Assembly: GCA_031282525.1 (NCBI GenBank)
Contig: JAITDN010000003.1
Location: 62,001-126,000, forward strand
Direction: 5' to 3'
Length of the DNA: 64,000 bases
DNA from: Candidatus Endomicrobiellum basalitermitum
GTDB taxonomy: Bacteria; Elusimicrobiota; Endomicrobiia; Endomicrobiales; Endomicrobiaceae
Part shown: piece by piece, positions 1 to 64,000 of the stretch
Layout of the letters: each line of letters opens with the position of its first letter
How positions within the stretch are numbered: position 1 is the stretch's first letter
The notes under the pieces: generated by a model
The model's input: the letters and a program-made list of their open reading frames with translations, nothing else
Database searches by the model: none
Told to the model about the DNA's origin: nothing
Made by a program: the position numbers and the translations under genes

Positions 1-165
1 CATATACACAAATAAAGAATACAATTCATCATGTGAAACCAATTTTTCTTTTGATTTCTTTAATGAATATGAAAGGTAAAAAATCGTAATCATAAAAGCT
101 AAGGCTACAAAAAAACCATAAGTGTAGATTTTGAAGTTTCCTAAACTGAAAAGAATTGGGTGCAT
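1..165 (-). CDS. lgt: Prolipoprotein diacylglyceryl transferase, N-terminal part (runs off window)
   Basis: Reverse-strand translation MHPILFSLGNFKIYTYGFFVALAFMITIFYLSYSLKKSKEKLVSHDELYSLFVYM; Lgt-like N-terminus directly upstream of lspA. Confidence 0.75.
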   Translation of the reverse strand, partial: MHPILFSLGNFKIYTYGFFVALAFMITIFYLSYSLKKSKEKLVSHDELYSLFVYM

Positions 166-167
166 GT

Positions 168-641
168 TTATGAGCGTCTATTTTTTTTGAATTTTAAAAC
201 ATCAACAAAAATAATAATTATAGCAATACAAATACAACTGTCAGCAATATTAAACGATGGCCATCTTAGATAATTAACACCAAAATCAAGGAAATCTACG
301 ACTCCTTTATAAAATAATCTATCTATAAGATTCCCAAAACCACCTGAAATTATTAGGCAAAAAGCATATCTTTGAGTTTTGTTGTGCATCTTAGTTAAAT
401 TTCTACGAAACCATAGTGATACAATAACTAGAAGTGAGGATATTAAAAAAGAGAATAATGAATTTCTATATTTGAACATACCAAAAACTATACCTGTATT
501 ACGAATATTTGTAATATTAAAAAAATTGCAAAATGGAATAATATTTATATAAGAGTTATAGTCTATAAATTTATCTACAAGAAATTTTGTAGACTGATCT
601 AAAGCAATGATAATTATACTCAAAAATATCATTTTTTTCAT
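168..641 (-). CDS. lspA: Lipoprotein signal peptidase (signal peptidase II)
   Basis: ORF 157 aa; motifs ...NTGIVFG..., GGFGNLIDRL, VVDFLDF, FNIADSCI typical of LspA; next to ileS. Confidence 0.93.
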   Translation of the reverse strand: MKKMIFLSIIIIALDQSTKFLVDKFIDYNSYINIIPFCNFFNITNIRNTGIVFGMFKYRNSLFSFLISSLLVIVSLWFRRNLTKMHNKTQRYAFCLIISGGFGNLIDRLFYKGVVDFLDFGVNYLRWPSFNIADSCICIAIIIIFVDVLKFKKNRRS

Positions 642-3430
642 ACAATTGACAAAATCTCCCTACATCTAGAACATAAATTGTCTTTTATACCATCAATATA
701 TTTCCAACATCTTAAACATTTTTTTAATTTCGATTTTGTTGCTTCTATAAAAAAATCACTTTCTTTACTTGAGAAGTTACATTTTATATCCCAGTTGCCA
801 AGAATTAAGTTAATGAGCTTTAAATTTTTAAAAACCTCAGCATATTTCTGACCATAAATAATATTTAATGAAGCTTCAAGATTTGAACCTATAATTTTTT
901 TTCGTCTCAATTTTTCATAAACTATTAATGCTTCTTTTCTTAGGTTAAGTATCTTTTCCCATTTTTCAATTAATTCATTTTGAAGAATATACTTATTGCT
1001 TACTATAGGGAAATCTGAAAGAAAAACAGATTCGTGTTGCTCACAAGTCAAATTCCGTATCTCTTTCCAAGCTTCCTCAGCAGTAAATGAGAGCACAGGG
1101 GATATAAGTCTTATTATGACTGAACAAATTTCAAACATTGCAGATATAGAACTTATTCTATCTTTAGTATATTTCTTATCACAATAGAGAATATCTTTTA
1201 AAACATCAAGATAAAACCCACTTAAAAAAACTGTACAGAAATTACCAATCAACATCATAGCTCTGTAAAATTCATATTTTTCATAAGCGCACACAACATT
1301 TAAAACAAGTTGCTGAAGATTATTTAAAGCATATTTATCTATTTCACTCATATCTTTAAAAGATAGTGCCTTTTCTATATTAAAATCATTAATATTTCCT
1401 AATAAAAATCTTATTGTATTCCTAATTTTTCTATAGGTATCACTTAATCCCTTTATAATTTCTTCGGATATTCTTATATCCTCTTTGTAATCACTTGAAG
1501 CTATCCATAGACGAACAATATCAGCCCCATATTTGTCTACGAGTTGCTTACTCGATATAACATTGCCAAGCGACTTCGACATTTTTTTGCCTTTTCCATC
1601 AACAACAAAACCATGTGTTAAAACACTTTTATACGGCACCTCACCTTTTATTGCAACAGATAGTATCATAGAGCTTTGAAACCATCCACGATGTTGATCA
1701 CTCCCTTCAAGATACAAATCTGCAGGATAATCTAAATCTTTATAGTTCTTGCTAGACAAAACAGCTTCGTAGGAAACTCCAGAATCAAACCACACGTCTA
1801 ATATATCCTCTTCTTTTTTAAAATTTATAGAATTGCATATAGAACACTTGGCATCAGTTTCTTTTAGAAAATCTCTTTCGTTCATATCAAACCATGAATC
1901 AGACCCTTTTTCCGCAAATAAAAGCAAAATTTTATCTATAATTTTAGAGTCAAATAATGGCTCTCCACATTCTCTACAATAAAACACTGGTATTGGAACT
2001 CCCCATAAACGCTGGCGACTTAAACACCAATCCGGACGATTTTGAAGCATTGTTGTTATTCTGTTTTCACCGCATTTAGGAATCCAATTTACATTTTTCG
2101 ATAATTCCAACATTTTTTTTCTCAAATCATTATGTTCTATCGACAAAAACCATTGAGGTGTAGCTCTAAAAATTATTGGTCTCTTGCATCTCCAACAATG
2201 TGGATAGGGATGGCTTAATTTCAATTTTGCAAGAATTTGATTTTCCTTTTCAAGTTTATCTATTATCAAATAATTAGCTTTAAAAATATGAGTATTATAA
2301 AACTCTGGAACTTCTTCTGTATAAAACCCCTTATCGTCAACAGGAGACAAAATCTCAAGATTATACTCTAAACTTGCCTGATAATCTTCTGGTCCATGGC
2401 CTGGAGCTATATGCACTATACCAGTTCCATCCTTCATGCTAACAAAGTCGGCAATAATACCTTGAGATTGTTTGTTTACAAGCAATGGATTTTGACATTT
2501 TATTCCAAGAAAATCGGCACCCTTAATCTCTAAAATTACCTCAAAATCTATAGCTTTTATCTTATCTTTAATATCTTCAAGCAAAGCCTCAGCAACTATA
2601 AGTTTCTCTTCATTTTTATCATCAAATTTGTAAACAACAGCGATATATCTAGATTTTTCATTGAAAGCAAGTGCAACATTAGCAGGGAGAGTCCATGGAG
2701 TTGTTGTCCATATTAACACAGAAAAATTTTTCAAAATAAATTTTTTTGCTTTAAGCCTCTCAGGTAAAAATATTATCTTAAATTTCACAAAAATAGAATC
2801 TGAAATAGAATCCTCATATTCAACCTCAGCTTCAGCCATAGCTGTTTCACAAGTTGGACACCAATAAACAGGCTTTTTTTTTCTATATATATACCCATCT
2901 TTTAACAAATCGTTAAAAACCTTTATTATCGATGCTTCATATTTAGGATCTAAAGTCAAATAAGGATGATCCCAATCTGCTATAACACCCAGTCTTTTAA
3001 ATTCAAACTTTTGTATTTCGATAAATTTTTTTGCAAAATCAGCAGCCAGTTTTCTAAAAATAAGTTTATCCACTTTATTTTTATCCATTTTAATTTCCTT
3101 CAAAACAAGCTGTTCAATAGGAAGTCCATGACAGTCCCAACCAGGGGTAAAAGGTACATAATCGCCTGACATAGAACGGTATTTTACAATAAAATCTTTT
3201 AATACTTTATTAAGCGCAGTTCCTATATGTATATGCGCATTTGCATAAGGAGGACCATCGTGAAAAATAAATCTTCTTCTATGCTTATTTTTTTCGCATA
3301 TTTTGGAATAAAGATTTTCTTTATCCCATTCTTCAATAAAAATAGATTCTCTAATGGATAAATTGGCCTTCATTTGAAAATTAGTACTAGGGAGATTTAC
3401 TGTTTTAGAGTAATCTTTTTCTTCATTCAT
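638..3430 (-). CDS. ileS: Isoleucyl-tRNA synthetase
   Basis: 930 aa; HDGPPYANAHIHIG (HIGH-type) and KMSKSLGN (KMSKS) motifs; C-terminal Cys zinc finger CLRCWKY...CSRC. Confidence 0.97.
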   Translation of the reverse strand: MNEEKDYSKTVNLPSTNFQMKANLSIRESIFIEEWDKENLYSKICEKNKHRRRFIFHDGPPYANAHIHIGTALNKVLKDFIVKYRSMSGDYVPFTPGWDCHGLPIEQLVLKEIKMDKNKVDKLIFRKLAADFAKKFIEIQKFEFKRLGVIADWDHPYLTLDPKYEASIIKVFNDLLKDGYIYRKKKPVYWCPTCETAMAEAEVEYEDSISDSIFVKFKIIFLPERLKAKKFILKNFSVLIWTTTPWTLPANVALAFNEKSRYIAVVYKFDDKNEEKLIVAEALLEDIKDKIKAIDFEVILEIKGADFLGIKCQNPLLVNKQSQGIIADFVSMKDGTGIVHIAPGHGPEDYQASLEYNLEILSPVDDKGFYTEEVPEFYNTHIFKANYLIIDKLEKENQILAKLKLSHPYPHCWRCKRPIIFRATPQWFLSIEHNDLRKKMLELSKNVNWIPKCGENRITTMLQNRPDWCLSRQRLWGVPIPVFYCRECGEPLFDSKIIDKILLLFAEKGSDSWFDMNERDFLKETDAKCSICNSINFKKEEDILDVWFDSGVSYEAVLSSKNYKDLDYPADLYLEGSDQHRGWFQSSMILSVAIKGEVPYKSVLTHGFVVDGKGKKMSKSLGNVISSKQLVDKYGADIVRLWIASSDYKEDIRISEEIIKGLSDTYRKIRNTIRFLLGNINDFNIEKALSFKDMSEIDKYALNNLQQLVLNVVCAYEKYEFYRAMMLIGNFCTVFLSGFYLDVLKDILYCDKKYTKDRISSISAMFEICSVIIRLISPVLSFTAEEAWKEIRNLTCEQHESVFLSDFPIVSNKYILQNELIEKWEKILNLRKEALIVYEKLRRKKIIGSNLEASLNIIYGQKYAEVFKNLKLINLILGNWDIKCNFSSKESDFFIEATKSKLKKCLRCWKYIDGIKDNLCSRCREILSIV

Positions 3431-3488
3431 TCTTTAGTATATCCTCAATAATTTATTTGCTTTATAACTTTTATAATTTATAACTATA

Positions 3489-3752
3489 TTATGGAATTGT
3501 ATCTAAAATTTCATTGAATTTCTGCTCAGAATGACCTGTTATTTCAATAGTTTTTTCTCTACCTCTTTTACCTTTTCTTAAAAAAATCATTGACCTTTTT
3601 ACATCAAAAAAATCTGATAAAAAATCGCATAGTTCTTCATTTGCTTCACCTTCAACTGCAGGAGCTACAACTTTTACTCTTAAAATAGAACCTACTCTAC
3701 TAACAACCTCATTTTTTTTTGAGTTAGGTATTACTCTAACTTTAATAATCAT
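3489..3752 (-). CDS. DUF167/YggU family protein
   Basis: 87 aa; IKVRVIPNSKKNEV...VKVVAPAVEGEANEEL...GKRGREKTIEI typical of DUF167. Confidence 0.88.
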   Translation of the reverse strand: MIIKVRVIPNSKKNEVVSRVGSILRVKVVAPAVEGEANEELCDFLSDFFDVKRSMIFLRKGKRGREKTIEITGHSEQKFNEILDTIP

Positions 3753-3786
3753 TAATATTCTCCATTATATGATAAAGGTAGGGATA

Positions 3787-4040
3787 AATTTACTTACTTA
3801 ACTCTCTAGATTTTCCCACAGTTTGTTTCATAGCTCCATATAAGATATCCGAAAAAATTTTTAGAGAAAATATTTTAGTGCTAATTCAATTGTACTATTC
3901 AGAGATTTAACTATTTCTTTTAATGTTTAAAGTTAAATCATATTTTGTGGTTTAACAGAAATGGCGAGTACACCCGCATAAATATCCTTATCTTCAATCA
4001 CAGATACACTAAACTTCCGCTGAAGATTCGATATAACTTC
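3787..4040 (-). pseudogene. proC: Relic of pyrroline-5-carboxylate reductase (proC)
   Basis: No ORF. Reverse-strand fragments VISNLQRKFSVSVIEDKDIYAGVLAISVKPQNMI (3935-4037; ProC 'ILAVKPQ' region), then LKEIVKSLNSTIE after two stops, and a terminal GAMKQTVGKSRELSK* (3790-3837; ProC-like C-terminal AVKAA..RSKELS). Lies between yggS and yggU, the usual proC site. Confidence 0.65.
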
Positions 4041-4063
4041 TACCTAACAAATATCATTACAAA

Positions 4064-4756
4064 TTAACTTACATATTCTCTTTCTCCAAATATTGCTGAC
4101 CCGACTCTTATCATATTTGAACCTTCTTCAATGGCGACTTTGTAATCATTAGACATACCCATAGATAAAATATCAAAATTAGAATTGTTAAAAGATTTTT
4201 TAATATTTCCAAATAATCTATATACTTGCCTAAAATAATATCTTGAATCTTCAGAACTCTCACTATAAGGAGTTATAACCATCAATCCCCTTATAATAAT
4301 ATTGGGAACAAGTAAACATTTCTTATAAAAATCTTCCACCTCATCTGGAGCAACACCTATTTTAGAGATTTCATGTGAAACTTTTACCTCAATAAGACAA
4401 TTCTGTAACTTATTTAAACTTTTTGCATGACGACTTATATTATATGCAAGACTCATCGCATCCAAAGAGTGTATCAAATCAAAGTTTTCTACGACTCTTC
4501 TTACTTTATTTGATTGCAAACATCCTATAAAATGTTTTGTAATTCCTCTAAGAGAAAAACCAAGTTGCTCAAATTTAGGCAATGCCTCTTGTATTTTATT
4601 TTCTCCTACATGTTTTATTCCACATTTCAAGGCTTCTAAAACACTTTGGTACGGGAAAGTTTTTGTCACAGCTACAAGTTCAACAGAAGTACCAGAACTT
4701 TTAGTTAAATTTATAATATTTTCAATAAATTCTACACTTTTTCTAATATTTCTCAT
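4064..4756 (-). CDS. yggS: YggS family pyridoxal phosphate-binding protein
   Basis: 230 aa; VELVAVTKTFP, HVGENKIQEALPK, HFIGCLQSNKVR, LSMGMSNDYKVAIEEGSNMIRVGSAIFG. Confidence 0.93.
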   Translation of the reverse strand: MRNIRKSVEFIENIINLTKSSGTSVELVAVTKTFPYQSVLEALKCGIKHVGENKIQEALPKFEQLGFSLRGITKHFIGCLQSNKVRRVVENFDLIHSLDAMSLAYNISRHAKSLNKLQNCLIEVKVSHEISKIGVAPDEVEDFYKKCLLVPNIIIRGLMVITPYSESSEDSRYYFRQVYRLFGNIKKSFNNSNFDILSMGMSNDYKVAIEEGSNMIRVGSAIFGEREYVS

Positions 4757-5477
4757 TTTTTTTAATTTATTTCTCTAAAAATCAAAATAATTATAACATA
4801 TTTTTGATGTTTTGAAATTTTTACTGTAATTCTAAATATATGAATAAAAGACTTGTTATTTATATATACTCAAATTTCTCTTTATATTTTTTAGCTTGAA
4901 ACTGTTGTTCTCTCTTTATTTGTACCTTTAAATGATCCCAAAAGTTTAATCAAGAATTTATCTATATATTTCCTTTGCTTTATTATAATACTCTAAAATT
5001 TTTAAAAACTATTCTTGCTTACAATTTATTTTAATCCCTACATTTTCTTCTTTACAAATTACTTCACCTTCTTGAATTATACTTTTCAACTTCAATGCTA
5101 AACACTTTTCTCTACATAATCACTAAGTCCTGTTTCTATTTTCTTAACTTCCCCACTACTCCTAATTCTCATACTTACTTTTTTTAAGAAGTAGAATATT
5201 TTTAAAAAAATCATTTTTTTGCTTTATCTAACTTATCAACTATGCCAAAAAAAATAAAATCAATTTAACTCTATTAACACCCAAAACTTTAACAAATTTA
5301 CATTTTATAGAAAAAAAAGATTACCAAATACTTTTTAATAACCAAAGTCTATTTCTCAACTTTATATTCTAAATCTAACCATATAGTGTTAATTCTACTT
5401 TTAAATAATATTTTGCATCATACAAAATTTTATCCTTAAAAATTATGAAAATATAAACAATGTATGTCATATCTGTT

Positions 5478-6647
5478 TTATTTCTTAAACTCTTGTTTCA
5501 ACTCATCAATTTTATTAACTTTTTCCCAAGTGAAATCCTCTTCATTTCTACCAAAATGTCCATAAACGGCAGTCTTAGAAAATATCGGGTTACGAAGCTG
5601 CAAGTAATCCGTAATACCTTTGGGAGTAAGTGGAAATATTTTTCTTACAACAGGTTCTAACGCTAACCCTGAGATTTTACCAGAATGATGTGTATCAATC
5701 ATTATAGAAACAGGATCAGCTACACCAATCGCATAAGCAAGTTGTACCGTACATTTATCAGCTAGACCTGATGCGACTATATTTTTTGCAATATGCCTCG
5801 CCATATAACAAGCACTTCTATCAACCTTAGTAGAGTCTTTTCCAGAAAACGCTCCTCCACCATGTGCAGCCATCCCACCGTAAGTGTCAACTATTATCTT
5901 CCTTCCAGTAAGACCAGTATCTACCGCAGGTCCACCAAATAAAAATTTACCTGTAGGATTAATATATATTTTTGTATTTTTATCAATTAGATGTCCAACT
6001 GTAGGTTTAATAACATTATTAAAAATCTCTTTTTTAGATTCATTCGTTATATGATCTCCTACCTCATCTAAAATTTCTCCAGTGTGTTGTGTTGACAAAA
6101 TAACAGCATCTATTCTTTTAGGTTCCCAATCTATGTACTCAACAGTTACCTGAGTTTTTCCATCTGGCCCTAAATAAGGCAGAATACCTCTCTTCCTTAC
6201 CTCAGAAAGTTTCATCGCAAGTTTATGAGCTAAAATTATAGGTAAAGGCATAAACTCAGGCGTCTCCTTGCATGCAAAACCTATCATCAATCCCTGATCA
6301 CCAGCTCCACCAATGTCAACACCTATAGCAATATCTGGGGATTGTGTGTTTATAGTGTCAATTATTGCACATGTGTTATAGTCAAACCCTAAAGATAAAT
6401 TATCGTAACCTATTCTTTTTATAGCTTCTCTTACAATATCCCTTATATTAATTCTTGCAGTTGTAGTAATCTCTCCGCCTATAATAAGCAATCCTTTGGA
6501 AATAAAAATTTCACAAGCAACTCTTGCATTTATATCTTGCTTTAATATTTCATCCAAAATAGTGTCAGAAACTATATCACATACTTTGTCAGGATGACCT
6601 TCCGTAACAGATTCAGATGTAAAAAAATAACCACGTTTATGTGACAT
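5478..6647 (-). CDS. metK: S-adenosylmethionine synthetase
   Basis: 389 aa; [46 protein letters not shown]. Confidence 0.98.
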
Positions 6648-6733
6648 AAAAAACCCCTAACCTCCACTTCTTTACTATCCAATATACTAAAAATCTTCAT
6701 CATATTTAAAAACATTATACACATAATTCTTAT

Positions 6734-7801
6734 TTATTTTTTTGTATTCTTATATAATTTTTTTTCCTTTACAATTTTGTCTTCCATCTCTTCCTCTTTT
6801 TTATCAATTACTCCCAAAGTTTTCTCCCTTACTCTCATTTCTATATCTTCAGCGATTATAGGGTTTTCAGATAAATATGTTTTTACATTATCTCTACCTT
6901 GTCCAAGTTTTTCATTTTTATAACTAAAAAATGCTCCTGTTCTCTCAATTATTCCACAATCTATACCCATATCTATCAAGTACCCGAGTTTATCAATACC
7001 TTGTCCGAATATTATTTCAAACTCAGCTTGTTTAAACGGCGCTGCAACTTTATTTTTTACAACTTTGACTCTTACTCTATTACCTAAAATCTCATCACCT
7101 TTTTTAACAGATTCAATCCTTCTTATATCTAATCTCACTGAAGAATAAAATTTGAGTGCGAGCCCACCTGGAGTTATTTCAGGATTTCCCCACATTACGC
7201 CTATTTTTTGTCTTAACTGATTTATAAATATTATTGAAGTTCTAGATTTAGAAATATTTGATGTAAGTTTTCTGAGAGCTTGACTCATAAGTCTTGCCTG
7301 AAGACCTAAAAAAGAATCTCCTATCTCTCCTTCAATTTCAGCTTTAGGAACAAGAGCCGCTACAGAATCAACAATTATAATATCAACTGCCCCTGAACGT
7401 ACAAGCTTATCAGCAATTTCTAGGCCTTGTTCACCTGAATCTGGTTGCGATATTAAAAGATTGTCTATGCGTACACCAAGCTTTTGAGCATATTCAGGAT
7501 CCATTGCATGTTCAGCATCAATATACGCTGCAATACCACCTACTTTTTGTGCTTCAGCAACCATACACAAAGCTAAAGTCGTCTTACCTGATGCTTCAGG
7601 ACCATAAATCTCAACTATTCTACCACGTGGAATCCCACCTATACCTATAGCTACATCAAGAGGCAAAGCACCGGTTGATATTGAATCAACTTTTTCCTTC
7701 AAACGCTCATCACCAAGTCTCATAATCGCCTCTTTCCCAAAATCTTTCTCAATTTGTGAAAGAGCTAAATCTAATGCTCTAAGCTTCTCATCTTTTACCA
7801 T
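6734..7801 (-). CDS. recA: Recombinase RecA
   Basis: 355 aa; [10 protein letters not shown] Walker [33 protein letters not shown]. Confidence 0.98.
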
Positions 7802-7802
7802 A

Positions 7803-7812
7803 CCCCCCCCCC
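7803..7812 (-). repeat. G10 homopolymer (C10 on + strand) immediately upstream of recA ATG
   Basis: Direct reading: tacccccccccc at 7801-7812; reverse strand GAGGTAAGTGATGGGGGGGGGGTATGGTAAAAGATGAG. Confidence 0.95.
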
Positions 7813-7926
7813 ATCACTTACCTCATTTAATAACAACTTTCTCTTTGCATAAATTCCTATAAAATACTTCTACTTTAATCAACACCAAACATATTATCCT
7901 CAAAACTATTGAACTCTAATCTAAAA

Positions 7927-9383
7927 TCACCTGCTCACAACGTTAATAAGAAATTGATGTATATGAACCATTGCTAAAGTATCCATAGCGCAATACTTTA
8001 GTAAATTATATTTTGTTTGTTCTATTTTTTTATTATTATATACTCCGATTGTCATAAAGGCAAAAGCAGCAACAGCATCTCGACCATTCCTTATTTTTAA
8101 GTGAGAATAGTTCAGTTCCGGAACCAATACTGGAAGAACTTTTTTTATAGATGAACAGCCATGAAAATTTATGTTGTAATAATTTTCTCTGATAATCAGT
8201 TCTATATCTACTATCCTTTTAACTATTTTATAAAGTTTTTCAGATAAATCAGGGAAAATATCTATGAGTTTTAAAATAACGTTACGTTCAAAATTGGCAT
8301 AGGTTATTATACTACCTTCTAAATCTAGATATTCAATAAATTTTTCCGTAATCTCACGTCTACAGTCTTTTTTGGGATCAACAATATACTCTCATAATGA
8401 TCTAAAATATTTCCTGCTATGTCAGTTTTATCTATTGAGAACTGAGTTAAGAACTGTGTATGAGGACCAATATATTCACATAAGGGTATTGCCGCCATAC
8501 TCACTGATTCAAAATCGAGATAATAAAAAGGCTGTTTTATACTGTGAATATGCGTTTCTAAATTTTCTGAAATGTAATTTATACCCGTCAAAACACAATT
8601 TTTAACTATTTTTTGAACTTTAGTAAGTTCAAAATCAGATGGGATTTTGCAAATCGTATCAACTCCCAAAGTTATTAATTTTTCAATTGAAGTAGTTGAA
8701 AGACGTGGTAGATCAAATATATGATTTTTCACACTTTTACCTATACAAGTGTTAAATACAAGACAATTTTTGCAATTTTTCTTTAGATAAGGTTCCGGCA
8801 TGTTTTTTGATTTAATAACTTCAAAAATTTCATCTGAAAGATTTAAAAACTCATTGGTTTTTAATTCAACTTTCTCAGTACAATCTAATACTTTAAAAAA
8901 TTTTGATACGTCCATACCAAAACGATAATCATTAGACAAGTAAAGGAGGAGATATTTTTGTACGTTCACACTAGCTTTAGCCAAAACCATTGCATCAAAA
9001 GATATATCATTAATATATTTAAATTTATACTTAGTAGCAGATTTAACTTCAAACAAAGATAGTAAATTATTATCACACTTTTTGAGTACGTCAACTTTTG
9101 CTAAATAAGCATCCGCAACAAAAGAAGCTTCACAAATAGTTTTAACATTTGGATTAAGTATCAATTCTTTAGTATATAACGCCCCAATATCAGTTTTTGA
9201 TCCCCACGCACTTATAGCATTTGAAAAAAAATGCTGAGACATTTTCTTAATAATTTTTCTTTCAAATTTTAAAAACCTATTATTAACTCTCCTGGATTTT
9301 AGAATCATATTTCTTTTTGTCATCCAACCTAGAGTAGGACAACGCAAATAATTAATAAAAATCGTTTTATTTATATATTTCAT
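7927..9383 (-). pseudogene. DUF2779-type dual nuclease (Cas4-like PD-(D/E)XK + DEDD exonuclease-like), split into two ORFs by a -1 (or +2) frameshift near 8367-8392
   Basis: ORF 8325..9383 carries N-terminal Cys, ...AKVDVL...FEVKSA... (PD-(D/E)XK-like), CKNCLVFNTC, then YLDFES. The same protein continues in the -1 frame: KKDCRREITEKFIEYLDLEGSIITYANFERNVILKLIDIFPDLSEKLYKIVKRIVDIELIIRENYYNINFHGCSSIKKVLPVLVPELNYSHLKIRNGRDAVAAFAF...YCAMDTLAMV to 7927. Confidence 0.75.
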
Positions 9384-10166
9384 AGGTAATTTAAAAAAAA
9401 GTAAATGATTAAAGAAATTATTTTTTACAATAAATATATGTCAGACATAATCAAGAGTATTTAGAAAAAAAGGATTATAAGTCCGAATATTATAGAATTA
9501 CTTTGTTATATCATTCTGTCGCAAAGTTTTTATTTTAAACTAAGTTTCACATAATAAAAATAATTAACTTGACACTGGTATTATATCAAAATCAAAATAA
9601 TTATTTTAAGTAATTACACTTAAGTTGAAGTTTTTTTATAAAAATTAAATTTAAAACAAAATTTACAATTACAAGATCATAATCAAGTGCGGAATCTTTC
9701 TACATTTTAGATTTTATTGTATAATTCTGTTCATTAAGCTTTTATAATCTAAAAGTATTATTAAACATAGAGTAAAAAAGGTGTGAAGTTATGTTATCAA
9801 AATTCACTGATTGGGTAAAACCTCTTCAAGACGTAGAAGTTCAAATAAAAAGCTAAAAATAAATTGCAAAAGCTATATAAAAATGTTTTCCGGTAAGTAG
9901 CAAAAGCACTTTTATATTAATTTTGACTAGTGAAGAAGCAATTAAATAGTAGATATCATTAACTTTTCTCAAAAAATGTATTATGATGTTCATAATAAAA
10001 AGGGGAGAGTTTTTCATAAGAAGATTTTCACAAATTCTATTCTAGCAAACAAAAAAATTTATGGATTAGGATTAAATTTAACGTTTCATATTTCAGCCGT
10101 ATATTTTGTACAATAGTGGAGGTATATTTTTTTAGATTATGGTGACGATATGTCACAAAGAGAGGA

Positions 10167-11279
10167 ATGATGAAAAAAAGTACAATGATTTTATTATGGT
10201 TGGTAGTAGTGGTATTAACAACTACTATTAGTATGAGTAAAACTGTATTCGCATCAGATAATCTTACAGAAGAATTACAAACCAATATTTCTGCAAAGGG
10301 AACATTTATTTTGCAAGCGATGACTACTGAAAAATCCAACAACAGTTATAGCGGACTTTACAACACGTACACAACAAACTTAGAGATTTCAAAAGAACTT
10401 AAAGACAATGCTAAAATCACAGTAAATCTTAAAGGTGGCATGAGTAATTATACAATTGATAGGAACGATTTGGCATATACAGCTATAAACAAAAATGCTA
10501 ATTCAAAAGATTTGTACATTGAAGTTATATACCATCATGAATCATTTTTTTGCAATAGACTTAATATAGATCTTGGTAAATTTGGTATTAGTAAACATTT
10601 TGACAAAAATAGTTATGCAGATGATACATCTACTCAATTTTTAACAGGATCCTTTGTCTCCAATGGAACAATTGAAAGTCTTGGTGACAGGTTAGGTTTA
10701 AGAGCAAATTACGCACTTGATAGATTTGACATTGATTATGGTTATTTTAGTTCGATAAATAACACATTTGATAATAATGGATTTAATATTTTACAAATAA
10801 ATTATAAACCTTCTAAAAAAGAAAATTATAGAATTTATGGATGGATGGATAATAGAAAAAAAGATTTTATTTTAAAAGAAAACAAGCCTAAACAAAAATC
10901 AAAAACTTTTGGGATGGGCGTAAGTTTAGATCGTGAAATAAATAAACAAATTGCTATATTTGCTAGATTTGGATATAAAAATCCTTACATTCAAACAAAA
11001 TCACCATCGTTACTTTGGAGTGGTGGGACACAGATCAAGGGTTCACTATTGTCAAGAACAAACGATACAATAGGATTAGCAATAGGCCAAATATATGCAT
11101 CCAATTTTACTAAAAAATATAGTAACAAACACCCAGAGACACAAATAGAATTGTATTACAAACTTGTAATAAGTGATAATCTTGCCATTTCTCCAGTATT
11201 ACAATGTGCTGTACATCCTAAAGGTAAAACTAGAGAAAATCTATTTATTTACGGTATAAGAACTCATTTTAAATTTTAA
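10167..11279 (+). CDS. Putative OprB-like (carbohydrate-selective) outer-membrane porin
   Basis: 370 aa with signal peptide; amphipathic repeats; C-terminal GLAIGQIYASNF...PETQIELYYKLVISDNLAISPVLQ...FKF resembling OprB C-termini, ends in aromatic residue. Confidence 0.7.
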   Translation: MMKKSTMILLWLVVVVLTTTISMSKTVFASDNLTEELQTNISAKGTFILQAMTTEKSNNSYSGLYNTYTTNLEISKELKDNAKITVNLKGGMSNYTIDRNDLAYTAINKNANSKDLYIEVIYHHESFFCNRLNIDLGKFGISKHFDKNSYADDTSTQFLTGSFVSNGTIESLGDRLGLRANYALDRFDIDYGYFSSINNTFDNNGFNILQINYKPSKKENYRIYGWMDNRKKDFILKENKPKQKSKTFGMGVSLDREINKQIAIFARFGYKNPYIQTKSPSLLWSGGTQIKGSLLSRTNDTIGLAIGQIYASNFTKKYSNKHPETQIELYYKLVISDNLAISPVLQCAVHPKGKTRENLFIYGIRTHFKF

Positions 11280-11297
11280 TTAATCAATTTATCTGTT

Positions 11298-11334
11298 TAA
11301 TTACGCCTCTTCAAAAAAAGGAGAGGTGTAATTA
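11298..11334. terminator. Probable bidirectional terminator between convergent porin and pyrG genes
   Basis: TAATTACGCCTCTTC-AAAAAAA-GGAGAGGTGTAATTA: 15-bp stem with two wobble positions, A-rich loop. Confidence 0.75.
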
Positions 11335-11335
11335 T

Positions 11336-12922
11336 TTATAAATCTTCTTTTAAAGCAGCTCTAATAAAACCTTTGAAAAGGGGATGGGCTTTCATGGGCC
11401 TGGAAGCAAACTCAGGATGAAATTGTACACCTATAAAAAACGGATGATTCTTAATTTCAATAATTTCAGGAAGTACTCCTTTATGGTATGCACTGACTAA
11501 CAGTCCGACTCTTTCTAATACGTCTACAAACTCAGGATTCATTTCATATCTATGCCTATGTCTTTCTTCAATCTCTACATTTTTATATAAATTATATGCT
11601 ACAGTATTCTTTTTTATTTTAGATTTATAGTTTCCAAGTCTCATTGTTCCACCTCTATACTTGATTTTTTTTTGCTCATCAAGAATTCTTATAACAGGAT
11701 ATTTTGTATCTTTATCAAATTCAGTAGAATTTGCATCTTCGAGTTTCGCTAAATTTCTTGAAACTTCTATGACACCACACTGCATTCCTAAACATATACC
11801 GAGAAAAGGAATTTTATTTTCTCTAGCATAAGTTATTGAGTTTATTTTGCCTTCTATACCTCTGTTACCAAATCCACCTGGAACTAAAATAGCATTACAA
11901 TTTTTTAGTTTTTCAATTAAATTATTATCTTCAGAATCAAGATAATGTATATCAGCTTTTGCATTTAGCTCCGCTGCAGCGATATTCAAAGATTCGTCAA
12001 TAGATTTATAAGCATCTTTTAAGGTCACATATTTCCCTACAACAGCAATATTAACTTTCTTAGTAAATTCACTTAATAACCTTACCCTAATAAACCATTT
12101 TTTATCAAATCTTTTAATAGATTTCATATTAAGTTTATCCATTATTAGTGAATCAACATTCTGTTTATGTAAAGCTTCAGGAATAAAATAAATGTACGGG
12201 CTATCCAAAGCCTCAATCACACAATTTTCATCAACATTACAAAAGAGCGATATTTTTTTCTTCAACGAACCATTAAGTTTATGATCAGTTCTACATATTA
12301 TCATGTTTGGGGAAATGCCTGTTTCTCTCAATTTATTGACTGAATGTTGTGTAGGTTTGGTTTTCAATTCATTAGCTCCAGTAATGTATGGAACAAGAGT
12401 AACATGTATGCTGAAAATATCTTCTTTTCTATTTTCAAGCTGAAATTGTCTTGCAGCTTCTATAAAAGGAAGACCTTCAATATCTCCAATCGTTCCCCCA
12501 ATTTCAATTATAGAAATATCGAAATCATTCTTTAAAGCTCTAAAACGCTTTTTTATTTCATCTGTAATGTGAGGTATTACCTGAACAGTATCGCCAGTAT
12601 AGTCACCTCTCCTTTCTTTATTAATTACAGTTTGATATATATCACCTGCGGTATTTGTATTTGCTTTACTTGTATATATATCTAAAAATCTTTCGTAAGT
12701 TCCTAAATCTAAATCTGACTCTGTTCCATCTACAGTTACGAACACCTCACCATGCTGATAAGGATTCATAGTCCCTGGATCCACGTTTATATAAGGATCA
12801 AATTTTATCATAGTGACTTTAAAACCGTGAAGTTGTAAGAGTTTGCCAACACTAGCACCAGAAATACCTTTACCTAGCGAACTAACAACTCCTCCAGTAA
12901 TAAAAATATATTTTCCCATCAA
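11336..12922 (-). CDS. pyrG: CTP synthase
   Basis: 528 aa; KYIFITGGVVSSLGKGI, DPYINVDPGTMNPYQHGEVFVT, GFGNRGIEGK, LGICLGMQ. Confidence 0.98.
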   Translation of the reverse strand: MMGKYIFITGGVVSSLGKGISGASVGKLLQLHGFKVTMIKFDPYINVDPGTMNPYQHGEVFVTVDGTESDLDLGTYERFLDIYTSKANTNTAGDIYQTVINKERRGDYTGDTVQVIPHITDEIKKRFRALKNDFDISIIEIGGTIGDIEGLPFIEAARQFQLENRKEDIFSIHVTLVPYITGANELKTKPTQHSVNKLRETGISPNMIICRTDHKLNGSLKKKISLFCNVDENCVIEALDSPYIYFIPEALHKQNVDSLIMDKLNMKSIKRFDKKWFIRVRLLSEFTKKVNIAVVGKYVTLKDAYKSIDESLNIAAAELNAKADIHYLDSEDNNLIEKLKNCNAILVPGGFGNRGIEGKINSITYARENKIPFLGICLGMQCGVIEVSRNLAKLEDANSTEFDKDTKYPVIRILDEQKKIKYRGGTMRLGNYKSKIKKNTVAYNLYKNVEIEERHRHRYEMNPEFVDVLERVGLLVSAYHKGVLPEIIEIKNHPFFIGVQFHPEFASRPMKAHPLFKGFIRAALKEDL

Positions 12923-14307
12923 CTTTTCTTAGGTATATAATTTGAAATGTTCGTGAGATATTTTCCAGTAAAGCATGCCGTACAAAAATTATTGTCTTTT
13001 TCAGTATTTCTTTTATCATCGAAAGAGCAGGCTTTAATGAGATTTTCTAGAGTTAAGAAAGTTAAACTATCGATATCCAAATATTTTCTTATTTCTTCTA
13101 TCGAATTGTTTGCAGCTATCAAATTTTCCTTGCTTGGAGTGTCAATGCCGTAATAGCACGAATTAATTATAGGAGGACAAGATAGGGCAAAATGTATTTT
13201 TCTTGCACCTGCTTCCCTTAAAATATTTGCTAATCTTTTTGAAGTGGTCCCTCTTACTATTGAATCATCAATAAGTATTATCTCTTTCCCATTTATAACT
13301 TCTTTTATAGGACGAAGCTTAAATCTTGCGATTAAATCTCTTAAATTCTGCATTGGCTTTATAAATGATCTACCTACATAATAATTTCTTACAAGAGCGT
13401 TTTCAAAAGGTATATTTGAAATTCTTGAAAACCCAATTGCAGCACAATAACCTGTATCTGGGACAGGCATTACAATGTCAGCTTTTATGTTTTTCATTTG
13501 TAATGCAAGATATTCCCCCATCTTTATTCTAGCTTCTTTTACGGTATGCCCAAACATTACACTATCAGGTCGCGCGAAATAAACTTGCTCAAAAATACAA
13601 GTATTTTGTTTTTTAGGACTCTCATATATAAAAGACTTTTTTATTTCTCCATTTTCTATTACTATAATCTCACCAGGCTCTATATCTCTCACATATTTAC
13701 CACCTATAACTTCAATCGCAGGCGTCTCCGAAGATAGTATGTATGAGTTATCTATTTTCCCTAAAACTAAAGGCCTAAAACCATTTTTATCTCTTGCGCC
13801 TATAAGAGTTTTATCCCTAAGTATTACAAGTGAAAAAGCTCCATCGAGTTTACGCATTGAATTCGCAACTATATCTGCAAGTTCACCTTTAGACATTGCC
13901 ATAAGATGCAATAATATTTCTGTATCTGATGTGTGATTAAAAATTGCTCCTTTTTTTAAAAGTATTTCTTTAATTTCATGAAAATTCGTAATATTGCCAT
14001 TATGTGCTAGAGAAATATTCCCATGAATACAACTCATTTGAAAGGGTTGAGCATTTATCAAAGAACTTTTTGAAGAAGTTGTATAACGAACATGCCCTAT
14101 GGCAGCAGTTGCTGGGAGTTTTTTCAATAAAATTTCATCATTAAAAATTTTAGAGACAAGACCCATATATCTGAAAGTCTCCATCTTTTCCTTTCCGCTT
14201 AATGTAATACCAACAGATTCTTCTCCTCTATGTTGCAAAGTAAGAAGTCCAGCAGCAGTTAAAACTACAGCATCTTCATTGTTCTCAATACCAATTATTC
14301 CACACAT
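12919..14307 (-). CDS. purF: Amidophosphoribosyltransferase
   Basis: 462 aa; MCGIIGI N-terminus, LQHRGEESVGI, PRT motif IILIDDSIVRGTTSKRL. Confidence 0.97.
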   Translation of the reverse strand: MCGIIGIENNEDAVVLTAAGLLTLQHRGEESVGITLSGKEKMETFRYMGLVSKIFNDEILLKKLPATAAIGHVRYTTSSKSSLINAQPFQMSCIHGNISLAHNGNITNFHEIKEILLKKGAIFNHTSDTEILLHLMAMSKGELADIVANSMRKLDGAFSLVILRDKTLIGARDKNGFRPLVLGKIDNSYILSSETPAIEVIGGKYVRDIEPGEIIVIENGEIKKSFIYESPKKQNTCIFEQVYFARPDSVMFGHTVKEARIKMGEYLALQMKNIKADIVMPVPDTGYCAAIGFSRISNIPFENALVRNYYVGRSFIKPMQNLRDLIARFKLRPIKEVINGKEIILIDDSIVRGTTSKRLANILREAGARKIHFALSCPPIINSCYYGIDTPSKENLIAANNSIEEIRKYLDIDSLTFLTLENLIKACSFDDKRNTEKDNNFCTACFTGKYLTNISNYIPKKS

Positions 14308-14538
14308 AATTTATTGCCCTCTTTTATAAATAATTAATCATAAAACAATAAAAAGTTTCTTATAATCACAACTTTCATCATTATCATTTAATTCTTAAAT
14401 CAATTTTCAATTGACAGCAAGATGTAGTGTAGTATTGAATAGATCATTAAAATTTTAAGAAATGTTTTTTTTAAATATTCTATAGCTTTTCATATCCTCT
14501 ATTAATTATAAAAAATAAAGTTTATTTTTTAGAGAATC

Positions 14539-17500
14539 TTACAGGCTAATACAATTTTCAATATTTTGCAATTCCTCATATGAATCACAGGCTTTTAAAT
14601 AAGCAATAACTTTTTCAAGGTTTGTTAAAATAGAACACCCACACTTAACAGCTATTTTTCTTATTTCAGAATTGTTATGAAGTTCATCGACGCTTAAGTT
14701 TTTATTTATATTTATTACAAAATCAACTTTCCTTTCAATTATAATATCAATCGCACGAGGACCTCTATTCCAATGTACAATATTAGCCTCATAACCCTTA
14801 CTTCTCAGATATTTAGCAGATCCTTTAGTTGCATAAACTGGGACAGCAAGCTTATAAAGATTATCTACCACTTCCATAAATTTAACTTTATCTTTTTCTC
14901 TGCCTGCACTCAATAAAATTCCTTTTTTAGGTCTTTTTATTTGAGTTGATTCCATTGAAAGAAGGAAAGCGTGATTAAATTTTCCACCTAAGCACCCCAC
15001 TTCACCAGTAGATGCCATTTCTACACCAACAACTGGATCTGCTCCATCTAGTCTTTGAAAACTAAACATTGAAGCTTTAACACCAATGTGAGGTATCTCA
15101 CTTTCATCAACTAAAATCTTCTTTACCTTTTCATTATTCATAACCTTACATGCAAGTTCAGCAAGATTTATACCAGAAACTTTAGAGATAAACGGAAATG
15201 ATCTAGAAGCTCTTGCATTACATTCAATAACCTTAACATCATTATTCTTAGCTATAAATTGAATATTAAAAGGACCATTCAAACTAAGACTTTTGATTAT
15301 TTTCCTCACTATATCTCTTATGATATTTACAGTGTGTACATATATTTTTTGAGCTGGAAATACCATTGTGGCATCTCCACTATGCACACCAGCATTTTCA
15401 ATATGCTCACTTATTAGAGAAATAATGACCTCACCATCTTTAGCGATTCCATCACATTCTATTTCTTTTGCATCAAGAATAAATTTTGAAATAACAACCG
15501 GAAAATCAGTTGAAATATCTTTTGTAAGAGATAAATAGTAATCCAAACTCTCCTGATCATTTGCAACATTCATAAGAGTTCCAGAAAGAACAAAACTAGG
15601 ACGAATTAAAACAGGAAATCCAACTTTTTTTATAAACTTTTCTATATCTGCAAGGGAAATAGCAGAAATCCACTCTGGTTGATCTATGCTAAGTTCATCA
15701 AGCATAGCAGAAAATTTCTCCCTATCCTCAGCTTTATCAACACTTTTTTGACTATGTCCTAATATGTTTACTTTAGCCTCACTCAATGGTTGAATTAAAT
15801 TATTAGGATTTTGTCCACCCATACAAGCAATTACGCCTTTAGGGCCTTCAATATCCACGATATCCAAAACTCTCTCAAACGACAACTCCTCAAAATAAAG
15901 TCTGTCTGAAGCACTGTAATCCGTTGATACCGTTTCAGGATTGCAGTTAATTATAACACTATCGTTTTTTTTGTTTTTAAAATAACTACTAGTCATAACA
16001 GAACACCAGTCAAATTCTAAGCTACTACCTATACGATAGCTACCACTTCCCAAGGTTATAATACTCTTTTCATTTTTTTTTGTAGACACATCGCTATGCA
16101 TACCATCATACGTAAGGTATAAATAATTAGACTTTGTAGGATATTCTGATGAAGTTGTATCTATTTGTTTCACAACAGGCAAAATTCCTAATTTTTTTCT
16201 CAATTCCCTTATACCAAAAGACAGATTCCTTATTTCTTTTATTGTTAATTTTATTTTACTATTCAAGCATGCAGAAAGATATATTTTCGTAAGTTGAAAA
16301 TCTGAAAACCCCCTTGATTTTAAGCGCTGCAATTTATCTTTTGTAATCAATTTATAAGAATCATATACCTCCTGAACCGTAATATTATCTTTTTTAATTT
16401 TGGGCTTAAAAAAATCTAATAATTCTATTTCAACATTAGCAAGATATAAAATATGCGATAAAAACCAATAGTCTATTTTTGTTTTTTCATATACATACTC
16501 TAAAGTTTTCCCTTTCTTAAATATCTCATAAATTGCAAAAATCCTCAAATTTGTAGGTGATAAAAGTTCTTTCTCAAGAATTTCATCGGAGGCTTTTTTA
16601 AAAACATTTACGGTTATACCATCTTCGTTTTCATTAACCATTCTTAAGGCTTTTTGTAAAACTTCACAAAAATTTCTTCCTATAGCCATGACTTCACCTA
16701 CAGATTTCATTTGTGTCCCAAGATTTTTCGATACTTTAGTAAATTTATTCAAATCCCAACGAGGAACTTTTAAAGTAACATAATCAAGCGATGGTTCGTA
16801 AAATGCCGAAGTAGTTCCCGTGACAGGATTCTTAAGTTCTAGCAAATCAAATCCTATAACTATCTTCGCAGCTATATATGCAATTGGATATCCAGTAGCT
16901 TTGCTCGCCAAAGCACTTGAGCGTGACAGTCTAGCATTAATTTCAATAACATAAAAACTATAGTCTTTTGGATTTAAAGCATATTGTACATTACATTCAC
17001 CAACAATACACAAACTTTGCACAATTTTAATAGCTGTATCTCTTAACATATTATTTTCAATGTTGTTTATTGTTTGACAAGGAGCTATAACTATAGAATC
17101 ACCTGTATGTATTCCCATAGGGTCAAAATTTTCCATATTACATATTGTTATAGCATTACCTGTCTTATCACGCATAACCTCATACTCTATTTCCTTCCAA
17201 CCATGTAAAGATTTTTCAATTAAAACTTGAGGAGAACTCATAAGTGCAGCCTGTGTGAGTTTCTTTAATTCAGTAGCAGTTTTAGCGAGTCCACTGCCAA
17301 GTCCTCCAAGAGCAAACGCAGATCTTGTTACAACAGGATAACCAATTTCTTCTGCAGTTTTCAAAGCTTCATCTACAGTTGAAACAGCACGACTTTCCGC
17401 TATAGAAGCATTTATTGATTTCATCTTTTCTGCAAAAAGTTCTCTATCTTCAGATATCTCAAGAGCATCGACTTGAGTCCCTAAAACTTTTACATTATAT

Positions 17501-17850
17501 TTATCTAAAATTCCTTTTCTCGCCAGTTCTATAACACAATTCAAAGATGTTTGGCCACCGAAACTTGAAATAATTGCAACAGGTCTTTCAATTTTAATAA
17601 TTTTTTCCACCCAAAAAGGAGTAATGGGATACAAATAAACTTTTTTATTTAACCCTTTATTTGTTTGAACAGAAGCAATATTAGGATTTATAATAATAAC
17701 ATCTAGCCCCTCTTCTTCCAAAGCTTTTACTGCTTGAGAACCTGAATAATCAAATTCCCCAGCCTGGCCTATAGATAAAGCCCCTGAACCCAAAAGAACT
17801 ACTTTTTGTTTTCTTGCATCTTTTGGTAGCAAAAAATCTAAAATTGGCAT
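14539..17850 (-). CDS. carB: Carbamoyl-phosphate synthase large subunit
   Basis: 1103 aa; two ATP-grasp halves, LLGSGALSIGQAGEFDYSG, GSGSYRIGSSLEFDWC. Confidence 0.97.
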   Translation of the reverse strand: MPILDFLLPKDARKQKVVLLGSGALSIGQAGEFDYSGSQAVKALEEEGLDVIIINPNIASVQTNKGLNKKVYLYPITPFWVEKIIKIERPVAIISSFGGQTSLNCVIELARKGILDKYNVKVLGTQVDALEISEDRELFAEKMKSINASIAESRAVSTVDEALKTAEEIGYPVVTRSAFALGGLGSGLAKTATELKKLTQAALMSSPQVLIEKSLHGWKEIEYEVMRDKTGNAITICNMENFDPMGIHTGDSIVIAPCQTINNIENNMLRDTAIKIVQSLCIVGECNVQYALNPKDYSFYVIEINARLSRSSALASKATGYPIAYIAAKIVIGFDLLELKNPVTGTTSAFYEPSLDYVTLKVPRWDLNKFTKVSKNLGTQMKSVGEVMAIGRNFCEVLQKALRMVNENEDGITVNVFKKASDEILEKELLSPTNLRIFAIYEIFKKGKTLEYVYEKTKIDYWFLSHILYLANVEIELLDFFKPKIKKDNITVQEVYDSYKLITKDKLQRLKSRGFSDFQLTKIYLSACLNSKIKLTIKEIRNLSFGIRELRKKLGILPVVKQIDTTSSEYPTKSNYLYLTYDGMHSDVSTKKNEKSIITLGSGSYRIGSSLEFDWCSVMTSSYFKNKKNDSVIINCNPETVSTDYSASDRLYFEELSFERVLDIVDIEGPKGVIACMGGQNPNNLIQPLSEAKVNILGHSQKSVDKAEDREKFSAMLDELSIDQPEWISAISLADIEKFIKKVGFPVLIRPSFVLSGTLMNVANDQESLDYYLSLTKDISTDFPVVISKFILDAKEIECDGIAKDGEVIISLISEHIENAGVHSGDATMVFPAQKIYVHTVNIIRDIVRKIIKSLSLNGPFNIQFIAKNNDVKVIECNARASRSFPFISKVSGINLAELACKVMNNEKVKKILVDESEIPHIGVKASMFSFQRLDGADPVVGVEMASTGEVGCLGGKFNHAFLLSMESTQIKRPKKGILLSAGREKDKVKFMEVVDNLYKLAVPVYATKGSAKYLRSKGYEANIVHWNRGPRAIDIIIERKVDFVININKNLSVDELHNNSEIRKIAVKCGCSILTNLEKVIAYLKACDSYEELQNIENCISL

Positions 17851-17922
17851 ATTTTTTCTCTTTAATACTTATTTAACTTAACTTTTTAATCATAAATAAT
17901 TTACTCATACGTTTAACATTAA

Positions 17923-19299
17923 TTATTTAGGCTTTTCCTCTTTAATAAAAAATTTATAAATACAATAAAGTAAAATTAACCAAATAGGTCCTACTATAAA
18001 AGTTGTACGTGTTTCACTTTTAACAGCAAGCATACACGCTATAAGCACTAAAACGGCAAGAAGTATATAATTTGAGTAGGGATAAAACAGCATTGGATAC
18101 TTTAATTTTGAGATATCATCTGCACTTTTATTACGCCTTGAATATATTTGTATTACCATTATAGCACCCCATATAAAAAGCCCAAGAAAACTTGAGATGC
18201 TAACTAACATCATAAATACACCTGCTGGGACAACAACATTTAATATCACTCCTATTAAACAAAAAATAAATGAAACAATAACAGCATTTGATGGTATTTT
18301 ATTTGAGTTAATCTTAGACAAAAATTGTGGTGCTTGTTTTTGCAAAGATAAATTATAAAGCACTCTACCATTACTAAACATTCCACTATTAGCTGTTGAA
18401 AGTGAAGCTGTAATTATTACAAAATTTATTATTGTCGCAGCCTGTTTTATGCCTAATCCAGAAAATGTTAAGACAAACGGACTTCTTCCAACTCCCCCCC
18501 CCTGCGCAATCTCGGGCCATGGATATACACACATAATCACAAAAAGTGTACCAATATAGAGAGATAATATTATTAACAAAACTCTATTAATTACAGAAGG
18601 AATAGTTTTTTCAGGATTCTTTGTTTCTCCAGCAGTTATACCTATAAATTCAACACCTATAAAAGCAAATGTTACCATAGTCAAAGCGAAAAAGACTCCT
18701 TTAAATCCATTGGCAAAAAAACCATACTTGAACAAATTACATATTCCTGGCGTATGATCACCACTTTTTAAACCTAAAAATAAAATTATTGTACCCAGCA
18801 ATATTACAAGTACAATTGTTATAACTTTGATAATTGACGACCAAAACGCAATTTCACCAAAATTCTTTACATTTAAAAGATTAGATACGCTTATACAGAC
18901 TAGCGCAACAAGAGCAGGTATCCATCTAGGAAGTTCAGGCCACCAGAAATTACAATATATTCCAATTGCTGTAACCTGCACCATACAACTTACAGTCCAT
19001 AAAAGCCAGAATGTCCAACCTACAATAAATCCTGCACATGGGCTTATAAATTTATGAGCATAAGCACTAAAAGAACCCGATATAGGATACTCAACCGCAA
19101 TTTCCCCTAAAGCACGCATAACGAAATAAGTAAAAAGACCACCTAAAAGATACGATAATAATAGTGACGGTCCTGCAGTAGCAATGGCATCTCCTGAAGC
19201 AAGAAACAAGCCAACACCAATAGCTCCACCTATTGCTATAAGTTGAACATGTCTCTTATTCAAACTTCTTTGTAAACTTTTTTCATTAGATTGCGTCAT
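17923..19299 (-). CDS. Amino acid permease, APC superfamily (LysP/AnsP/RocE-like)
   Basis: 458 aa; LNKRHVQLIAIGGAIGVGLFLASGDAIATAGPSLLLSYLLGG, FIGVEFIGITAGETKNPEKTIP. Confidence 0.9.
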   Translation of the reverse strand: MTQSNEKSLQRSLNKRHVQLIAIGGAIGVGLFLASGDAIATAGPSLLLSYLLGGLFTYFVMRALGEIAVEYPISGSFSAYAHKFISPCAGFIVGWTFWLLWTVSCMVQVTAIGIYCNFWWPELPRWIPALVALVCISVSNLLNVKNFGEIAFWSSIIKVITIVLVILLGTIILFLGLKSGDHTPGICNLFKYGFFANGFKGVFFALTMVTFAFIGVEFIGITAGETKNPEKTIPSVINRVLLIILSLYIGTLFVIMCVYPWPEIAQGGGVGRSPFVLTFSGLGIKQAATIINFVIITASLSTANSGMFSNGRVLYNLSLQKQAPQFLSKINSNKIPSNAVIVSFIFCLIGVILNVVVPAGVFMMLVSISSFLGLFIWGAIMVIQIYSRRNKSADDISKLKYPMLFYPYSNYILLAVLVLIACMLAVKSETRTTFIVGPIWLILLYCIYKFFIKEEKPK

Positions 19300-19407
19300 C
19301 TTATTCTCCTAAATTTTCAGATTTATAATTTACTGGGTAACACTTATTTATATCACTTCTTCAAATAACTAAAATCAAAAATAAAAAAATCTCAAATTCA
19401 AAGATAA

Positions 19408-20571
19408 CTATAATAAATCAACAAATTTATCCATTATCCAAGATGTATCATTAGGACCACTTGAAGCTTCTGGATGAAATTGTACTGACATAAATGGTTT
19501 TGTTTTATGTCTTATTCCCTCTACAGAGTTATCATTTGCGTTTTCAAACCACAATTCCCAACCCGATTGTATAGAGTTTTTTTCAACTGCATATCTGTGA
19601 TTTTGACTAGTCATATATGCATTTTTTTTAGGAATTGAAAAAACCGGTTGATTATGACTTCTATGTCCATGATTAAGTCTTTTAGTTCTCGCTCCGGACG
19701 CTAAGGATAACAACTGATGACCTAAACATATTCCTAAAATAGGTTTGTCTGAAACTAAAATATATCTTTTTATTCTATCAACTAAATCATCAGTATTTTT
19801 AGGATCTCCTGGACCATTACTTATGAGCCAACCATCACATTGTACATTAGAAAAATTACTATCCCAAGGTAGAACTTCAATTTCACAATTTCTTTCTACG
19901 AGCATTCTCATAATATTCCATTTTGCACCACAATCTATAACAGCGACTCTTTTTAACCCCTTACCTATAATCACTTTTTCCTTGGTTGATACAGAAGGCA
20001 TCAAATTATATTTTGATGGATCAACATATTCGCTACTTTTAAAATTTTTTAAAAATTCAAATTTACTTTTATTTTGTGGCTTTGCATCTTCAGATACAAT
20101 TTTCCCAAAAAGATTTCCAGCCTCTCTTATTATTTGTACTAAATATCTCGTATCAATACCTGCAATTCCTGGTACATCCTGATCTTTCATCCAATTTTCA
20201 AGAGAAATTCCCCCATCGTGATGATGACAACCATCATAGATATCAGAAACTATAATCCCTTGGGTTTTTATTGATGAACTTTCGTGTCCCTTAGACATAA
20301 AAAAATCTTTATTTTGAGCGGAAGGAATACCATAATTACCAATAAGACAGAAACTGAAAACAAGTATTTGACCCAAATATGAGGGATCTGTCATAGCTTC
20401 GCTATATCCTAACATCCCTGTATTAAAAACCATCTCACCACTTACGTTTACATTTGCTCCAATAGAGCTACCTTCAAACTTCATTCCATTTGAAAGTTCA
20501 AGATATGCTTTTTTATATTCTTTAGCTAAAATTCTCTTTTTTGTATCCATTTCACATTCCTTTCCCATCAT
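19408..20571 (-). CDS. carA: Carbamoyl-phosphate synthase small subunit
   Basis: 387 aa; LSNGMKFEGSSIG, VFNTGMLGYSEAMTDPSYLGQIL, LGICLGHQLL, MSVQFHPEASSGPNDT. Confidence 0.97.
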   Translation of the reverse strand: MMGKECEMDTKKRILAKEYKKAYLELSNGMKFEGSSIGANVNVSGEMVFNTGMLGYSEAMTDPSYLGQILVFSFCLIGNYGIPSAQNKDFFMSKGHESSSIKTQGIIVSDIYDGCHHHDGGISLENWMKDQDVPGIAGIDTRYLVQIIREAGNLFGKIVSEDAKPQNKSKFEFLKNFKSSEYVDPSKYNLMPSVSTKEKVIIGKGLKRVAVIDCGAKWNIMRMLVERNCEIEVLPWDSNFSNVQCDGWLISNGPGDPKNTDDLVDRIKRYILVSDKPILGICLGHQLLSLASGARTKRLNHGHRSHNQPVFSIPKKNAYMTSQNHRYAVEKNSIQSGWELWFENANDNSVEGIRHKTKPFMSVQFHPEASSGPNDTSWIMDKFVDLL

Positions 20572-20925
20572 TGTACCAATCTACAAAACCACAAATTATA
20601 CATATAAATTTCAGCTATACATGTAAACATATATGTTTATTTAAAATCTTTACACCTTCACCTTTACTTGTAAATAACTTTAAAACAAAAAAACGCCCTA
20701 AATACTTAACAAATATTGTACAATTATTTAAATTTTTTACAAAAGAATTTTTGAAATATAAGCATATTGTTTTTTCACTTTATATTTTAATTGTCGCAAT
20801 TGCCATATACATACACAACAAATCTAAAATTTACAATTAACAATCTATATATTATCTTTACTAAGTTGTTAAAAATTTAAAGCTAAAATAATTAGAATTT
20901 ATTAAAAAATCTAGCAATTTTGTTC

Positions 20926-21687
20926 TCAATAAATACAATACATATTTGAATAAGGATTCTTATTAACTGCAACATACTTTGAAAATGATTCTATCTTTAA
21001 ATTATTTAATTGCTTACTGAAAGTTTTCTTATAGAAATCAATATGTTTTCTCAAAAATAGGACATCCTCACTAGTAATATTGGTACTTTTTGCAACTTCT
21101 TTTCCAAACCTATATTTATCGGGAGTTCCATTTAAATAAATAACACCGCCATGCATACCTGTTCCACAAAATCTTCCAATCATATCCTCATCTTTTGTAA
21201 GATTTAAACCTAGTAAAATAATAGCACCACCTGCCATGTACTCACCAAAAAAATCTCCGGACTTTCCTCCTACAACAATAACAGGATTCATCTCTTCATA
21301 CTCTTTCATATGGATACCAACTCTATAGCCAACATCTCCTTCAACATAAATTTCACCACCTCGCATAGCATATCCCAAAGTATCTCCACAATTACCATGA
21401 ATTACTATTCTCCCATAGTTCATAGTATTTCCAATAGCATCTTGGGCATTCCCGAACACTTCAATTTCAGCACCATCCATATACGCTGCCATATCATTTC
21501 CTGGAGTACCATAAATCTTTAATTTAGCTTTTTTAGGCAAACCCCTACCTATATATCTTTGCCCAAAAATATTTTTTAAAGTAATATCACTATCTGTTTC
21601 AATTGAATTATCTATTAAACTGTTTAAATCACGATAATAAACATTTAAAGCATCTATAGTTTTCATAATTTTATAAACCTTATACAC
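20926..21687 (-). CDS. Glutamate synthase GXGXG-domain subunit (GltB C-terminal domain as separate protein)
   Basis: 253 aa; GXGXG-type repeat protein: IYGTPGNDMAAYMDGAEIEVFGNAQDAIGNTMNYGRIVIHGNCGDTLGYAMRGGEIYVEGDVGYRVGIHMKEY. Confidence 0.9.
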   Translation of the reverse strand: MYKVYKIMKTIDALNVYYRDLNSLIDNSIETDSDITLKNIFGQRYIGRGLPKKAKLKIYGTPGNDMAAYMDGAEIEVFGNAQDAIGNTMNYGRIVIHGNCGDTLGYAMRGGEIYVEGDVGYRVGIHMKEYEEMNPVIVVGGKSGDFFGEYMAGGAIILLGLNLTKDEDMIGRFCGTGMHGGVIYLNGTPDKYRFGKEVAKSTNITSEDVLFLRKHIDFYKKTFSKQLNNLKIESFSKYVAVNKNPYSNMYCIY

Positions 21688-21699
21688 ATCTCTTTTATT

Positions 21700-22130
21700 T
21701 GCACTTTTTAAAATTTTATAGAATTAAATCATTATTCAAAACCATTACACCAATACCTCATTTTATAATGCATAAACATGACAATACAAATGTGTCAGAT
21801 CAATACCCCTCCCTATAATCTATTTTTTTGTTCTTTACTCTTTTTAAAAGCCCAAACACAATTTCCTATTGCATAAATGTCTTTGTGATGAATTCCAATA
21901 ATTACTATTAAAATGTAAAAATACTTTTTTGTCTGTTAAGATATGAATTTTTAATTAGCAGTACAAACAAACTTTATCCATAACAATAAATATAACTAAT
22001 CATAACTAATTCTTTTATTTAAATCTATAAAATTTTCACTTCTCACAATGATAACACTGCAATACAAATATGAATATAGTATTAGAACTTAAAATTTCTT
22101 CAAATAACTACCCCACTCTTTGTTAAAGCT
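21700..22130 (-). pseudogene. Relic of FAD/NAD(P)-dependent oxidoreductase subunit of archaeal-type glutamate synthase
   Basis: No ORF in this gap; reverse-strand frame at 21840-21899 reads IGIHHKDIYAIGNCVWAFKK, matching the '(V/I)YAIGDC' FAD-binding signature, between the FMN and GXGXG subunit genes. Outer limits are approximate. Confidence 0.5.
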
Positions 22131-22139
22131 AAATAATTT

Positions 22140-23645
22140 TTACTCTCCTGCATATTGTATACCTAATATTTCCAATTCTTTTTCATTTAAATCTACACCT
22201 CTAAGCATAAGTCTATTGCCTCTTAGACTTTCAATAGCATTAATTCCCATTCCACCAAGGAGTTCTTGAATCTCATAATTCCATGCAGAAATTAAATTTA
22301 CAAGCCTTTTATACATAATATCAGGATTAAGTCTTTTTACAAGCTCAGGATATTGCGTAGCTATTCCCCAATTGCACTTACCAGTAGAACATGAATGACA
22401 CATATGACAGCCTAAAGCTATAACAGCAGCTGAACCTATATAAACAGCATCCGCCCCTAAAGCAACAGCTTTTACTACATCAGAACTATTTCTTATACTT
22501 CCTGAAACAATAAGAGAACAATAATTTCTTATCCCTTCTTCCCGTAATCTTTGATCTATTACACCTAAAGCTAGCTCAACTGGAATTCCAACATTATTTC
22601 TTACTCTAGTAGGAGCTGCTCCAGTTCCACCACGAAAGCCATCAACTACAATAGCATCAGCTCCAGCTCTTACTACACCAGAAGCTATAGCGGCTGAATT
22701 ATGGACCGCAGCAATCTTTACAAAAACAGGCTTTTTATAGCCTGTAACTTCTTTTAATGAAAATATAAGTTGCCTTAAGTCTTCTATAGAGTAAATATCA
22801 TGATGTGGAGCAGGGGAAATAGCATCAGAACCTACAGGTATCATTCTTGTTGCAGAAACATCTTCCACTACTTTTTTACCAGGCAAATGTCCACCAATGC
22901 CAGGCTTTGCACCTTGACCTATTTTAATTTCAATAGCAGCTCCAGCATTTAAGTACTCTTTATGCACACCAAATCTTCCTGATGCCACTTGAACAATAGT
23001 ATTTTTGCCATACTTATAAAAATCTCTATTCAAACCACCTTCACCAGTATTATAAAATATACCAAGTTCTTCTGCGGCCCTAGCAAGAGATTCGTGAGCA
23101 TTCCTTGAAATCGAACCATAACTCATTGCAGAGAACATCACAGGAACTTTCAACTCAATATTCGGAGGCATTTTTGTCAAAAGTTTACCATTAGAGTCAA
23201 ATTCCAGCTTTTCTGGCTTTCTGCCTACCATAACTTTTGTTTCCATAGGCTCACGCAATGGATCTATAGAAGGATTTGTAACCTGACTTGCATTTAACAA
23301 CATCTTATCCCAATAAATAGTAAAGGGTTCAGGATTGCCCATACTTGAAAGCAAAACACCACCCGTTTGTGATTGTTTATAAATTTCCTTTATCGCTTTG
23401 CCAGACCAATTAGAATTTTCCCTAAATTCAAGAGGATATTTCCTTATAACTAAAGCTTTTGTAGGACAAAGAACAACGCATCTATGACAATTAACACATT
23501 TCGTGTCATCAGCACAAACCACATTTTCCTCTTCATCATAAAAATGTACTGTATTAGCACACTGACGCACACACACTTTACACTGAATACACCTATTTTC
23601 GTTTCTTATCACTTCAAAATCAGGAGTATTAAAGTTTAAATTCAT
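22140..23645 (-). CDS. Glutamate synthase FMN-domain subunit with N-terminal 2x[4Fe-4S] ferredoxin domain (archaeal-type)
   Basis: 501 aa; CIQCKVCVRQC...CVNCHRCVVLCP; FSAMSYGSISRNAHESLARAAEELG; GLNRDFYKYG; GADAIVVDGFRGGTGAAP. Confidence 0.93.
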   Translation of the reverse strand: MNLNFNTPDFEVIRNENRCIQCKVCVRQCANTVHFYDEEENVVCADDTKCVNCHRCVVLCPTKALVIRKYPLEFRENSNWSGKAIKEIYKQSQTGGVLLSSMGNPEPFTIYWDKMLLNASQVTNPSIDPLREPMETKVMVGRKPEKLEFDSNGKLLTKMPPNIELKVPVMFSAMSYGSISRNAHESLARAAEELGIFYNTGEGGLNRDFYKYGKNTIVQVASGRFGVHKEYLNAGAAIEIKIGQGAKPGIGGHLPGKKVVEDVSATRMIPVGSDAISPAPHHDIYSIEDLRQLIFSLKEVTGYKKPVFVKIAAVHNSAAIASGVVRAGADAIVVDGFRGGTGAAPTRVRNNVGIPVELALGVIDQRLREEGIRNYCSLIVSGSIRNSSDVVKAVALGADAVYIGSAAVIALGCHMCHSCSTGKCNWGIATQYPELVKRLNPDIMYKRLVNLISAWNYEIQELLGGMGINAIESLRGNRLMLRGVDLNEKELEILGIQYAGE

Positions 23646-24742
23646 TCTTGCTCTCCTTCAAGTAAAGCAATAACTGGCTCTCCACCCTTAGGTGCCCATA
23701 CTTTCTCTGGATTATTGCATATTACTCTTATTGCACTTTCTTCACTTGCAACATAGGTTCTATTGTTTTTCTCAGCAGCTACTAGAGGACGAAGTTTAAT
23801 TCTATCATTTAAAGCTATCATTCCTCTCTCACATCCTAAAATTATTGAAAATGGCCCATTGATTAAAGCATTTGCATAAACTGCTCTAATACTTCTTAAC
23901 TCATTTTTAACTTCTTCGCTTTTTTCTCTCTCAATATCGTCCCAGAACGGTGCAGAAACTACTTTTATAGCCTTCTCAATAGGCAAGTTATGCTTTCTCA
24001 CAAGCATATCAAATAAATATGTTATTACTTCTGTATCTGTCTTAAGTGTACATTTATATCCATACATTTCCACAAATCTTCTATTAGTATCATAAGAAGA
24101 TATTTCGCCATTGTGCACAACCGACCAATTAAGTATTGTAAAAGGATGAGCTCCTCCCCACCAACCAGGTGTATTTGTAGGGAATCTTCCATGTGCAGTC
24201 CACATATGAGCTTCATAAGTATCAAGCATGAAAAACTTACCTATATCTTCAGGATATCCAACGCCTTTAAATGTCCCCATGTTTTTCCCACTAGAAAAAA
24301 CGTACGCTCCTTTACAATTTGTATTTATTTTTATAATGCACCTTGACGTAAACTCAGCTTCATCTATAAAATTTTCTTTTGACACACAAGTTTGTGTCCG
24401 TGGACGAACAAAATAACGCCATATCAGCGGTATATTTACAATGTTAGGCACAGATCTAGTAGGGATATTTTCTACCTTTTCAATATCAAAATGCTTCTTA
24501 ATAAAATCGTCTGTCTGAGTTTTAACACTCAAATTTTCGTAAAATATATGAAGTGCATAAAAATCTTTATAATTTGGATAAATGCCATAAGCAGCAAATC
24601 CTCCACCCAATCCATTTGAACGATCATGCATTAACGTGATTGACTTAATAATTTCTTCACCATTAAACTTCTTCCCTTTTTTGTCTATTATACCACTTAT
24701 GGAACATCCGGATGGTATCCTCAACTCACCTTCTCTTAACAT
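23642..24742 (-). CDS. Glutamine amidotransferase (class II) subunit of split glutamate synthase
   Basis: 366 aa; GRFPTNTPGWWGGAHPFTILNWSVVHNGEISSYDTNRRFVEMYGYKCTLKTDTEVITY. Confidence 0.9.
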   Translation of the reverse strand: MLREGELRIPSGCSISGIIDKKGKKFNGEEIIKSITLMHDRSNGLGGGFAAYGIYPNYKDFYALHIFYENLSVKTQTDDFIKKHFDIEKVENIPTRSVPNIVNIPLIWRYFVRPRTQTCVSKENFIDEAEFTSRCIIKINTNCKGAYVFSSGKNMGTFKGVGYPEDIGKFFMLDTYEAHMWTAHGRFPTNTPGWWGGAHPFTILNWSVVHNGEISSYDTNRRFVEMYGYKCTLKTDTEVITYLFDMLVRKHNLPIEKAIKVVSAPFWDDIEREKSEEVKNELRSIRAVYANALINGPFSIILGCERGMIALNDRIKLRPLVAAEKNNRTYVASEESAIRVICNNPEKVWAPKGGEPVIALLEGEQE

Positions 24743-24939
24743 TTATTCCTCCATGCAAACAAAAACACATTCTTAAATAAATAACATTCGGCTGGTAAAT
24801 TAAAAAGATTTTAATATTTTTTAAAATATTGAATTAACTCAAACTCATTCTTGCTTTTAGTCTAATTCAATGTATGTATAAATTCCTCAGTCCTAGTTTT
24901 TTTAAGCAAACATATCTAGTTGTTAATTATAAATAAAAA

Positions 24940-25025
24940 TAGGCGGAGAGGGAATTGAACCCTCACAGCTCTTGCGAGCCTCAGGATTTTAAGTCCTGTG
25001 CGTCTGCCAATTCCGCCATCCGCCC
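24940..25025 (-). tRNA. tRNA-Leu (anticodon UAA)
   Basis: Reverse strand GGGCGGATGGCGGAATTGGCAGACGCACAGGACTTAAAATCCTGAGGCTCGCAAGAGCTGTGAGGGTTCAATTCCCTCTCCGCCTA; class II tRNA with long variable arm, loop CTTAAAA, TPsiC GGTTCAATTCC. Confidence 0.95.
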
Positions 25026-25284
25026 TAAAAATAACAATTCAAAACTTCAGATTGGAGATTATATATTGTACTTTATTTTTGTAAAACCTTGCAATCAAAA
25101 TCAACACAGAACTAAATAAATTCACAATCACATTAAAAGTATAAGCTTAATATTTTTTATTCAATTAAATAAAAAAATTATTAATGTTTTATTATCTTAT
25201 CTCTTAAAACTATTTTATAATAGATTTTTATCGATAAACTAAAATAGTCTAAAAAATTTTCATCTTAATTCAATCACTATATTC

Positions 25285-25590
25285 TCATTTAAGATTTTTT
25301 TCTGTGCTTAATTTTGACTTTGCTACTTCCTCAGCGTAATTAATTTGCAAATTTGAAATTGTTGAATTTAATATTTCTTCTTCTTTTTTTGTCAAATTAC
25401 CTATGGTTTTAGTCCGAAACATAAGAAGTATATCAATTGTCACTTTTGCATTTTGCAAATCTATATCTGTTTTACTGGAAACAGAATTTGGCATTTTACC
25501 AAGATAGCACCAAACTGAAGAAGCAAGCATTGTCACTAGATTTAAAAAACTTGAATCAATATTAAGAGTTTCTTTTTCTGTATTTGACAT
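25285..25590 (-). CDS. DUF1844 domain-containing protein
   Basis: 101 aa; FLNLVTMLASSVWCYLGKMP...DLQNAKVTIDILLMFRTKTIGNLTKKEEEIL. Confidence 0.85.
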   Translation of the reverse strand: MSNTEKETLNIDSSFLNLVTMLASSVWCYLGKMPNSVSSKTDIDLQNAKVTIDILLMFRTKTIGNLTKKEEEILNSTISNLQINYAEEVAKSKLSTEKNLK

Positions 25591-25598
25591 TTCAATTC

Positions 25599-27080
25599 CT
25601 ATTTAAAAAATTTATTTATCGCAACATTTATTCTTCTAACAACTTCCTCTTTGCCCATAATCTCCATCATATGAAATAAACTAGGTCCTTGTTTCCTTCC
25701 GGAAATTGCAACTCTCATAGGATGAAACACCTGAGAAGTATTAACGTTCTTCTCAATAGCCAAATCTCTTGCATACTTCTCTAAAGATATAGCTGAAAAA
25801 TCTTGATGATTAGAAAGCCTTATTGAGCTCTCAATTAGTACAAATTTCGCAATACTTTTCAACTTGTCAGAAAGAAACACTGTTTGTACTGCATCTTCTT
25901 TGTAATCTACGTCTTTAGTAAAAAAAAAGTCCACAAGAGATGGAATATCCTTTAATAATCTTATTTTATCTCGTTCCAAAAAAATAGCTTTCTTTAACAA
26001 TTTAGTGTCCCAACATTCTATTAATTTATCATTACCAGTATAATTTAACCAATCAATAAATAATTCATAAATCTGTTCAGGATTTTTTGAGCGAATTTTC
26101 TCACCATTAAGCCATAATAACTTTGCGGAGTCAAAAATTGATGGACTAGTTCCACATCTTTCAATAGAAAACTTCTGTTTCATATCTTCTATTGTAAAAA
26201 CTTGCTGACTAGTTTCTGTAGACCATCCAAGCAATGCTAAATAATTTATTAACGCTTCTTGTAGATAACCTTCTTTCCTATATTCTAAAACAGACATATG
26301 ACCATGTCTTTTTGAAAGCCTTGCGCCGTCAGAACCTAAAATCATGGCTAAATGTGCAAATTTAGGCACGTTCCAATTTAAAGCATTATAAATATGTATT
26401 TGTTTAGGAGTATTTGAAATATGATCATCTCCTCTTAAAACATGAGTTATTTCCATAAGATAATCATCTACAACACACGCAAAGTTATATGTAGGTATGC
26501 CATTTGCCTTAATAACTATAAAATCATCAAGTAAAAAATTATTAAACTTAACTTCACCTCTTATAATATCGTTTAAAACAATAATTCCAGTATCGGGCAT
26601 TTTAAATCTTATAACGGGTATTTTGCCTTCATTTCTTTTTTGTTCCCTTTGTTTGAGCGTAAGATTCCTACATCTACCATCGTATTTAGAGGGAATTTTA
26701 TTAGCATATGCTTTTTTCCTCATATCATCAAGTTCTTCTAGAGTACAATAACAATAGTATGCAAATTTTTTAGCAACAAGTTCATCTGCATACTTCTGAT
26801 ATATTCCTTTTTCTTTACGTTCCATTTGATAATATGGAGAATATCTCAAATTTTCAATATCTGGCCCTTCATCCCAATCAAGCTTAAGCCATTTCATAGC
26901 ATTCAAGATAACTTTTACAGAGGTTTCAGTAGAGCGAATTTCGTCTGTATCCTCAATTCTCAAAATAAATCTCCCCTTTTTATTTTTCGCAAAGAGCCAA
27001 TTAAACAGAGCCGTACGCACACCTCCAATATGTAAATCTCCAGTAGGGGATGGTGCAAATCTCACTCTTACATCAGTCAT
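25599..27080 (-). CDS. gltX: Glutamyl-tRNA synthetase
   Basis: 493 aa; [31 protein letters not shown]. Confidence 0.97.
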
Positions 27081-27226
27081 TAATTATTTCCTACAAACTA
27101 TAGATTTGGTAATTTTTATAAAAAACAATCCGCAAATATTAGGCCTTAGAGATATATCAAAATAAAACCTTAACTATAATATAAATTAAGTTTCATATAA
27201 TTACTTTTAATTTTTGATTTTATTTG

Positions 27227-28099
27227 CTAGTAAATTATTTTATTTAATGAGTACTCAATAATACCAGTAGCTCCAGATCTCTTCAAGGCAGGTATTATCT
27301 TTTTAACAGTTTTTTCTTCTAAAACAACTTCTATGGCAACCCAGTTTTTATCACTCAATTGTGATATTGTAGGTTTTTTTAGAGCTGGTAGAACAGAGAT
27401 AACTTTTTCTAGACATTTAGCAGGAACATTCATTTTGAAACCCACCATTCCTTCCGAAGCAAGTGCTCCTTTTAAAAGCATTGCCATATTCTCTATTTTT
27501 TCTCTTTTCCAATTATCATCTAAAGTTTTAGCATTTGTAATAAACCTTGTAGTTGAAACAAACATTTCATCTATTACTCTTAACTTATTGGCCCTTAAAG
27601 ACGATCCTGTCTCAGTAAGTTCAACTATCGCATCAACAAACTTGCCTGCCTTTACTTCTGTTGCTCCCCATGAAAATTCAATATCTACTTTAATCTTCTT
27701 TTTTGCAAAATACTTTCTTGTATAATTTAAAAGTTCCGTTGCAACGCGTTTCCCTTCAAGATCATCTACTGACTTAATTTTTGAACTCTCAGGCACTGCT
27801 AAAACCCATCTTACTGGTCTAAATCCTGATTTTGCGTAATTTAATTCGCATACCTCTTTAACTGCAGCACCAGTTTCACATATCCAATCATAACCCGTAA
27901 GTCCAGCATCAAAAAAACCATTTTGAACATACAGAGCCATTTCTTGTGAACGTATTAACATTATTTCCAGCTCATCATCATCAGATACCGGATAATAGGA
28001 TCTAGATGATATATCTATTTTTATGCCTGCTCTTTTAAATAATGCGACTGTTAAATCTTGAAGACTTCCTTTTGGAAAACCTAATTTTAACTTTTTCAT
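27227..28099 (-). CDS. hisG: ATP phosphoribosyltransferase (long form with C-terminal regulatory domain)
   Basis: 290 aa; [59 protein letters not shown]. Confidence 0.95.
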
Positions 28100-28113
28100 T
28101 ATATATCCCTCAC

Positions 28114-28590
28114 TTAAATTTTATTTTTAAAATCTTGCAATTTTGATTTCAAGTGAACATATGGGAAAACGTAATCCTTCAATAAAGGAATTCTAGACTT
28201 CATAAAATAAGATACAGTTTTATATACTTTTCCATTTGATATATCTAACGCATAATTTTTATTGGTCATAACAGTCGGAATTATAATATTTATATATAAC
28301 ATAAGCCAAATACAAACATTTAACACCAATCCACTAATTTTATCTAAAAAATTCATGTATAAAAAATTAATTAACCTCGTAATGAAGTAGCAACCTATTA
28401 CAATAATAAACAAAGCAGTTATTACAAATATTAAGCATAAATTTAATCCTTCTAGATGTGAATATTTATTTACAACAAAAATCGCTAAAAATCCTGCAAG
28501 AATCATAAAGAAAATTCTTGTAAAACCAACAGACCAACCCACTCGCGCCATTATAATTACACCTAATAACAAAAAAATATCTACTAACAA
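28114..28590 (-). CDS. CvpA family membrane protein
   Basis: 158 aa; several hydrophobic segments with the arrangement of the CvpA family; weak sequence-level support. Confidence 0.55.
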
Positions 28591-28592
28591 GA

Positions 28593-29834
28593 TTATATCA
28601 CCCTCATTACTACTCCGCTTGCAACTTTAGGATAGAAATACGTCGACTTCTGAGGCATCATTTCATTATTTAAGCTAATAGTTTTTAAAGATTCAACAGG
28701 AGTTGGCGGTACTATAATTGCAATTTTCCTAGTTTTCTGGGCAAGTAATACAGCTTCCTTATCATTTTTCACATAATTAAATTCTGAAGCGTCACTATTT
28801 GGTATAAGTACATTGTGCAGAATACTTACTGCTAAATTTCTATAAGCTTTACTATTATTAGGCATAACTTTTTTAAGAATTGAATCTTTTTTTATAGTTA
28901 AAACTCTATACTTACCATTTTTAAAAACCATTATAGGTTGAATTTCTTTTTTAGAAAGTTTTTGAAAATCTTTTGGTGAACATACAGCAAAATATTTATC
29001 AATGTTTGACTCTAACTCCACAGGTTCTTCAATAACTCTATGAGTAGGCCAAATTGAAATACCCTGATCCTCCATCGAACAAAAATAGGTTAAAACATAA
29101 TTATAATCTTTTTGTAAAGAATAATCTTCATCTTTCTCCTTTCTTTCTTGACTATAATCCCAAGCAGTTTCGTATCTGTGATGTCCATCTGCTATAAATA
29201 TTTTTTTACTTAACAAATATTGTTCCATAGCTTTAATCACACATTCATCGTTAACAATCCATAATTTATGAAAAGTTCCATCTTTATCTTTTGCAGTTGT
29301 TGAAGGTACTTTTCTAGATACTTTTTTGCAAATATCCTTGATCATAAAATTTTCATCTTCAAATAAACAAAAAATAGGACTAATATTTGCTTTTGTCGCT
29401 TTCAAAAGTTCCAATCTGTCACCTTTGGGTTTTGTAAGCGTTTTTTCGTGCGGTTTTATTGAACTTTTATCGGAATGGGGGTCACAAAGTTTCAAAGCTG
29501 CAAAAAAACCTCCTCTAGTCATTTTAATTCCGTGATCATCAAAAACCTGCTCATAAAAATATAATGCAGGTTTTTCATCATACACAAGCACACTTTTATT
29601 TTGCCACACTTTAAACAAATCAGCAGCATTTTCATATTTATTTTTTTCACCTGAAGAATCAGACAGCTCAATATTAACTATGTTAAAGGGTGATAATTTT
29701 TTAAGTCTCTCCTTTTCATCGGAACTTATAACATCATAAGGAGGACATATAAAATTAGTAATGTCATCTTTTGAGAATCTAATCGCTCGAAATGCCTTTA
29801 TTTCTGCCATAATTCCTTCCTCCATAATGCACAA
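28593..29834 (-). CDS. DUF1015 family protein
   Basis: 413 aa; MAEIKAFRAIRF...ICPPYDVISSDEKERL...SPFNIVNIEL, FIADGHHRYETAWDY; true start probably the internal MAEIKAF. Confidence 0.92.
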   Translation of the reverse strand: MCIMEEGIMAEIKAFRAIRFSKDDITNFICPPYDVISSDEKERLKKLSPFNIVNIELSDSSGEKNKYENAADLFKVWQNKSVLVYDEKPALYFYEQVFDDHGIKMTRGGFFAALKLCDPHSDKSSIKPHEKTLTKPKGDRLELLKATKANISPIFCLFEDENFMIKDICKKVSRKVPSTTAKDKDGTFHKLWIVNDECVIKAMEQYLLSKKIFIADGHHRYETAWDYSQERKEKDEDYSLQKDYNYVLTYFCSMEDQGISIWPTHRVIEEPVELESNIDKYFAVCSPKDFQKLSKKEIQPIMVFKNGKYRVLTIKKDSILKKVMPNNSKAYRNLAVSILHNVLIPNSDASEFNYVKNDKEAVLLAQKTRKIAIIVPPTPVESLKTISLNNEMMPQKSTYFYPKVASGVVMRVI

Positions 29835-29950
29835 TAAACTAAACTTACAAATTCAAATAGAAATTTTAATAATTATAGCTAAGGCAAATTCTATAATAAA
29901 TAATTTAATATTGTCAAAAAGCTTAAAATTTGATAGAGTAACCTATTATC

Positions 29951-31174
29951 ATGAAATTTACTCAAATAAAAATTACTTTCTTTATCTTTATCATAATAAT
30001 TTCATTCTCTATGGTTACCAACGCTAAGTTAACATTTGCAAAAAAAAATATTAATAATGAAAGTAACATTTCTCAAAACAAACTAGATACTGAAAGAGTG
30101 ACAATAAAACAAGGCGACATTCTCACTTCAACATTAAACAACACAAGACTTTCATCTAAAGATTCTATGGAAATCGTTAAACAACTCAAAAAACTATTAA
30201 ATGTCAATCATTGTATGCCAGGAGATTTCTATGAAATACTCTATGATTCCAAAACTGGAGAATGGAAAAATTTTCGTTATTATCCACCAGGAGTTTCATA
30301 TTACTTACTAACTAAAATTTCTAATAATAATAAAGTGAAAATTGAAAAAAAAGAGCTTTCAACAGTTATAAAAAAACATAAAGCAAAGGGAACTATTTAT
30401 GCATCTTTATGGGTAGCTATGACATCTCAAAACGTACCGTTAAAAATAATACATTCATTTGCAGATATATTCGCATGGAAAATTGATTTTCTTACAGATA
30501 CCAAACAGGGAGATAGTTTTAAAATCATATATGAAGTAGAAGAAATAAATAAAAAAAATACAAATTTGCCACTAAAAATCATCGCAGCGCAATACAAAAC
30601 ATCTTCAAAAACTTATAATGCCTTTTATTTTAAATCAAAAAACTCAAAGAAAGGCAGTTATTTTAATGAAAATGGCAAATCACTGGAAAGTGCATTTTTG
30701 AAATCCCCTCTACAGTTTAGAATAATAACTTCATATTTTACGACAAGTAGATTTCATCCAATACTAAAATATTCAAGGCCTCATTTAGGTATAGACTATG
30801 CAGCTCCCAAGGGAACACCTGTATCAACTATTGGAGATGGAGTTGTAATAAAAGCACAGTATAATAAAGGAGGTTTTGGCAATTTAGTCATTATAAAACA
30901 CATAAACGGTTACGAAACATATTATGGGCATCTCTCAAAATATGGAAAAGGCATAAAAAAAGGGGCTAGGGTAACTCAGGGACAAACCATAGGATACGTT
31001 GGTAGTACAGGTCTAGCTACGGGACCACATTTAGATTTCAGAATAAAACATAATGGTGAATTTTTTAATTTTCTTAAAATGAAACATCCATCACAAACAA
31101 TATTAACAAATGAAGATAAAAAAAATTTTAAAGAAAAAGTAAAAGTTTCTCTAAATGAATTCGAAAAACAATAA
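29951..31174 (+). CDS. M23 family peptidoglycan metallopeptidase
   Basis: 407 aa with signal peptide; FHPILKYSRPHLGIDYAAPKGTPV...GGFGNLVIIKHINGYETYYGHLSKY...GYVGSTGLATGPHLDFRI. Confidence 0.95.
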   Translation: MKFTQIKITFFIFIIIISFSMVTNAKLTFAKKNINNESNISQNKLDTERVTIKQGDILTSTLNNTRLSSKDSMEIVKQLKKLLNVNHCMPGDFYEILYDSKTGEWKNFRYYPPGVSYYLLTKISNNNKVKIEKKELSTVIKKHKAKGTIYASLWVAMTSQNVPLKIIHSFADIFAWKIDFLTDTKQGDSFKIIYEVEEINKKNTNLPLKIIAAQYKTSSKTYNAFYFKSKNSKKGSYFNENGKSLESAFLKSPLQFRIITSYFTTSRFHPILKYSRPHLGIDYAAPKGTPVSTIGDGVVIKAQYNKGGFGNLVIIKHINGYETYYGHLSKYGKGIKKGARVTQGQTIGYVGSTGLATGPHLDFRIKHNGEFFNFLKMKHPSQTILTNEDKKNFKEKVKVSLNEFEKQ

Positions 31175-31687
31175 ATATTACAAAAAAACTTTTTTAATAT
31201 AGTTTAAAATAAATTCATCTCACCTGAGCGAATATAAGTTTTAAAAGATCTTTAATTCCTTAAAATTGACAGTATAGCGCATCACAAAGTATTGTAATTG
31301 AAAATCTATAAAACTATTTATATCGTCGCCTTCATAGATAGCCTCGCAGTATTATATAATAGTAAAAAATACTTTTATTAATTAAAATTTTAACGAGGGT
31401 TATATAAAAATTTATACCGTCTAAGCGAGAAAAAAAAGATAATTTAATCAATAATTGTATTTTTTTACAACTGCAAAAAAATGAATGATTAAATGCATTT
31501 TGTTACAATACGAAGAAGTTAAATAGCCATTTAACTTTAAAAAAATTTATCTCAATTTTTCTCTCCAGAAGATAACTTCATTTTTTGTATCGCAAAAGTT
31601 TTATATGCAATTTATTTTTTTACTTACAGTAATTTTTATCTTTTTTATTGCACTTAATTCAAGTACACGTTCTAGGTTATTTTTAGC

Positions 31688-32857
31688 ATGAAAACACAAG
31701 TAATCAACCTTTTTGTTTACATACCAACGATTCTATTTTTTTTAGTAATAAGAGGCTGCTCATATCCTAATTCTAAGGCAAATACTAAATTAGCAATATT
31801 AGAGCAATCTCAAGAAAAACCATTAATAGATATAATAATCCAAACAGTCTTGTCTAACATAAAATCTGAAAAAGAAATAAACAAAAAATATATAAGAGGT
31901 ATACATCTCTCAGTATGGGCAGGTGGTTCTAAAAAATGTAGAAAAACTTTAACGGATTTACTCGATAACACAGAATTAAACACTGTCGTGATAGATATTA
32001 AAGAATACGAAGGAAAAGTTTACATCGATGGAATAAAAACTGTAAACAGGAATAATGCTTATGTTAAAGCAATACCCGATCTTGAAAAATATATTTCTAA
32101 CTTAAAAGAAAAAGGTATTTATACAATAGCCAGGATTGTTGTTTTTAGAGATAATACTATGGCAAGAAAAAAACCTGAACTTGCTATAAAAACCCCTGAC
32201 TACAGCACCATTTGGACAGACAAAAAAGGTTCAGCCTGGCTTGATCCTTATAATAAATACACGTGGACTTACAATATAGATATAGCAGAAAGGGCTATAA
32301 ATATAGGTTTTGATGAGATACAGTTTGATTACATTCGCTTTCCATCTGATGGGAATACGAAAGATTGTCGTTACAGTAAACCTCACTCTACAATTGAAGC
32401 TTCAAATGCTTTAGTAGGTTTTTTAAAAGAAGCTAATAAACGTTTAAAAACTAAGGGTGCAAAAATATCAATCGATGTTTTTGGATTAACAACAACTGCA
32501 TTAGATGATATGGGTATAGGACAAAAAATAGTTGAAATGGCTGAGTGGGTCGACTATGTATGTCCTATGATTTATCCATCACATTATGAAAAATGGAACT
32601 ATGGGATTGCAGAACCAAATAAAGAACCGTACAAACTAGTCTATATGTCCTTAAAAGGAGCGTTAAAGAGAATACCAAGAGAAAAACTTTGTCCATGGCT
32701 TCAAGATTTTAGCATGGGATATAAATATGGCAGAGAGGAAGTTAGAGCACAAATACAAGCTTGTTATGACAACAAAATAGAAAATTGGCTTTTATGGAAT
32801 CCAAGATGCGTTTACACGAAGGACGCATTAACTCCAAGGGAGCAAGAAGACTATTAA
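31688..32857 (+). CDS. Putative glycoside hydrolase (DUF4015-type), possible lipoprotein
   Basis: 389 aa; IRGIHLSVWAGGS, NTVVIDIKEYEGKVYID, YTIARIVVFRDN, WLDPYNKYTWTYNIDIAERAINIGFDEIQFDYIRFPSDG, VDYVCPMIYPSHY; N-terminal hydrophobic stretch followed by Cys. Confidence 0.88.
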   Translation: MKTQVINLFVYIPTILFFLVIRGCSYPNSKANTKLAILEQSQEKPLIDIIIQTVLSNIKSEKEINKKYIRGIHLSVWAGGSKKCRKTLTDLLDNTELNTVVIDIKEYEGKVYIDGIKTVNRNNAYVKAIPDLEKYISNLKEKGIYTIARIVVFRDNTMARKKPELAIKTPDYSTIWTDKKGSAWLDPYNKYTWTYNIDIAERAINIGFDEIQFDYIRFPSDGNTKDCRYSKPHSTIEASNALVGFLKEANKRLKTKGAKISIDVFGLTTTALDDMGIGQKIVEMAEWVDYVCPMIYPSHYEKWNYGIAEPNKEPYKLVYMSLKGALKRIPREKLCPWLQDFSMGYKYGREEVRAQIQACYDNKIENWLLWNPRCVYTKDALTPREQEDY

Positions 32858-32874
32858 ATCTAATCAAAATTCTC

Positions 32875-32894
32875 AAGAATAACGCGTTATTCTT
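32875..32894. terminator. Perfect 20-bp palindrome between convergent genes (possible bidirectional terminator)
   Basis: AAGAATAACGCGTTATTCTT; includes the rpsA stop codon and lies 17 nt past the stop of the convergent gene. Confidence 0.5.
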
Positions 32895-34608
32895 CGGTTA
32901 AAATCTCCCCAAGGGTGGGATTATTGCCCTGATTCACATACTTAATTACAAGAGTTTTTTCCCTATCAAATTCTAATCTCTTTACTGACAACTCTATTTT
33001 TCTATTCTTTACATCAATTTTTATTATTTTAGCCTCAATATTTTCATCTTTCTTTACTACAGATTGACTTTCTTCATTATAAGTTTTTGTAAAAGATTTT
33101 TCATTATTTTTTATTAAAGCTTCTATACCAGGTTCAAGCTCTATAAAAATACCAAAATCTACAATTCTTAGGACTTTACCTTTTATGACATCACCAACAC
33201 TATATTTTTTATAAGGATCTGGTTTAGTGTGTTTTAGTGAAAGTGATATTTTCTCATCTTTCGGATTTATTCCAAGAACCATAACTTTAATTTCTTCATC
33301 TCTTTTAAGAATATCTTCTGGATGTTTTATCTTTGTAGTCCACGAAAAATCATTTATATGTATTAATCCCTCAATTCCAGAAGGAAGTTTTATAAACGCA
33401 CCAAATGGTACGATATTTTTCACTATACCTTTAACAAAAGTTCCCGGCATATAATCTCTTAAAGCTTTATCCCAAGGATTTATTAACATTTTCTTAACCG
33501 ATAAAGCAATTTTTTTATTTGCTGCATCAACACCTATAATCTTTACTTCTATACTTTGACCTTTTTTAAAAGTCATTTTGCTATTATCACTCCAGGAGTA
33601 TTCTGAAACATGCAGTAATCCCTCAATTCCTGGCTCAAGTTCTACAAAAACACCATAATCCATAACTGATTTAACAGTTCCTTTCACAATAAGACCCAGT
33701 GGAAATTTTTCATTTACACATTTCCAAGGATTAGGAATAAGGTTTTTTATATTTAAAGAAATTTTTCCATTTATTTTGTCAACTTTTGAAACCTGAACCT
33801 TTATTAATTGTCCACAGTGTAACAAATCTTCAACCTTCTTAATTTTATACCAAACTATATTATTAACATGTAAAAGACCATCAATTCCACCAAGATTAAC
33901 AAAAGCACCAAAATTAGTAATCTTAGATATTATTCCATCGATTACCTGTCCTTCATTAATATGTTCTAAAGCAGATGCCCTCGCGGCATTTCTCTCTGTT
34001 TCAATAATTTTTCTGCGAGAAACAACCACATGTTTTTTATTTTCGTCAAACTCTGTTATTATAAATTCATACGAATTTCCAACAAACTCTTCAACTTTTT
34101 CTATAAAATTTACGTCAAGCTGAGAAATGTGTAAAAATGATTTTATACCAATATCAACTATAAATCCATATTTTATACTTTTTATTATTTTACCATAAAC
34201 ACGTTTATTGTTCTTAAAAGCTTCAAAAACAGCATCCCATCTAGATTTTTCTAAAATTTTCATGTAAGAAACAAGAGGTTGACCATTAGTGCTTAAAACT
34301 TTTACTTTCACTTTTGCCCCAACTTTAAGCTCAGATGGTATCTTACTTTTTCCAAACTCTTTTTTAGGAATTATTCCCTCAGATTTTATTCCTAAGTCCA
34401 CCATAAAACCATCTAAGTTTTCTTCAATAATTACGGCTTCAATCTCCTTTCCAAAATAAATACTCTTATCTCCGCCATAATCTTTCATCAAATCATTCAT
34501 ACTTAAATCTTCACTATCCTCAAAACCTATCAACCTGTTATTTAAATTTTTGTTTTCCGTCATTTTGTTTTTCCCCTCAATAAAAGAGTATACTTTAAAT
34601 ACAGACAT
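32887..34608 (-). CDS. rpsA: 30S ribosomal protein S1
   Basis: 573 aa; repeated S1 domains (VDLGIKSEGIIP, IVDIGIKSFLH, VNLGGIDGLLHVNNI, VELEPGIEGLLHVSEYSW, IKLPSGIEGLIHINDFSW). Confidence 0.96.
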   Translation of the reverse strand: MSVFKVYSFIEGKNKMTENKNLNNRLIGFEDSEDLSMNDLMKDYGGDKSIYFGKEIEAVIIEENLDGFMVDLGIKSEGIIPKKEFGKSKIPSELKVGAKVKVKVLSTNGQPLVSYMKILEKSRWDAVFEAFKNNKRVYGKIIKSIKYGFIVDIGIKSFLHISQLDVNFIEKVEEFVGNSYEFIITEFDENKKHVVVSRRKIIETERNAARASALEHINEGQVIDGIISKITNFGAFVNLGGIDGLLHVNNIVWYKIKKVEDLLHCGQLIKVQVSKVDKINGKISLNIKNLIPNPWKCVNEKFPLGLIVKGTVKSVMDYGVFVELEPGIEGLLHVSEYSWSDNSKMTFKKGQSIEVKIIGVDAANKKIALSVKKMLINPWDKALRDYMPGTFVKGIVKNIVPFGAFIKLPSGIEGLIHINDFSWTTKIKHPEDILKRDEEIKVMVLGINPKDEKISLSLKHTKPDPYKKYSVGDVIKGKVLRIVDFGIFIELEPGIEALIKNNEKSFTKTYNEESQSVVKKDENIEAKIIKIDVKNRKIELSVKRLEFDREKTLVIKYVNQGNNPTLGEILTEE

Positions 34609-34624
34609 TTCAAAAAAATTAGTA

Positions 34625-35497
34625 CTAATTCTTCATACTGATTTCCTTTACTTTTTTTTCAACCTCTTCTATTATCCAATCAGGAGTAGACGCTCCTGCA
34701 GTTAATCCAACACTATCAATATTTTTAAACCATTCTTTTTTTATACTTTTAACCGTTTCAATGTGATAAGTATCCGTATTAGCAGAACAAATCTGAGCAA
34801 GTCTTGTAGTATTGCCTGAATTTTTACCACCTACAACTATCATTAAATCGACACTTTTCGCAAGTTCTTCTGCAGATTTTTGTCTATCAAAAGTAGCTTT
34901 GCATATTGTATTATAAACTTTTACTTCATGATGTTTTTTTAAAACTTCTACAATATTCTTAAAATTCCCAGGAGTTTGCGTAGTTTGACTTACAATATTT
35001 AAATCCCCAATACATTTAAAATTCTGTGCTTCTGCCACATTTTCAATAACAACACATTTGTCATTGTTACTATATGACATAAGTGCAATAACTTCAGGAT
35101 GAACTCTCTCACCAACTATTATTACTGTTTTAGCTTTAGACTTTACATCTATACTCAACTGTTTCATTATTACTTGTGCTCTTTTTACAAAAGGACAAGT
35201 AGCATCTATTATATTGATATCTTTATTTTTTATAAGTTTTTTGTGAAGATTAAAAGGTATACCGTGAGTACGTAAAATTATAGAACCACTTTTAATTTTA
35301 TTGATATCAGTTAAAATTCTTATTTTTTTCTTTTCAAGTCTTTTAACTTCTTGTGGATTGTGTATAATAGGACCCAAAGTGTATACTTTGCATTCTTTAT
35401 CAGCAGTTTTCTCTGCTAAATTTATGGCTCTTTTTACACCAAAACAAAAGCCAGCATTATTTGCTATTTTAATCTTTAATCCTGGTTTCAAACCCAT
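34625..35497 (-). CDS. ispH: 4-hydroxy-3-methylbut-2-enyl diphosphate reductase
   Basis: 290 aa; NAGFCFGVKRAI, TLGPIIHNPQEV, RTHGIP, DATCPFVKRAQ, GLTAGASTPDWIIEEV. Confidence 0.97.
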   Translation of the reverse strand: MGLKPGLKIKIANNAGFCFGVKRAINLAEKTADKECKVYTLGPIIHNPQEVKRLEKKKIRILTDINKIKSGSIILRTHGIPFNLHKKLIKNKDINIIDATCPFVKRAQVIMKQLSIDVKSKAKTVIIVGERVHPEVIALMSYSNNDKCVVIENVAEAQNFKCIGDLNIVSQTTQTPGNFKNIVEVLKKHHEVKVYNTICKATFDRQKSAEELAKSVDLMIVVGGKNSGNTTRLAQICSANTDTYHIETVKSIKKEWFKNIDSVGLTAGASTPDWIIEEVEKKVKEISMKN

Positions 35498-35548
35498 ATT
35501 AATTTAGTTTGCATATCACAAACTCAATATATTAAATTTTATGTCTTG

Positions 35549-36190
35549 TTACATTTTGATTATTAAATTCAAAACTTTTTTTGATAAATTTATATAATCG
35601 TCTTTTACAAAGTTTTTTGGAGGATATATTGGTTTGCCAAACTTTATCTCTATCCGCTTAAATTTAAACATTACATCTGTGTTTTTTAATTTTACTGGAA
35701 TTAGTGGCAACTGAGCATTACAGGCCAACATCCCAGCACCAGCTCTTGCCTTCCCTATTCTACGATTTTTTGAACGAGTTCCTTCTGGAAATATTAGAAG
35801 CAAATGTCCACTTTTTAAAAGAGAAAATGCATTTCTTATAGCCGCCGTATCTTGCCCATCTCTTTTAATAGGAAAAGCATGTGTTTGCTCAACTATCCAT
35901 TTCAAAATAGGAATGTCAAATAATTCCTTTTTAGCCATAAAATATAGAGGACGTTTTATAGCGGAACCTACTAATGGCGGATCAAAAAAACTTATATGAT
36001 TGGAAACAATTATCGCCCCTCCAAAGTATGGTACATTTTCCAATCCTTCAATACGCCATCTATAAAACAAACTAAATATTAATCTAAATATCTGTCTACC
36101 TAGTAAGAATAAAATTGAAGATTTTTCTTTTAATTGCATATATTCTTTAATATTCAATAAAAACCTATCTTCAAGCACTTCAATTTGCAC
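35549..36190 (-). CDS. plsC: 1-acyl-sn-glycerol-3-phosphate acyltransferase
   Basis: 213 aa; VSNHISFFDPPLVG (HX4D), FPEGTRSKNRRIGKARAGAGMLA. Confidence 0.93.
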   Translation of the reverse strand: MQIEVLEDRFLLNIKEYMQLKEKSSILFLLGRQIFRLIFSLFYRWRIEGLENVPYFGGAIIVSNHISFFDPPLVGSAIKRPLYFMAKKELFDIPILKWIVEQTHAFPIKRDGQDTAAIRNAFSLLKSGHLLLIFPEGTRSKNRRIGKARAGAGMLACNAQLPLIPVKLKNTDVMFKFKRIEIKFGKPIYPPKNFVKDDYINLSKKVLNLIIKM

Positions 36191-36765
36191 GCTTATTTTA
36201 TTAAATTTAAATTGACGTTAAAATATAGTATAAGTATTCTCGGCAGATTCTAAAGTCAAAGAAGCCTCATCCTCACCTAATATTTTAAGTTTGAGAGATA
36301 TTATCTTTTCTTCTTATAAGAGACACCACCACAACACAGTAAGGAGCATTACTTTCTCAAAGTTGAACTCAAAGATCCACCCCACCCACCCATATAACCT
36401 TACTACAATATACAATATTTAACATTTAGATCAAAAGCTTCCTACAAACAACTTTAGTAACCAAATAAGCTTTCCAATTAAAATCTTAAAAATAACTTTA
36501 TAATTACAAAGCTTTGATGACCATATAAAGCGCTTTTTTGATGAGTACAACTCATTCATTTATAAATAAATCCATCAACACCAATAATAGCAACACACAC
36601 TTTAGCTATTGTATTCAACATACTCTCTTATACCTACTCTATGATACCGTTGCAATCTCTTTCTTTTTAGTACCTTTTTTCAATGTTACTATTTACTATC
36701 ATAATTAATTTTTCTCTATACTTAATATATTTGTTTTATCAAACTCGTTTCTCTATAAATTACAG

Positions 36766-37902
36766 TCAAATTTTATGAATCTTTCTTAATTTTTCTATAA
36801 ATAACTCATTCTCTTTATGAGTACCAATGGTAACCCTCACATAATAAGGCAGTTCATATTCATCCATTGATCTTACTATAACACCCTCTTCAAGAAGCCT
36901 TCTAAATAATTCCTTTCCCTTAAAAGGTAACGAACTAAAAAGGATAAAATTTGCAGCAGAATTAATATACTCTACTTTAAGTTTTTCAAACTCTTTATAT
37001 AAATATTTCTTTTCTTCTTTTATAAGCTTTTGGCTTTTTTCAACTTGTTCTTTATCATGTATTGCCGTTGCCGCCGCAACTTGCGCTAAAGAATTGACAT
37101 TAAAAGGTGGCCTTATCCTCTCAATATAATCTACTATTTCTTCACTTGCAAAACCGTACCCAACTCTCAAACCAGCAAGTCCGTAAATCTTTGAAAATGT
37201 TCTAAAAACTATTAGATTAGGATTTTCTTTTAAAAAATCAAGACCATTTGGATAATCTTTCTCTAGAAGAGCATATTCAAAATAGGCTTCATCAAGCACA
37301 ACAAGCGGCTTAATTTTAAACTTATTATTTAAAGGCAATTGTCCCAAAAATTCTAAGAGCTCTGATTTTGTATTATATGTTCCCGTAGGATTATTGGGAT
37401 TTGTTACAAAAATCACTTTTGTTTTCTGAGTACACACCTTTAACAAAGCCATTAAGTCATAGGTAAGTCCTTTCTTCATAGGAACTACAATTATTCTTGA
37501 ATCCATCAATTTTACTGCCATAGCATATCTTATAAAAGAATGTTTTGAAATTATTATTTCATCCTCATGATTAAAAAATAATTTAGCTATGAGTTCTATT
37601 ATTTCATCTCCACCTGCAGATGTAAAAATATTCTTAATTGGTAAATTATACGCTTCAGATAATGCCTTTTTAAGGTAATAAGAATTTGAATCTGGATAAA
37701 AAAATATATTCTCCAAATTTGATTTTATTGCTTCAAGTACCTTCTTAGAAGCACCGAGCGGATTTTCATTTGAAGCTAGCTTTATAACAGACTCTAATCC
37801 CAATTCTCTCTTGATCGTATTTATTGACTTTCCTGCGACATAAGGTTTAAAGTCTTCACATACTTTTCTTATTATTTTTGTTATTTCCATTCTTTTTAGC
37901 AC
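36766..37902 (-). CDS. hisC: Histidinol-phosphate aminotransferase (possibly also aromatic aminotransferase)
   Basis: 378 aa; IKLASNENPLGASKKVLEAI, NPNNPTGTY, VLDEAYFEYA, FRTFSKIYGLAGLRVGYG. Confidence 0.92.
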   Translation of the reverse strand: MLKRMEITKIIRKVCEDFKPYVAGKSINTIKRELGLESVIKLASNENPLGASKKVLEAIKSNLENIFFYPDSNSYYLKKALSEAYNLPIKNIFTSAGGDEIIELIAKLFFNHEDEIIISKHSFIRYAMAVKLMDSRIIVVPMKKGLTYDLMALLKVCTQKTKVIFVTNPNNPTGTYNTKSELLEFLGQLPLNNKFKIKPLVVLDEAYFEYALLEKDYPNGLDFLKENPNLIVFRTFSKIYGLAGLRVGYGFASEEIVDYIERIRPPFNVNSLAQVAAATAIHDKEQVEKSQKLIKEEKKYLYKEFEKLKVEYINSAANFILFSSLPFKGKELFRRLLEEGVIVRSMDEYELPYYVRVTIGTHKENELFIEKLRKIHKI

Positions 37903-38230
37903 CTTAAACTTTCTATCATATCATGAAGCTCTGTATCTCGTTCCTTAATATATCCTTAAAAATCAACATAAAACATATATTCCCATACTTTTTTTGGTGT
38001 TGAGAGATTCAATCTCCATTAAATTTACATTACTTTTATTAAAAACTTCTAATGTACTATTTATATAAAATACCTACATCGTCTTTAATTGTAAAGACAA
38101 ACTTGTTTTATCTTGACCAATTAGTTTTGTTAAAACTTCTCAAACAACAAAAAAAATCTCGTAAAATTTTCTCTAGATTTCTGTACACCTTTTTACAAAA
38201 TATACAAGGTCATATCAACATCAGAATAAT
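37903..38230 (-). pseudogene. pheA: Relic of prephenate dehydratase (pheA), ACT-domain end still readable
   Basis: No long ORF; reverse-strand fragments in different frames: SRENFTRFF, VFTIKDDVGILYK, STLEVFNKSNVNLMEIES, KKVWEYMFYVDF*GYIKERDTELHDMIESLRC*; same order as PDT (N.TRF ... f...d.pGaLy..L..f....iNLt.IESRP ... weY.FfvDf.GH). Confidence 0.75.
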
Positions 38231-38463
38231 TTCTACTTTGAGCTAAAGCAAACAGATGTTAATACACTCTTACAATTTTAATCTTAAGACCCTTAACAGA
38301 AAAACATTATTCTATTTTCAAACTTACTTAAGGCACCATATTTTAAGTTCATTAAAATTTAAAAAAATCTCTAAACTAAAATTACGAATTGTCGTCTGAT
38401 GAGTAAATATTATATAGGAATCTAAAAATAAAGTTTTTATATGAATTCTTTTTTATTTTCTTT

Positions 38464-39579
38464 CTATTTAAGAAACCTTGGTTTCCAGTAGGTATATGCT
38501 GGTTTTGATGGATCTACTACTTCTTCAATATTAGTTAAATTATGTTGTGAAAAAAGATCAGATTGTACATTTTCGTCTTCACTTTTTATTATAGCTTCCG
38601 ACCTATCAGCTTTAAACCCAGTAGCTATAATAGTAATTTTAATTTTATCGTCAATTCTATTGTCTATAGTGTGACCAAAAAACACATGTCCATTAATACC
38701 ATAACTTTTTATATCATTAAATATTTCTTGCAATGTTAAAGCAGTAACATTAGAGTTCGTTGTTATATTAACAAGTGCTTTTTCAGCTTTTGATATGTCA
38801 TAATTATCAAGGAGTGGACTTGTTACAGCTTTCTTTACAGCTTCTTTAACATAAGAGCTTGTACTTTCGCCTATACCTATTAATGCAGTGCCTGAATTAC
38901 TCAAAATATTTTTCACATCAGCAAAATCTCTATTAATCTCACCAGTAACAGTTATTACATCGGTAATCGCTTGAATACTTTGCCTTAAAACATCATCTAT
39001 AATATGATAAAAAGCATCAAGGGCTATTCGCTCGTTTATAACATTAAAAACCCTTTCATTTGGAATAACGATTAAAGCATCTGTATATTCCTTTAGATTT
39101 TTAATTCCTTCTTCAGCTTGAGTCATCCTGATTTTTCCTTCGTGTTCAAAAGGTTTCGTAACAACTCCGACAGTAAGTATTCCCTCTTCTTTTGCAAGTT
39201 TTGCAACCACAGGAGCTGCGCCTGTGCCAGTTCCACCACCCATTCCAGCAGTAACGAAAACCATATCGGCCCCATTGAGTCTCTCTTTAATTTCATCTGC
39301 ACTCTCTTCTGCAGCACATCTGCCAACCTCGGGGTTACCTCCCACACCAAGTCCTCTTGTTATCTCCTCACCTATTTGTATTATATCTGGAGCTGAGGAT
39401 TTAAGCAGAGCTTGCGCATCTGTATTAATAGCCACAAAATCAACATTACCAACATTCGCCGCAATCATCCTATTTACAGCATTACACCCACCACCACCTA
39501 CACCCAAAATTTTAATTATTGCAGGTTGTTCTGTACTTTTTTTTTCTTTTGTAGGTAATAATACTACTTTCACACTCAT
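38464..39579 (-). CDS. ftsZ: Cell division protein FtsZ
   Basis: 371 aa; ILGVGGGGCNAVNRM, GMGGGTGTGAAPVVA tubulin signature. Confidence 0.98.
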   Translation of the reverse strand: MSVKVVLLPTKEKKSTEQPAIIKILGVGGGGCNAVNRMIAANVGNVDFVAINTDAQALLKSSAPDIIQIGEEITRGLGVGGNPEVGRCAAEESADEIKERLNGADMVFVTAGMGGGTGTGAAPVVAKLAKEEGILTVGVVTKPFEHEGKIRMTQAEEGIKNLKEYTDALIVIPNERVFNVINERIALDAFYHIIDDVLRQSIQAITDVITVTGEINRDFADVKNILSNSGTALIGIGESTSSYVKEAVKKAVTSPLLDNYDISKAEKALVNITTNSNVTALTLQEIFNDIKSYGINGHVFFGHTIDNRIDDKIKITIIATGFKADRSEAIIKSEDENVQSDLFSQHNLTNIEEVVDPSKPAYTYWKPRFLK

Positions 39580-40824
39580 TTAAAAAACTTCCTCAAACCA
39601 CTTCGATATCTTTAAAAATATATTATTTCTAGATGACTTATCACTTCTAGAATAATCTTTTAGATTCAAAAAATTATATGCCAATGAGCCTATAGCAGTA
39701 GTATAAGAAGGATCCAATAATATTTCATTTGGACATACAATTTTATTAGAATCAGGTACTCCAGTTCTTACCGAACAATTAAATGCCTTTTCAAACGCTT
39801 CAACAAGACCTGGAAGATTACTACCTCCACCAGTAAGAATTATTCCTCCTGACAAAAATTCACATCCGTAATCATTTTTTTCTATAATTTCTTTTATTTC
39901 ATATAAAATTCTATCAATTCTTGGCGTAATTATACCACTTACAAGCTCAAGTCTATCGCATTTTCTTGTACTTCTTCCATCCGCACCTTTATACTCAAAT
40001 TCTTCATTTTTAAAATCTTTGTAAACAAAAGCCATTCCGTACATCTCTTTAATCTCTTTTGAAACAGAGTAAGACGCCCTCAATTTATGACCAATATCTC
40101 TTGTAATATAATCTGATCCATCAGAAATTTCATCAACATGCTTGACTATACCATCTACAAAATGTACGAGTCCTGTCGTAAGACCGCCAAAATCAATTAC
40201 AAGGCAACTCAATTCTTTTTCTTCTTTTGTAACTAAAATATTACTTGCAGCTAAATACCCATAAACTCTATCATTAGAATTTATACCTACAGAAGTCATA
40301 GCTTTAGTTATATTACCAATATTACTACTTGAAACTATAAAAGCATAAACATCAACTTCAATATATGTTCCCTCCATGCCAATCGGGTTTTGTATGCCTT
40401 TTTGCTGATTCAATATATACTCACGCGGAACTATTTGAAGTATCTCCTGATCTGAATCTATTTTTATTTGTTTTCTGGCACTCTCTAAAGCATTTTGAAC
40501 TGTATCCTGAGTAATTTCCCTCTCAGAATGATTTATATTTGCAAAACCTCTTGAATCCTTTGACCTAATAAAATTACCTCGCACGGCCACAACCACATCA
40601 CCTACATGATTCCCTGTAATTTTCTCTATCTTTTCAAAAACTTCACCTATAGATATTGCTACTTCTTGTATATCAATAACTGCACCTGCTTTGATACCAT
40701 CACATAGAACTGATACTGCACCAAAGATTTTGATTAACCTTGCTTCATCATCACGTATACCAGCAACGCAACAAATTTTATTGCTACCTATATCAAGACC
40801 TGCTATAAGTGTTTGCTTTGCCAT
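39580..40824 (-). CDS. ftsA: Cell division protein FtsA
   Basis: 414 aa; LIAGLDIGSNKICCV, LVIDFGGLTTGLVHF, IILTGGGSNLPG. Confidence 0.96.
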   Translation of the reverse strand: MAKQTLIAGLDIGSNKICCVAGIRDDEARLIKIFGAVSVLCDGIKAGAVIDIQEVAISIGEVFEKIEKITGNHVGDVVVAVRGNFIRSKDSRGFANINHSEREITQDTVQNALESARKQIKIDSDQEILQIVPREYILNQQKGIQNPIGMEGTYIEVDVYAFIVSSSNIGNITKAMTSVGINSNDRVYGYLAASNILVTKEEKELSCLVIDFGGLTTGLVHFVDGIVKHVDEISDGSDYITRDIGHKLRASYSVSKEIKEMYGMAFVYKDFKNEEFEYKGADGRSTRKCDRLELVSGIITPRIDRILYEIKEIIEKNDYGCEFLSGGIILTGGGSNLPGLVEAFEKAFNCSVRTGVPDSNKIVCPNEILLDPSYTTAIGSLAYNFLNLKDYSRSDKSSRNNIFLKISKWFEEVF

Positions 40825-40906
40825 TTACTTAAATCCTTTAAGGGGGCTACAACACCGTAACAAATTAATTTATTTAAAAATCATCCTTAAACACTAAGTG
40901 AAAACT

Positions 40907-41731
40907 TCAATCTAACACAGTGGGTTTCACAACTACTTTTCCAATATCGTATAGAGTCATATCTATATATTCCAATCGCTTATGCTTTGATACTGCATCT
41001 AAATAAACTTTTTGAAACTTTTTAAATTTATAAGCTAAACATTCAGGTCTCCCTTTACCCCAGAAAACTAGTGTATTATCACACATAACAAATATTAAGT
41101 CTTTAGTGTTATTAAATTTTATCTCAGAAACATTATTAATATAATTGCCACATATAGGTTTAAATCTTTTAATAAAATTTAAAAGTTCTTTTCTCTCAGA
41201 ATTAGATTTATAAAAAAGTTTTGGAATTTTCATTGTGTTCATAAAACCACGTAATGGAAAAGATCTATCATCAAAATCTATACCGAATAATTTACCTGAA
41301 TTCACTAAAAATGCTTCTGGGATTCTTTCATAAAGTCTAATCTTTATTTTTTGCCAACCTCTATTAATAATGATATTTTTCAATTCGGGTTTTAATTTCT
41401 TAATTTCATGTTCAGCTTCTGACAAATTAATTTTCAAAAGATTATCTCCAACTTTAAAAGGAAGAAGTTCTTTTATTTCAGATTTTGTAATATTCTTCGT
41501 TGTAATAACTTCTATATTTTTAATAATTATCTTATCTGAATTATAAATAAGATTTATCAATTTTTTACTACTGAAATAAATTAAAAACATAATTGTAATA
41601 AATAATGTAAGACAAAAAAATAGTTTAACAATTTTTTTATCCCTCTCATGTACATGTAAACATCTGTTCCTATTTCCAGTTGGGACATATTTGTAAACAT
41701 AGTGCTTCTTTTTTCCCATTTTATAATGCAC
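40907..41731 (-). CDS. ftsQ: Cell division protein FtsQ/DivIB (POTRA)
   Basis: 274 aa; single N-terminal TM, POTRA-like IIIKNIEVITTKNITKSEIKELLPFKVGDNLLKINL; position between ddl and ftsA. Confidence 0.85.
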   Translation of the reverse strand: MHYKMGKKKHYVYKYVPTGNRNRCLHVHERDKKIVKLFFCLTLFITIMFLIYFSSKKLINLIYNSDKIIIKNIEVITTKNITKSEIKELLPFKVGDNLLKINLSEAEHEIKKLKPELKNIIINRGWQKIKIRLYERIPEAFLVNSGKLFGIDFDDRSFPLRGFMNTMKIPKLFYKSNSERKELLNFIKRFKPICGNYINNVSEIKFNNTKDLIFVMCDNTLVFWGKGRPECLAYKFKKFQKVYLDAVSKHKRLEYIDMTLYDIGKVVVKPTVLD

Positions 41732-42641
41732 TCTCTAAAATTTTTAAAACTAAATCCTCAAAGCTATAACTCAAAGATTTAGCTGCGTATGGAATCAAAG
41801 AAGTCTCTGTCATTCCTGGAATAGTATTATTCTCAAGAACCCAAACTCTATCATTTAAATCTATAATCATATCAAAACGACAAACACCTTTACACCTTAA
41901 AATATCATATAACTTTTCAGCGTTATTTTGAGCCACTTTATAAGATTTTTTAGGTATTTTAGCAGGAATTATGTATTCCGAACCATTCTTTTGATATTTA
42001 GATTCAAAATCATAAAAGTGTCCTTTTGGAATTATCTCAACAATAGGTAATGCCTTCCCATCTATAATTCCTACAGTTATTTCCTTACCTCCAATAAATT
42101 GTTCAATAAGGACATCATCATCATATTTAAGCGCTTTTTTTACAGCATCAGCGAGTTTCGAAGCTTCTTTTACTATACTTACACCTATCGTAGAACCTTG
42201 CGACACAGGTTTCACAACCACTGGATATATTTTTATTTCTGGAATAGAATCAAATCTCATTAATGTTTTCCAATCTGGCGTCAAAATCCCAGTATGCTTA
42301 AATAATTTCTTTGAAATATCTTTGTTCATAGAAATAGAACTTGCTAAAACACCACATCCAGTATAAGGAATACCTAACATCTCAAGCATACCCTGAATTG
42401 TTCCATCTTCACCAAGGTTGCCGTGTAAAGCTAGGTAAGCAAGATTTATTTTCTTTTCCCTAATCTCCTTAACAATATCTTTGTCAACATCAATACCACA
42501 AACGTTTAACTTTAACTTATCAAGTACACTTAAGATAGCTTTCCCAGATTTAATTGAAATTTCTCTTTCACTTGAAGTTCCACCATATAAAACACCTATT
42601 TTTTTGTTACTTAATTTTGTTAAAAGACTAGAATTTATCAT
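41721..42641 (-). CDS. ddl: D-alanine--D-alanine ligase
   Basis: 306 aa; GVLYGGTSSEREISIKSG, YTGCGVLASSISMNKD, VVKPVSQGSTIGV, VLENNTIPGMTETSLIP. Confidence 0.97.
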   Translation of the reverse strand: MINSSLLTKLSNKKIGVLYGGTSSEREISIKSGKAILSVLDKLKLNVCGIDVDKDIVKEIREKKINLAYLALHGNLGEDGTIQGMLEMLGIPYTGCGVLASSISMNKDISKKLFKHTGILTPDWKTLMRFDSIPEIKIYPVVVKPVSQGSTIGVSIVKEASKLADAVKKALKYDDDVLIEQFIGGKEITVGIIDGKALPIVEIIPKGHFYDFESKYQKNGSEYIIPAKIPKKSYKVAQNNAEKLYDILRCKGVCRFDMIIDLNDRVWVLENNTIPGMTETSLIPYAAKSLSYSFEDLVLKILESAL

Positions 42642-43552
42642 CTTATCATCTTTATTTCTGTTTCAAGATTTACGTTAAATTTTTCTTTTACTTTTTCTTT
42701 TATAAGGTCAATCAAATACAAAACATCTTTTGCAATTGCCCCACCTCTATTTATTATAAAATTTCCATGAAGTTCTGAAACTTGCGCAAAACCTATACGT
42801 TTCCCTTTCAAACCAGCATATTCAATAAGTTTTCCCGCGTTAAAACCGCTTGGATTTTTAAATATGCTCCCAGCATTAGGCATATTAAAAGGTTGTGTTT
42901 TTAAACGCTTCTGCATGTTTTTACAAATTTTTTCCAAACTATCATTTTTTATTGATCTTTCTAAAGAAAAATTAACTTTGGTAATAATACAATCTTCAAG
43001 TTCACTCTCTCTATACCCAAATCTAATTTTTTCCTTACTTATCAACTGTTTTTCTAAATTTTTATAGATTTCTATACTGTTTATACTTGTACTTATCCAC
43101 TCATTCTTAATTCCGGTTCCGGCATTTCCATATACTGCTCCACCAACTGTTCCGGGAATTCCGGCAAGATATTCAAGGCCCGTTAGATTATTTTTAAGAG
43201 TAGTTTTCAAAAGATCTGAAATTAACATTCCACCACCACATGAAATTTGATTTTCAAAAACATAGCTTTTCTTAAAATCTTCTGTGAGATAAACTACAAT
43301 TCCTCTATATCCTTCATCAGAAAAGAGAACGTTTGTACCCTTACCTAAAATATAGTATTTATCGAAACCTGATACAATTTTTAAAAATTCTAATAAAGCA
43401 CATTCATTTGGAATTTCAATAAAAAAATCAGCTGGTCCACCAATTTTAAAAGAACAATGCTTTAAAAGAAGTTCATCTCTTAAAATCTTGCAGCCTAAAG
43501 AAGACAATATTTTAATCAAATTATAGTCAATAATTCTTCTCCTTTTTTCCAA
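42638..43552 (-). CDS. murB: UDP-N-acetylenolpyruvoylglucosamine reductase
   Basis: 304 aa; FKIGGPADFFIEI, LGKGTNVLFSD, AGIPGTVGGAVYGNAG, NAGSIFKNP. Confidence 0.97.
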   Translation of the reverse strand: MEKRRRIIDYNLIKILSSLGCKILRDELLLKHCSFKIGGPADFFIEIPNECALLEFLKIVSGFDKYYILGKGTNVLFSDEGYRGIVVYLTEDFKKSYVFENQISCGGGMLISDLLKTTLKNNLTGLEYLAGIPGTVGGAVYGNAGTGIKNEWISTSINSIEIYKNLEKQLISKEKIRFGYRESELEDCIITKVNFSLERSIKNDSLEKICKNMQKRLKTQPFNMPNAGSIFKNPSGFNAGKLIEYAGLKGKRIGFAQVSELHGNFIINRGGAIAKDVLYLIDLIKEKVKEKFNVNLETEIKMIR

Positions 43553-44871
43553 ACATCCCCTGCTCCTAAAGTTAATACTATATCACCCACAGAGAGATAT
43601 TGTAAAATTTTTCTTAAACTTGAAAATTTCTCAGCTTTACATTTATTATTTAGAAGACTTTCCAATATTAGATATGAAGTTACGCCATTTATAGGTTGTT
43701 CACCTGCAGAATAAATATCTAAAACTTCTATTATATCCGCATCCGAAAAACTTAAACCAAATTCATTAAAAAGTTGCTTTGTTCTTGTATATCTATGTGG
43801 TTGAAATAAAACAATAAGTCTACGTCTAGGCCAAAAATGCTTTATAGCTCTTAAAGTAACAACAACTTCAGTGGGATGATGAGCGTAATCATCAATAACC
43901 ATAATTCCGTTTTTCTCACCCTTTAATTCAAGACGCCTACCTACACCGTCAAACTTATTTATAGCCCTTGCAATTAAGTTAAATGGTATGTCAAGCCACA
44001 ATCCTACTCCTATTGCCGCTAGAGAATTGGATACATTATGCTCTCCAGGACTTTTAATACAAACAGTACCTATATTCCTATTCTTATAAATGACTTCAAA
44101 ATTTATACAATTTTTTAATAATCTTACGTTTAAGGCTTTAATATCTGGATTACCTCTAATCCCATAAGTCATGTATTTTTTCCTGATTCTAGGGATTATT
44201 TCTTTCACCATTTCATCATCTGAACAAACTATCGCAACACCATAAAATGGAAGACAATTAATATATTTCACAAAAGCTTCCTTAAGGTTTTCCATATTAT
44301 CATAATAATCTAAATGATCATTATCTATATTTGTAACAACTGCAATAGCTGGTGAAAGTTTTAAAAAAGAACCATCAGATTCGTCTGCTTCTGTAACAAT
44401 GTAATCTCCTTTACCTAATCTCGCACTAGTTTTAAGATTTTTAAGTCTACCACCAATGATAATTGTCGGATCAAGTCCTCCTTCATCAAGAATAAGAGAA
44501 GTTAGAGATGTAGTCGTGGTTTTACCATGAGTTCCAGCTATTGTTATAGCATACTTAAATCTTGCAAGCTCGACTAGCATTTCTACACGCGAAACTACTG
44601 GAATTTTCCTTTTCAGAGCCATAATAACTTCAGGATTATTCTTGCTTATAGAGCCAGATATTACAACAATCTCAGCAGCTCCTATATTTTTTTCATTGTG
44701 GCCAATATAAATCTTTGCACCTATCGTCTTAAGATAATCTGTAACATCGGACTCTTTTAGGTCAGAGCCGGAAATATTATGTCCTAAATTTATTAAAACT
44801 TCCGCTATACCCGACATGCCTGCCCCACCAACACCCACAAAATGTATATTCTGACTTTTTTGAAACATCAT
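43516..44871 (-). CDS. murC: UDP-N-acetylmuramate--L-alanine ligase
   Basis: 451 aa; HFVGVGGAGMSGIAEVL, GTHGKTTTTSL, DDYAHHPTEV. Confidence 0.98.
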   Translation of the reverse strand: MMFQKSQNIHFVGVGGAGMSGIAEVLINLGHNISGSDLKESDVTDYLKTIGAKIYIGHNEKNIGAAEIVVISGSISKNNPEVIMALKRKIPVVSRVEMLVELARFKYAITIAGTHGKTTTTSLTSLILDEGGLDPTIIIGGRLKNLKTSARLGKGDYIVTEADESDGSFLKLSPAIAVVTNIDNDHLDYYDNMENLKEAFVKYINCLPFYGVAIVCSDDEMVKEIIPRIRKKYMTYGIRGNPDIKALNVRLLKNCINFEVIYKNRNIGTVCIKSPGEHNVSNSLAAIGVGLWLDIPFNLIARAINKFDGVGRRLELKGEKNGIMVIDDYAHHPTEVVVTLRAIKHFWPRRRLIVLFQPHRYTRTKQLFNEFGLSFSDADIIEVLDIYSAGEQPINGVTSYLILESLLNNKCKAEKFSSLRKILQYLSVGDIVLTLGAGDVWKKGEELLTII

Positions 44872-45083
44872 TTTTCTTTATTAATCTGTTTAAATGTCTA
44901 AATATTCAATTTTAAAATACAACTTTCAGAAATTATAGTTTCAAAATTACGATCATTCAACAACACTTAATAATACTCCTTTTTAAAACTCATAATGCCA
45001 CAGTCATATAGTAAATTACTACTTAAATTAAAGAATAAAAAAGATTATAAGGGGTAAAGAGGCATAACTAACCACAAACTAAA

Positions 45084-46250
45084 TTACCATTTAATTAAGC
45101 TCATACGCTCTATAGCCTCTTTGATTCTCGGAACACTAACAGTAAGGGCAAATCTAACATAGCCTTCACCGCTCTTACCCATACCATTTCCAGGAGTGCA
45201 AATTATTGCAGCTAAGTCAAGAAGCTTAGAAACAACTTGTGATGAAGTATAGCCTTTTGGAATTTTTGCCCAAACATAAAACGAAGCTTTTGGTAAACTA
45301 GCTTGCCAACCTAATTTTCTCAAACCTTCAATTAAAGTATCTCTACGCTCTCTATATATTTTTCTAAAATTTCCAACATACTCCTGCGATGAAGTAAGAG
45401 CTGTTACCGCTGCTTCTTGTATGGCTTGAAAAACACCAGAATCATAATTGTCCTTTACTTTTGCAACACCTGCAACTATATCTTTATTGCCACAAATCCA
45501 ACCTATTCTCCAACCAGTCATATTATAAGTTTTCGAAAGTGAATGAAACTCCACTCCAACTTCTTTTGCACCAGGGAATTCAAGAAAACTACACGGCTTT
45601 TCATTTTCATCATAATATATTTCCGAATATGCGGCATCAGAAGCAACAATTATATTATTTCTTTTTGCAAACTCAATAAGTTTCAGATAAAATTCTTTTG
45701 GCGCTATAGTAGCAGTAGGATTATTAGGATAATTCACAAAAATCAATTTCGCTTTCTTAAGAATATCTTTAGGAATTATATCTAAATCAGGTAAAAAATT
45801 ATTTTTTTCAAGCAAAGGCATAAAATATGGAATACCATCACTAAAAATTGTACCTGTATTATAAACAGGATAACCCGGCTCAGGAACTAGAACTACGTCA
45901 CCAGGATTTACAAATCCCAAATGAATATGGCCTATACCTTCTTTCGAACCTATTAAAGCACAGATTTCATCAGTATTTAAGCTAACGTTAAATCTTTTTT
46001 TATACCATTCTACAATAGCTTCTCTATAAGAAAGTAAACCCACTCCAAACGGATACTGGTGATTTACAGGTTTTATCACTGCTTCTTGAATAGACTTTAT
46101 TATATGGTTTGGCGTAGGTAAATCTGGATCGCCAACACCTAAAGATATTATATCTTTACCTTTTTCAATTGCTTCTTTTTTCTTTCTATCTATTTCAATA
46201 AAAAGATAAGGTGGTAACCTTTTCAGTTTTTCGTTATAATTTATTTCCAT
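45084..46250 (-). CDS. dapL: LL-diaminopimelate aminotransferase (DapL-type)
   Basis: 388 aa; LPPYLFIEIDRKKKEAIEKGKDIISLGVGDPDLPTP, FVNYPNNPTATI, FHSLSKTYNMTGWRIGW; adjacent to dapB/dapA/dapF/lysA. Confidence 0.88.
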   Translation of the reverse strand: MEINYNEKLKRLPPYLFIEIDRKKKEAIEKGKDIISLGVGDPDLPTPNHIIKSIQEAVIKPVNHQYPFGVGLLSYREAIVEWYKKRFNVSLNTDEICALIGSKEGIGHIHLGFVNPGDVVLVPEPGYPVYNTGTIFSDGIPYFMPLLEKNNFLPDLDIIPKDILKKAKLIFVNYPNNPTATIAPKEFYLKLIEFAKRNNIIVASDAAYSEIYYDENEKPCSFLEFPGAKEVGVEFHSLSKTYNMTGWRIGWICGNKDIVAGVAKVKDNYDSGVFQAIQEAAVTALTSSQEYVGNFRKIYRERRDTLIEGLRKLGWQASLPKASFYVWAKIPKGYTSSQVVSKLLDLAAIICTPGNGMGKSGEGYVRFALTVSVPRIKEAIERMSLIKW

Positions 46251-46265
46251 TAATTTTCTCCAATA

Positions 46266-47045
46266 TTAAATATTCTTTATATTTAACACATCAATCATAT
46301 CGTATAATCCAGGTTTCTGATTAACTACCCATTTCGCAGCTCTCAAAGCTCCTGATGCAAAAGTATTTCTAGAATGCGCTCTATGAGTTAATTCAATTCT
46401 CTCCCCAGGACCAGCAAAATACACTGTATGGTCTCCAACAATATCTCCACCTCTTATAGAAAACAATCCTATTTCATCTTTCTTCCTCAAAGTATTCGTA
46501 GAATGCCTACCGTAAACACCTATATCATTCATGTTTCGTCCTAGTGAAGTCGCCGCAATTTCTGCAAGTTTTGCAGCTGTTCCAGATGGAGAATCCTTTT
46601 TTTTATTATGATGTAATTCAACTATCTCCACATCATAATCTGGAATTCTTTTAACAACAGTTTCAACGAGCTTGAACAAAATATTTACACCAGCAGACAT
46701 ATTAGGCGAAAAAACAATAGGAACATTTTTTGATATCTCAACTATTTTGTTCTTTTGTTCTTCATTGAAACCTGTTGTTCCAATTACCAAAGACACTTTA
46801 AATTCCTTTACAAGCTCTAAATTTCTCAGAGTACTACTAGGGTTTGTAAAATCTATAAAAGAATCTGCTTCTGATAAAAAATTTTTTAAATCTTTTACAG
46901 AACGTATGGCTGGATCACCATTACCAATCGCGCTACTCCCATTAGATTCAAAAACACCTAAAATTTGAATTTCTCTATCTAATTTTGCCAATTTAATTAT
47001 TGTTTGACCCATTCTTCCAGCAGCTCCACAAATCACTATTTTCAT
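46266..47045 (-). CDS. dapB: 4-hydroxy-tetrahydrodipicolinate reductase
   Basis: 259 aa; IVICGAAGRMGQTI, VIGTTGF, FSPNMSAGVNILF, ELHHNKKKDSPSGTA. Confidence 0.97.
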   Translation of the reverse strand: MKIVICGAAGRMGQTIIKLAKLDREIQILGVFESNGSSAIGNGDPAIRSVKDLKNFLSEADSFIDFTNPSSTLRNLELVKEFKVSLVIGTTGFNEEQKNKIVEISKNVPIVFSPNMSAGVNILFKLVETVVKRIPDYDVEIVELHHNKKKDSPSGTAAKLAEIAATSLGRNMNDIGVYGRHSTNTLRKKDEIGLFSIRGGDIVGDHTVYFAGPGERIELTHRAHSRNTFASGALRAAKWVVNQKPGLYDMIDVLNIKNI

Positions 47046-47920
47046 CTTAAAACTCCATAATCTTTTAACGCTTTCTCAAGCTTCAATTTATTATTTTCTT
47101 CTATATTACACATTGGAAGTCTAAGAGATGATCCACATATTCCTAATAAAAAAGCAGCAGTTTTTATCGGTATAGGATTCGTTTCCACAAACATTGACTT
47201 TATCAAGGGTAGGAGTTTATAGTGAATATCTATAGCTTTTTTTATACTACCATCTTTAAATTCCTTAATAAACGATACCATATCAGCAGGAATAATATTA
47301 GATAGAATTGAAATAACTCCAACCCCACCTATCGACAACAGAGGAAGGGTAAGCGCATCATCTCCCGAAATAAGATCTATATCTGGCACCAAATATTTTA
47401 TAGTGCTCATTTGCTCTAAAGATCCTGAAGCTTCTTTTACCCCAACAATATTTTTACAGTCTTTAAAAAGTTTTGCAATTGTTACAGGTTCAATATTTAC
47501 AGAGGTTCTCCCAGCAATATTATAAAGAACAATTGGAATGTCTACTGCATCAGCTATACTCTTAAAATGAATATACAATCCTTTCTGTGTTGGTTTATTA
47601 TAATAAGGAGAAACTATCAAGGCTCCATCACAACCCACTTTTTTTGCAAATTGTGTAGAATGTATTACTTCATCTGTAGAATTAGACCCAGTTCCAGCAA
47701 GAACTTTAACTCTACCATTCACATTTTTAACACAAAATTCTATAACTTCCTCACGTTCTTCACAGGTTAAGGTAGACGATTCACCTGTAGTACCACAAGG
47801 AACTATACCATCTACTCCACTTATACACTGATTTTTAATTAACTTTTCTAACGCATTAAAATCAATTTTATTGTTGTTTTTAAACGGCGTAATTAACGCT
47901 GTATAAACCCCAGCGAACAT
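47042..47920 (-). CDS. dapA: 4-hydroxy-tetrahydrodipicolinate synthase
   Basis: 292 aa; GVYTALITPF, GTTGESSTLTCEE, VSPYYNKPTQKGLYIHF, YNIAGRTSVNI, GVKEASG. Confidence 0.97.
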   Translation of the reverse strand: MFAGVYTALITPFKNNNKIDFNALEKLIKNQCISGVDGIVPCGTTGESSTLTCEEREEVIEFCVKNVNGRVKVLAGTGSNSTDEVIHSTQFAKKVGCDGALIVSPYYNKPTQKGLYIHFKSIADAVDIPIVLYNIAGRTSVNIEPVTIAKLFKDCKNIVGVKEASGSLEQMSTIKYLVPDIDLISGDDALTLPLLSIGGVGVISILSNIIPADMVSFIKEFKDGSIKKAIDIHYKLLPLIKSMFVETNPIPIKTAAFLLGICGSSLRLPMCNIEENNKLKLEKALKDYGVLR

Positions 47921-47952
47921 AAACTCTCCCCATCTATAATTTTTATTTCAAT

Positions 47953-48774
47953 CTATATTTCAACTGTACCTTTAAAAGATATATAAGCAGGACCCTCAAG
48001 TACAACATTATCAATTTTATCATTAAAATTTCTTAAAGAAACTGATAATCTATCTCCTCCTTTTGCAATTATATTAACAGGAGGTTTAACAAAACTTCTA
48101 AGGACAGAAACAATTCCGGAAGCAGTTATTCCTGTACCACAAGCCAAAGTTTCATCTTCAATACCTCTTTCATAAGTACGCACAATAATAGTATTATCGC
48201 CCAAAATTTTAACAAAGTTAACATTTGTTCCATCAGGAGCAAATGTTTTATGATATCTTACGATTCGACCAAATTTAACAACATCAACATTCCCGATATC
48301 GTCATCAATAAATATGACTGCATGTGGAACGCCAGTATTTATAAAATCAATATTGAATTCTCTCTCATCAATTATAATCTTTATATCTTTAACCAAATCT
48401 TTGGGATCATATAAATCAAGCTTGACTCTATTTTTATCTTTCATCAAAATTTCAGCATTTATAACTCCAGCATCAGTTTCAAAAACCATTTTTAAATTTA
48501 CTATACCTAAATCATATGCAAATCTCGCGATAGATCTTCCCCCATTCCCACACATAGAAGCATAGGAACCATCAGAGTTAAAATACTTCATTTTAAAATC
48601 TTTAAACGTGCTTTTCTCAAGTAAAATTAACCCATCACCACCTATTGAATACCTCCTATCACAGAGTTTTTTAGCAAGCGTTTGATAATCTTCGTTTCTA
48701 ATTATACTTTCCCTATTATCTATCAAAACAAAATCATTCCCAGCAGCAGTAAGTTTCGAAAAATTAATGTTCAT
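47953..48774 (-). CDS. dapF: Diaminopimelate epimerase
   Basis: 273 aa; FSKLTAAGNDFVLID, MCGNGGRSIARF, YERGIEDETLACGTG. Confidence 0.97.
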   Translation of the reverse strand: MNINFSKLTAAGNDFVLIDNRESIIRNEDYQTLAKKLCDRRYSIGGDGLILLEKSTFKDFKMKYFNSDGSYASMCGNGGRSIARFAYDLGIVNLKMVFETDAGVINAEILMKDKNRVKLDLYDPKDLVKDIKIIIDEREFNIDFINTGVPHAVIFIDDDIGNVDVVKFGRIVRYHKTFAPDGTNVNFVKILGDNTIIVRTYERGIEDETLACGTGITASGIVSVLRSFVKPPVNIIAKGGDRLSVSLRNFNDKIDNVVLEGPAYISFKGTVEI

Positions 48775-50006
48775 TTTTGTTCCTCATTTGACAATAAATC
48801 CTCCCATTTTGCTCTTTTTCTTATTAAAGTAGTTTTATTGCCATCAACCAATACTTCAGCGAGTAAAGGTCTTGAATTATATTCTGAAGACATTGCTGCA
48901 CCATAAGCTCCAACACAGGTTACAAGAACATACTCACCTTGTGCCAAAACTGGAAGCATTCTATCTTTACCTATAAAATCACCGCTCTCACATATAGGTC
49001 CTACAACATCAGTTTTAACTTTTTTAGTATTTATTTTCTTTATAGGCATAACTTCATGATAAGCTTCATACAAAGTAGGTCTCATTAAATCATTCATTCC
49101 AGCATCAGTAATGAGAAAATTTTTTCCACCCGAAAATTTTCTATATATAACCTTTACAAGAAGATACCCCGCATTAGCAATTATAGAACGACCTGGCTCA
49201 AAGATAAATTTTTTATCTTTATCAAATACTGAAAATAATTCTGACATCAGTTGATCAGGAGACGGTGCTTTTTGATCTTTACTATATTTAATACCCAATC
49301 CACCACCACAATTTATATACTCAAGACCTATGCCATTTTTTTCTAAATCATCAATAATTTTTTTTATTTTTTGAGCTGCAACCTTGAATGGTTTAATATC
49401 CAAAATCTGAGAGCCAATGTGAGAATGTATACCTAAAACTATAACATTTTTCTTTTTTTTAGCAATCAAATACGCCTTCACAGCATCTTCATAAGGTATA
49501 CCAAACTTCGTCCCTTTCTTTCCGGTGGCTATATAGGAATGTGTATCTGGATCAACATACGGATTTATTCTAAATGCGATTTTTGCTTTAGTTTTAACTC
49601 TACCAGCTATCTTATTTATTGCATCAAGTTCTTCAAGAGATTCGACATTAAACATAAAAATTTTATTCTTTAAAGCATATTCTATTTCTTCAAAAGTTTT
49701 ACCAACACCAGCATAGACTATTTTTGAAGGATTAAAATTTGCATTTAAACATCTATATATTTCTCCTCCAGAAGTGGTATCCGCTCCAGCTCCAATATCA
49801 GCAAGAAGTTTTAAAATTGTTCTGTTTGAATTAGCTTTGCATGCAAAACATATAATACCCCTAACACCTAGCGCTTTTTTATAACTTTCAAAATTATTTA
49901 TAAACTGATTTTTTGAATAAACATATGTACTAGTACCATATTCCTTTGCAATATCAGACAGTTTAACTTGCTCTATACACAAATCTTTCTTTTTAAAATT
50001 AAGCAT
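48771..50006 (-). CDS. lysA: Diaminopimelate decarboxylase
   Basis: 411 aa; YVYSKNQFINNF, CFACKANSN, GIHSHIGSQI, INCGGGLGI, EPGRSIIANAG, GPICESGDFIGKD. Confidence 0.97.
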   Translation of the reverse strand: MLNFKKKDLCIEQVKLSDIAKEYGTSTYVYSKNQFINNFESYKKALGVRGIICFACKANSNRTILKLLADIGAGADTTSGGEIYRCLNANFNPSKIVYAGVGKTFEEIEYALKNKIFMFNVESLEELDAINKIAGRVKTKAKIAFRINPYVDPDTHSYIATGKKGTKFGIPYEDAVKAYLIAKKKKNVIVLGIHSHIGSQILDIKPFKVAAQKIKKIIDDLEKNGIGLEYINCGGGLGIKYSKDQKAPSPDQLMSELFSVFDKDKKFIFEPGRSIIANAGYLLVKVIYRKFSGGKNFLITDAGMNDLMRPTLYEAYHEVMPIKKINTKKVKTDVVGPICESGDFIGKDRMLPVLAQGEYVLVTCVGAYGAAMSSEYNSRPLLAEVLVDGNKTTLIRKRAKWEDLLSNEEQK

Positions 50007-50383
50007 TTTCCCCTCTATTTTATATAATTATTCCTTCATCATAATTTTTAAAATTCACATATTTTTAATAATCATCAATATTAATACTTCAACAAAATAA
50101 CATACCCACAAATTAAAAACTTAAATTACAAACTATTAATTATCAAAAAACACAAGAAGAGCTAAGTATAGAAGTATAAACACTAAGTTTATTATAAATA
50201 TACACTTTATGTCCCACAATATCTCGCAATATAAAAACGCGTAAACGTTTTAAATTTTATTAACATTAACAACATTACGTGAACACATTATGCTTCAATT
50301 CAAAATCCTACCTTTACCAGTAGACTAGGATCTCCATAAAAAAGTAAAGCCGAAATTAATAAATTTTTGAAAATTACTTATAT

Positions 50384-51739
50384 CTATTTTACTTTTACTT
50401 CCAATACTTCTAACTTCAACTTGTTTTTAATATTTTCTATTTGATGTAAAACAGACTTTTTTGAAGTTCCACCATAAGAAGTTTTCATATTTGCAATACT
50501 CTTAGTATTTAAATATTTGAATACATCTTTCTTAAATAGTCTTGAAAACTTACTATACTCCTCAAGAGAAAGTTCATTTAAAGTCTTTGAATTTTTTTTA
50601 CAATACAAAACAATATTTTTAACTATACCATGAGCTAATCTAAAAGGCACATTTTTTCTCGCTAGATAATCTGCTATTTCAGTAGCTGCAATAAAACCTT
50701 TTTCAGTACTTTTCAGGGCCCTTTCTTCAATAAACTCCAAACTATCCACCATTTCTTTTATAACTTCAAGACATAGTTTCAAGTTATCCAAAGAATCAAA
50801 AACCGGTTGTTTATCTTCTTGTAAATCCCTGTTATAAGTAAGTGGCAAAGATTTCATTATTGTAAAAAGTGCAACTAAATCACCAATAATTCTTCCAGAT
50901 TTTCCTCTTATAACTTCAGCAGAATCAGGATTTCTTTTTTGTGGCATTATAGATGAACCTGATGTAAATTTGTCATCTATTTTTATATAATCAAATTCTG
51001 GATTCATCCACAAAATTATTTCCTCGCAAAATCTCGTTAAATGTAAAACTGTCAAAGACATACAGAAAACAAACTCCATAGCAAAATCCCTATCGCTCAC
51101 AGCATCTAGGGAATTCTCACTTACATCTTTAAAGTTAAGAAGTTGTGCTGTATATTGCCTATCAATATTGAAAGATGTACCAGCCAAAGCAGCACTTCCT
51201 AAAGGTAAAACATCAGTTCTCCTATAACAATCATTAAGTCGTTCTTTATCTCGTTGCATCATCCATACATAAGCAAGAAGATGGTGGGCTGCTAAAACTG
51301 GTTGAGCAGGTTGCAAATGAGTAAACCCAGGCATTATGACATCAATATTCTCTTCAGCTTTTGTAACAAGCACTTCCTGAAAATCATTTATAAGATTTAC
51401 AATAATTTTAATTTCTTGTTTTAAATAAACTCTTAAATCCGTAGCTATCTGATCATTTCTGCTCCTGGCAGTGTGCATCTTACCACCAATGGGACCAACT
51501 CTTTTTATAAGTTCTTTTTCAATAGCATAATGTATATCTTCCTCTTCTGGGAGCTTCCAACCTCCTTCAATATCTCTTAAAATACTTGTTAATCCAGAAA
51601 TAATTTTTTCACCGTCTGAAGTATTTACAATTTTAGCTTTTACAAGCATTTTTGTATGAGCTACTGAACTATTGATATCAACTTCTGCAAGTCTACCATC
51701 AAAAGAAAAAGACCCTATAAACTGTTTAAAATTTTGCAT
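50384..51739 (-). CDS. argH: Argininosuccinate lyase (annotated start probably internal; N-terminus eroded)
   Basis: 451 aa; DIHYAIEKELIKRVGPIGGKMHTARSRNDQIATDLRVYLK, GFTHLQPAQPVLAAHHLLAY, GSSIMPQKRNPDSAE; lacks the N-terminal LWGGRF motif. Confidence 0.93.
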   Translation of the reverse strand: MQNFKQFIGSFSFDGRLAEVDINSSVAHTKMLVKAKIVNTSDGEKIISGLTSILRDIEGGWKLPEEEDIHYAIEKELIKRVGPIGGKMHTARSRNDQIATDLRVYLKQEIKIIVNLINDFQEVLVTKAEENIDVIMPGFTHLQPAQPVLAAHHLLAYVWMMQRDKERLNDCYRRTDVLPLGSAALAGTSFNIDRQYTAQLLNFKDVSENSLDAVSDRDFAMEFVFCMSLTVLHLTRFCEEIILWMNPEFDYIKIDDKFTSGSSIMPQKRNPDSAEVIRGKSGRIIGDLVALFTIMKSLPLTYNRDLQEDKQPVFDSLDNLKLCLEVIKEMVDSLEFIEERALKSTEKGFIAATEIADYLARKNVPFRLAHGIVKNIVLYCKKNSKTLNELSLEEYSKFSRLFKKDVFKYLNTKSIANMKTSYGGTSKKSVLHQIENIKNKLKLEVLEVKVK

Positions 51740-52015
51740 TACTAAATCTTTTCATAACTTTTTAGTACTTCATAATAAATTCTCTTGATCAGCATTATTA
51801 AATATTTTTCCAACAACTTACTATATCTATAACCCACCCATAACTCATAATCACAGATGTGATTATAGTATAAAAATCACAAATTAGACAAATTTATTTA
51901 TGTATCCATATATCATAGATATAAAAAAACTACAAAGCAATTAAAATTAACGACTCAGATCAACAGTTTAGTAATAAGGCCTTAAAAATTTGCCTAACTT
52001 GAATTTCTATACTGA

Positions 52016-55000
52016 CTAAAAACGTACTTGATATTGAAGCATTAATTTCTCATCATGTCGTTGATAATGAGATTGTACATTTACGTCAGATCCATAACTA
52101 GCATTTAAGAACAAACTATTAGCAATTCTATATCTTATCTCTATACTATGATACAAATCAAGTCTCTTGTTAAATTTATCAAAAGTAACTGAATATCCAA
52201 TAAGAAATTTGTCTGTAAGATTTTTTTCAATTGAATATCTTGTACCACAAAGTAATTTTGTAAAAGTAATATTATCCATAACTGAAATAGAATTGTCAGT
52301 TTGAGCATAAGAAACTTTAAAATCATCAACAAGTCTTATTTTACGTAAAAAAGCTCTTGCAAAAGGTGTTGTAATATTTTGATCAATTAAATGCAAAACT
52401 TGTCGCCTAATTTCAAAATCTAAGGATGGTTCAAATTTAAGCAAATTTAATTTTGTGTCTTGTTCAGTTTCTATAATCCTTCCAAGGATTTTTTTCTGAT
52501 TATCATAATTCAAATAAAATCTCAAATTTGATATGTTACATCTTGGAACAACCAGTTTTATATTTTCTGATTCATTACCAATTCCTGAATACCTAGTTGT
52601 TTTACACTCAGCAGTAACATAAATCTGATCATCGTCAATTATTTCTATTTTAGCATTCAATATATCAAATCCATAACCTAAATAATCAACTATACCATTT
52701 GAACTTTCAACTGTACCTTTCACCTTTATATCATTGTAAAAACCCTTGATAAATAAAGATCCTCTTATCAACGCAGAAACAAAAGAATTTTCAAATTTTG
52801 TATTCTCAGAAGTCTTTAATTCTAGGTCAAATTCTGTATCTTTTGAGAAAATAGGGATTTTATTCTCACAATTGATATTTCCAGGAAATGTAAAGCGTGT
52901 ATTTTTAAGCAAAATAAACCCGAAAATTTTAGCTTTTTCAGCTGTACCTTGTATTTTAATATCAAAACACGGTTCCCCAAAAGAATAGTCTTTTAATAAA
53001 TATTTAGAATTTATTGTACTACTAGGTATTGGTAACTGCGGAATATGTAGAGGGATCCCTTTATTGTTAGTAATAAATCTTATATCAAAATCCTTGACAC
53101 TAAAATTACTAATTCCAATTTGCCCATAAATATTTAATTTACCATGTCCAGACTTAAAATTAAATTTATTAATCCTAACCAAATTTTCATTAATTGACAT
53201 TTCAACGGAAATATTTTTTATCTTATCAATATAGTCTTTTAATTCAAAAGATCCTCCTATTATTAAAAGGTTAGCATTATTATTTACTTTTTCACAAGTT
53301 CCAGTAACAGAACCCTTCAAAAACATTTTTCCAGAATTATGCTTAATAAATCCTTTAGATAAATATTTTAAAATACCTAACTTATTATCTTCTATATCAT
53401 AAAAAACATCTATATATTTCTTTTTAGTTTTATTGAATAATGTCTTATTAAACCAAAATGGTAAACTACCTCTAATATATACACTTATTTCTTTTAGCTT
53501 AACTATAGCAACTTTTTTTAAAGTAACAATATTATCCCAAAAATTTATTTCAACATCAAAATTATCATACGGAATTTCCATTATAGAACCATTAGCTGAT
53601 GCTATTGTCATATCACCTTTAGGATTGTTAATATTACCTAATAAACTTATATTTATATCCGCATCTCCTTCTATAAAGATTGGCAAATTCAAAATATTAG
53701 TTATAAAACTCCAATCTATATTCGCACCTTTTGCTTTTAGATTAATATAATCTCCTAAACTATCTACATCTAGATTAAAAGAAGTCTTATCTTTTAAAAT
53801 ATTAAATTTTCTAATAGGCACAACCCCATCTAAAATAATAAGACCTGAACACTCATATGGATTAAAACTATCTACCTTATTAAAGAATTCTAAAATTTTG
53901 TCTTTAGCAGTATAGTTAAAATGAAAGCAATGTAAGTGGTAGTTGTTTATCCATAAATCATTAAAATCAACAGTACCATTATAATATATAGAACCTTTCT
54001 CTCTCTTTATTATTTTGCCAAATAACTTCAAATTTCCGAATAAATCAATAGGACCTATATGCATATTGAGCAAAGACAAATTAAATCCGTATCTCCCGTT
54101 CTCAGTATCAAAAAACCCTTTATCGATTTTTATCTCACTATCTAAAACTCTAGCAAAAGCATTGTTTACTCTTACATTACTACGAGTCACTTCGATATCA
54201 AATCTAACATCATTAAATCTAAAAGCTTCAATATAAGCATTTTTAGCTTTTAAAAACATTTTAAGTTGATGCCTTCCATCTATTATTGTAAAAATGCCGT
54301 TCCCTGAAAAAAGTCCATTTAGTGGAATTTTAAAATTTGAAAACATACTTATTATTTTTCCAGTTAAATTATCAACAGTTAATGAAAAAGTATCATTTTT
54401 CAGGCAATCTTTCTTTATTGTAATTTTCGTTTTATCAGCAGATAGTATAGCATCAAATGTGACGACACCGTTTTTATACGTCGATTCTGATGATAAAGAA
54501 AAAAAATTAGATAAATATTTGCCTTTTGTTAAAAAAGTTATAGTATTAATATCTGGATTATTTAATTTACCGGAAAATTTTACAATAGAATTCAATAACC
54601 CATACACACCTGGGTAAACACCTTCAATATTTGTATCTTTAAAGTAAAGATTTCCCAAAAACTTATTTTCTTTAAAATCCCAAAAAAAAGCACCTTTTAC
54701 ACCATTATCAGATCTTAAATCAGCAATTTCAAGCTTATAAGATGAAATTGCTGCATTTGCTACAATATTTTCAAATGACACTCCAGATATTTTTACATCA
54801 TTACCTCTAATAACACCCTTAATTTTATCATCGTTACTTGAGTTATTTTGAAACTTCAAACATCCAGTTGTTTTCAGTCCACATATGTAAACATTTTTCA
54901 TATTGACATAAATAGATGAAATATTTAGTTCCTTTTTAAGTAAAATCATTCCAGCAACATCCATTGATAATTTACCAGAATTATCTTTTAATACAAAGTT

Positions 55001-56491
55001 CTTTATATTTATCCTACTAAAATTCATATCACCATTAACTTCAATTTTTTTAAACCTATTATCATACAACGTTACCTCAAAAGCTTTGATATCAAATTTA
55101 GTAAGGGCATTTTTTTTATAATTAATATATCCACTTATCTTGCCAGCAATTTTATTGACTGGACATTTATAAATATGAAATATTTCTGAGATGTTAATAT
55201 CATTGAAATTAAAATTTGTCGATACAACTTTATTGCCCTCAATAACAGTTTTCAAGACAACAGAACCATTACTTTTTAAAAAATTAAATAAATAAAGATT
55301 ATTATTTCGAGTTATGCTCCCTTCTATATTCCCTATATTTAAATTCAATAAACTAAATTTTTCAAATTTTAAATTAATGCGTCCAGAAGTTCTATTTATT
55401 GATCCTAAAATATTAATAATCCCTTTTATGTCTTTAATCACAAAAGGGATTATAGGGACATCCTCAACATTAATATTTCTTACATCAACTACAAGTTCAC
55501 CTGTTTTTATATTACCTCTAATCATTCCTGCAACTTTATTTTTAACTATAAGTCTCAACTTGTAATTACCATTTTTACAATAAGTGACTTTTATTTCTTT
55601 TTCAGAGGCATATGTATATTTTACATTGTAAACCTTATCATTATTTTTTTTCTCTAACAGACTAAAATTATCTAAAATAAAGTTTAAAGAACTAAGTAAA
55701 TTAAAATTAATTTTTTTTTTAACATTTAAATATTTAAAGCTTAAGTTATTTCTATGTATATCTTTATTAACCTTTGGAACATCAATTTCAGAGATAACTT
55801 TGGTTTTATCTTTCGATATAGAGCCAAGCTCAAATTTTTCAATCACAATATTTTGATTTACATTTAAAGATGATAAATTAATCTTTCCATTTAAACTTAC
55901 AATTATATTTATTTTGTTTTTCAGAGTAAAAATTGAGGAGGTATCCAAAACACCTCCTACAATTCGTTTACCATACAATTTAAATTTAATAGGAGTACCC
56001 AAAACATATACAATGAAATCAACACTAATACAATTTGGTTTAACTATTATATTCGCATTCGAAATTTTAAAAAAATCAATATTATTTTTTGTTATGATTT
56101 CATCTATAAATACTGAAACTTCAGATTTCGGAAGTCTAATGATATTGTCTTTAAAACAATGGAAAAAATTTTTACTTAGAGAAACTTTCAATTTTGATAT
56201 GTCTATATGGTTTATGAAAACTACTGGACAAATAATATGAGCTAAAAACTTTACAGGATTCAATTTAAATCTTACACTTTGCATCGTGACCAAATCATCT
56301 AATTTCACATTTTCAAGTGTTAAACTAAAGGGTAAAATATAAAAATTATCAAAAGTATAATTACGTCCTGTCTGAGCATAAATATATCTTTGTAAAAAAG
56401 GCGAAAATATAAATGTTTTTATAAAACATAAGAAAAGTAATCCAACTAAAGCGATAAATATGTATATCGTGTGTTTCAGATATTTTCGCAT
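52016..56491 (-). CDS. tamB: TamB/AsmA-like translocation and assembly module protein (DUF490)
   Basis: 1491 aa; one N-terminal TM, long repetitive beta-strand pattern, C-terminal GTRYSIEKNLTDKFLIGYSVTFDKFNKRLDLYHSIEIRYRIANSLFLNASYGSD typical of TamB C-termini. Confidence 0.82.
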   Translation of the reverse strand: MRKYLKHTIYIFIALVGLLFLCFIKTFIFSPFLQRYIYAQTGRNYTFDNFYILPFSLTLENVKLDDLVTMQSVRFKLNPVKFLAHIICPVVFINHIDISKLKVSLSKNFFHCFKDNIIRLPKSEVSVFIDEIITKNNIDFFKISNANIIVKPNCISVDFIVYVLGTPIKFKLYGKRIVGGVLDTSSIFTLKNKINIIVSLNGKINLSSLNVNQNIVIEKFELGSISKDKTKVISEIDVPKVNKDIHRNNLSFKYLNVKKKINFNLLSSLNFILDNFSLLEKKNNDKVYNVKYTYASEKEIKVTYCKNGNYKLRLIVKNKVAGMIRGNIKTGELVVDVRNINVEDVPIIPFVIKDIKGIINILGSINRTSGRINLKFEKFSLLNLNIGNIEGSITRNNNLYLFNFLKSNGSVVLKTVIEGNKVVSTNFNFNDINISEIFHIYKCPVNKIAGKISGYINYKKNALTKFDIKAFEVTLYDNRFKKIEVNGDMNFSRINIKNFVLKDNSGKLSMDVAGMILLKKELNISSIYVNMKNVYICGLKTTGCLKFQNNSSNDDKIKGVIRGNDVKISGVSFENIVANAAISSYKLEIADLRSDNGVKGAFFWDFKENKFLGNLYFKDTNIEGVYPGVYGLLNSIVKFSGKLNNPDINTITFLTKGKYLSNFFSLSSESTYKNGVVTFDAILSADKTKITIKKDCLKNDTFSLTVDNLTGKIISMFSNFKIPLNGLFSGNGIFTIIDGRHQLKMFLKAKNAYIEAFRFNDVRFDIEVTRSNVRVNNAFARVLDSEIKIDKGFFDTENGRYGFNLSLLNMHIGPIDLFGNLKLFGKIIKREKGSIYYNGTVDFNDLWINNYHLHCFHFNYTAKDKILEFFNKVDSFNPYECSGLIILDGVVPIRKFNILKDKTSFNLDVDSLGDYINLKAKGANIDWSFITNILNLPIFIEGDADINISLLGNINNPKGDMTIASANGSIMEIPYDNFDVEINFWDNIVTLKKVAIVKLKEISVYIRGSLPFWFNKTLFNKTKKKYIDVFYDIEDNKLGILKYLSKGFIKHNSGKMFLKGSVTGTCEKVNNNANLLIIGGSFELKDYIDKIKNISVEMSINENLVRINKFNFKSGHGKLNIYGQIGISNFSVKDFDIRFITNNKGIPLHIPQLPIPSSTINSKYLLKDYSFGEPCFDIKIQGTAEKAKIFGFILLKNTRFTFPGNINCENKIPIFSKDTEFDLELKTSENTKFENSFVSALIRGSLFIKGFYNDIKVKGTVESSNGIVDYLGYGFDILNAKIEIIDDDQIYVTAECKTTRYSGIGNESENIKLVVPRCNISNLRFYLNYDNQKKILGRIIETEQDTKLNLLKFEPSLDFEIRRQVLHLIDQNITTPFARAFLRKIRLVDDFKVSYAQTDNSISVMDNITFTKLLCGTRYSIEKNLTDKFLIGYSVTFDKFNKRLDLYHSIEIRYRIANSLFLNASYGSDVNVQSHYQRHDEKLMLQYQVRF

Positions 56492-56689
56492 ATCTATTAT
56501 ATCCCTATCTCTCTCTTTATATAATTAATTTGGAATTTACAATGTTTACTATTATCGAAAGGAATTTATTATTGAAAAGAGTTAACCTACTTAAGGATAT
56601 TGTATAACATATTACGTGGTAACTAAATAAAACAAATAAATTATTGAGAAAATATTATTAATTGATATAAAAAATGGCTAAAAAACTAA

Positions 56690-57586
56690 CTATTTAATTG
56701 GTATTCCAGTTGATCTTGTAAGATTTTTAAATTCCTTTATGAGACTTATCGTCACTTTACCAGGTTCGCCATTAAAAATTTCTCTTGAGTCTACAGATAC
56801 TACAGGCACTATTTCAGCCGCAGTTCCAGTTAAAAAACATTCGTCAGCAGTATAAACGTTATATACACTTATACGTTCTTCTCTAACTGGAATTTTCAAC
56901 TTATTTTTTGCCAATTCCATAACTGTTTCTCTTGTTATTCCTAGCAAAGCTCCTTCTGATCCTGAAGGTGTATAAAGAACTCCATTTTTAACTATGAAAA
57001 TATTGTCACAAGAGCACTCAGCCACATACCCTTCAGAGTTCAACATTATAGCTTCTATTGCACCGCCTCTTACTGCTTCCATTTTTGCAAGTATATTATT
57101 TAGATAATTAAGTGATTTAATATTTGGACTTAAAGAATCCTGTGTTATTCTTCTTGTAGAAACTGTTATTACTTCCATTCCTTTTTCATAAAACTCTTCT
57201 GGATAAAGAGAAATAGTATCAGTAATAATTATCAGTGACGGCGACATAGTCTTTGTAGGGTTAATTCCCAAATCCCCGCAACCTCTCGTAACCACAAGTC
57301 TTATATAGGCATCAAAAAGCTCATTTGCTAAAAGAGTTTTAATTACTGCTTTCTCTATATCTTTTTGCTGAATAGGAATTTTTAGATTAATAGTTTTTGC
57401 AGAAGCCCAAAGTCTATCTAAATGTTCCTTTAATCTGAAAACTCTACCATTATAAGCTCTTATTCCTTCAAAAACACCATCTCCATAAAGTAAACCATGA
57501 TCAAAAACAGAAATTCTTGCGTCTTCTCTTTCAACAAGTTTTCCATCAAGATAAATTTTCATCTCATTTTTCCTTACAAGTATCAA
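56690..57586 (-). CDS. ilvE: Branched-chain amino acid aminotransferase
   Basis: 298 aa; ISVFDHGLLYGDGVFEGIRAYNGRVFRLKEHLDRL, CSCDNIFIVKNGVLYTP. Confidence 0.93.
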   Translation of the reverse strand: MILVRKNEMKIYLDGKLVEREDARISVFDHGLLYGDGVFEGIRAYNGRVFRLKEHLDRLWASAKTINLKIPIQQKDIEKAVIKTLLANELFDAYIRLVVTRGCGDLGINPTKTMSPSLIIITDTISLYPEEFYEKGMEVITVSTRRITQDSLSPNIKSLNYLNNILAKMEAVRGGAIEAIMLNSEGYVAECSCDNIFIVKNGVLYTPSGSEGALLGITRETVMELAKNKLKIPVREERISVYNVYTADECFLTGTAAEIVPVVSVDSREIFNGEPGKVTISLIKEFKNLTRSTGIPIK

Positions 57587-57591
57587 TTATT

Positions 57592-58263
57592 TTATATTAA
57601 AGTATTTATTTTACCATTTATCATTTTTACTATCCTATCAGCTCTGGAAGCAAGTTCCTCATTATGTGTAACAAGGATAAGTGTTGAACCTAATTCTAAA
57701 GAAATTTCAAACAGTAATTTCTCAATTTCAAACCCTGTTACTCTATCTAAATTCCCAGTAGGTTCATCAGCAAAAATTATACGTGGATTATTTATTAAAG
57801 CTCTTGCCAAAGCTACTCTCTGTTGTTCGCCACCCGACAGTTCGCTAGGAAAATGATCTTGCTTGTCCAAAATCCCAAGCCTCTCTAAAATATTTCTAGC
57901 ATATTTAAGTTTTATTTGTCTTTCATTCCACACTGGAAGTAAAACATTTTCTAAAACATTAAAATCTAACATGAGATAATGAAATTGAAAAATAAAACCT
58001 ATACTGTTTTTCCTCATAACACATAAATATTTATCATCATTTTTGAAGCAATCAACTCCATCTATATAAACTTTCCCAGATGTAGGTCTGTCCATAAGTC
58101 CTAAAATATGAATCAAAGTACTTTTACCAGCACCAGACGGTCCTGTTAAAGCTATCTTCTGTCCTGAAATTATTTCAATATTAATATTATTTAATACTTC
58201 AGTATTAAATAATAACCCATTCTTCACATAAGTTTTGTTTAGTTTTTCTGATTTTATGTTCAT
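57592..58263 (-). CDS. lolD: Lipoprotein-releasing ABC transporter ATP-binding protein
   Basis: 223 aa; GPSGAGKSTLIHILG Walker A, LSGGEQQRVALARALINNPRIIFADEPTGNLD; adjacent to LolC-like permease. Confidence 0.9.
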   Translation of the reverse strand: MNIKSEKLNKTYVKNGLLFNTEVLNNINIEIISGQKIALTGPSGAGKSTLIHILGLMDRPTSGKVYIDGVDCFKNDDKYLCVMRKNSIGFIFQFHYLMLDFNVLENVLLPVWNERQIKLKYARNILERLGILDKQDHFPSELSGGEQQRVALARALINNPRIIFADEPTGNLDRVTGFEIEKLLFEISLELGSTLILVTHNEELASRADRIVKMINGKINTLI

Positions 58264-58290
58264 TTATAAGCAAAATTTTAATATCATCTA

Positions 58291-59520
58291 TCATCCATAT
58301 CTTATCACTTCAAGCGGATCTAACTTTGAGACTTGATAAGCTGGATAAATTCCCGCTGTTACTGTAATAATAAATGCCACAGTTGCTACCATAATTATAT
58401 CAATTGGTAATATAGTAACAGGTAATTTATCAATATAATAAACACCTTTCGGCAATTTAAATATATTAGACCATTTCAGTATAAAACTTATTACAAGACC
58501 TGATATAACGCCCAAAAAAATTCCAACAAAGCCAACAATAATTCCTTCGTAAAAAAAGATTTTTGAAATTGAAACTCTCGAAAAACCTATCGCAGACATT
58601 ATCCCTATATCTTTTGATTTTTGAAAACTTAAGAGTAAAAGATTCGAAATTATATTAAACGCAGCAACAAGTATTATAAGTAGTAAAATTAAAAACATCA
58701 TTATTTTTTCAAGCTTTAGTGCTGAAAAAAGATTTTTATTCATTTCAATCCATGTTTTTGTCACGTACGAGTAAGACAGGTCTTTTTGTAATTGTAGAGA
58801 AACTTTTAAAGCATCATAAAAATCACTTATATAAATATCTAAACCTGTTATTTCATTCTGCATCAAAAAAACCTTCTGTCCTTCCTCTAAATCAATAAAA
58901 CCTATAGAAGAGTCTAAATCATACATTCCAGATTGTATAATAGCTGAAACTAAAAACTCATACATTTTAGGAACATTGAAAAAATTATCTGGAAACATTA
59001 AAATAACTCTATCACCTGCATTTACAGAAATATTTTTAGCAAGCTCACTCCCAAGAATTATTGATTTTTCACCTACTTTTTTACAGTCAAAATTCATATT
59101 TGAAAGAATTATCTGATTTGAAAGATTCAACATTTTATTTTCGTTTTCATAATTTATAGCTTTAATTAATATGCCAGTTACAGACTTAGAATTTAAACTC
59201 TTGATAACTCCTTGCCTAAATATAAACGGAGATACGCTTAAAATATTCTTATTAGTATTTATTTTATGTTTTACTTTAATGTAATCTTTAAATGACTTAC
59301 CATCAATCCTTGTAACCATTATGTGTGATTGTATACCTAAAATCTTTTTTCTTATATCATTTTGAAAACCACTCATAACTGCTAATGTTACAATAAGCAC
59401 CGCTACCCCTAAAGCAGTACCTCCTAATGCAATAAAAGTTGTAAGTACAGAAAAAAAATTTTTTCTGCGTGCTTTTAAATATCTAACTGCAACAAAAAAT
59501 TCCACAGATAATATACTCAT
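58291..59520 (-). CDS. lolC: Lipoprotein-releasing ABC transporter permease (LolC/LolE family)
   Basis: 409 aa; FFVAVRYLKARRKNFFSVLTTFIALGGTALGVAVLIVTLAVMSGFQNDIRKKILGIQSHI. Confidence 0.92.
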   Translation of the reverse strand: MSILSVEFFVAVRYLKARRKNFFSVLTTFIALGGTALGVAVLIVTLAVMSGFQNDIRKKILGIQSHIMVTRIDGKSFKDYIKVKHKINTNKNILSVSPFIFRQGVIKSLNSKSVTGILIKAINYENENKMLNLSNQIILSNMNFDCKKVGEKSIILGSELAKNISVNAGDRVILMFPDNFFNVPKMYEFLVSAIIQSGMYDLDSSIGFIDLEEGQKVFLMQNEITGLDIYISDFYDALKVSLQLQKDLSYSYVTKTWIEMNKNLFSALKLEKIMMFLILLLIILVAAFNIISNLLLLSFQKSKDIGIMSAIGFSRVSISKIFFYEGIIVGFVGIFLGVISGLVISFILKWSNIFKLPKGVYYIDKLPVTILPIDIIMVATVAFIITVTAGIYPAYQVSKLDPLEVIRYG

Positions 59521-59535
59521 AAATTAAATATCTAT

Positions 59536-61002
59536 TCATCTCATTGTAGGAAACATTATTACCTCTCTAATTGATTCAACCCTTGTCAAAATCATGACAA
59601 GCCTATCTATACCTATACCCAAACCAGCAGTTGGAGGAAGACCTTGTTCAAGCGCAAAAATAAAATCTTCATCATAAGGCATAATTTCTTCGTCACACTC
59701 TTTTCTCTTTATTTCCATTTGTTGAATAAATCTTTTTTTTTGTAGCTCAGGGTCATTAAGTTCTGAATAAGCATTCCCAATTTCCATCCCACTTATATAG
59801 AGCTCAAATCTTTCAGCTATTTCAGGTTGATTAAATTTAACTTTTGAAAGAGGTGAATAAATAGCTGGATAATCTATGACAAAAGTAGGATTTTTCAAAT
59901 TTGGAATAATTTTTTCTTCAAAAACCTGATCCAAAATTTTCTTATTACTTGCATCTTCAGGTAAATTGAGATTTAAATGTTTTACTAGTTCAAACATTTT
60001 TTTATCTTCAATATATGGTAATAAATCAAGTCCTGTGTATTCTTTTACCAGATCAAACATTTTTACTCTTCTAAATTCTAAATTAACATTTGAGCCTATC
60101 TTCTTAGCAGCTGTTTTAATTAAAGTCTCAGCAATATCCATCATATCATTATAATCAGCATATGCTTTGTAAAGTTCAATCATAGTAAATTCAGGATTAT
60201 GATTTTTATCTATACCTTCATTTCTAAAGCTTTTACCTATTTCAAAAACTTTGTCCATGCCTCCAACTATAAGACGTTTTAAAAAAAGTTCTGGAGCAAT
60301 CCTTAAAAATAAATCCGTATTCAAAGTATTGTGATGTGTTATAAATGGTTTTGCATTTGCACCACCAGCAAGAGACTGTAAAATAGGAGTTTCTACTTCT
60401 ACAAAGCCAAGTTCTTCAAGTTTATGCCTTATAGAAGAAATAATCAAACTCTTTTTCACAAAAATATCCTTTACTTCACTGTTCATAATCAAATCTAAAT
60501 ATCTCTGCCTATATCTTGTTTCAACATCTTTAAGTCCATGCCACTTCTCAGGTAACGGCCTAAATGCTTTTGTGAGCATAGTCCATTTTTCAGCCATTAT
60601 ACTTAACTCGTTTGTCTTAGTTTTAAAGGGTACTCCTTCCACTGCTATAATATCAGACATATCAACCATATTTTTGAAAAGTTTATACTGATCTACTCCT
60701 ATTTTATCTTCACGAACATATATCTGAATTTTAGCATACCCATCTTTTATATCTAAAAAAGCTACTTTACCCATATTCCTATATGTCATAACTCTACCTG
60801 CAGCATTAACCTTCACATCCAACATCTGTCCTCTTTCAAGAAAAACAAAATCTTTCTGTATATCAGAATTATTTTTATTTAAGGCATACTTTGCAGGATA
60901 AGGATTTATACCAGAATTTACGAAATCTTCTGCTTTTTGTTTTCTAAGTTGGATTATATATTCTATGGGAGTCGACTGATACTTTTGTTCTTTTTTTATC
61001 AT
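59536..61002 (-). CDS. lysS: Lysyl-tRNA synthetase (class II)
   Basis: 488 aa; [46 protein letters not shown]. Confidence 0.97.
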
Positions 61003-61399
61003 TTATTACTATTACCCTTGTCCCTTACTTATTGCTGTATTAATTAATTGCATTTTGAAGAAATTGTCATTCTTATTCTTGTAACTTCTTGTACCGCACT
61101 TTTTATGATATTCAAGGCTTCAATAACTTGTTTGTCCATTTAGGTTAATATTTTTTTTACGCTTGTTCTTGTCTTTTACATATCAATTAAAATAAATACA
61201 CAAAATACATAGAAACTAATGCGAAAACAATATTTCTTTAAAAAAAATAACAGATATAAATAAAAAGAGTCGATAAGAAGTTCTTTTTTTACCAATACTT
61301 AATTTTATAAAACTTAAAAGATTTTCTTTTTTACTCTTTTTTTTACATCTGTCTTGTTTATTTATAATGAAATATGCAAAAAAACAAGAACGTACCACA

Positions 61400-61915
61400 A
61401 GAAATTAAAAGCAATATTCTTGTCATTTTCACAACTATTTCCCTACGCAGAGTCGGGATCATAAATTCTGGGACATATCCTGAAAAAAAAATAAAATTAC
61501 TTCCCTGAATATAGATAGCATTTTCAAAACTTTTTAAATCAAATCTAAAAGTACTTTTGATTCCGTATATTTATCACCATTTGTTTTATTTATTGCTGAA
61601 ATTGATGATATTTCCTTTCTTGAATCTGAACCATCATTATAACGAGTAAATTATACTGTTCCCTTTATTTAAGTTGCACAGTCAACACTTTTCTGTTAAA
61701 CTCTTCATCTGCTGATAAGAAGTTAAACAACTCCTAGTAACACAGATGCATCGCCTTCTTTATAAACAAAAAATCTACAGACTTAATCTTGCTACTAGCT
61801 GCTGGGCAAACAGAGTCCAATCAGTATTATCTTTTTTCTGTACTTTGTCACTCTATTTTCTATCTCGTCGTAATCCCATATTAAAACGCACAAGTTTTTT
61901 TGTCATAGTTTTATC
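61400..61915 (-). pseudogene. Unidentified gene relic downstream of SemiSWEET gene
   Basis: Broken reverse-strand fragments: MTKKLVRFNMGLRRDRK, SDKVQKKDNTDWTLFAQQLVARLSL, FFVYKEGDASVLLGVV, SADEEFNRKVLTVQL, GSDSRKEISSISAINKTNGDKYTESKVLLDLI, GYVPEFMIPTLRREIVVKMTRILLLISCGTFLFF. Confidence 0.35.
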
Positions 61916-62182
61916 CTATTTTTGTGCCTGTCTATCATAAATCGATTTAAAAATAATCTGCAAACTGCATATTAATAAAACTCCCGAGTTCGCAAGCAGT
62001 ATTGACCACCTGCCAGTTACTAGTGCATACCAAATCCAGAGCGTTGCCGACGCTGTACACAGGACAAATGTAAACATTGAGACATCTTGCGCTTTCTTCG
62101 TTACCAACGTTTTTGCTAATTGTGGGGCAAAAGATACCGTCTTTAAAATCCCTGCACTCAGTCCAATAAATTCCATGTTCAT
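61916..62182 (-). CDS. SemiSWEET family sugar transporter (PQ-loop/MtN3-type half transporter)
   Basis: 88 aa; FIGLSAGILKTVSFAPQLAKTLVTKKAQDVSMFTFVLCTASATLWIWYALVTGRWSILLANSGVLLICSLQIIFK; three TM segments and PQ motif; GGAGG upstream of start. Confidence 0.88.
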   Translation of the reverse strand: MNMEFIGLSAGILKTVSFAPQLAKTLVTKKAQDVSMFTFVLCTASATLWIWYALVTGRWSILLANSGVLLICSLQIIFKSIYDRQAQK

Positions 62183-62664
62183 TTTCTTTTTCCTCCACTA
62201 TATATATAGACACTTATCCAAAAAGATTCCCAGATCATTTTCTTTAAAATATTAAAATAATTTATAAATTTAAAAAATCTTTTAATTATTATATCTTCGC
62301 TACAATCTAGTTTATATCTGTTTTTTAAATTTCTCTTTTTTATATTGTAACAAAAAAAGGTAAAAGAGTATAGGAGTTAAAAGTAACTCACAGTGTAATC
62401 AACAACATATAGAAAAAGGAAAATATTAAAAAATCTAACAAAAATACTTAAGCTAACCGCTTTATTTTAGTGCTTTATTCTTTCAAATCTATCATTGTCA
62501 TAACCATCATTTTTTAGCGAAGTAATATCAATTTATTTACTATCATATTTTTAAGATAATATACTTAATAAATGCATCACACTTGCTAAGAAACGTTTTT
62601 ATTTTGACATTTGCAATACCACAAATTTACTATAATCTATGAAATAAATAAATTTTTGCTATAG

Positions 62665-63777
62665 TTGCTATTTAATAACATGCTAAAAAAACTACATTTA
62701 TATATTATTAAAGAATTTTTAGGCTATTTCTTTTTTGGCCTCGCTGTTTTCTCCATTTTTTTTCTTTTAAACAATTTGTTTGATTTTATAAATCTTTTTT
62801 TTTCAAGAGGAGTTCCTCCTTTTTTAATTCTTAAATTATTTATCCTTACTGTTCCAAAGATTTTAATGTCAACAATACCAATGGCTGTACTTCTAGGTAT
62901 ACTAACATCTTATGGAAGATTAGCGGAAGATAATGAAGTAACAGCGATGAAATCTTCTGGAATAAACTATAAAACATTGACAATACCAATAATAGTCTTA
63001 GTTTGTACAATATTTATTTTTCTTTTACTCTGTAATCATTTTATAACACCATCAGCAACTTCAAACTTTAGAAATCTTTATAAAGAAATTATTATAAAGA
63101 GACCTCTTTCAAGACTGACAGAAAAAACAATAAACGAAATAGGAGAGTACAGTTTATATGCAAATAAAGTAAATCATAAAGATAATACTCTTTCAGGAAT
63201 TAGCATATATAAATTTGGAAACGAATATGCTTCAACAAAAACTTATCGCATATACGCGTCATCAGCCATAATCAAACCTTATCCAAACGCCATTAAAATC
63301 ACTCTCTACAATGGATACTTACTACATGCACACCCTTCAGATATGAACAATATGATGCACATTACTTTTAAGTCCTACTGTTTTTTTATAAAATTAAACA
63401 ATGAAATTAAAGACGATAATTTGCTTATACTTGGCATGTCTTCTCCAAAAATCATTAAAACCATAAAAATCTGTAAAGAATCATGTATCCCATATAAAAA
63501 GTATGAAATTGAATTATGGATAAGATGGGTTTTCGCATTTGCCTCAATTGCATTTAGTTTTGTCGCATTACCCATAGGAATAATGGCGGGAAAGGGCGGG
63601 AAAGGTATAGGTTTCGGAATTAGTTTAGGTATCATCCTGATTTACTATCTGTTAACTATACTTGCAATAGACTTAAGTGAAGAAAAATATATGCCAACAA
63701 GTCTAGTAATGTGGTTTCCAAATATTATTATTACAATACTTGGAATTTATCTGCTTATAAAAATGAGAAAAAGATAA
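62665..63777 (+). CDS. lptF: LptF/LptG family (YjgP/YjgQ) LPS export permease
   Basis: 370 aa; LHLYIIKEFLGYFFFGLAVFSIFFLLNNLFDFINLFFSRGVP...TVPKILMSTIPMAVLLGILTSYGRLAEDNEVTAMKSSGINY. Confidence 0.88.
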   Translation: MLFNNMLKKLHLYIIKEFLGYFFFGLAVFSIFFLLNNLFDFINLFFSRGVPPFLILKLFILTVPKILMSTIPMAVLLGILTSYGRLAEDNEVTAMKSSGINYKTLTIPIIVLVCTIFIFLLLCNHFITPSATSNFRNLYKEIIIKRPLSRLTEKTINEIGEYSLYANKVNHKDNTLSGISIYKFGNEYASTKTYRIYASSAIIKPYPNAIKITLYNGYLLHAHPSDMNNMMHITFKSYCFFIKLNNEIKDDNLLILGMSSPKIIKTIKICKESCIPYKKYEIELWIRWVFAFASIAFSFVALPIGIMAGKGGKGIGFGISLGIILIYYLLTILAIDLSEEKYMPTSLVMWFPNIIITILGIYLLIKMRKR

Positions 63778-63779
63778 TA

Positions 63780-64000
63780 ATGAAAATTTTTTATAGATAT
63801 ATTGTCAAGAACTTTGCAAAAATTTTTATATTTATATCACTAGTGTTTATACTAATAGGGATAACATCTGAACTACTTAGACAAAAGGAATTTTATATGG
63901 AATATAAAACTCCTTTTTATTTGATATTACTGCATTTGATTTTAAATGTCCCACGCTGGTTCATGCAAGCTCTTCCTATAATTACCCTCATAGCTTTATT
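63780..64000 (+). CDS. lptG: Second LptF/LptG family permease, N-terminal part (runs off window)
   Basis: MKIFYRYIVKNFAKIFIFISLVFILIGITSELLRQKEFYMEYKTPFYLILLHLILNVPRWFMQALPIITLIALL; tandem with preceding lptF-like gene. Confidence 0.75.
   Translation, partial: MKIFYRYIVKNFAKIFIFISLVFILIGITSELLRQKEFYMEYKTPFYLILLHLILNVPRWFMQALPIITLIAL

Follow-up and report, generated by a model that had tools for sequence, protein, structure and literature searches.

We found that a putative two-domain nuclease gene, lying on the chromosome upstream of recA in a genome-reduced termite-gut endosymbiont of the Endomicrobium/Endomicrobiellum group, is interrupted by an AG insertion relative to its intact relatives. 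The best reading, at a probability of about 75%, is that the gene is a young pseudogene that has only begun to decay, and that the slippery heptamer close to the break is incidental to the true reading frame. The insertion itself is observed in alignments. It would be a recent AG duplication, probably made by replication slippage, that shifted the last third of the gene out of frame. The likely product is a protein of 352 residues with a Cas4-like domain and motif I, predicted to lack the exonuclease motifs II and III. The gene would then have just entered the decay that it undergoes in other reduced genomes of the genus, and any -1 slip at A_AAA_AAG would be leakage and not a programmed event. 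On this reading, the loss is ordinary erosion in a shrinking genome.

The window, the whole 64,000-nt stretch of DNA that was analysed, is part of a 719-kb draft genome in four contigs (84% complete, G+C about 30%). The features of the locus are as follows.

9383 to 7927, minus strand: the whole nuclease gene in both frames, a Cas4-like nuclease fused to a DUF2779 RNase H-like exonuclease
8325..9383, minus strand: N-terminal open frame, 352 aa to a TAG stop, its last 21 residues out of frame
7927..8391, minus strand: C-terminal open frame in -1 phase, 154 codons, TGA at 7927-7929
9324-9344, minus strand: RCPTLGW with Cys15, candidate fourth cysteine, from the sequence
8745..8783, minus strand: KKNCKNCLVFNTC, three cysteines (CxxCx5C), from the sequence
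8505..8522, minus strand: YLDFES, DEDD motif I-like, from sequence and alignment
8490..8504, minus strand: stretch GTGAGTATGGCGGCA adjoining motif I, with an in-frame 3-nt insertion seen in the alignments in this species only
8389..8393, minus strand: GAGAG, where the two bases AG are inserted, from a DNA alignment with four relatives, the protein alignment and the codon listing
8367..8373, minus strand: A_AAA_AAG heptamer, read CCA AAA AAG in frame 0 and lying in the phase of a -1 slip
8284-8304, minus strand: TYANFER, candidate motif II, in the C-terminal frame
7978-7995, minus strand: YCAMDT, candidate motif III, in the C-terminal frame
6734..7801, minus strand: recA, the next gene downstream, from the ORF list, in the same order in the sister genome

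The split into an open frame at 8325..9383 and a remainder in the -1 frame had been proposed in an initial annotation, and both frames are present as described. In Pfam searches, the N-terminal frame contains a Cas4-like PD-(D/E)XK nuclease domain (Cas_Cas4, E 6e-5; PF01930, 23.6 bits, barely above the cut-off of 22.7) and motif I of DUF2779, an RNase H-like domain of which it matches positions 1-45 of 126 (E 1.7e-6). The C-terminal frame, whose translation runs EYIVDPKKDCRREITEKF...KYCAMDTLAMVHIHQFLINVVSR, matches positions 48-126 of 126 (E 5.6e-15). Thus the two frames, which overlap by 67 nt, cover complementary portions of PF11074. The intact protein of the sister species matches DUF2779 completely (positions 1-126) and has the same Cas4-like match; bit scores for the intact homologue are 102.7 with DUF2779 and 31.3 with Cas_Cas4. 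The four cysteines expected for a Cas4-like domain (C15 and CxxCx5C) are present in the sequence, C15 as the candidate fourth, and from general knowledge of Cas4/AddB we take those of KKNCKNCLVFNTC to belong to a Cas4-type Fe-S cluster. The PADLOC matches of the gene are to Cas4 models only, and we do not call it CRISPR-associated. A search of solved structures with the intact sister protein as query gave no match, and an Rfam scan of 7500-10500 gave no RNA element. Judging from its domains and the gene order, the protein may be a nuclease in DNA processing, perhaps acting with RecA.

The same pair of domains in the same order is published for proteins in which DUF2779 (PF11074, RNase H-like family F.17) follows an N-terminal DUF83/Cas4-like domain; within the RNase H-like superfamily, DUF2779 belongs to the clade of 3'-5' exonucleases, the activity being presumed (PMC3985635). 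Both domains of this Cas4/DUF83-DUF2779 group were found here, but unlike the published proteins, the gene is frame-broken inside DUF2779. A separate start for the C-terminal half was considered and rejected, because the first standard start codon, TTG at 8127, comes after motif II.

We then investigated the break itself. Alignment with intact homologs, proposed in the initial annotation as the way to place the indel, revealed a clean insertion: relatives have CAT TAT GA(A/G) TAT where this gene has CAT TAT GAGAG TAT, in the context CAT TAT GAG(AG) TAT ATT. The suspected origin in an AG duplication is therefore correct, although GAGAG had been placed at about 8388-8392 and is found at 8389-8393, one base off. 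The duplication lies 15 bases upstream of a run of six A residues. If the insertion were an error of assembly or consensus, or an allele carried by a minority of the sampled population, the gene of the species would in truth be intact; the draft state of the assembly and the lack of relaxed selection described below would agree with this. However, a two-base insertion is unlike a typical homopolymer error, and in a comparison of the window with the contig of the sister species, the gene order is shared and nearly all other genes are full length. We regard such an artefact or allele as quite improbable. Elsewhere in the exonuclease domain (8149-8169, minus strand), the gene encodes NFHGC where nearly all relatives have R or K in the last position (NFHGR), a possible mark of early decay.

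A survey of 42 genomes of the genus placed the lesion in context. The gene was matched in 33 of them, being open in 28 and broken in five, this one included. The 28 open copies are uninterrupted reading frames of about 480-500 codons; the break site could be aligned in 24 of these genomes, and the remaining four were judged by the length of the open frame. The closest relative, 'Ca. Endomicrobiellum mastotermitis' (G014, 76% protein identity), has an intact gene in the same position upstream of recA. The other broken copies carry different, independent lesions, which supports the reading of the gene as a pseudogene. The G001 copy has a single frameshift close to its C-terminus, at a run of A8 (L017), and the G031 copy a single one close to its N-terminus, at a run of A10 (L037:3001-3330), the rest of each gene being open. 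In G027 and G062 the gene is decayed, with many stops. No match was obtained in nine of the 42 genomes, several of them very incomplete; in G007, G028 and G029, recA is present with no DUF2779 sequence within its 1.5-kb flanks. The gene is intact in all 21 genomes of at least 1.0 Mb and in four of the 12 smaller genomes that are at least 75% complete, a difference (p = 4e-5) to be taken only as a guide, the genome sizes being rounded and the species not independent. The case appears to be one step of erosion: within a single symbiont genus, independent losses of a conserved nuclease gene that lies upstream of recA recur as the genomes become smaller.

Substitutions on this branch were counted against five outgroups. 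Before the break, 30.5 nonsynonymous (N) to 37.5 synonymous (S) substitutions were obtained, and after it 10 N to 16 S; on the branch of the sister, the N:S counts are 47:29 before the break site and 20:14 after it. Omega after the break is 0.16-0.21, similar to the 0.20-0.28 of the N-terminal part, and the C-terminal part also resembles the intact sister. For the C-terminal part, neutral evolution is rejected whether it is assumed along the entire branch (P = 0.0001) or along half its length (P about 0.005-0.013). The data allow a break at any point within the final 20-30% of the branch, and a constraint-free period of the C-terminal part, if any, would have been shorter than some 30-50% of the branch length. 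No relaxed selection after the lesion is seen on this branch, which counts against a pseudogene; it may be so because the break is young or because the full-length protein is still expressed at a low level, and the test only bounds the age of the break. The out-of-frame C-terminal part apparently still shows purifying selection, so either the lesion is recent or the C-terminal part is still in use.

The overlap of the two frames contains, as the initial annotation had pointed out, an A_AAA_AAG heptamer phased to rejoin the parts. A check of the phase indicated that a -1 slip at 8367-8373 would lead on into the C-terminal frame; a +1 slip of RNA polymerase on the A6 run would also restore the frame. 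In the true frame the heptamer reads AAA AAA G, two lysines ahead of Asp. Judged by the long ORFs of the window, 0.015 in-phase A_AAA_AAG are expected per 23 codons. AAA AAA G occurs 40 times in 18,063 codons (about 0.05 expected per overlap), and for any X_XXY_YYZ heptamer in slip phase the expectation is about 0.37 per overlap. Given these expectations, the heptamer is mildly unusual and not compelling. It is not kept as a signal among the relatives, which have ACA AAA G, ACT AGA G and similar sequences in its place. The site reads CAA AAA AAG G in the sister, whose intact gene has A_AAA_AAG in phase at a point where slipping would be harmful; in G025 the letters AAAAAAG occur in a different phase. 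The RNA 3' of the heptamer folds no better than shuffled sequences (z = +0.3 to +2.0), in line with the earlier remark that a strong downstream stem-loop is lacking. The dnaX gene of this genome contains three AAAAAAG, none in slip phase. The slippery sequence near the break is most likely incidental.

Heptamer and phase are identical to those of E. coli dnaX, in which a stimulatory stem-loop and a Shine-Dalgarno-like element accompany a frameshift that truncates the product. In contrast, the gene here has neither stimulatory stem-loop nor conservation, has only a weak upstream GAGAG where dnaX has its Shine-Dalgarno-like element, and would yield a longer product through the shift. A programmed -1 frameshift yielding both an N-terminal nuclease and a two-nuclease form would accord with the phase of the heptamer, but is hardly credible. 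This candidate was refuted, because none of the 28 intact congeners has the break, the heptamer lacks conservation as a signal, structure is at chance level and dnaX has no in-phase heptamer. Conservation of the break and heptamer, which the initial annotation had suggested checking, was not borne out by the comparison with congeners. Among the three readings offered there, a young break is supported by the relatives and a conserved programmed switch is ruled out by them.

The gene might instead be rescued, a little full-length protein being made by -1 ribosomal slippage or by the +1 slip of RNA polymerase on the A6 run, with selection keeping the C-terminal part. The phase and position of the heptamer, the conserved C-terminal part and the otherwise open G001 and G031 copies fit this explanation, as does the poly(A) slippage known in insect endosymbionts, which reaches 12-50% of transcripts at long runs (PMC5009743; see also PMC3017870). 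However, a run of six A is short beside the documented long runs, the AG lesion sits outside it, and folding gives no structure 3' of the heptamer. In a rescued product, moreover, SILLIP would replace YIVDP at a conserved position of the exonuclease domain. On sequence grounds, such rescue is possible but unsupported, and we consider it unlikely.

Frameshifted genes with poly(A) tracts are described in Blochmannia and Buchnera (Tamas et al. 2008, via PMC3017870). As far as the account in PMC3017870 goes, the gene here is like those cases in its AT-rich reduced symbiont genome, single frame break and conserved downstream part, and unlike them in that an AG has been duplicated ahead of a short A6 run; the copies of G001 and G031 fit the published pattern better. 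These two copies are candidates for rescue by poly(A) transcriptional slippage. A wider proposal is that symbiont Cas4-DUF2779 genes are kept at a low dose by slippage across differing breaks (AG/A6, A8, A10), the breaks being tolerated since leaky decoding or transcription would give enough exonuclease; we find this joint proposal very doubtful. If slippage rescue were true, the Blochmannia/Buchnera phenomenon would reach termite-gut symbionts of another phylum.

Elsewhere in the window, we observed a run of ten G (7803-7812; C10 on the plus strand, G10 on the minus strand) directly upstream of the recA start, at the Shine-Dalgarno position. The corresponding tract is GGAGGAAG in the sister, G6 in G027 and G-rich in other relatives; since it differs among them, it could tune RecA translation or be prone to slippage. 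At 38145-38327 (minus strand) lies the remnant of a decayed gene, spread over two frames and interrupted by several stops. Its counterpart in the sister is a 188-aa ORF, whose product, judged by its sequence, resembles the C-terminal portion of a prephenate dehydratase, ACT domain included. Near the window edge (62665-63998, plus strand), the alignment with the sister runs in two frames at the junction of two adjacent ORFs, which are probably two overlapping genes.
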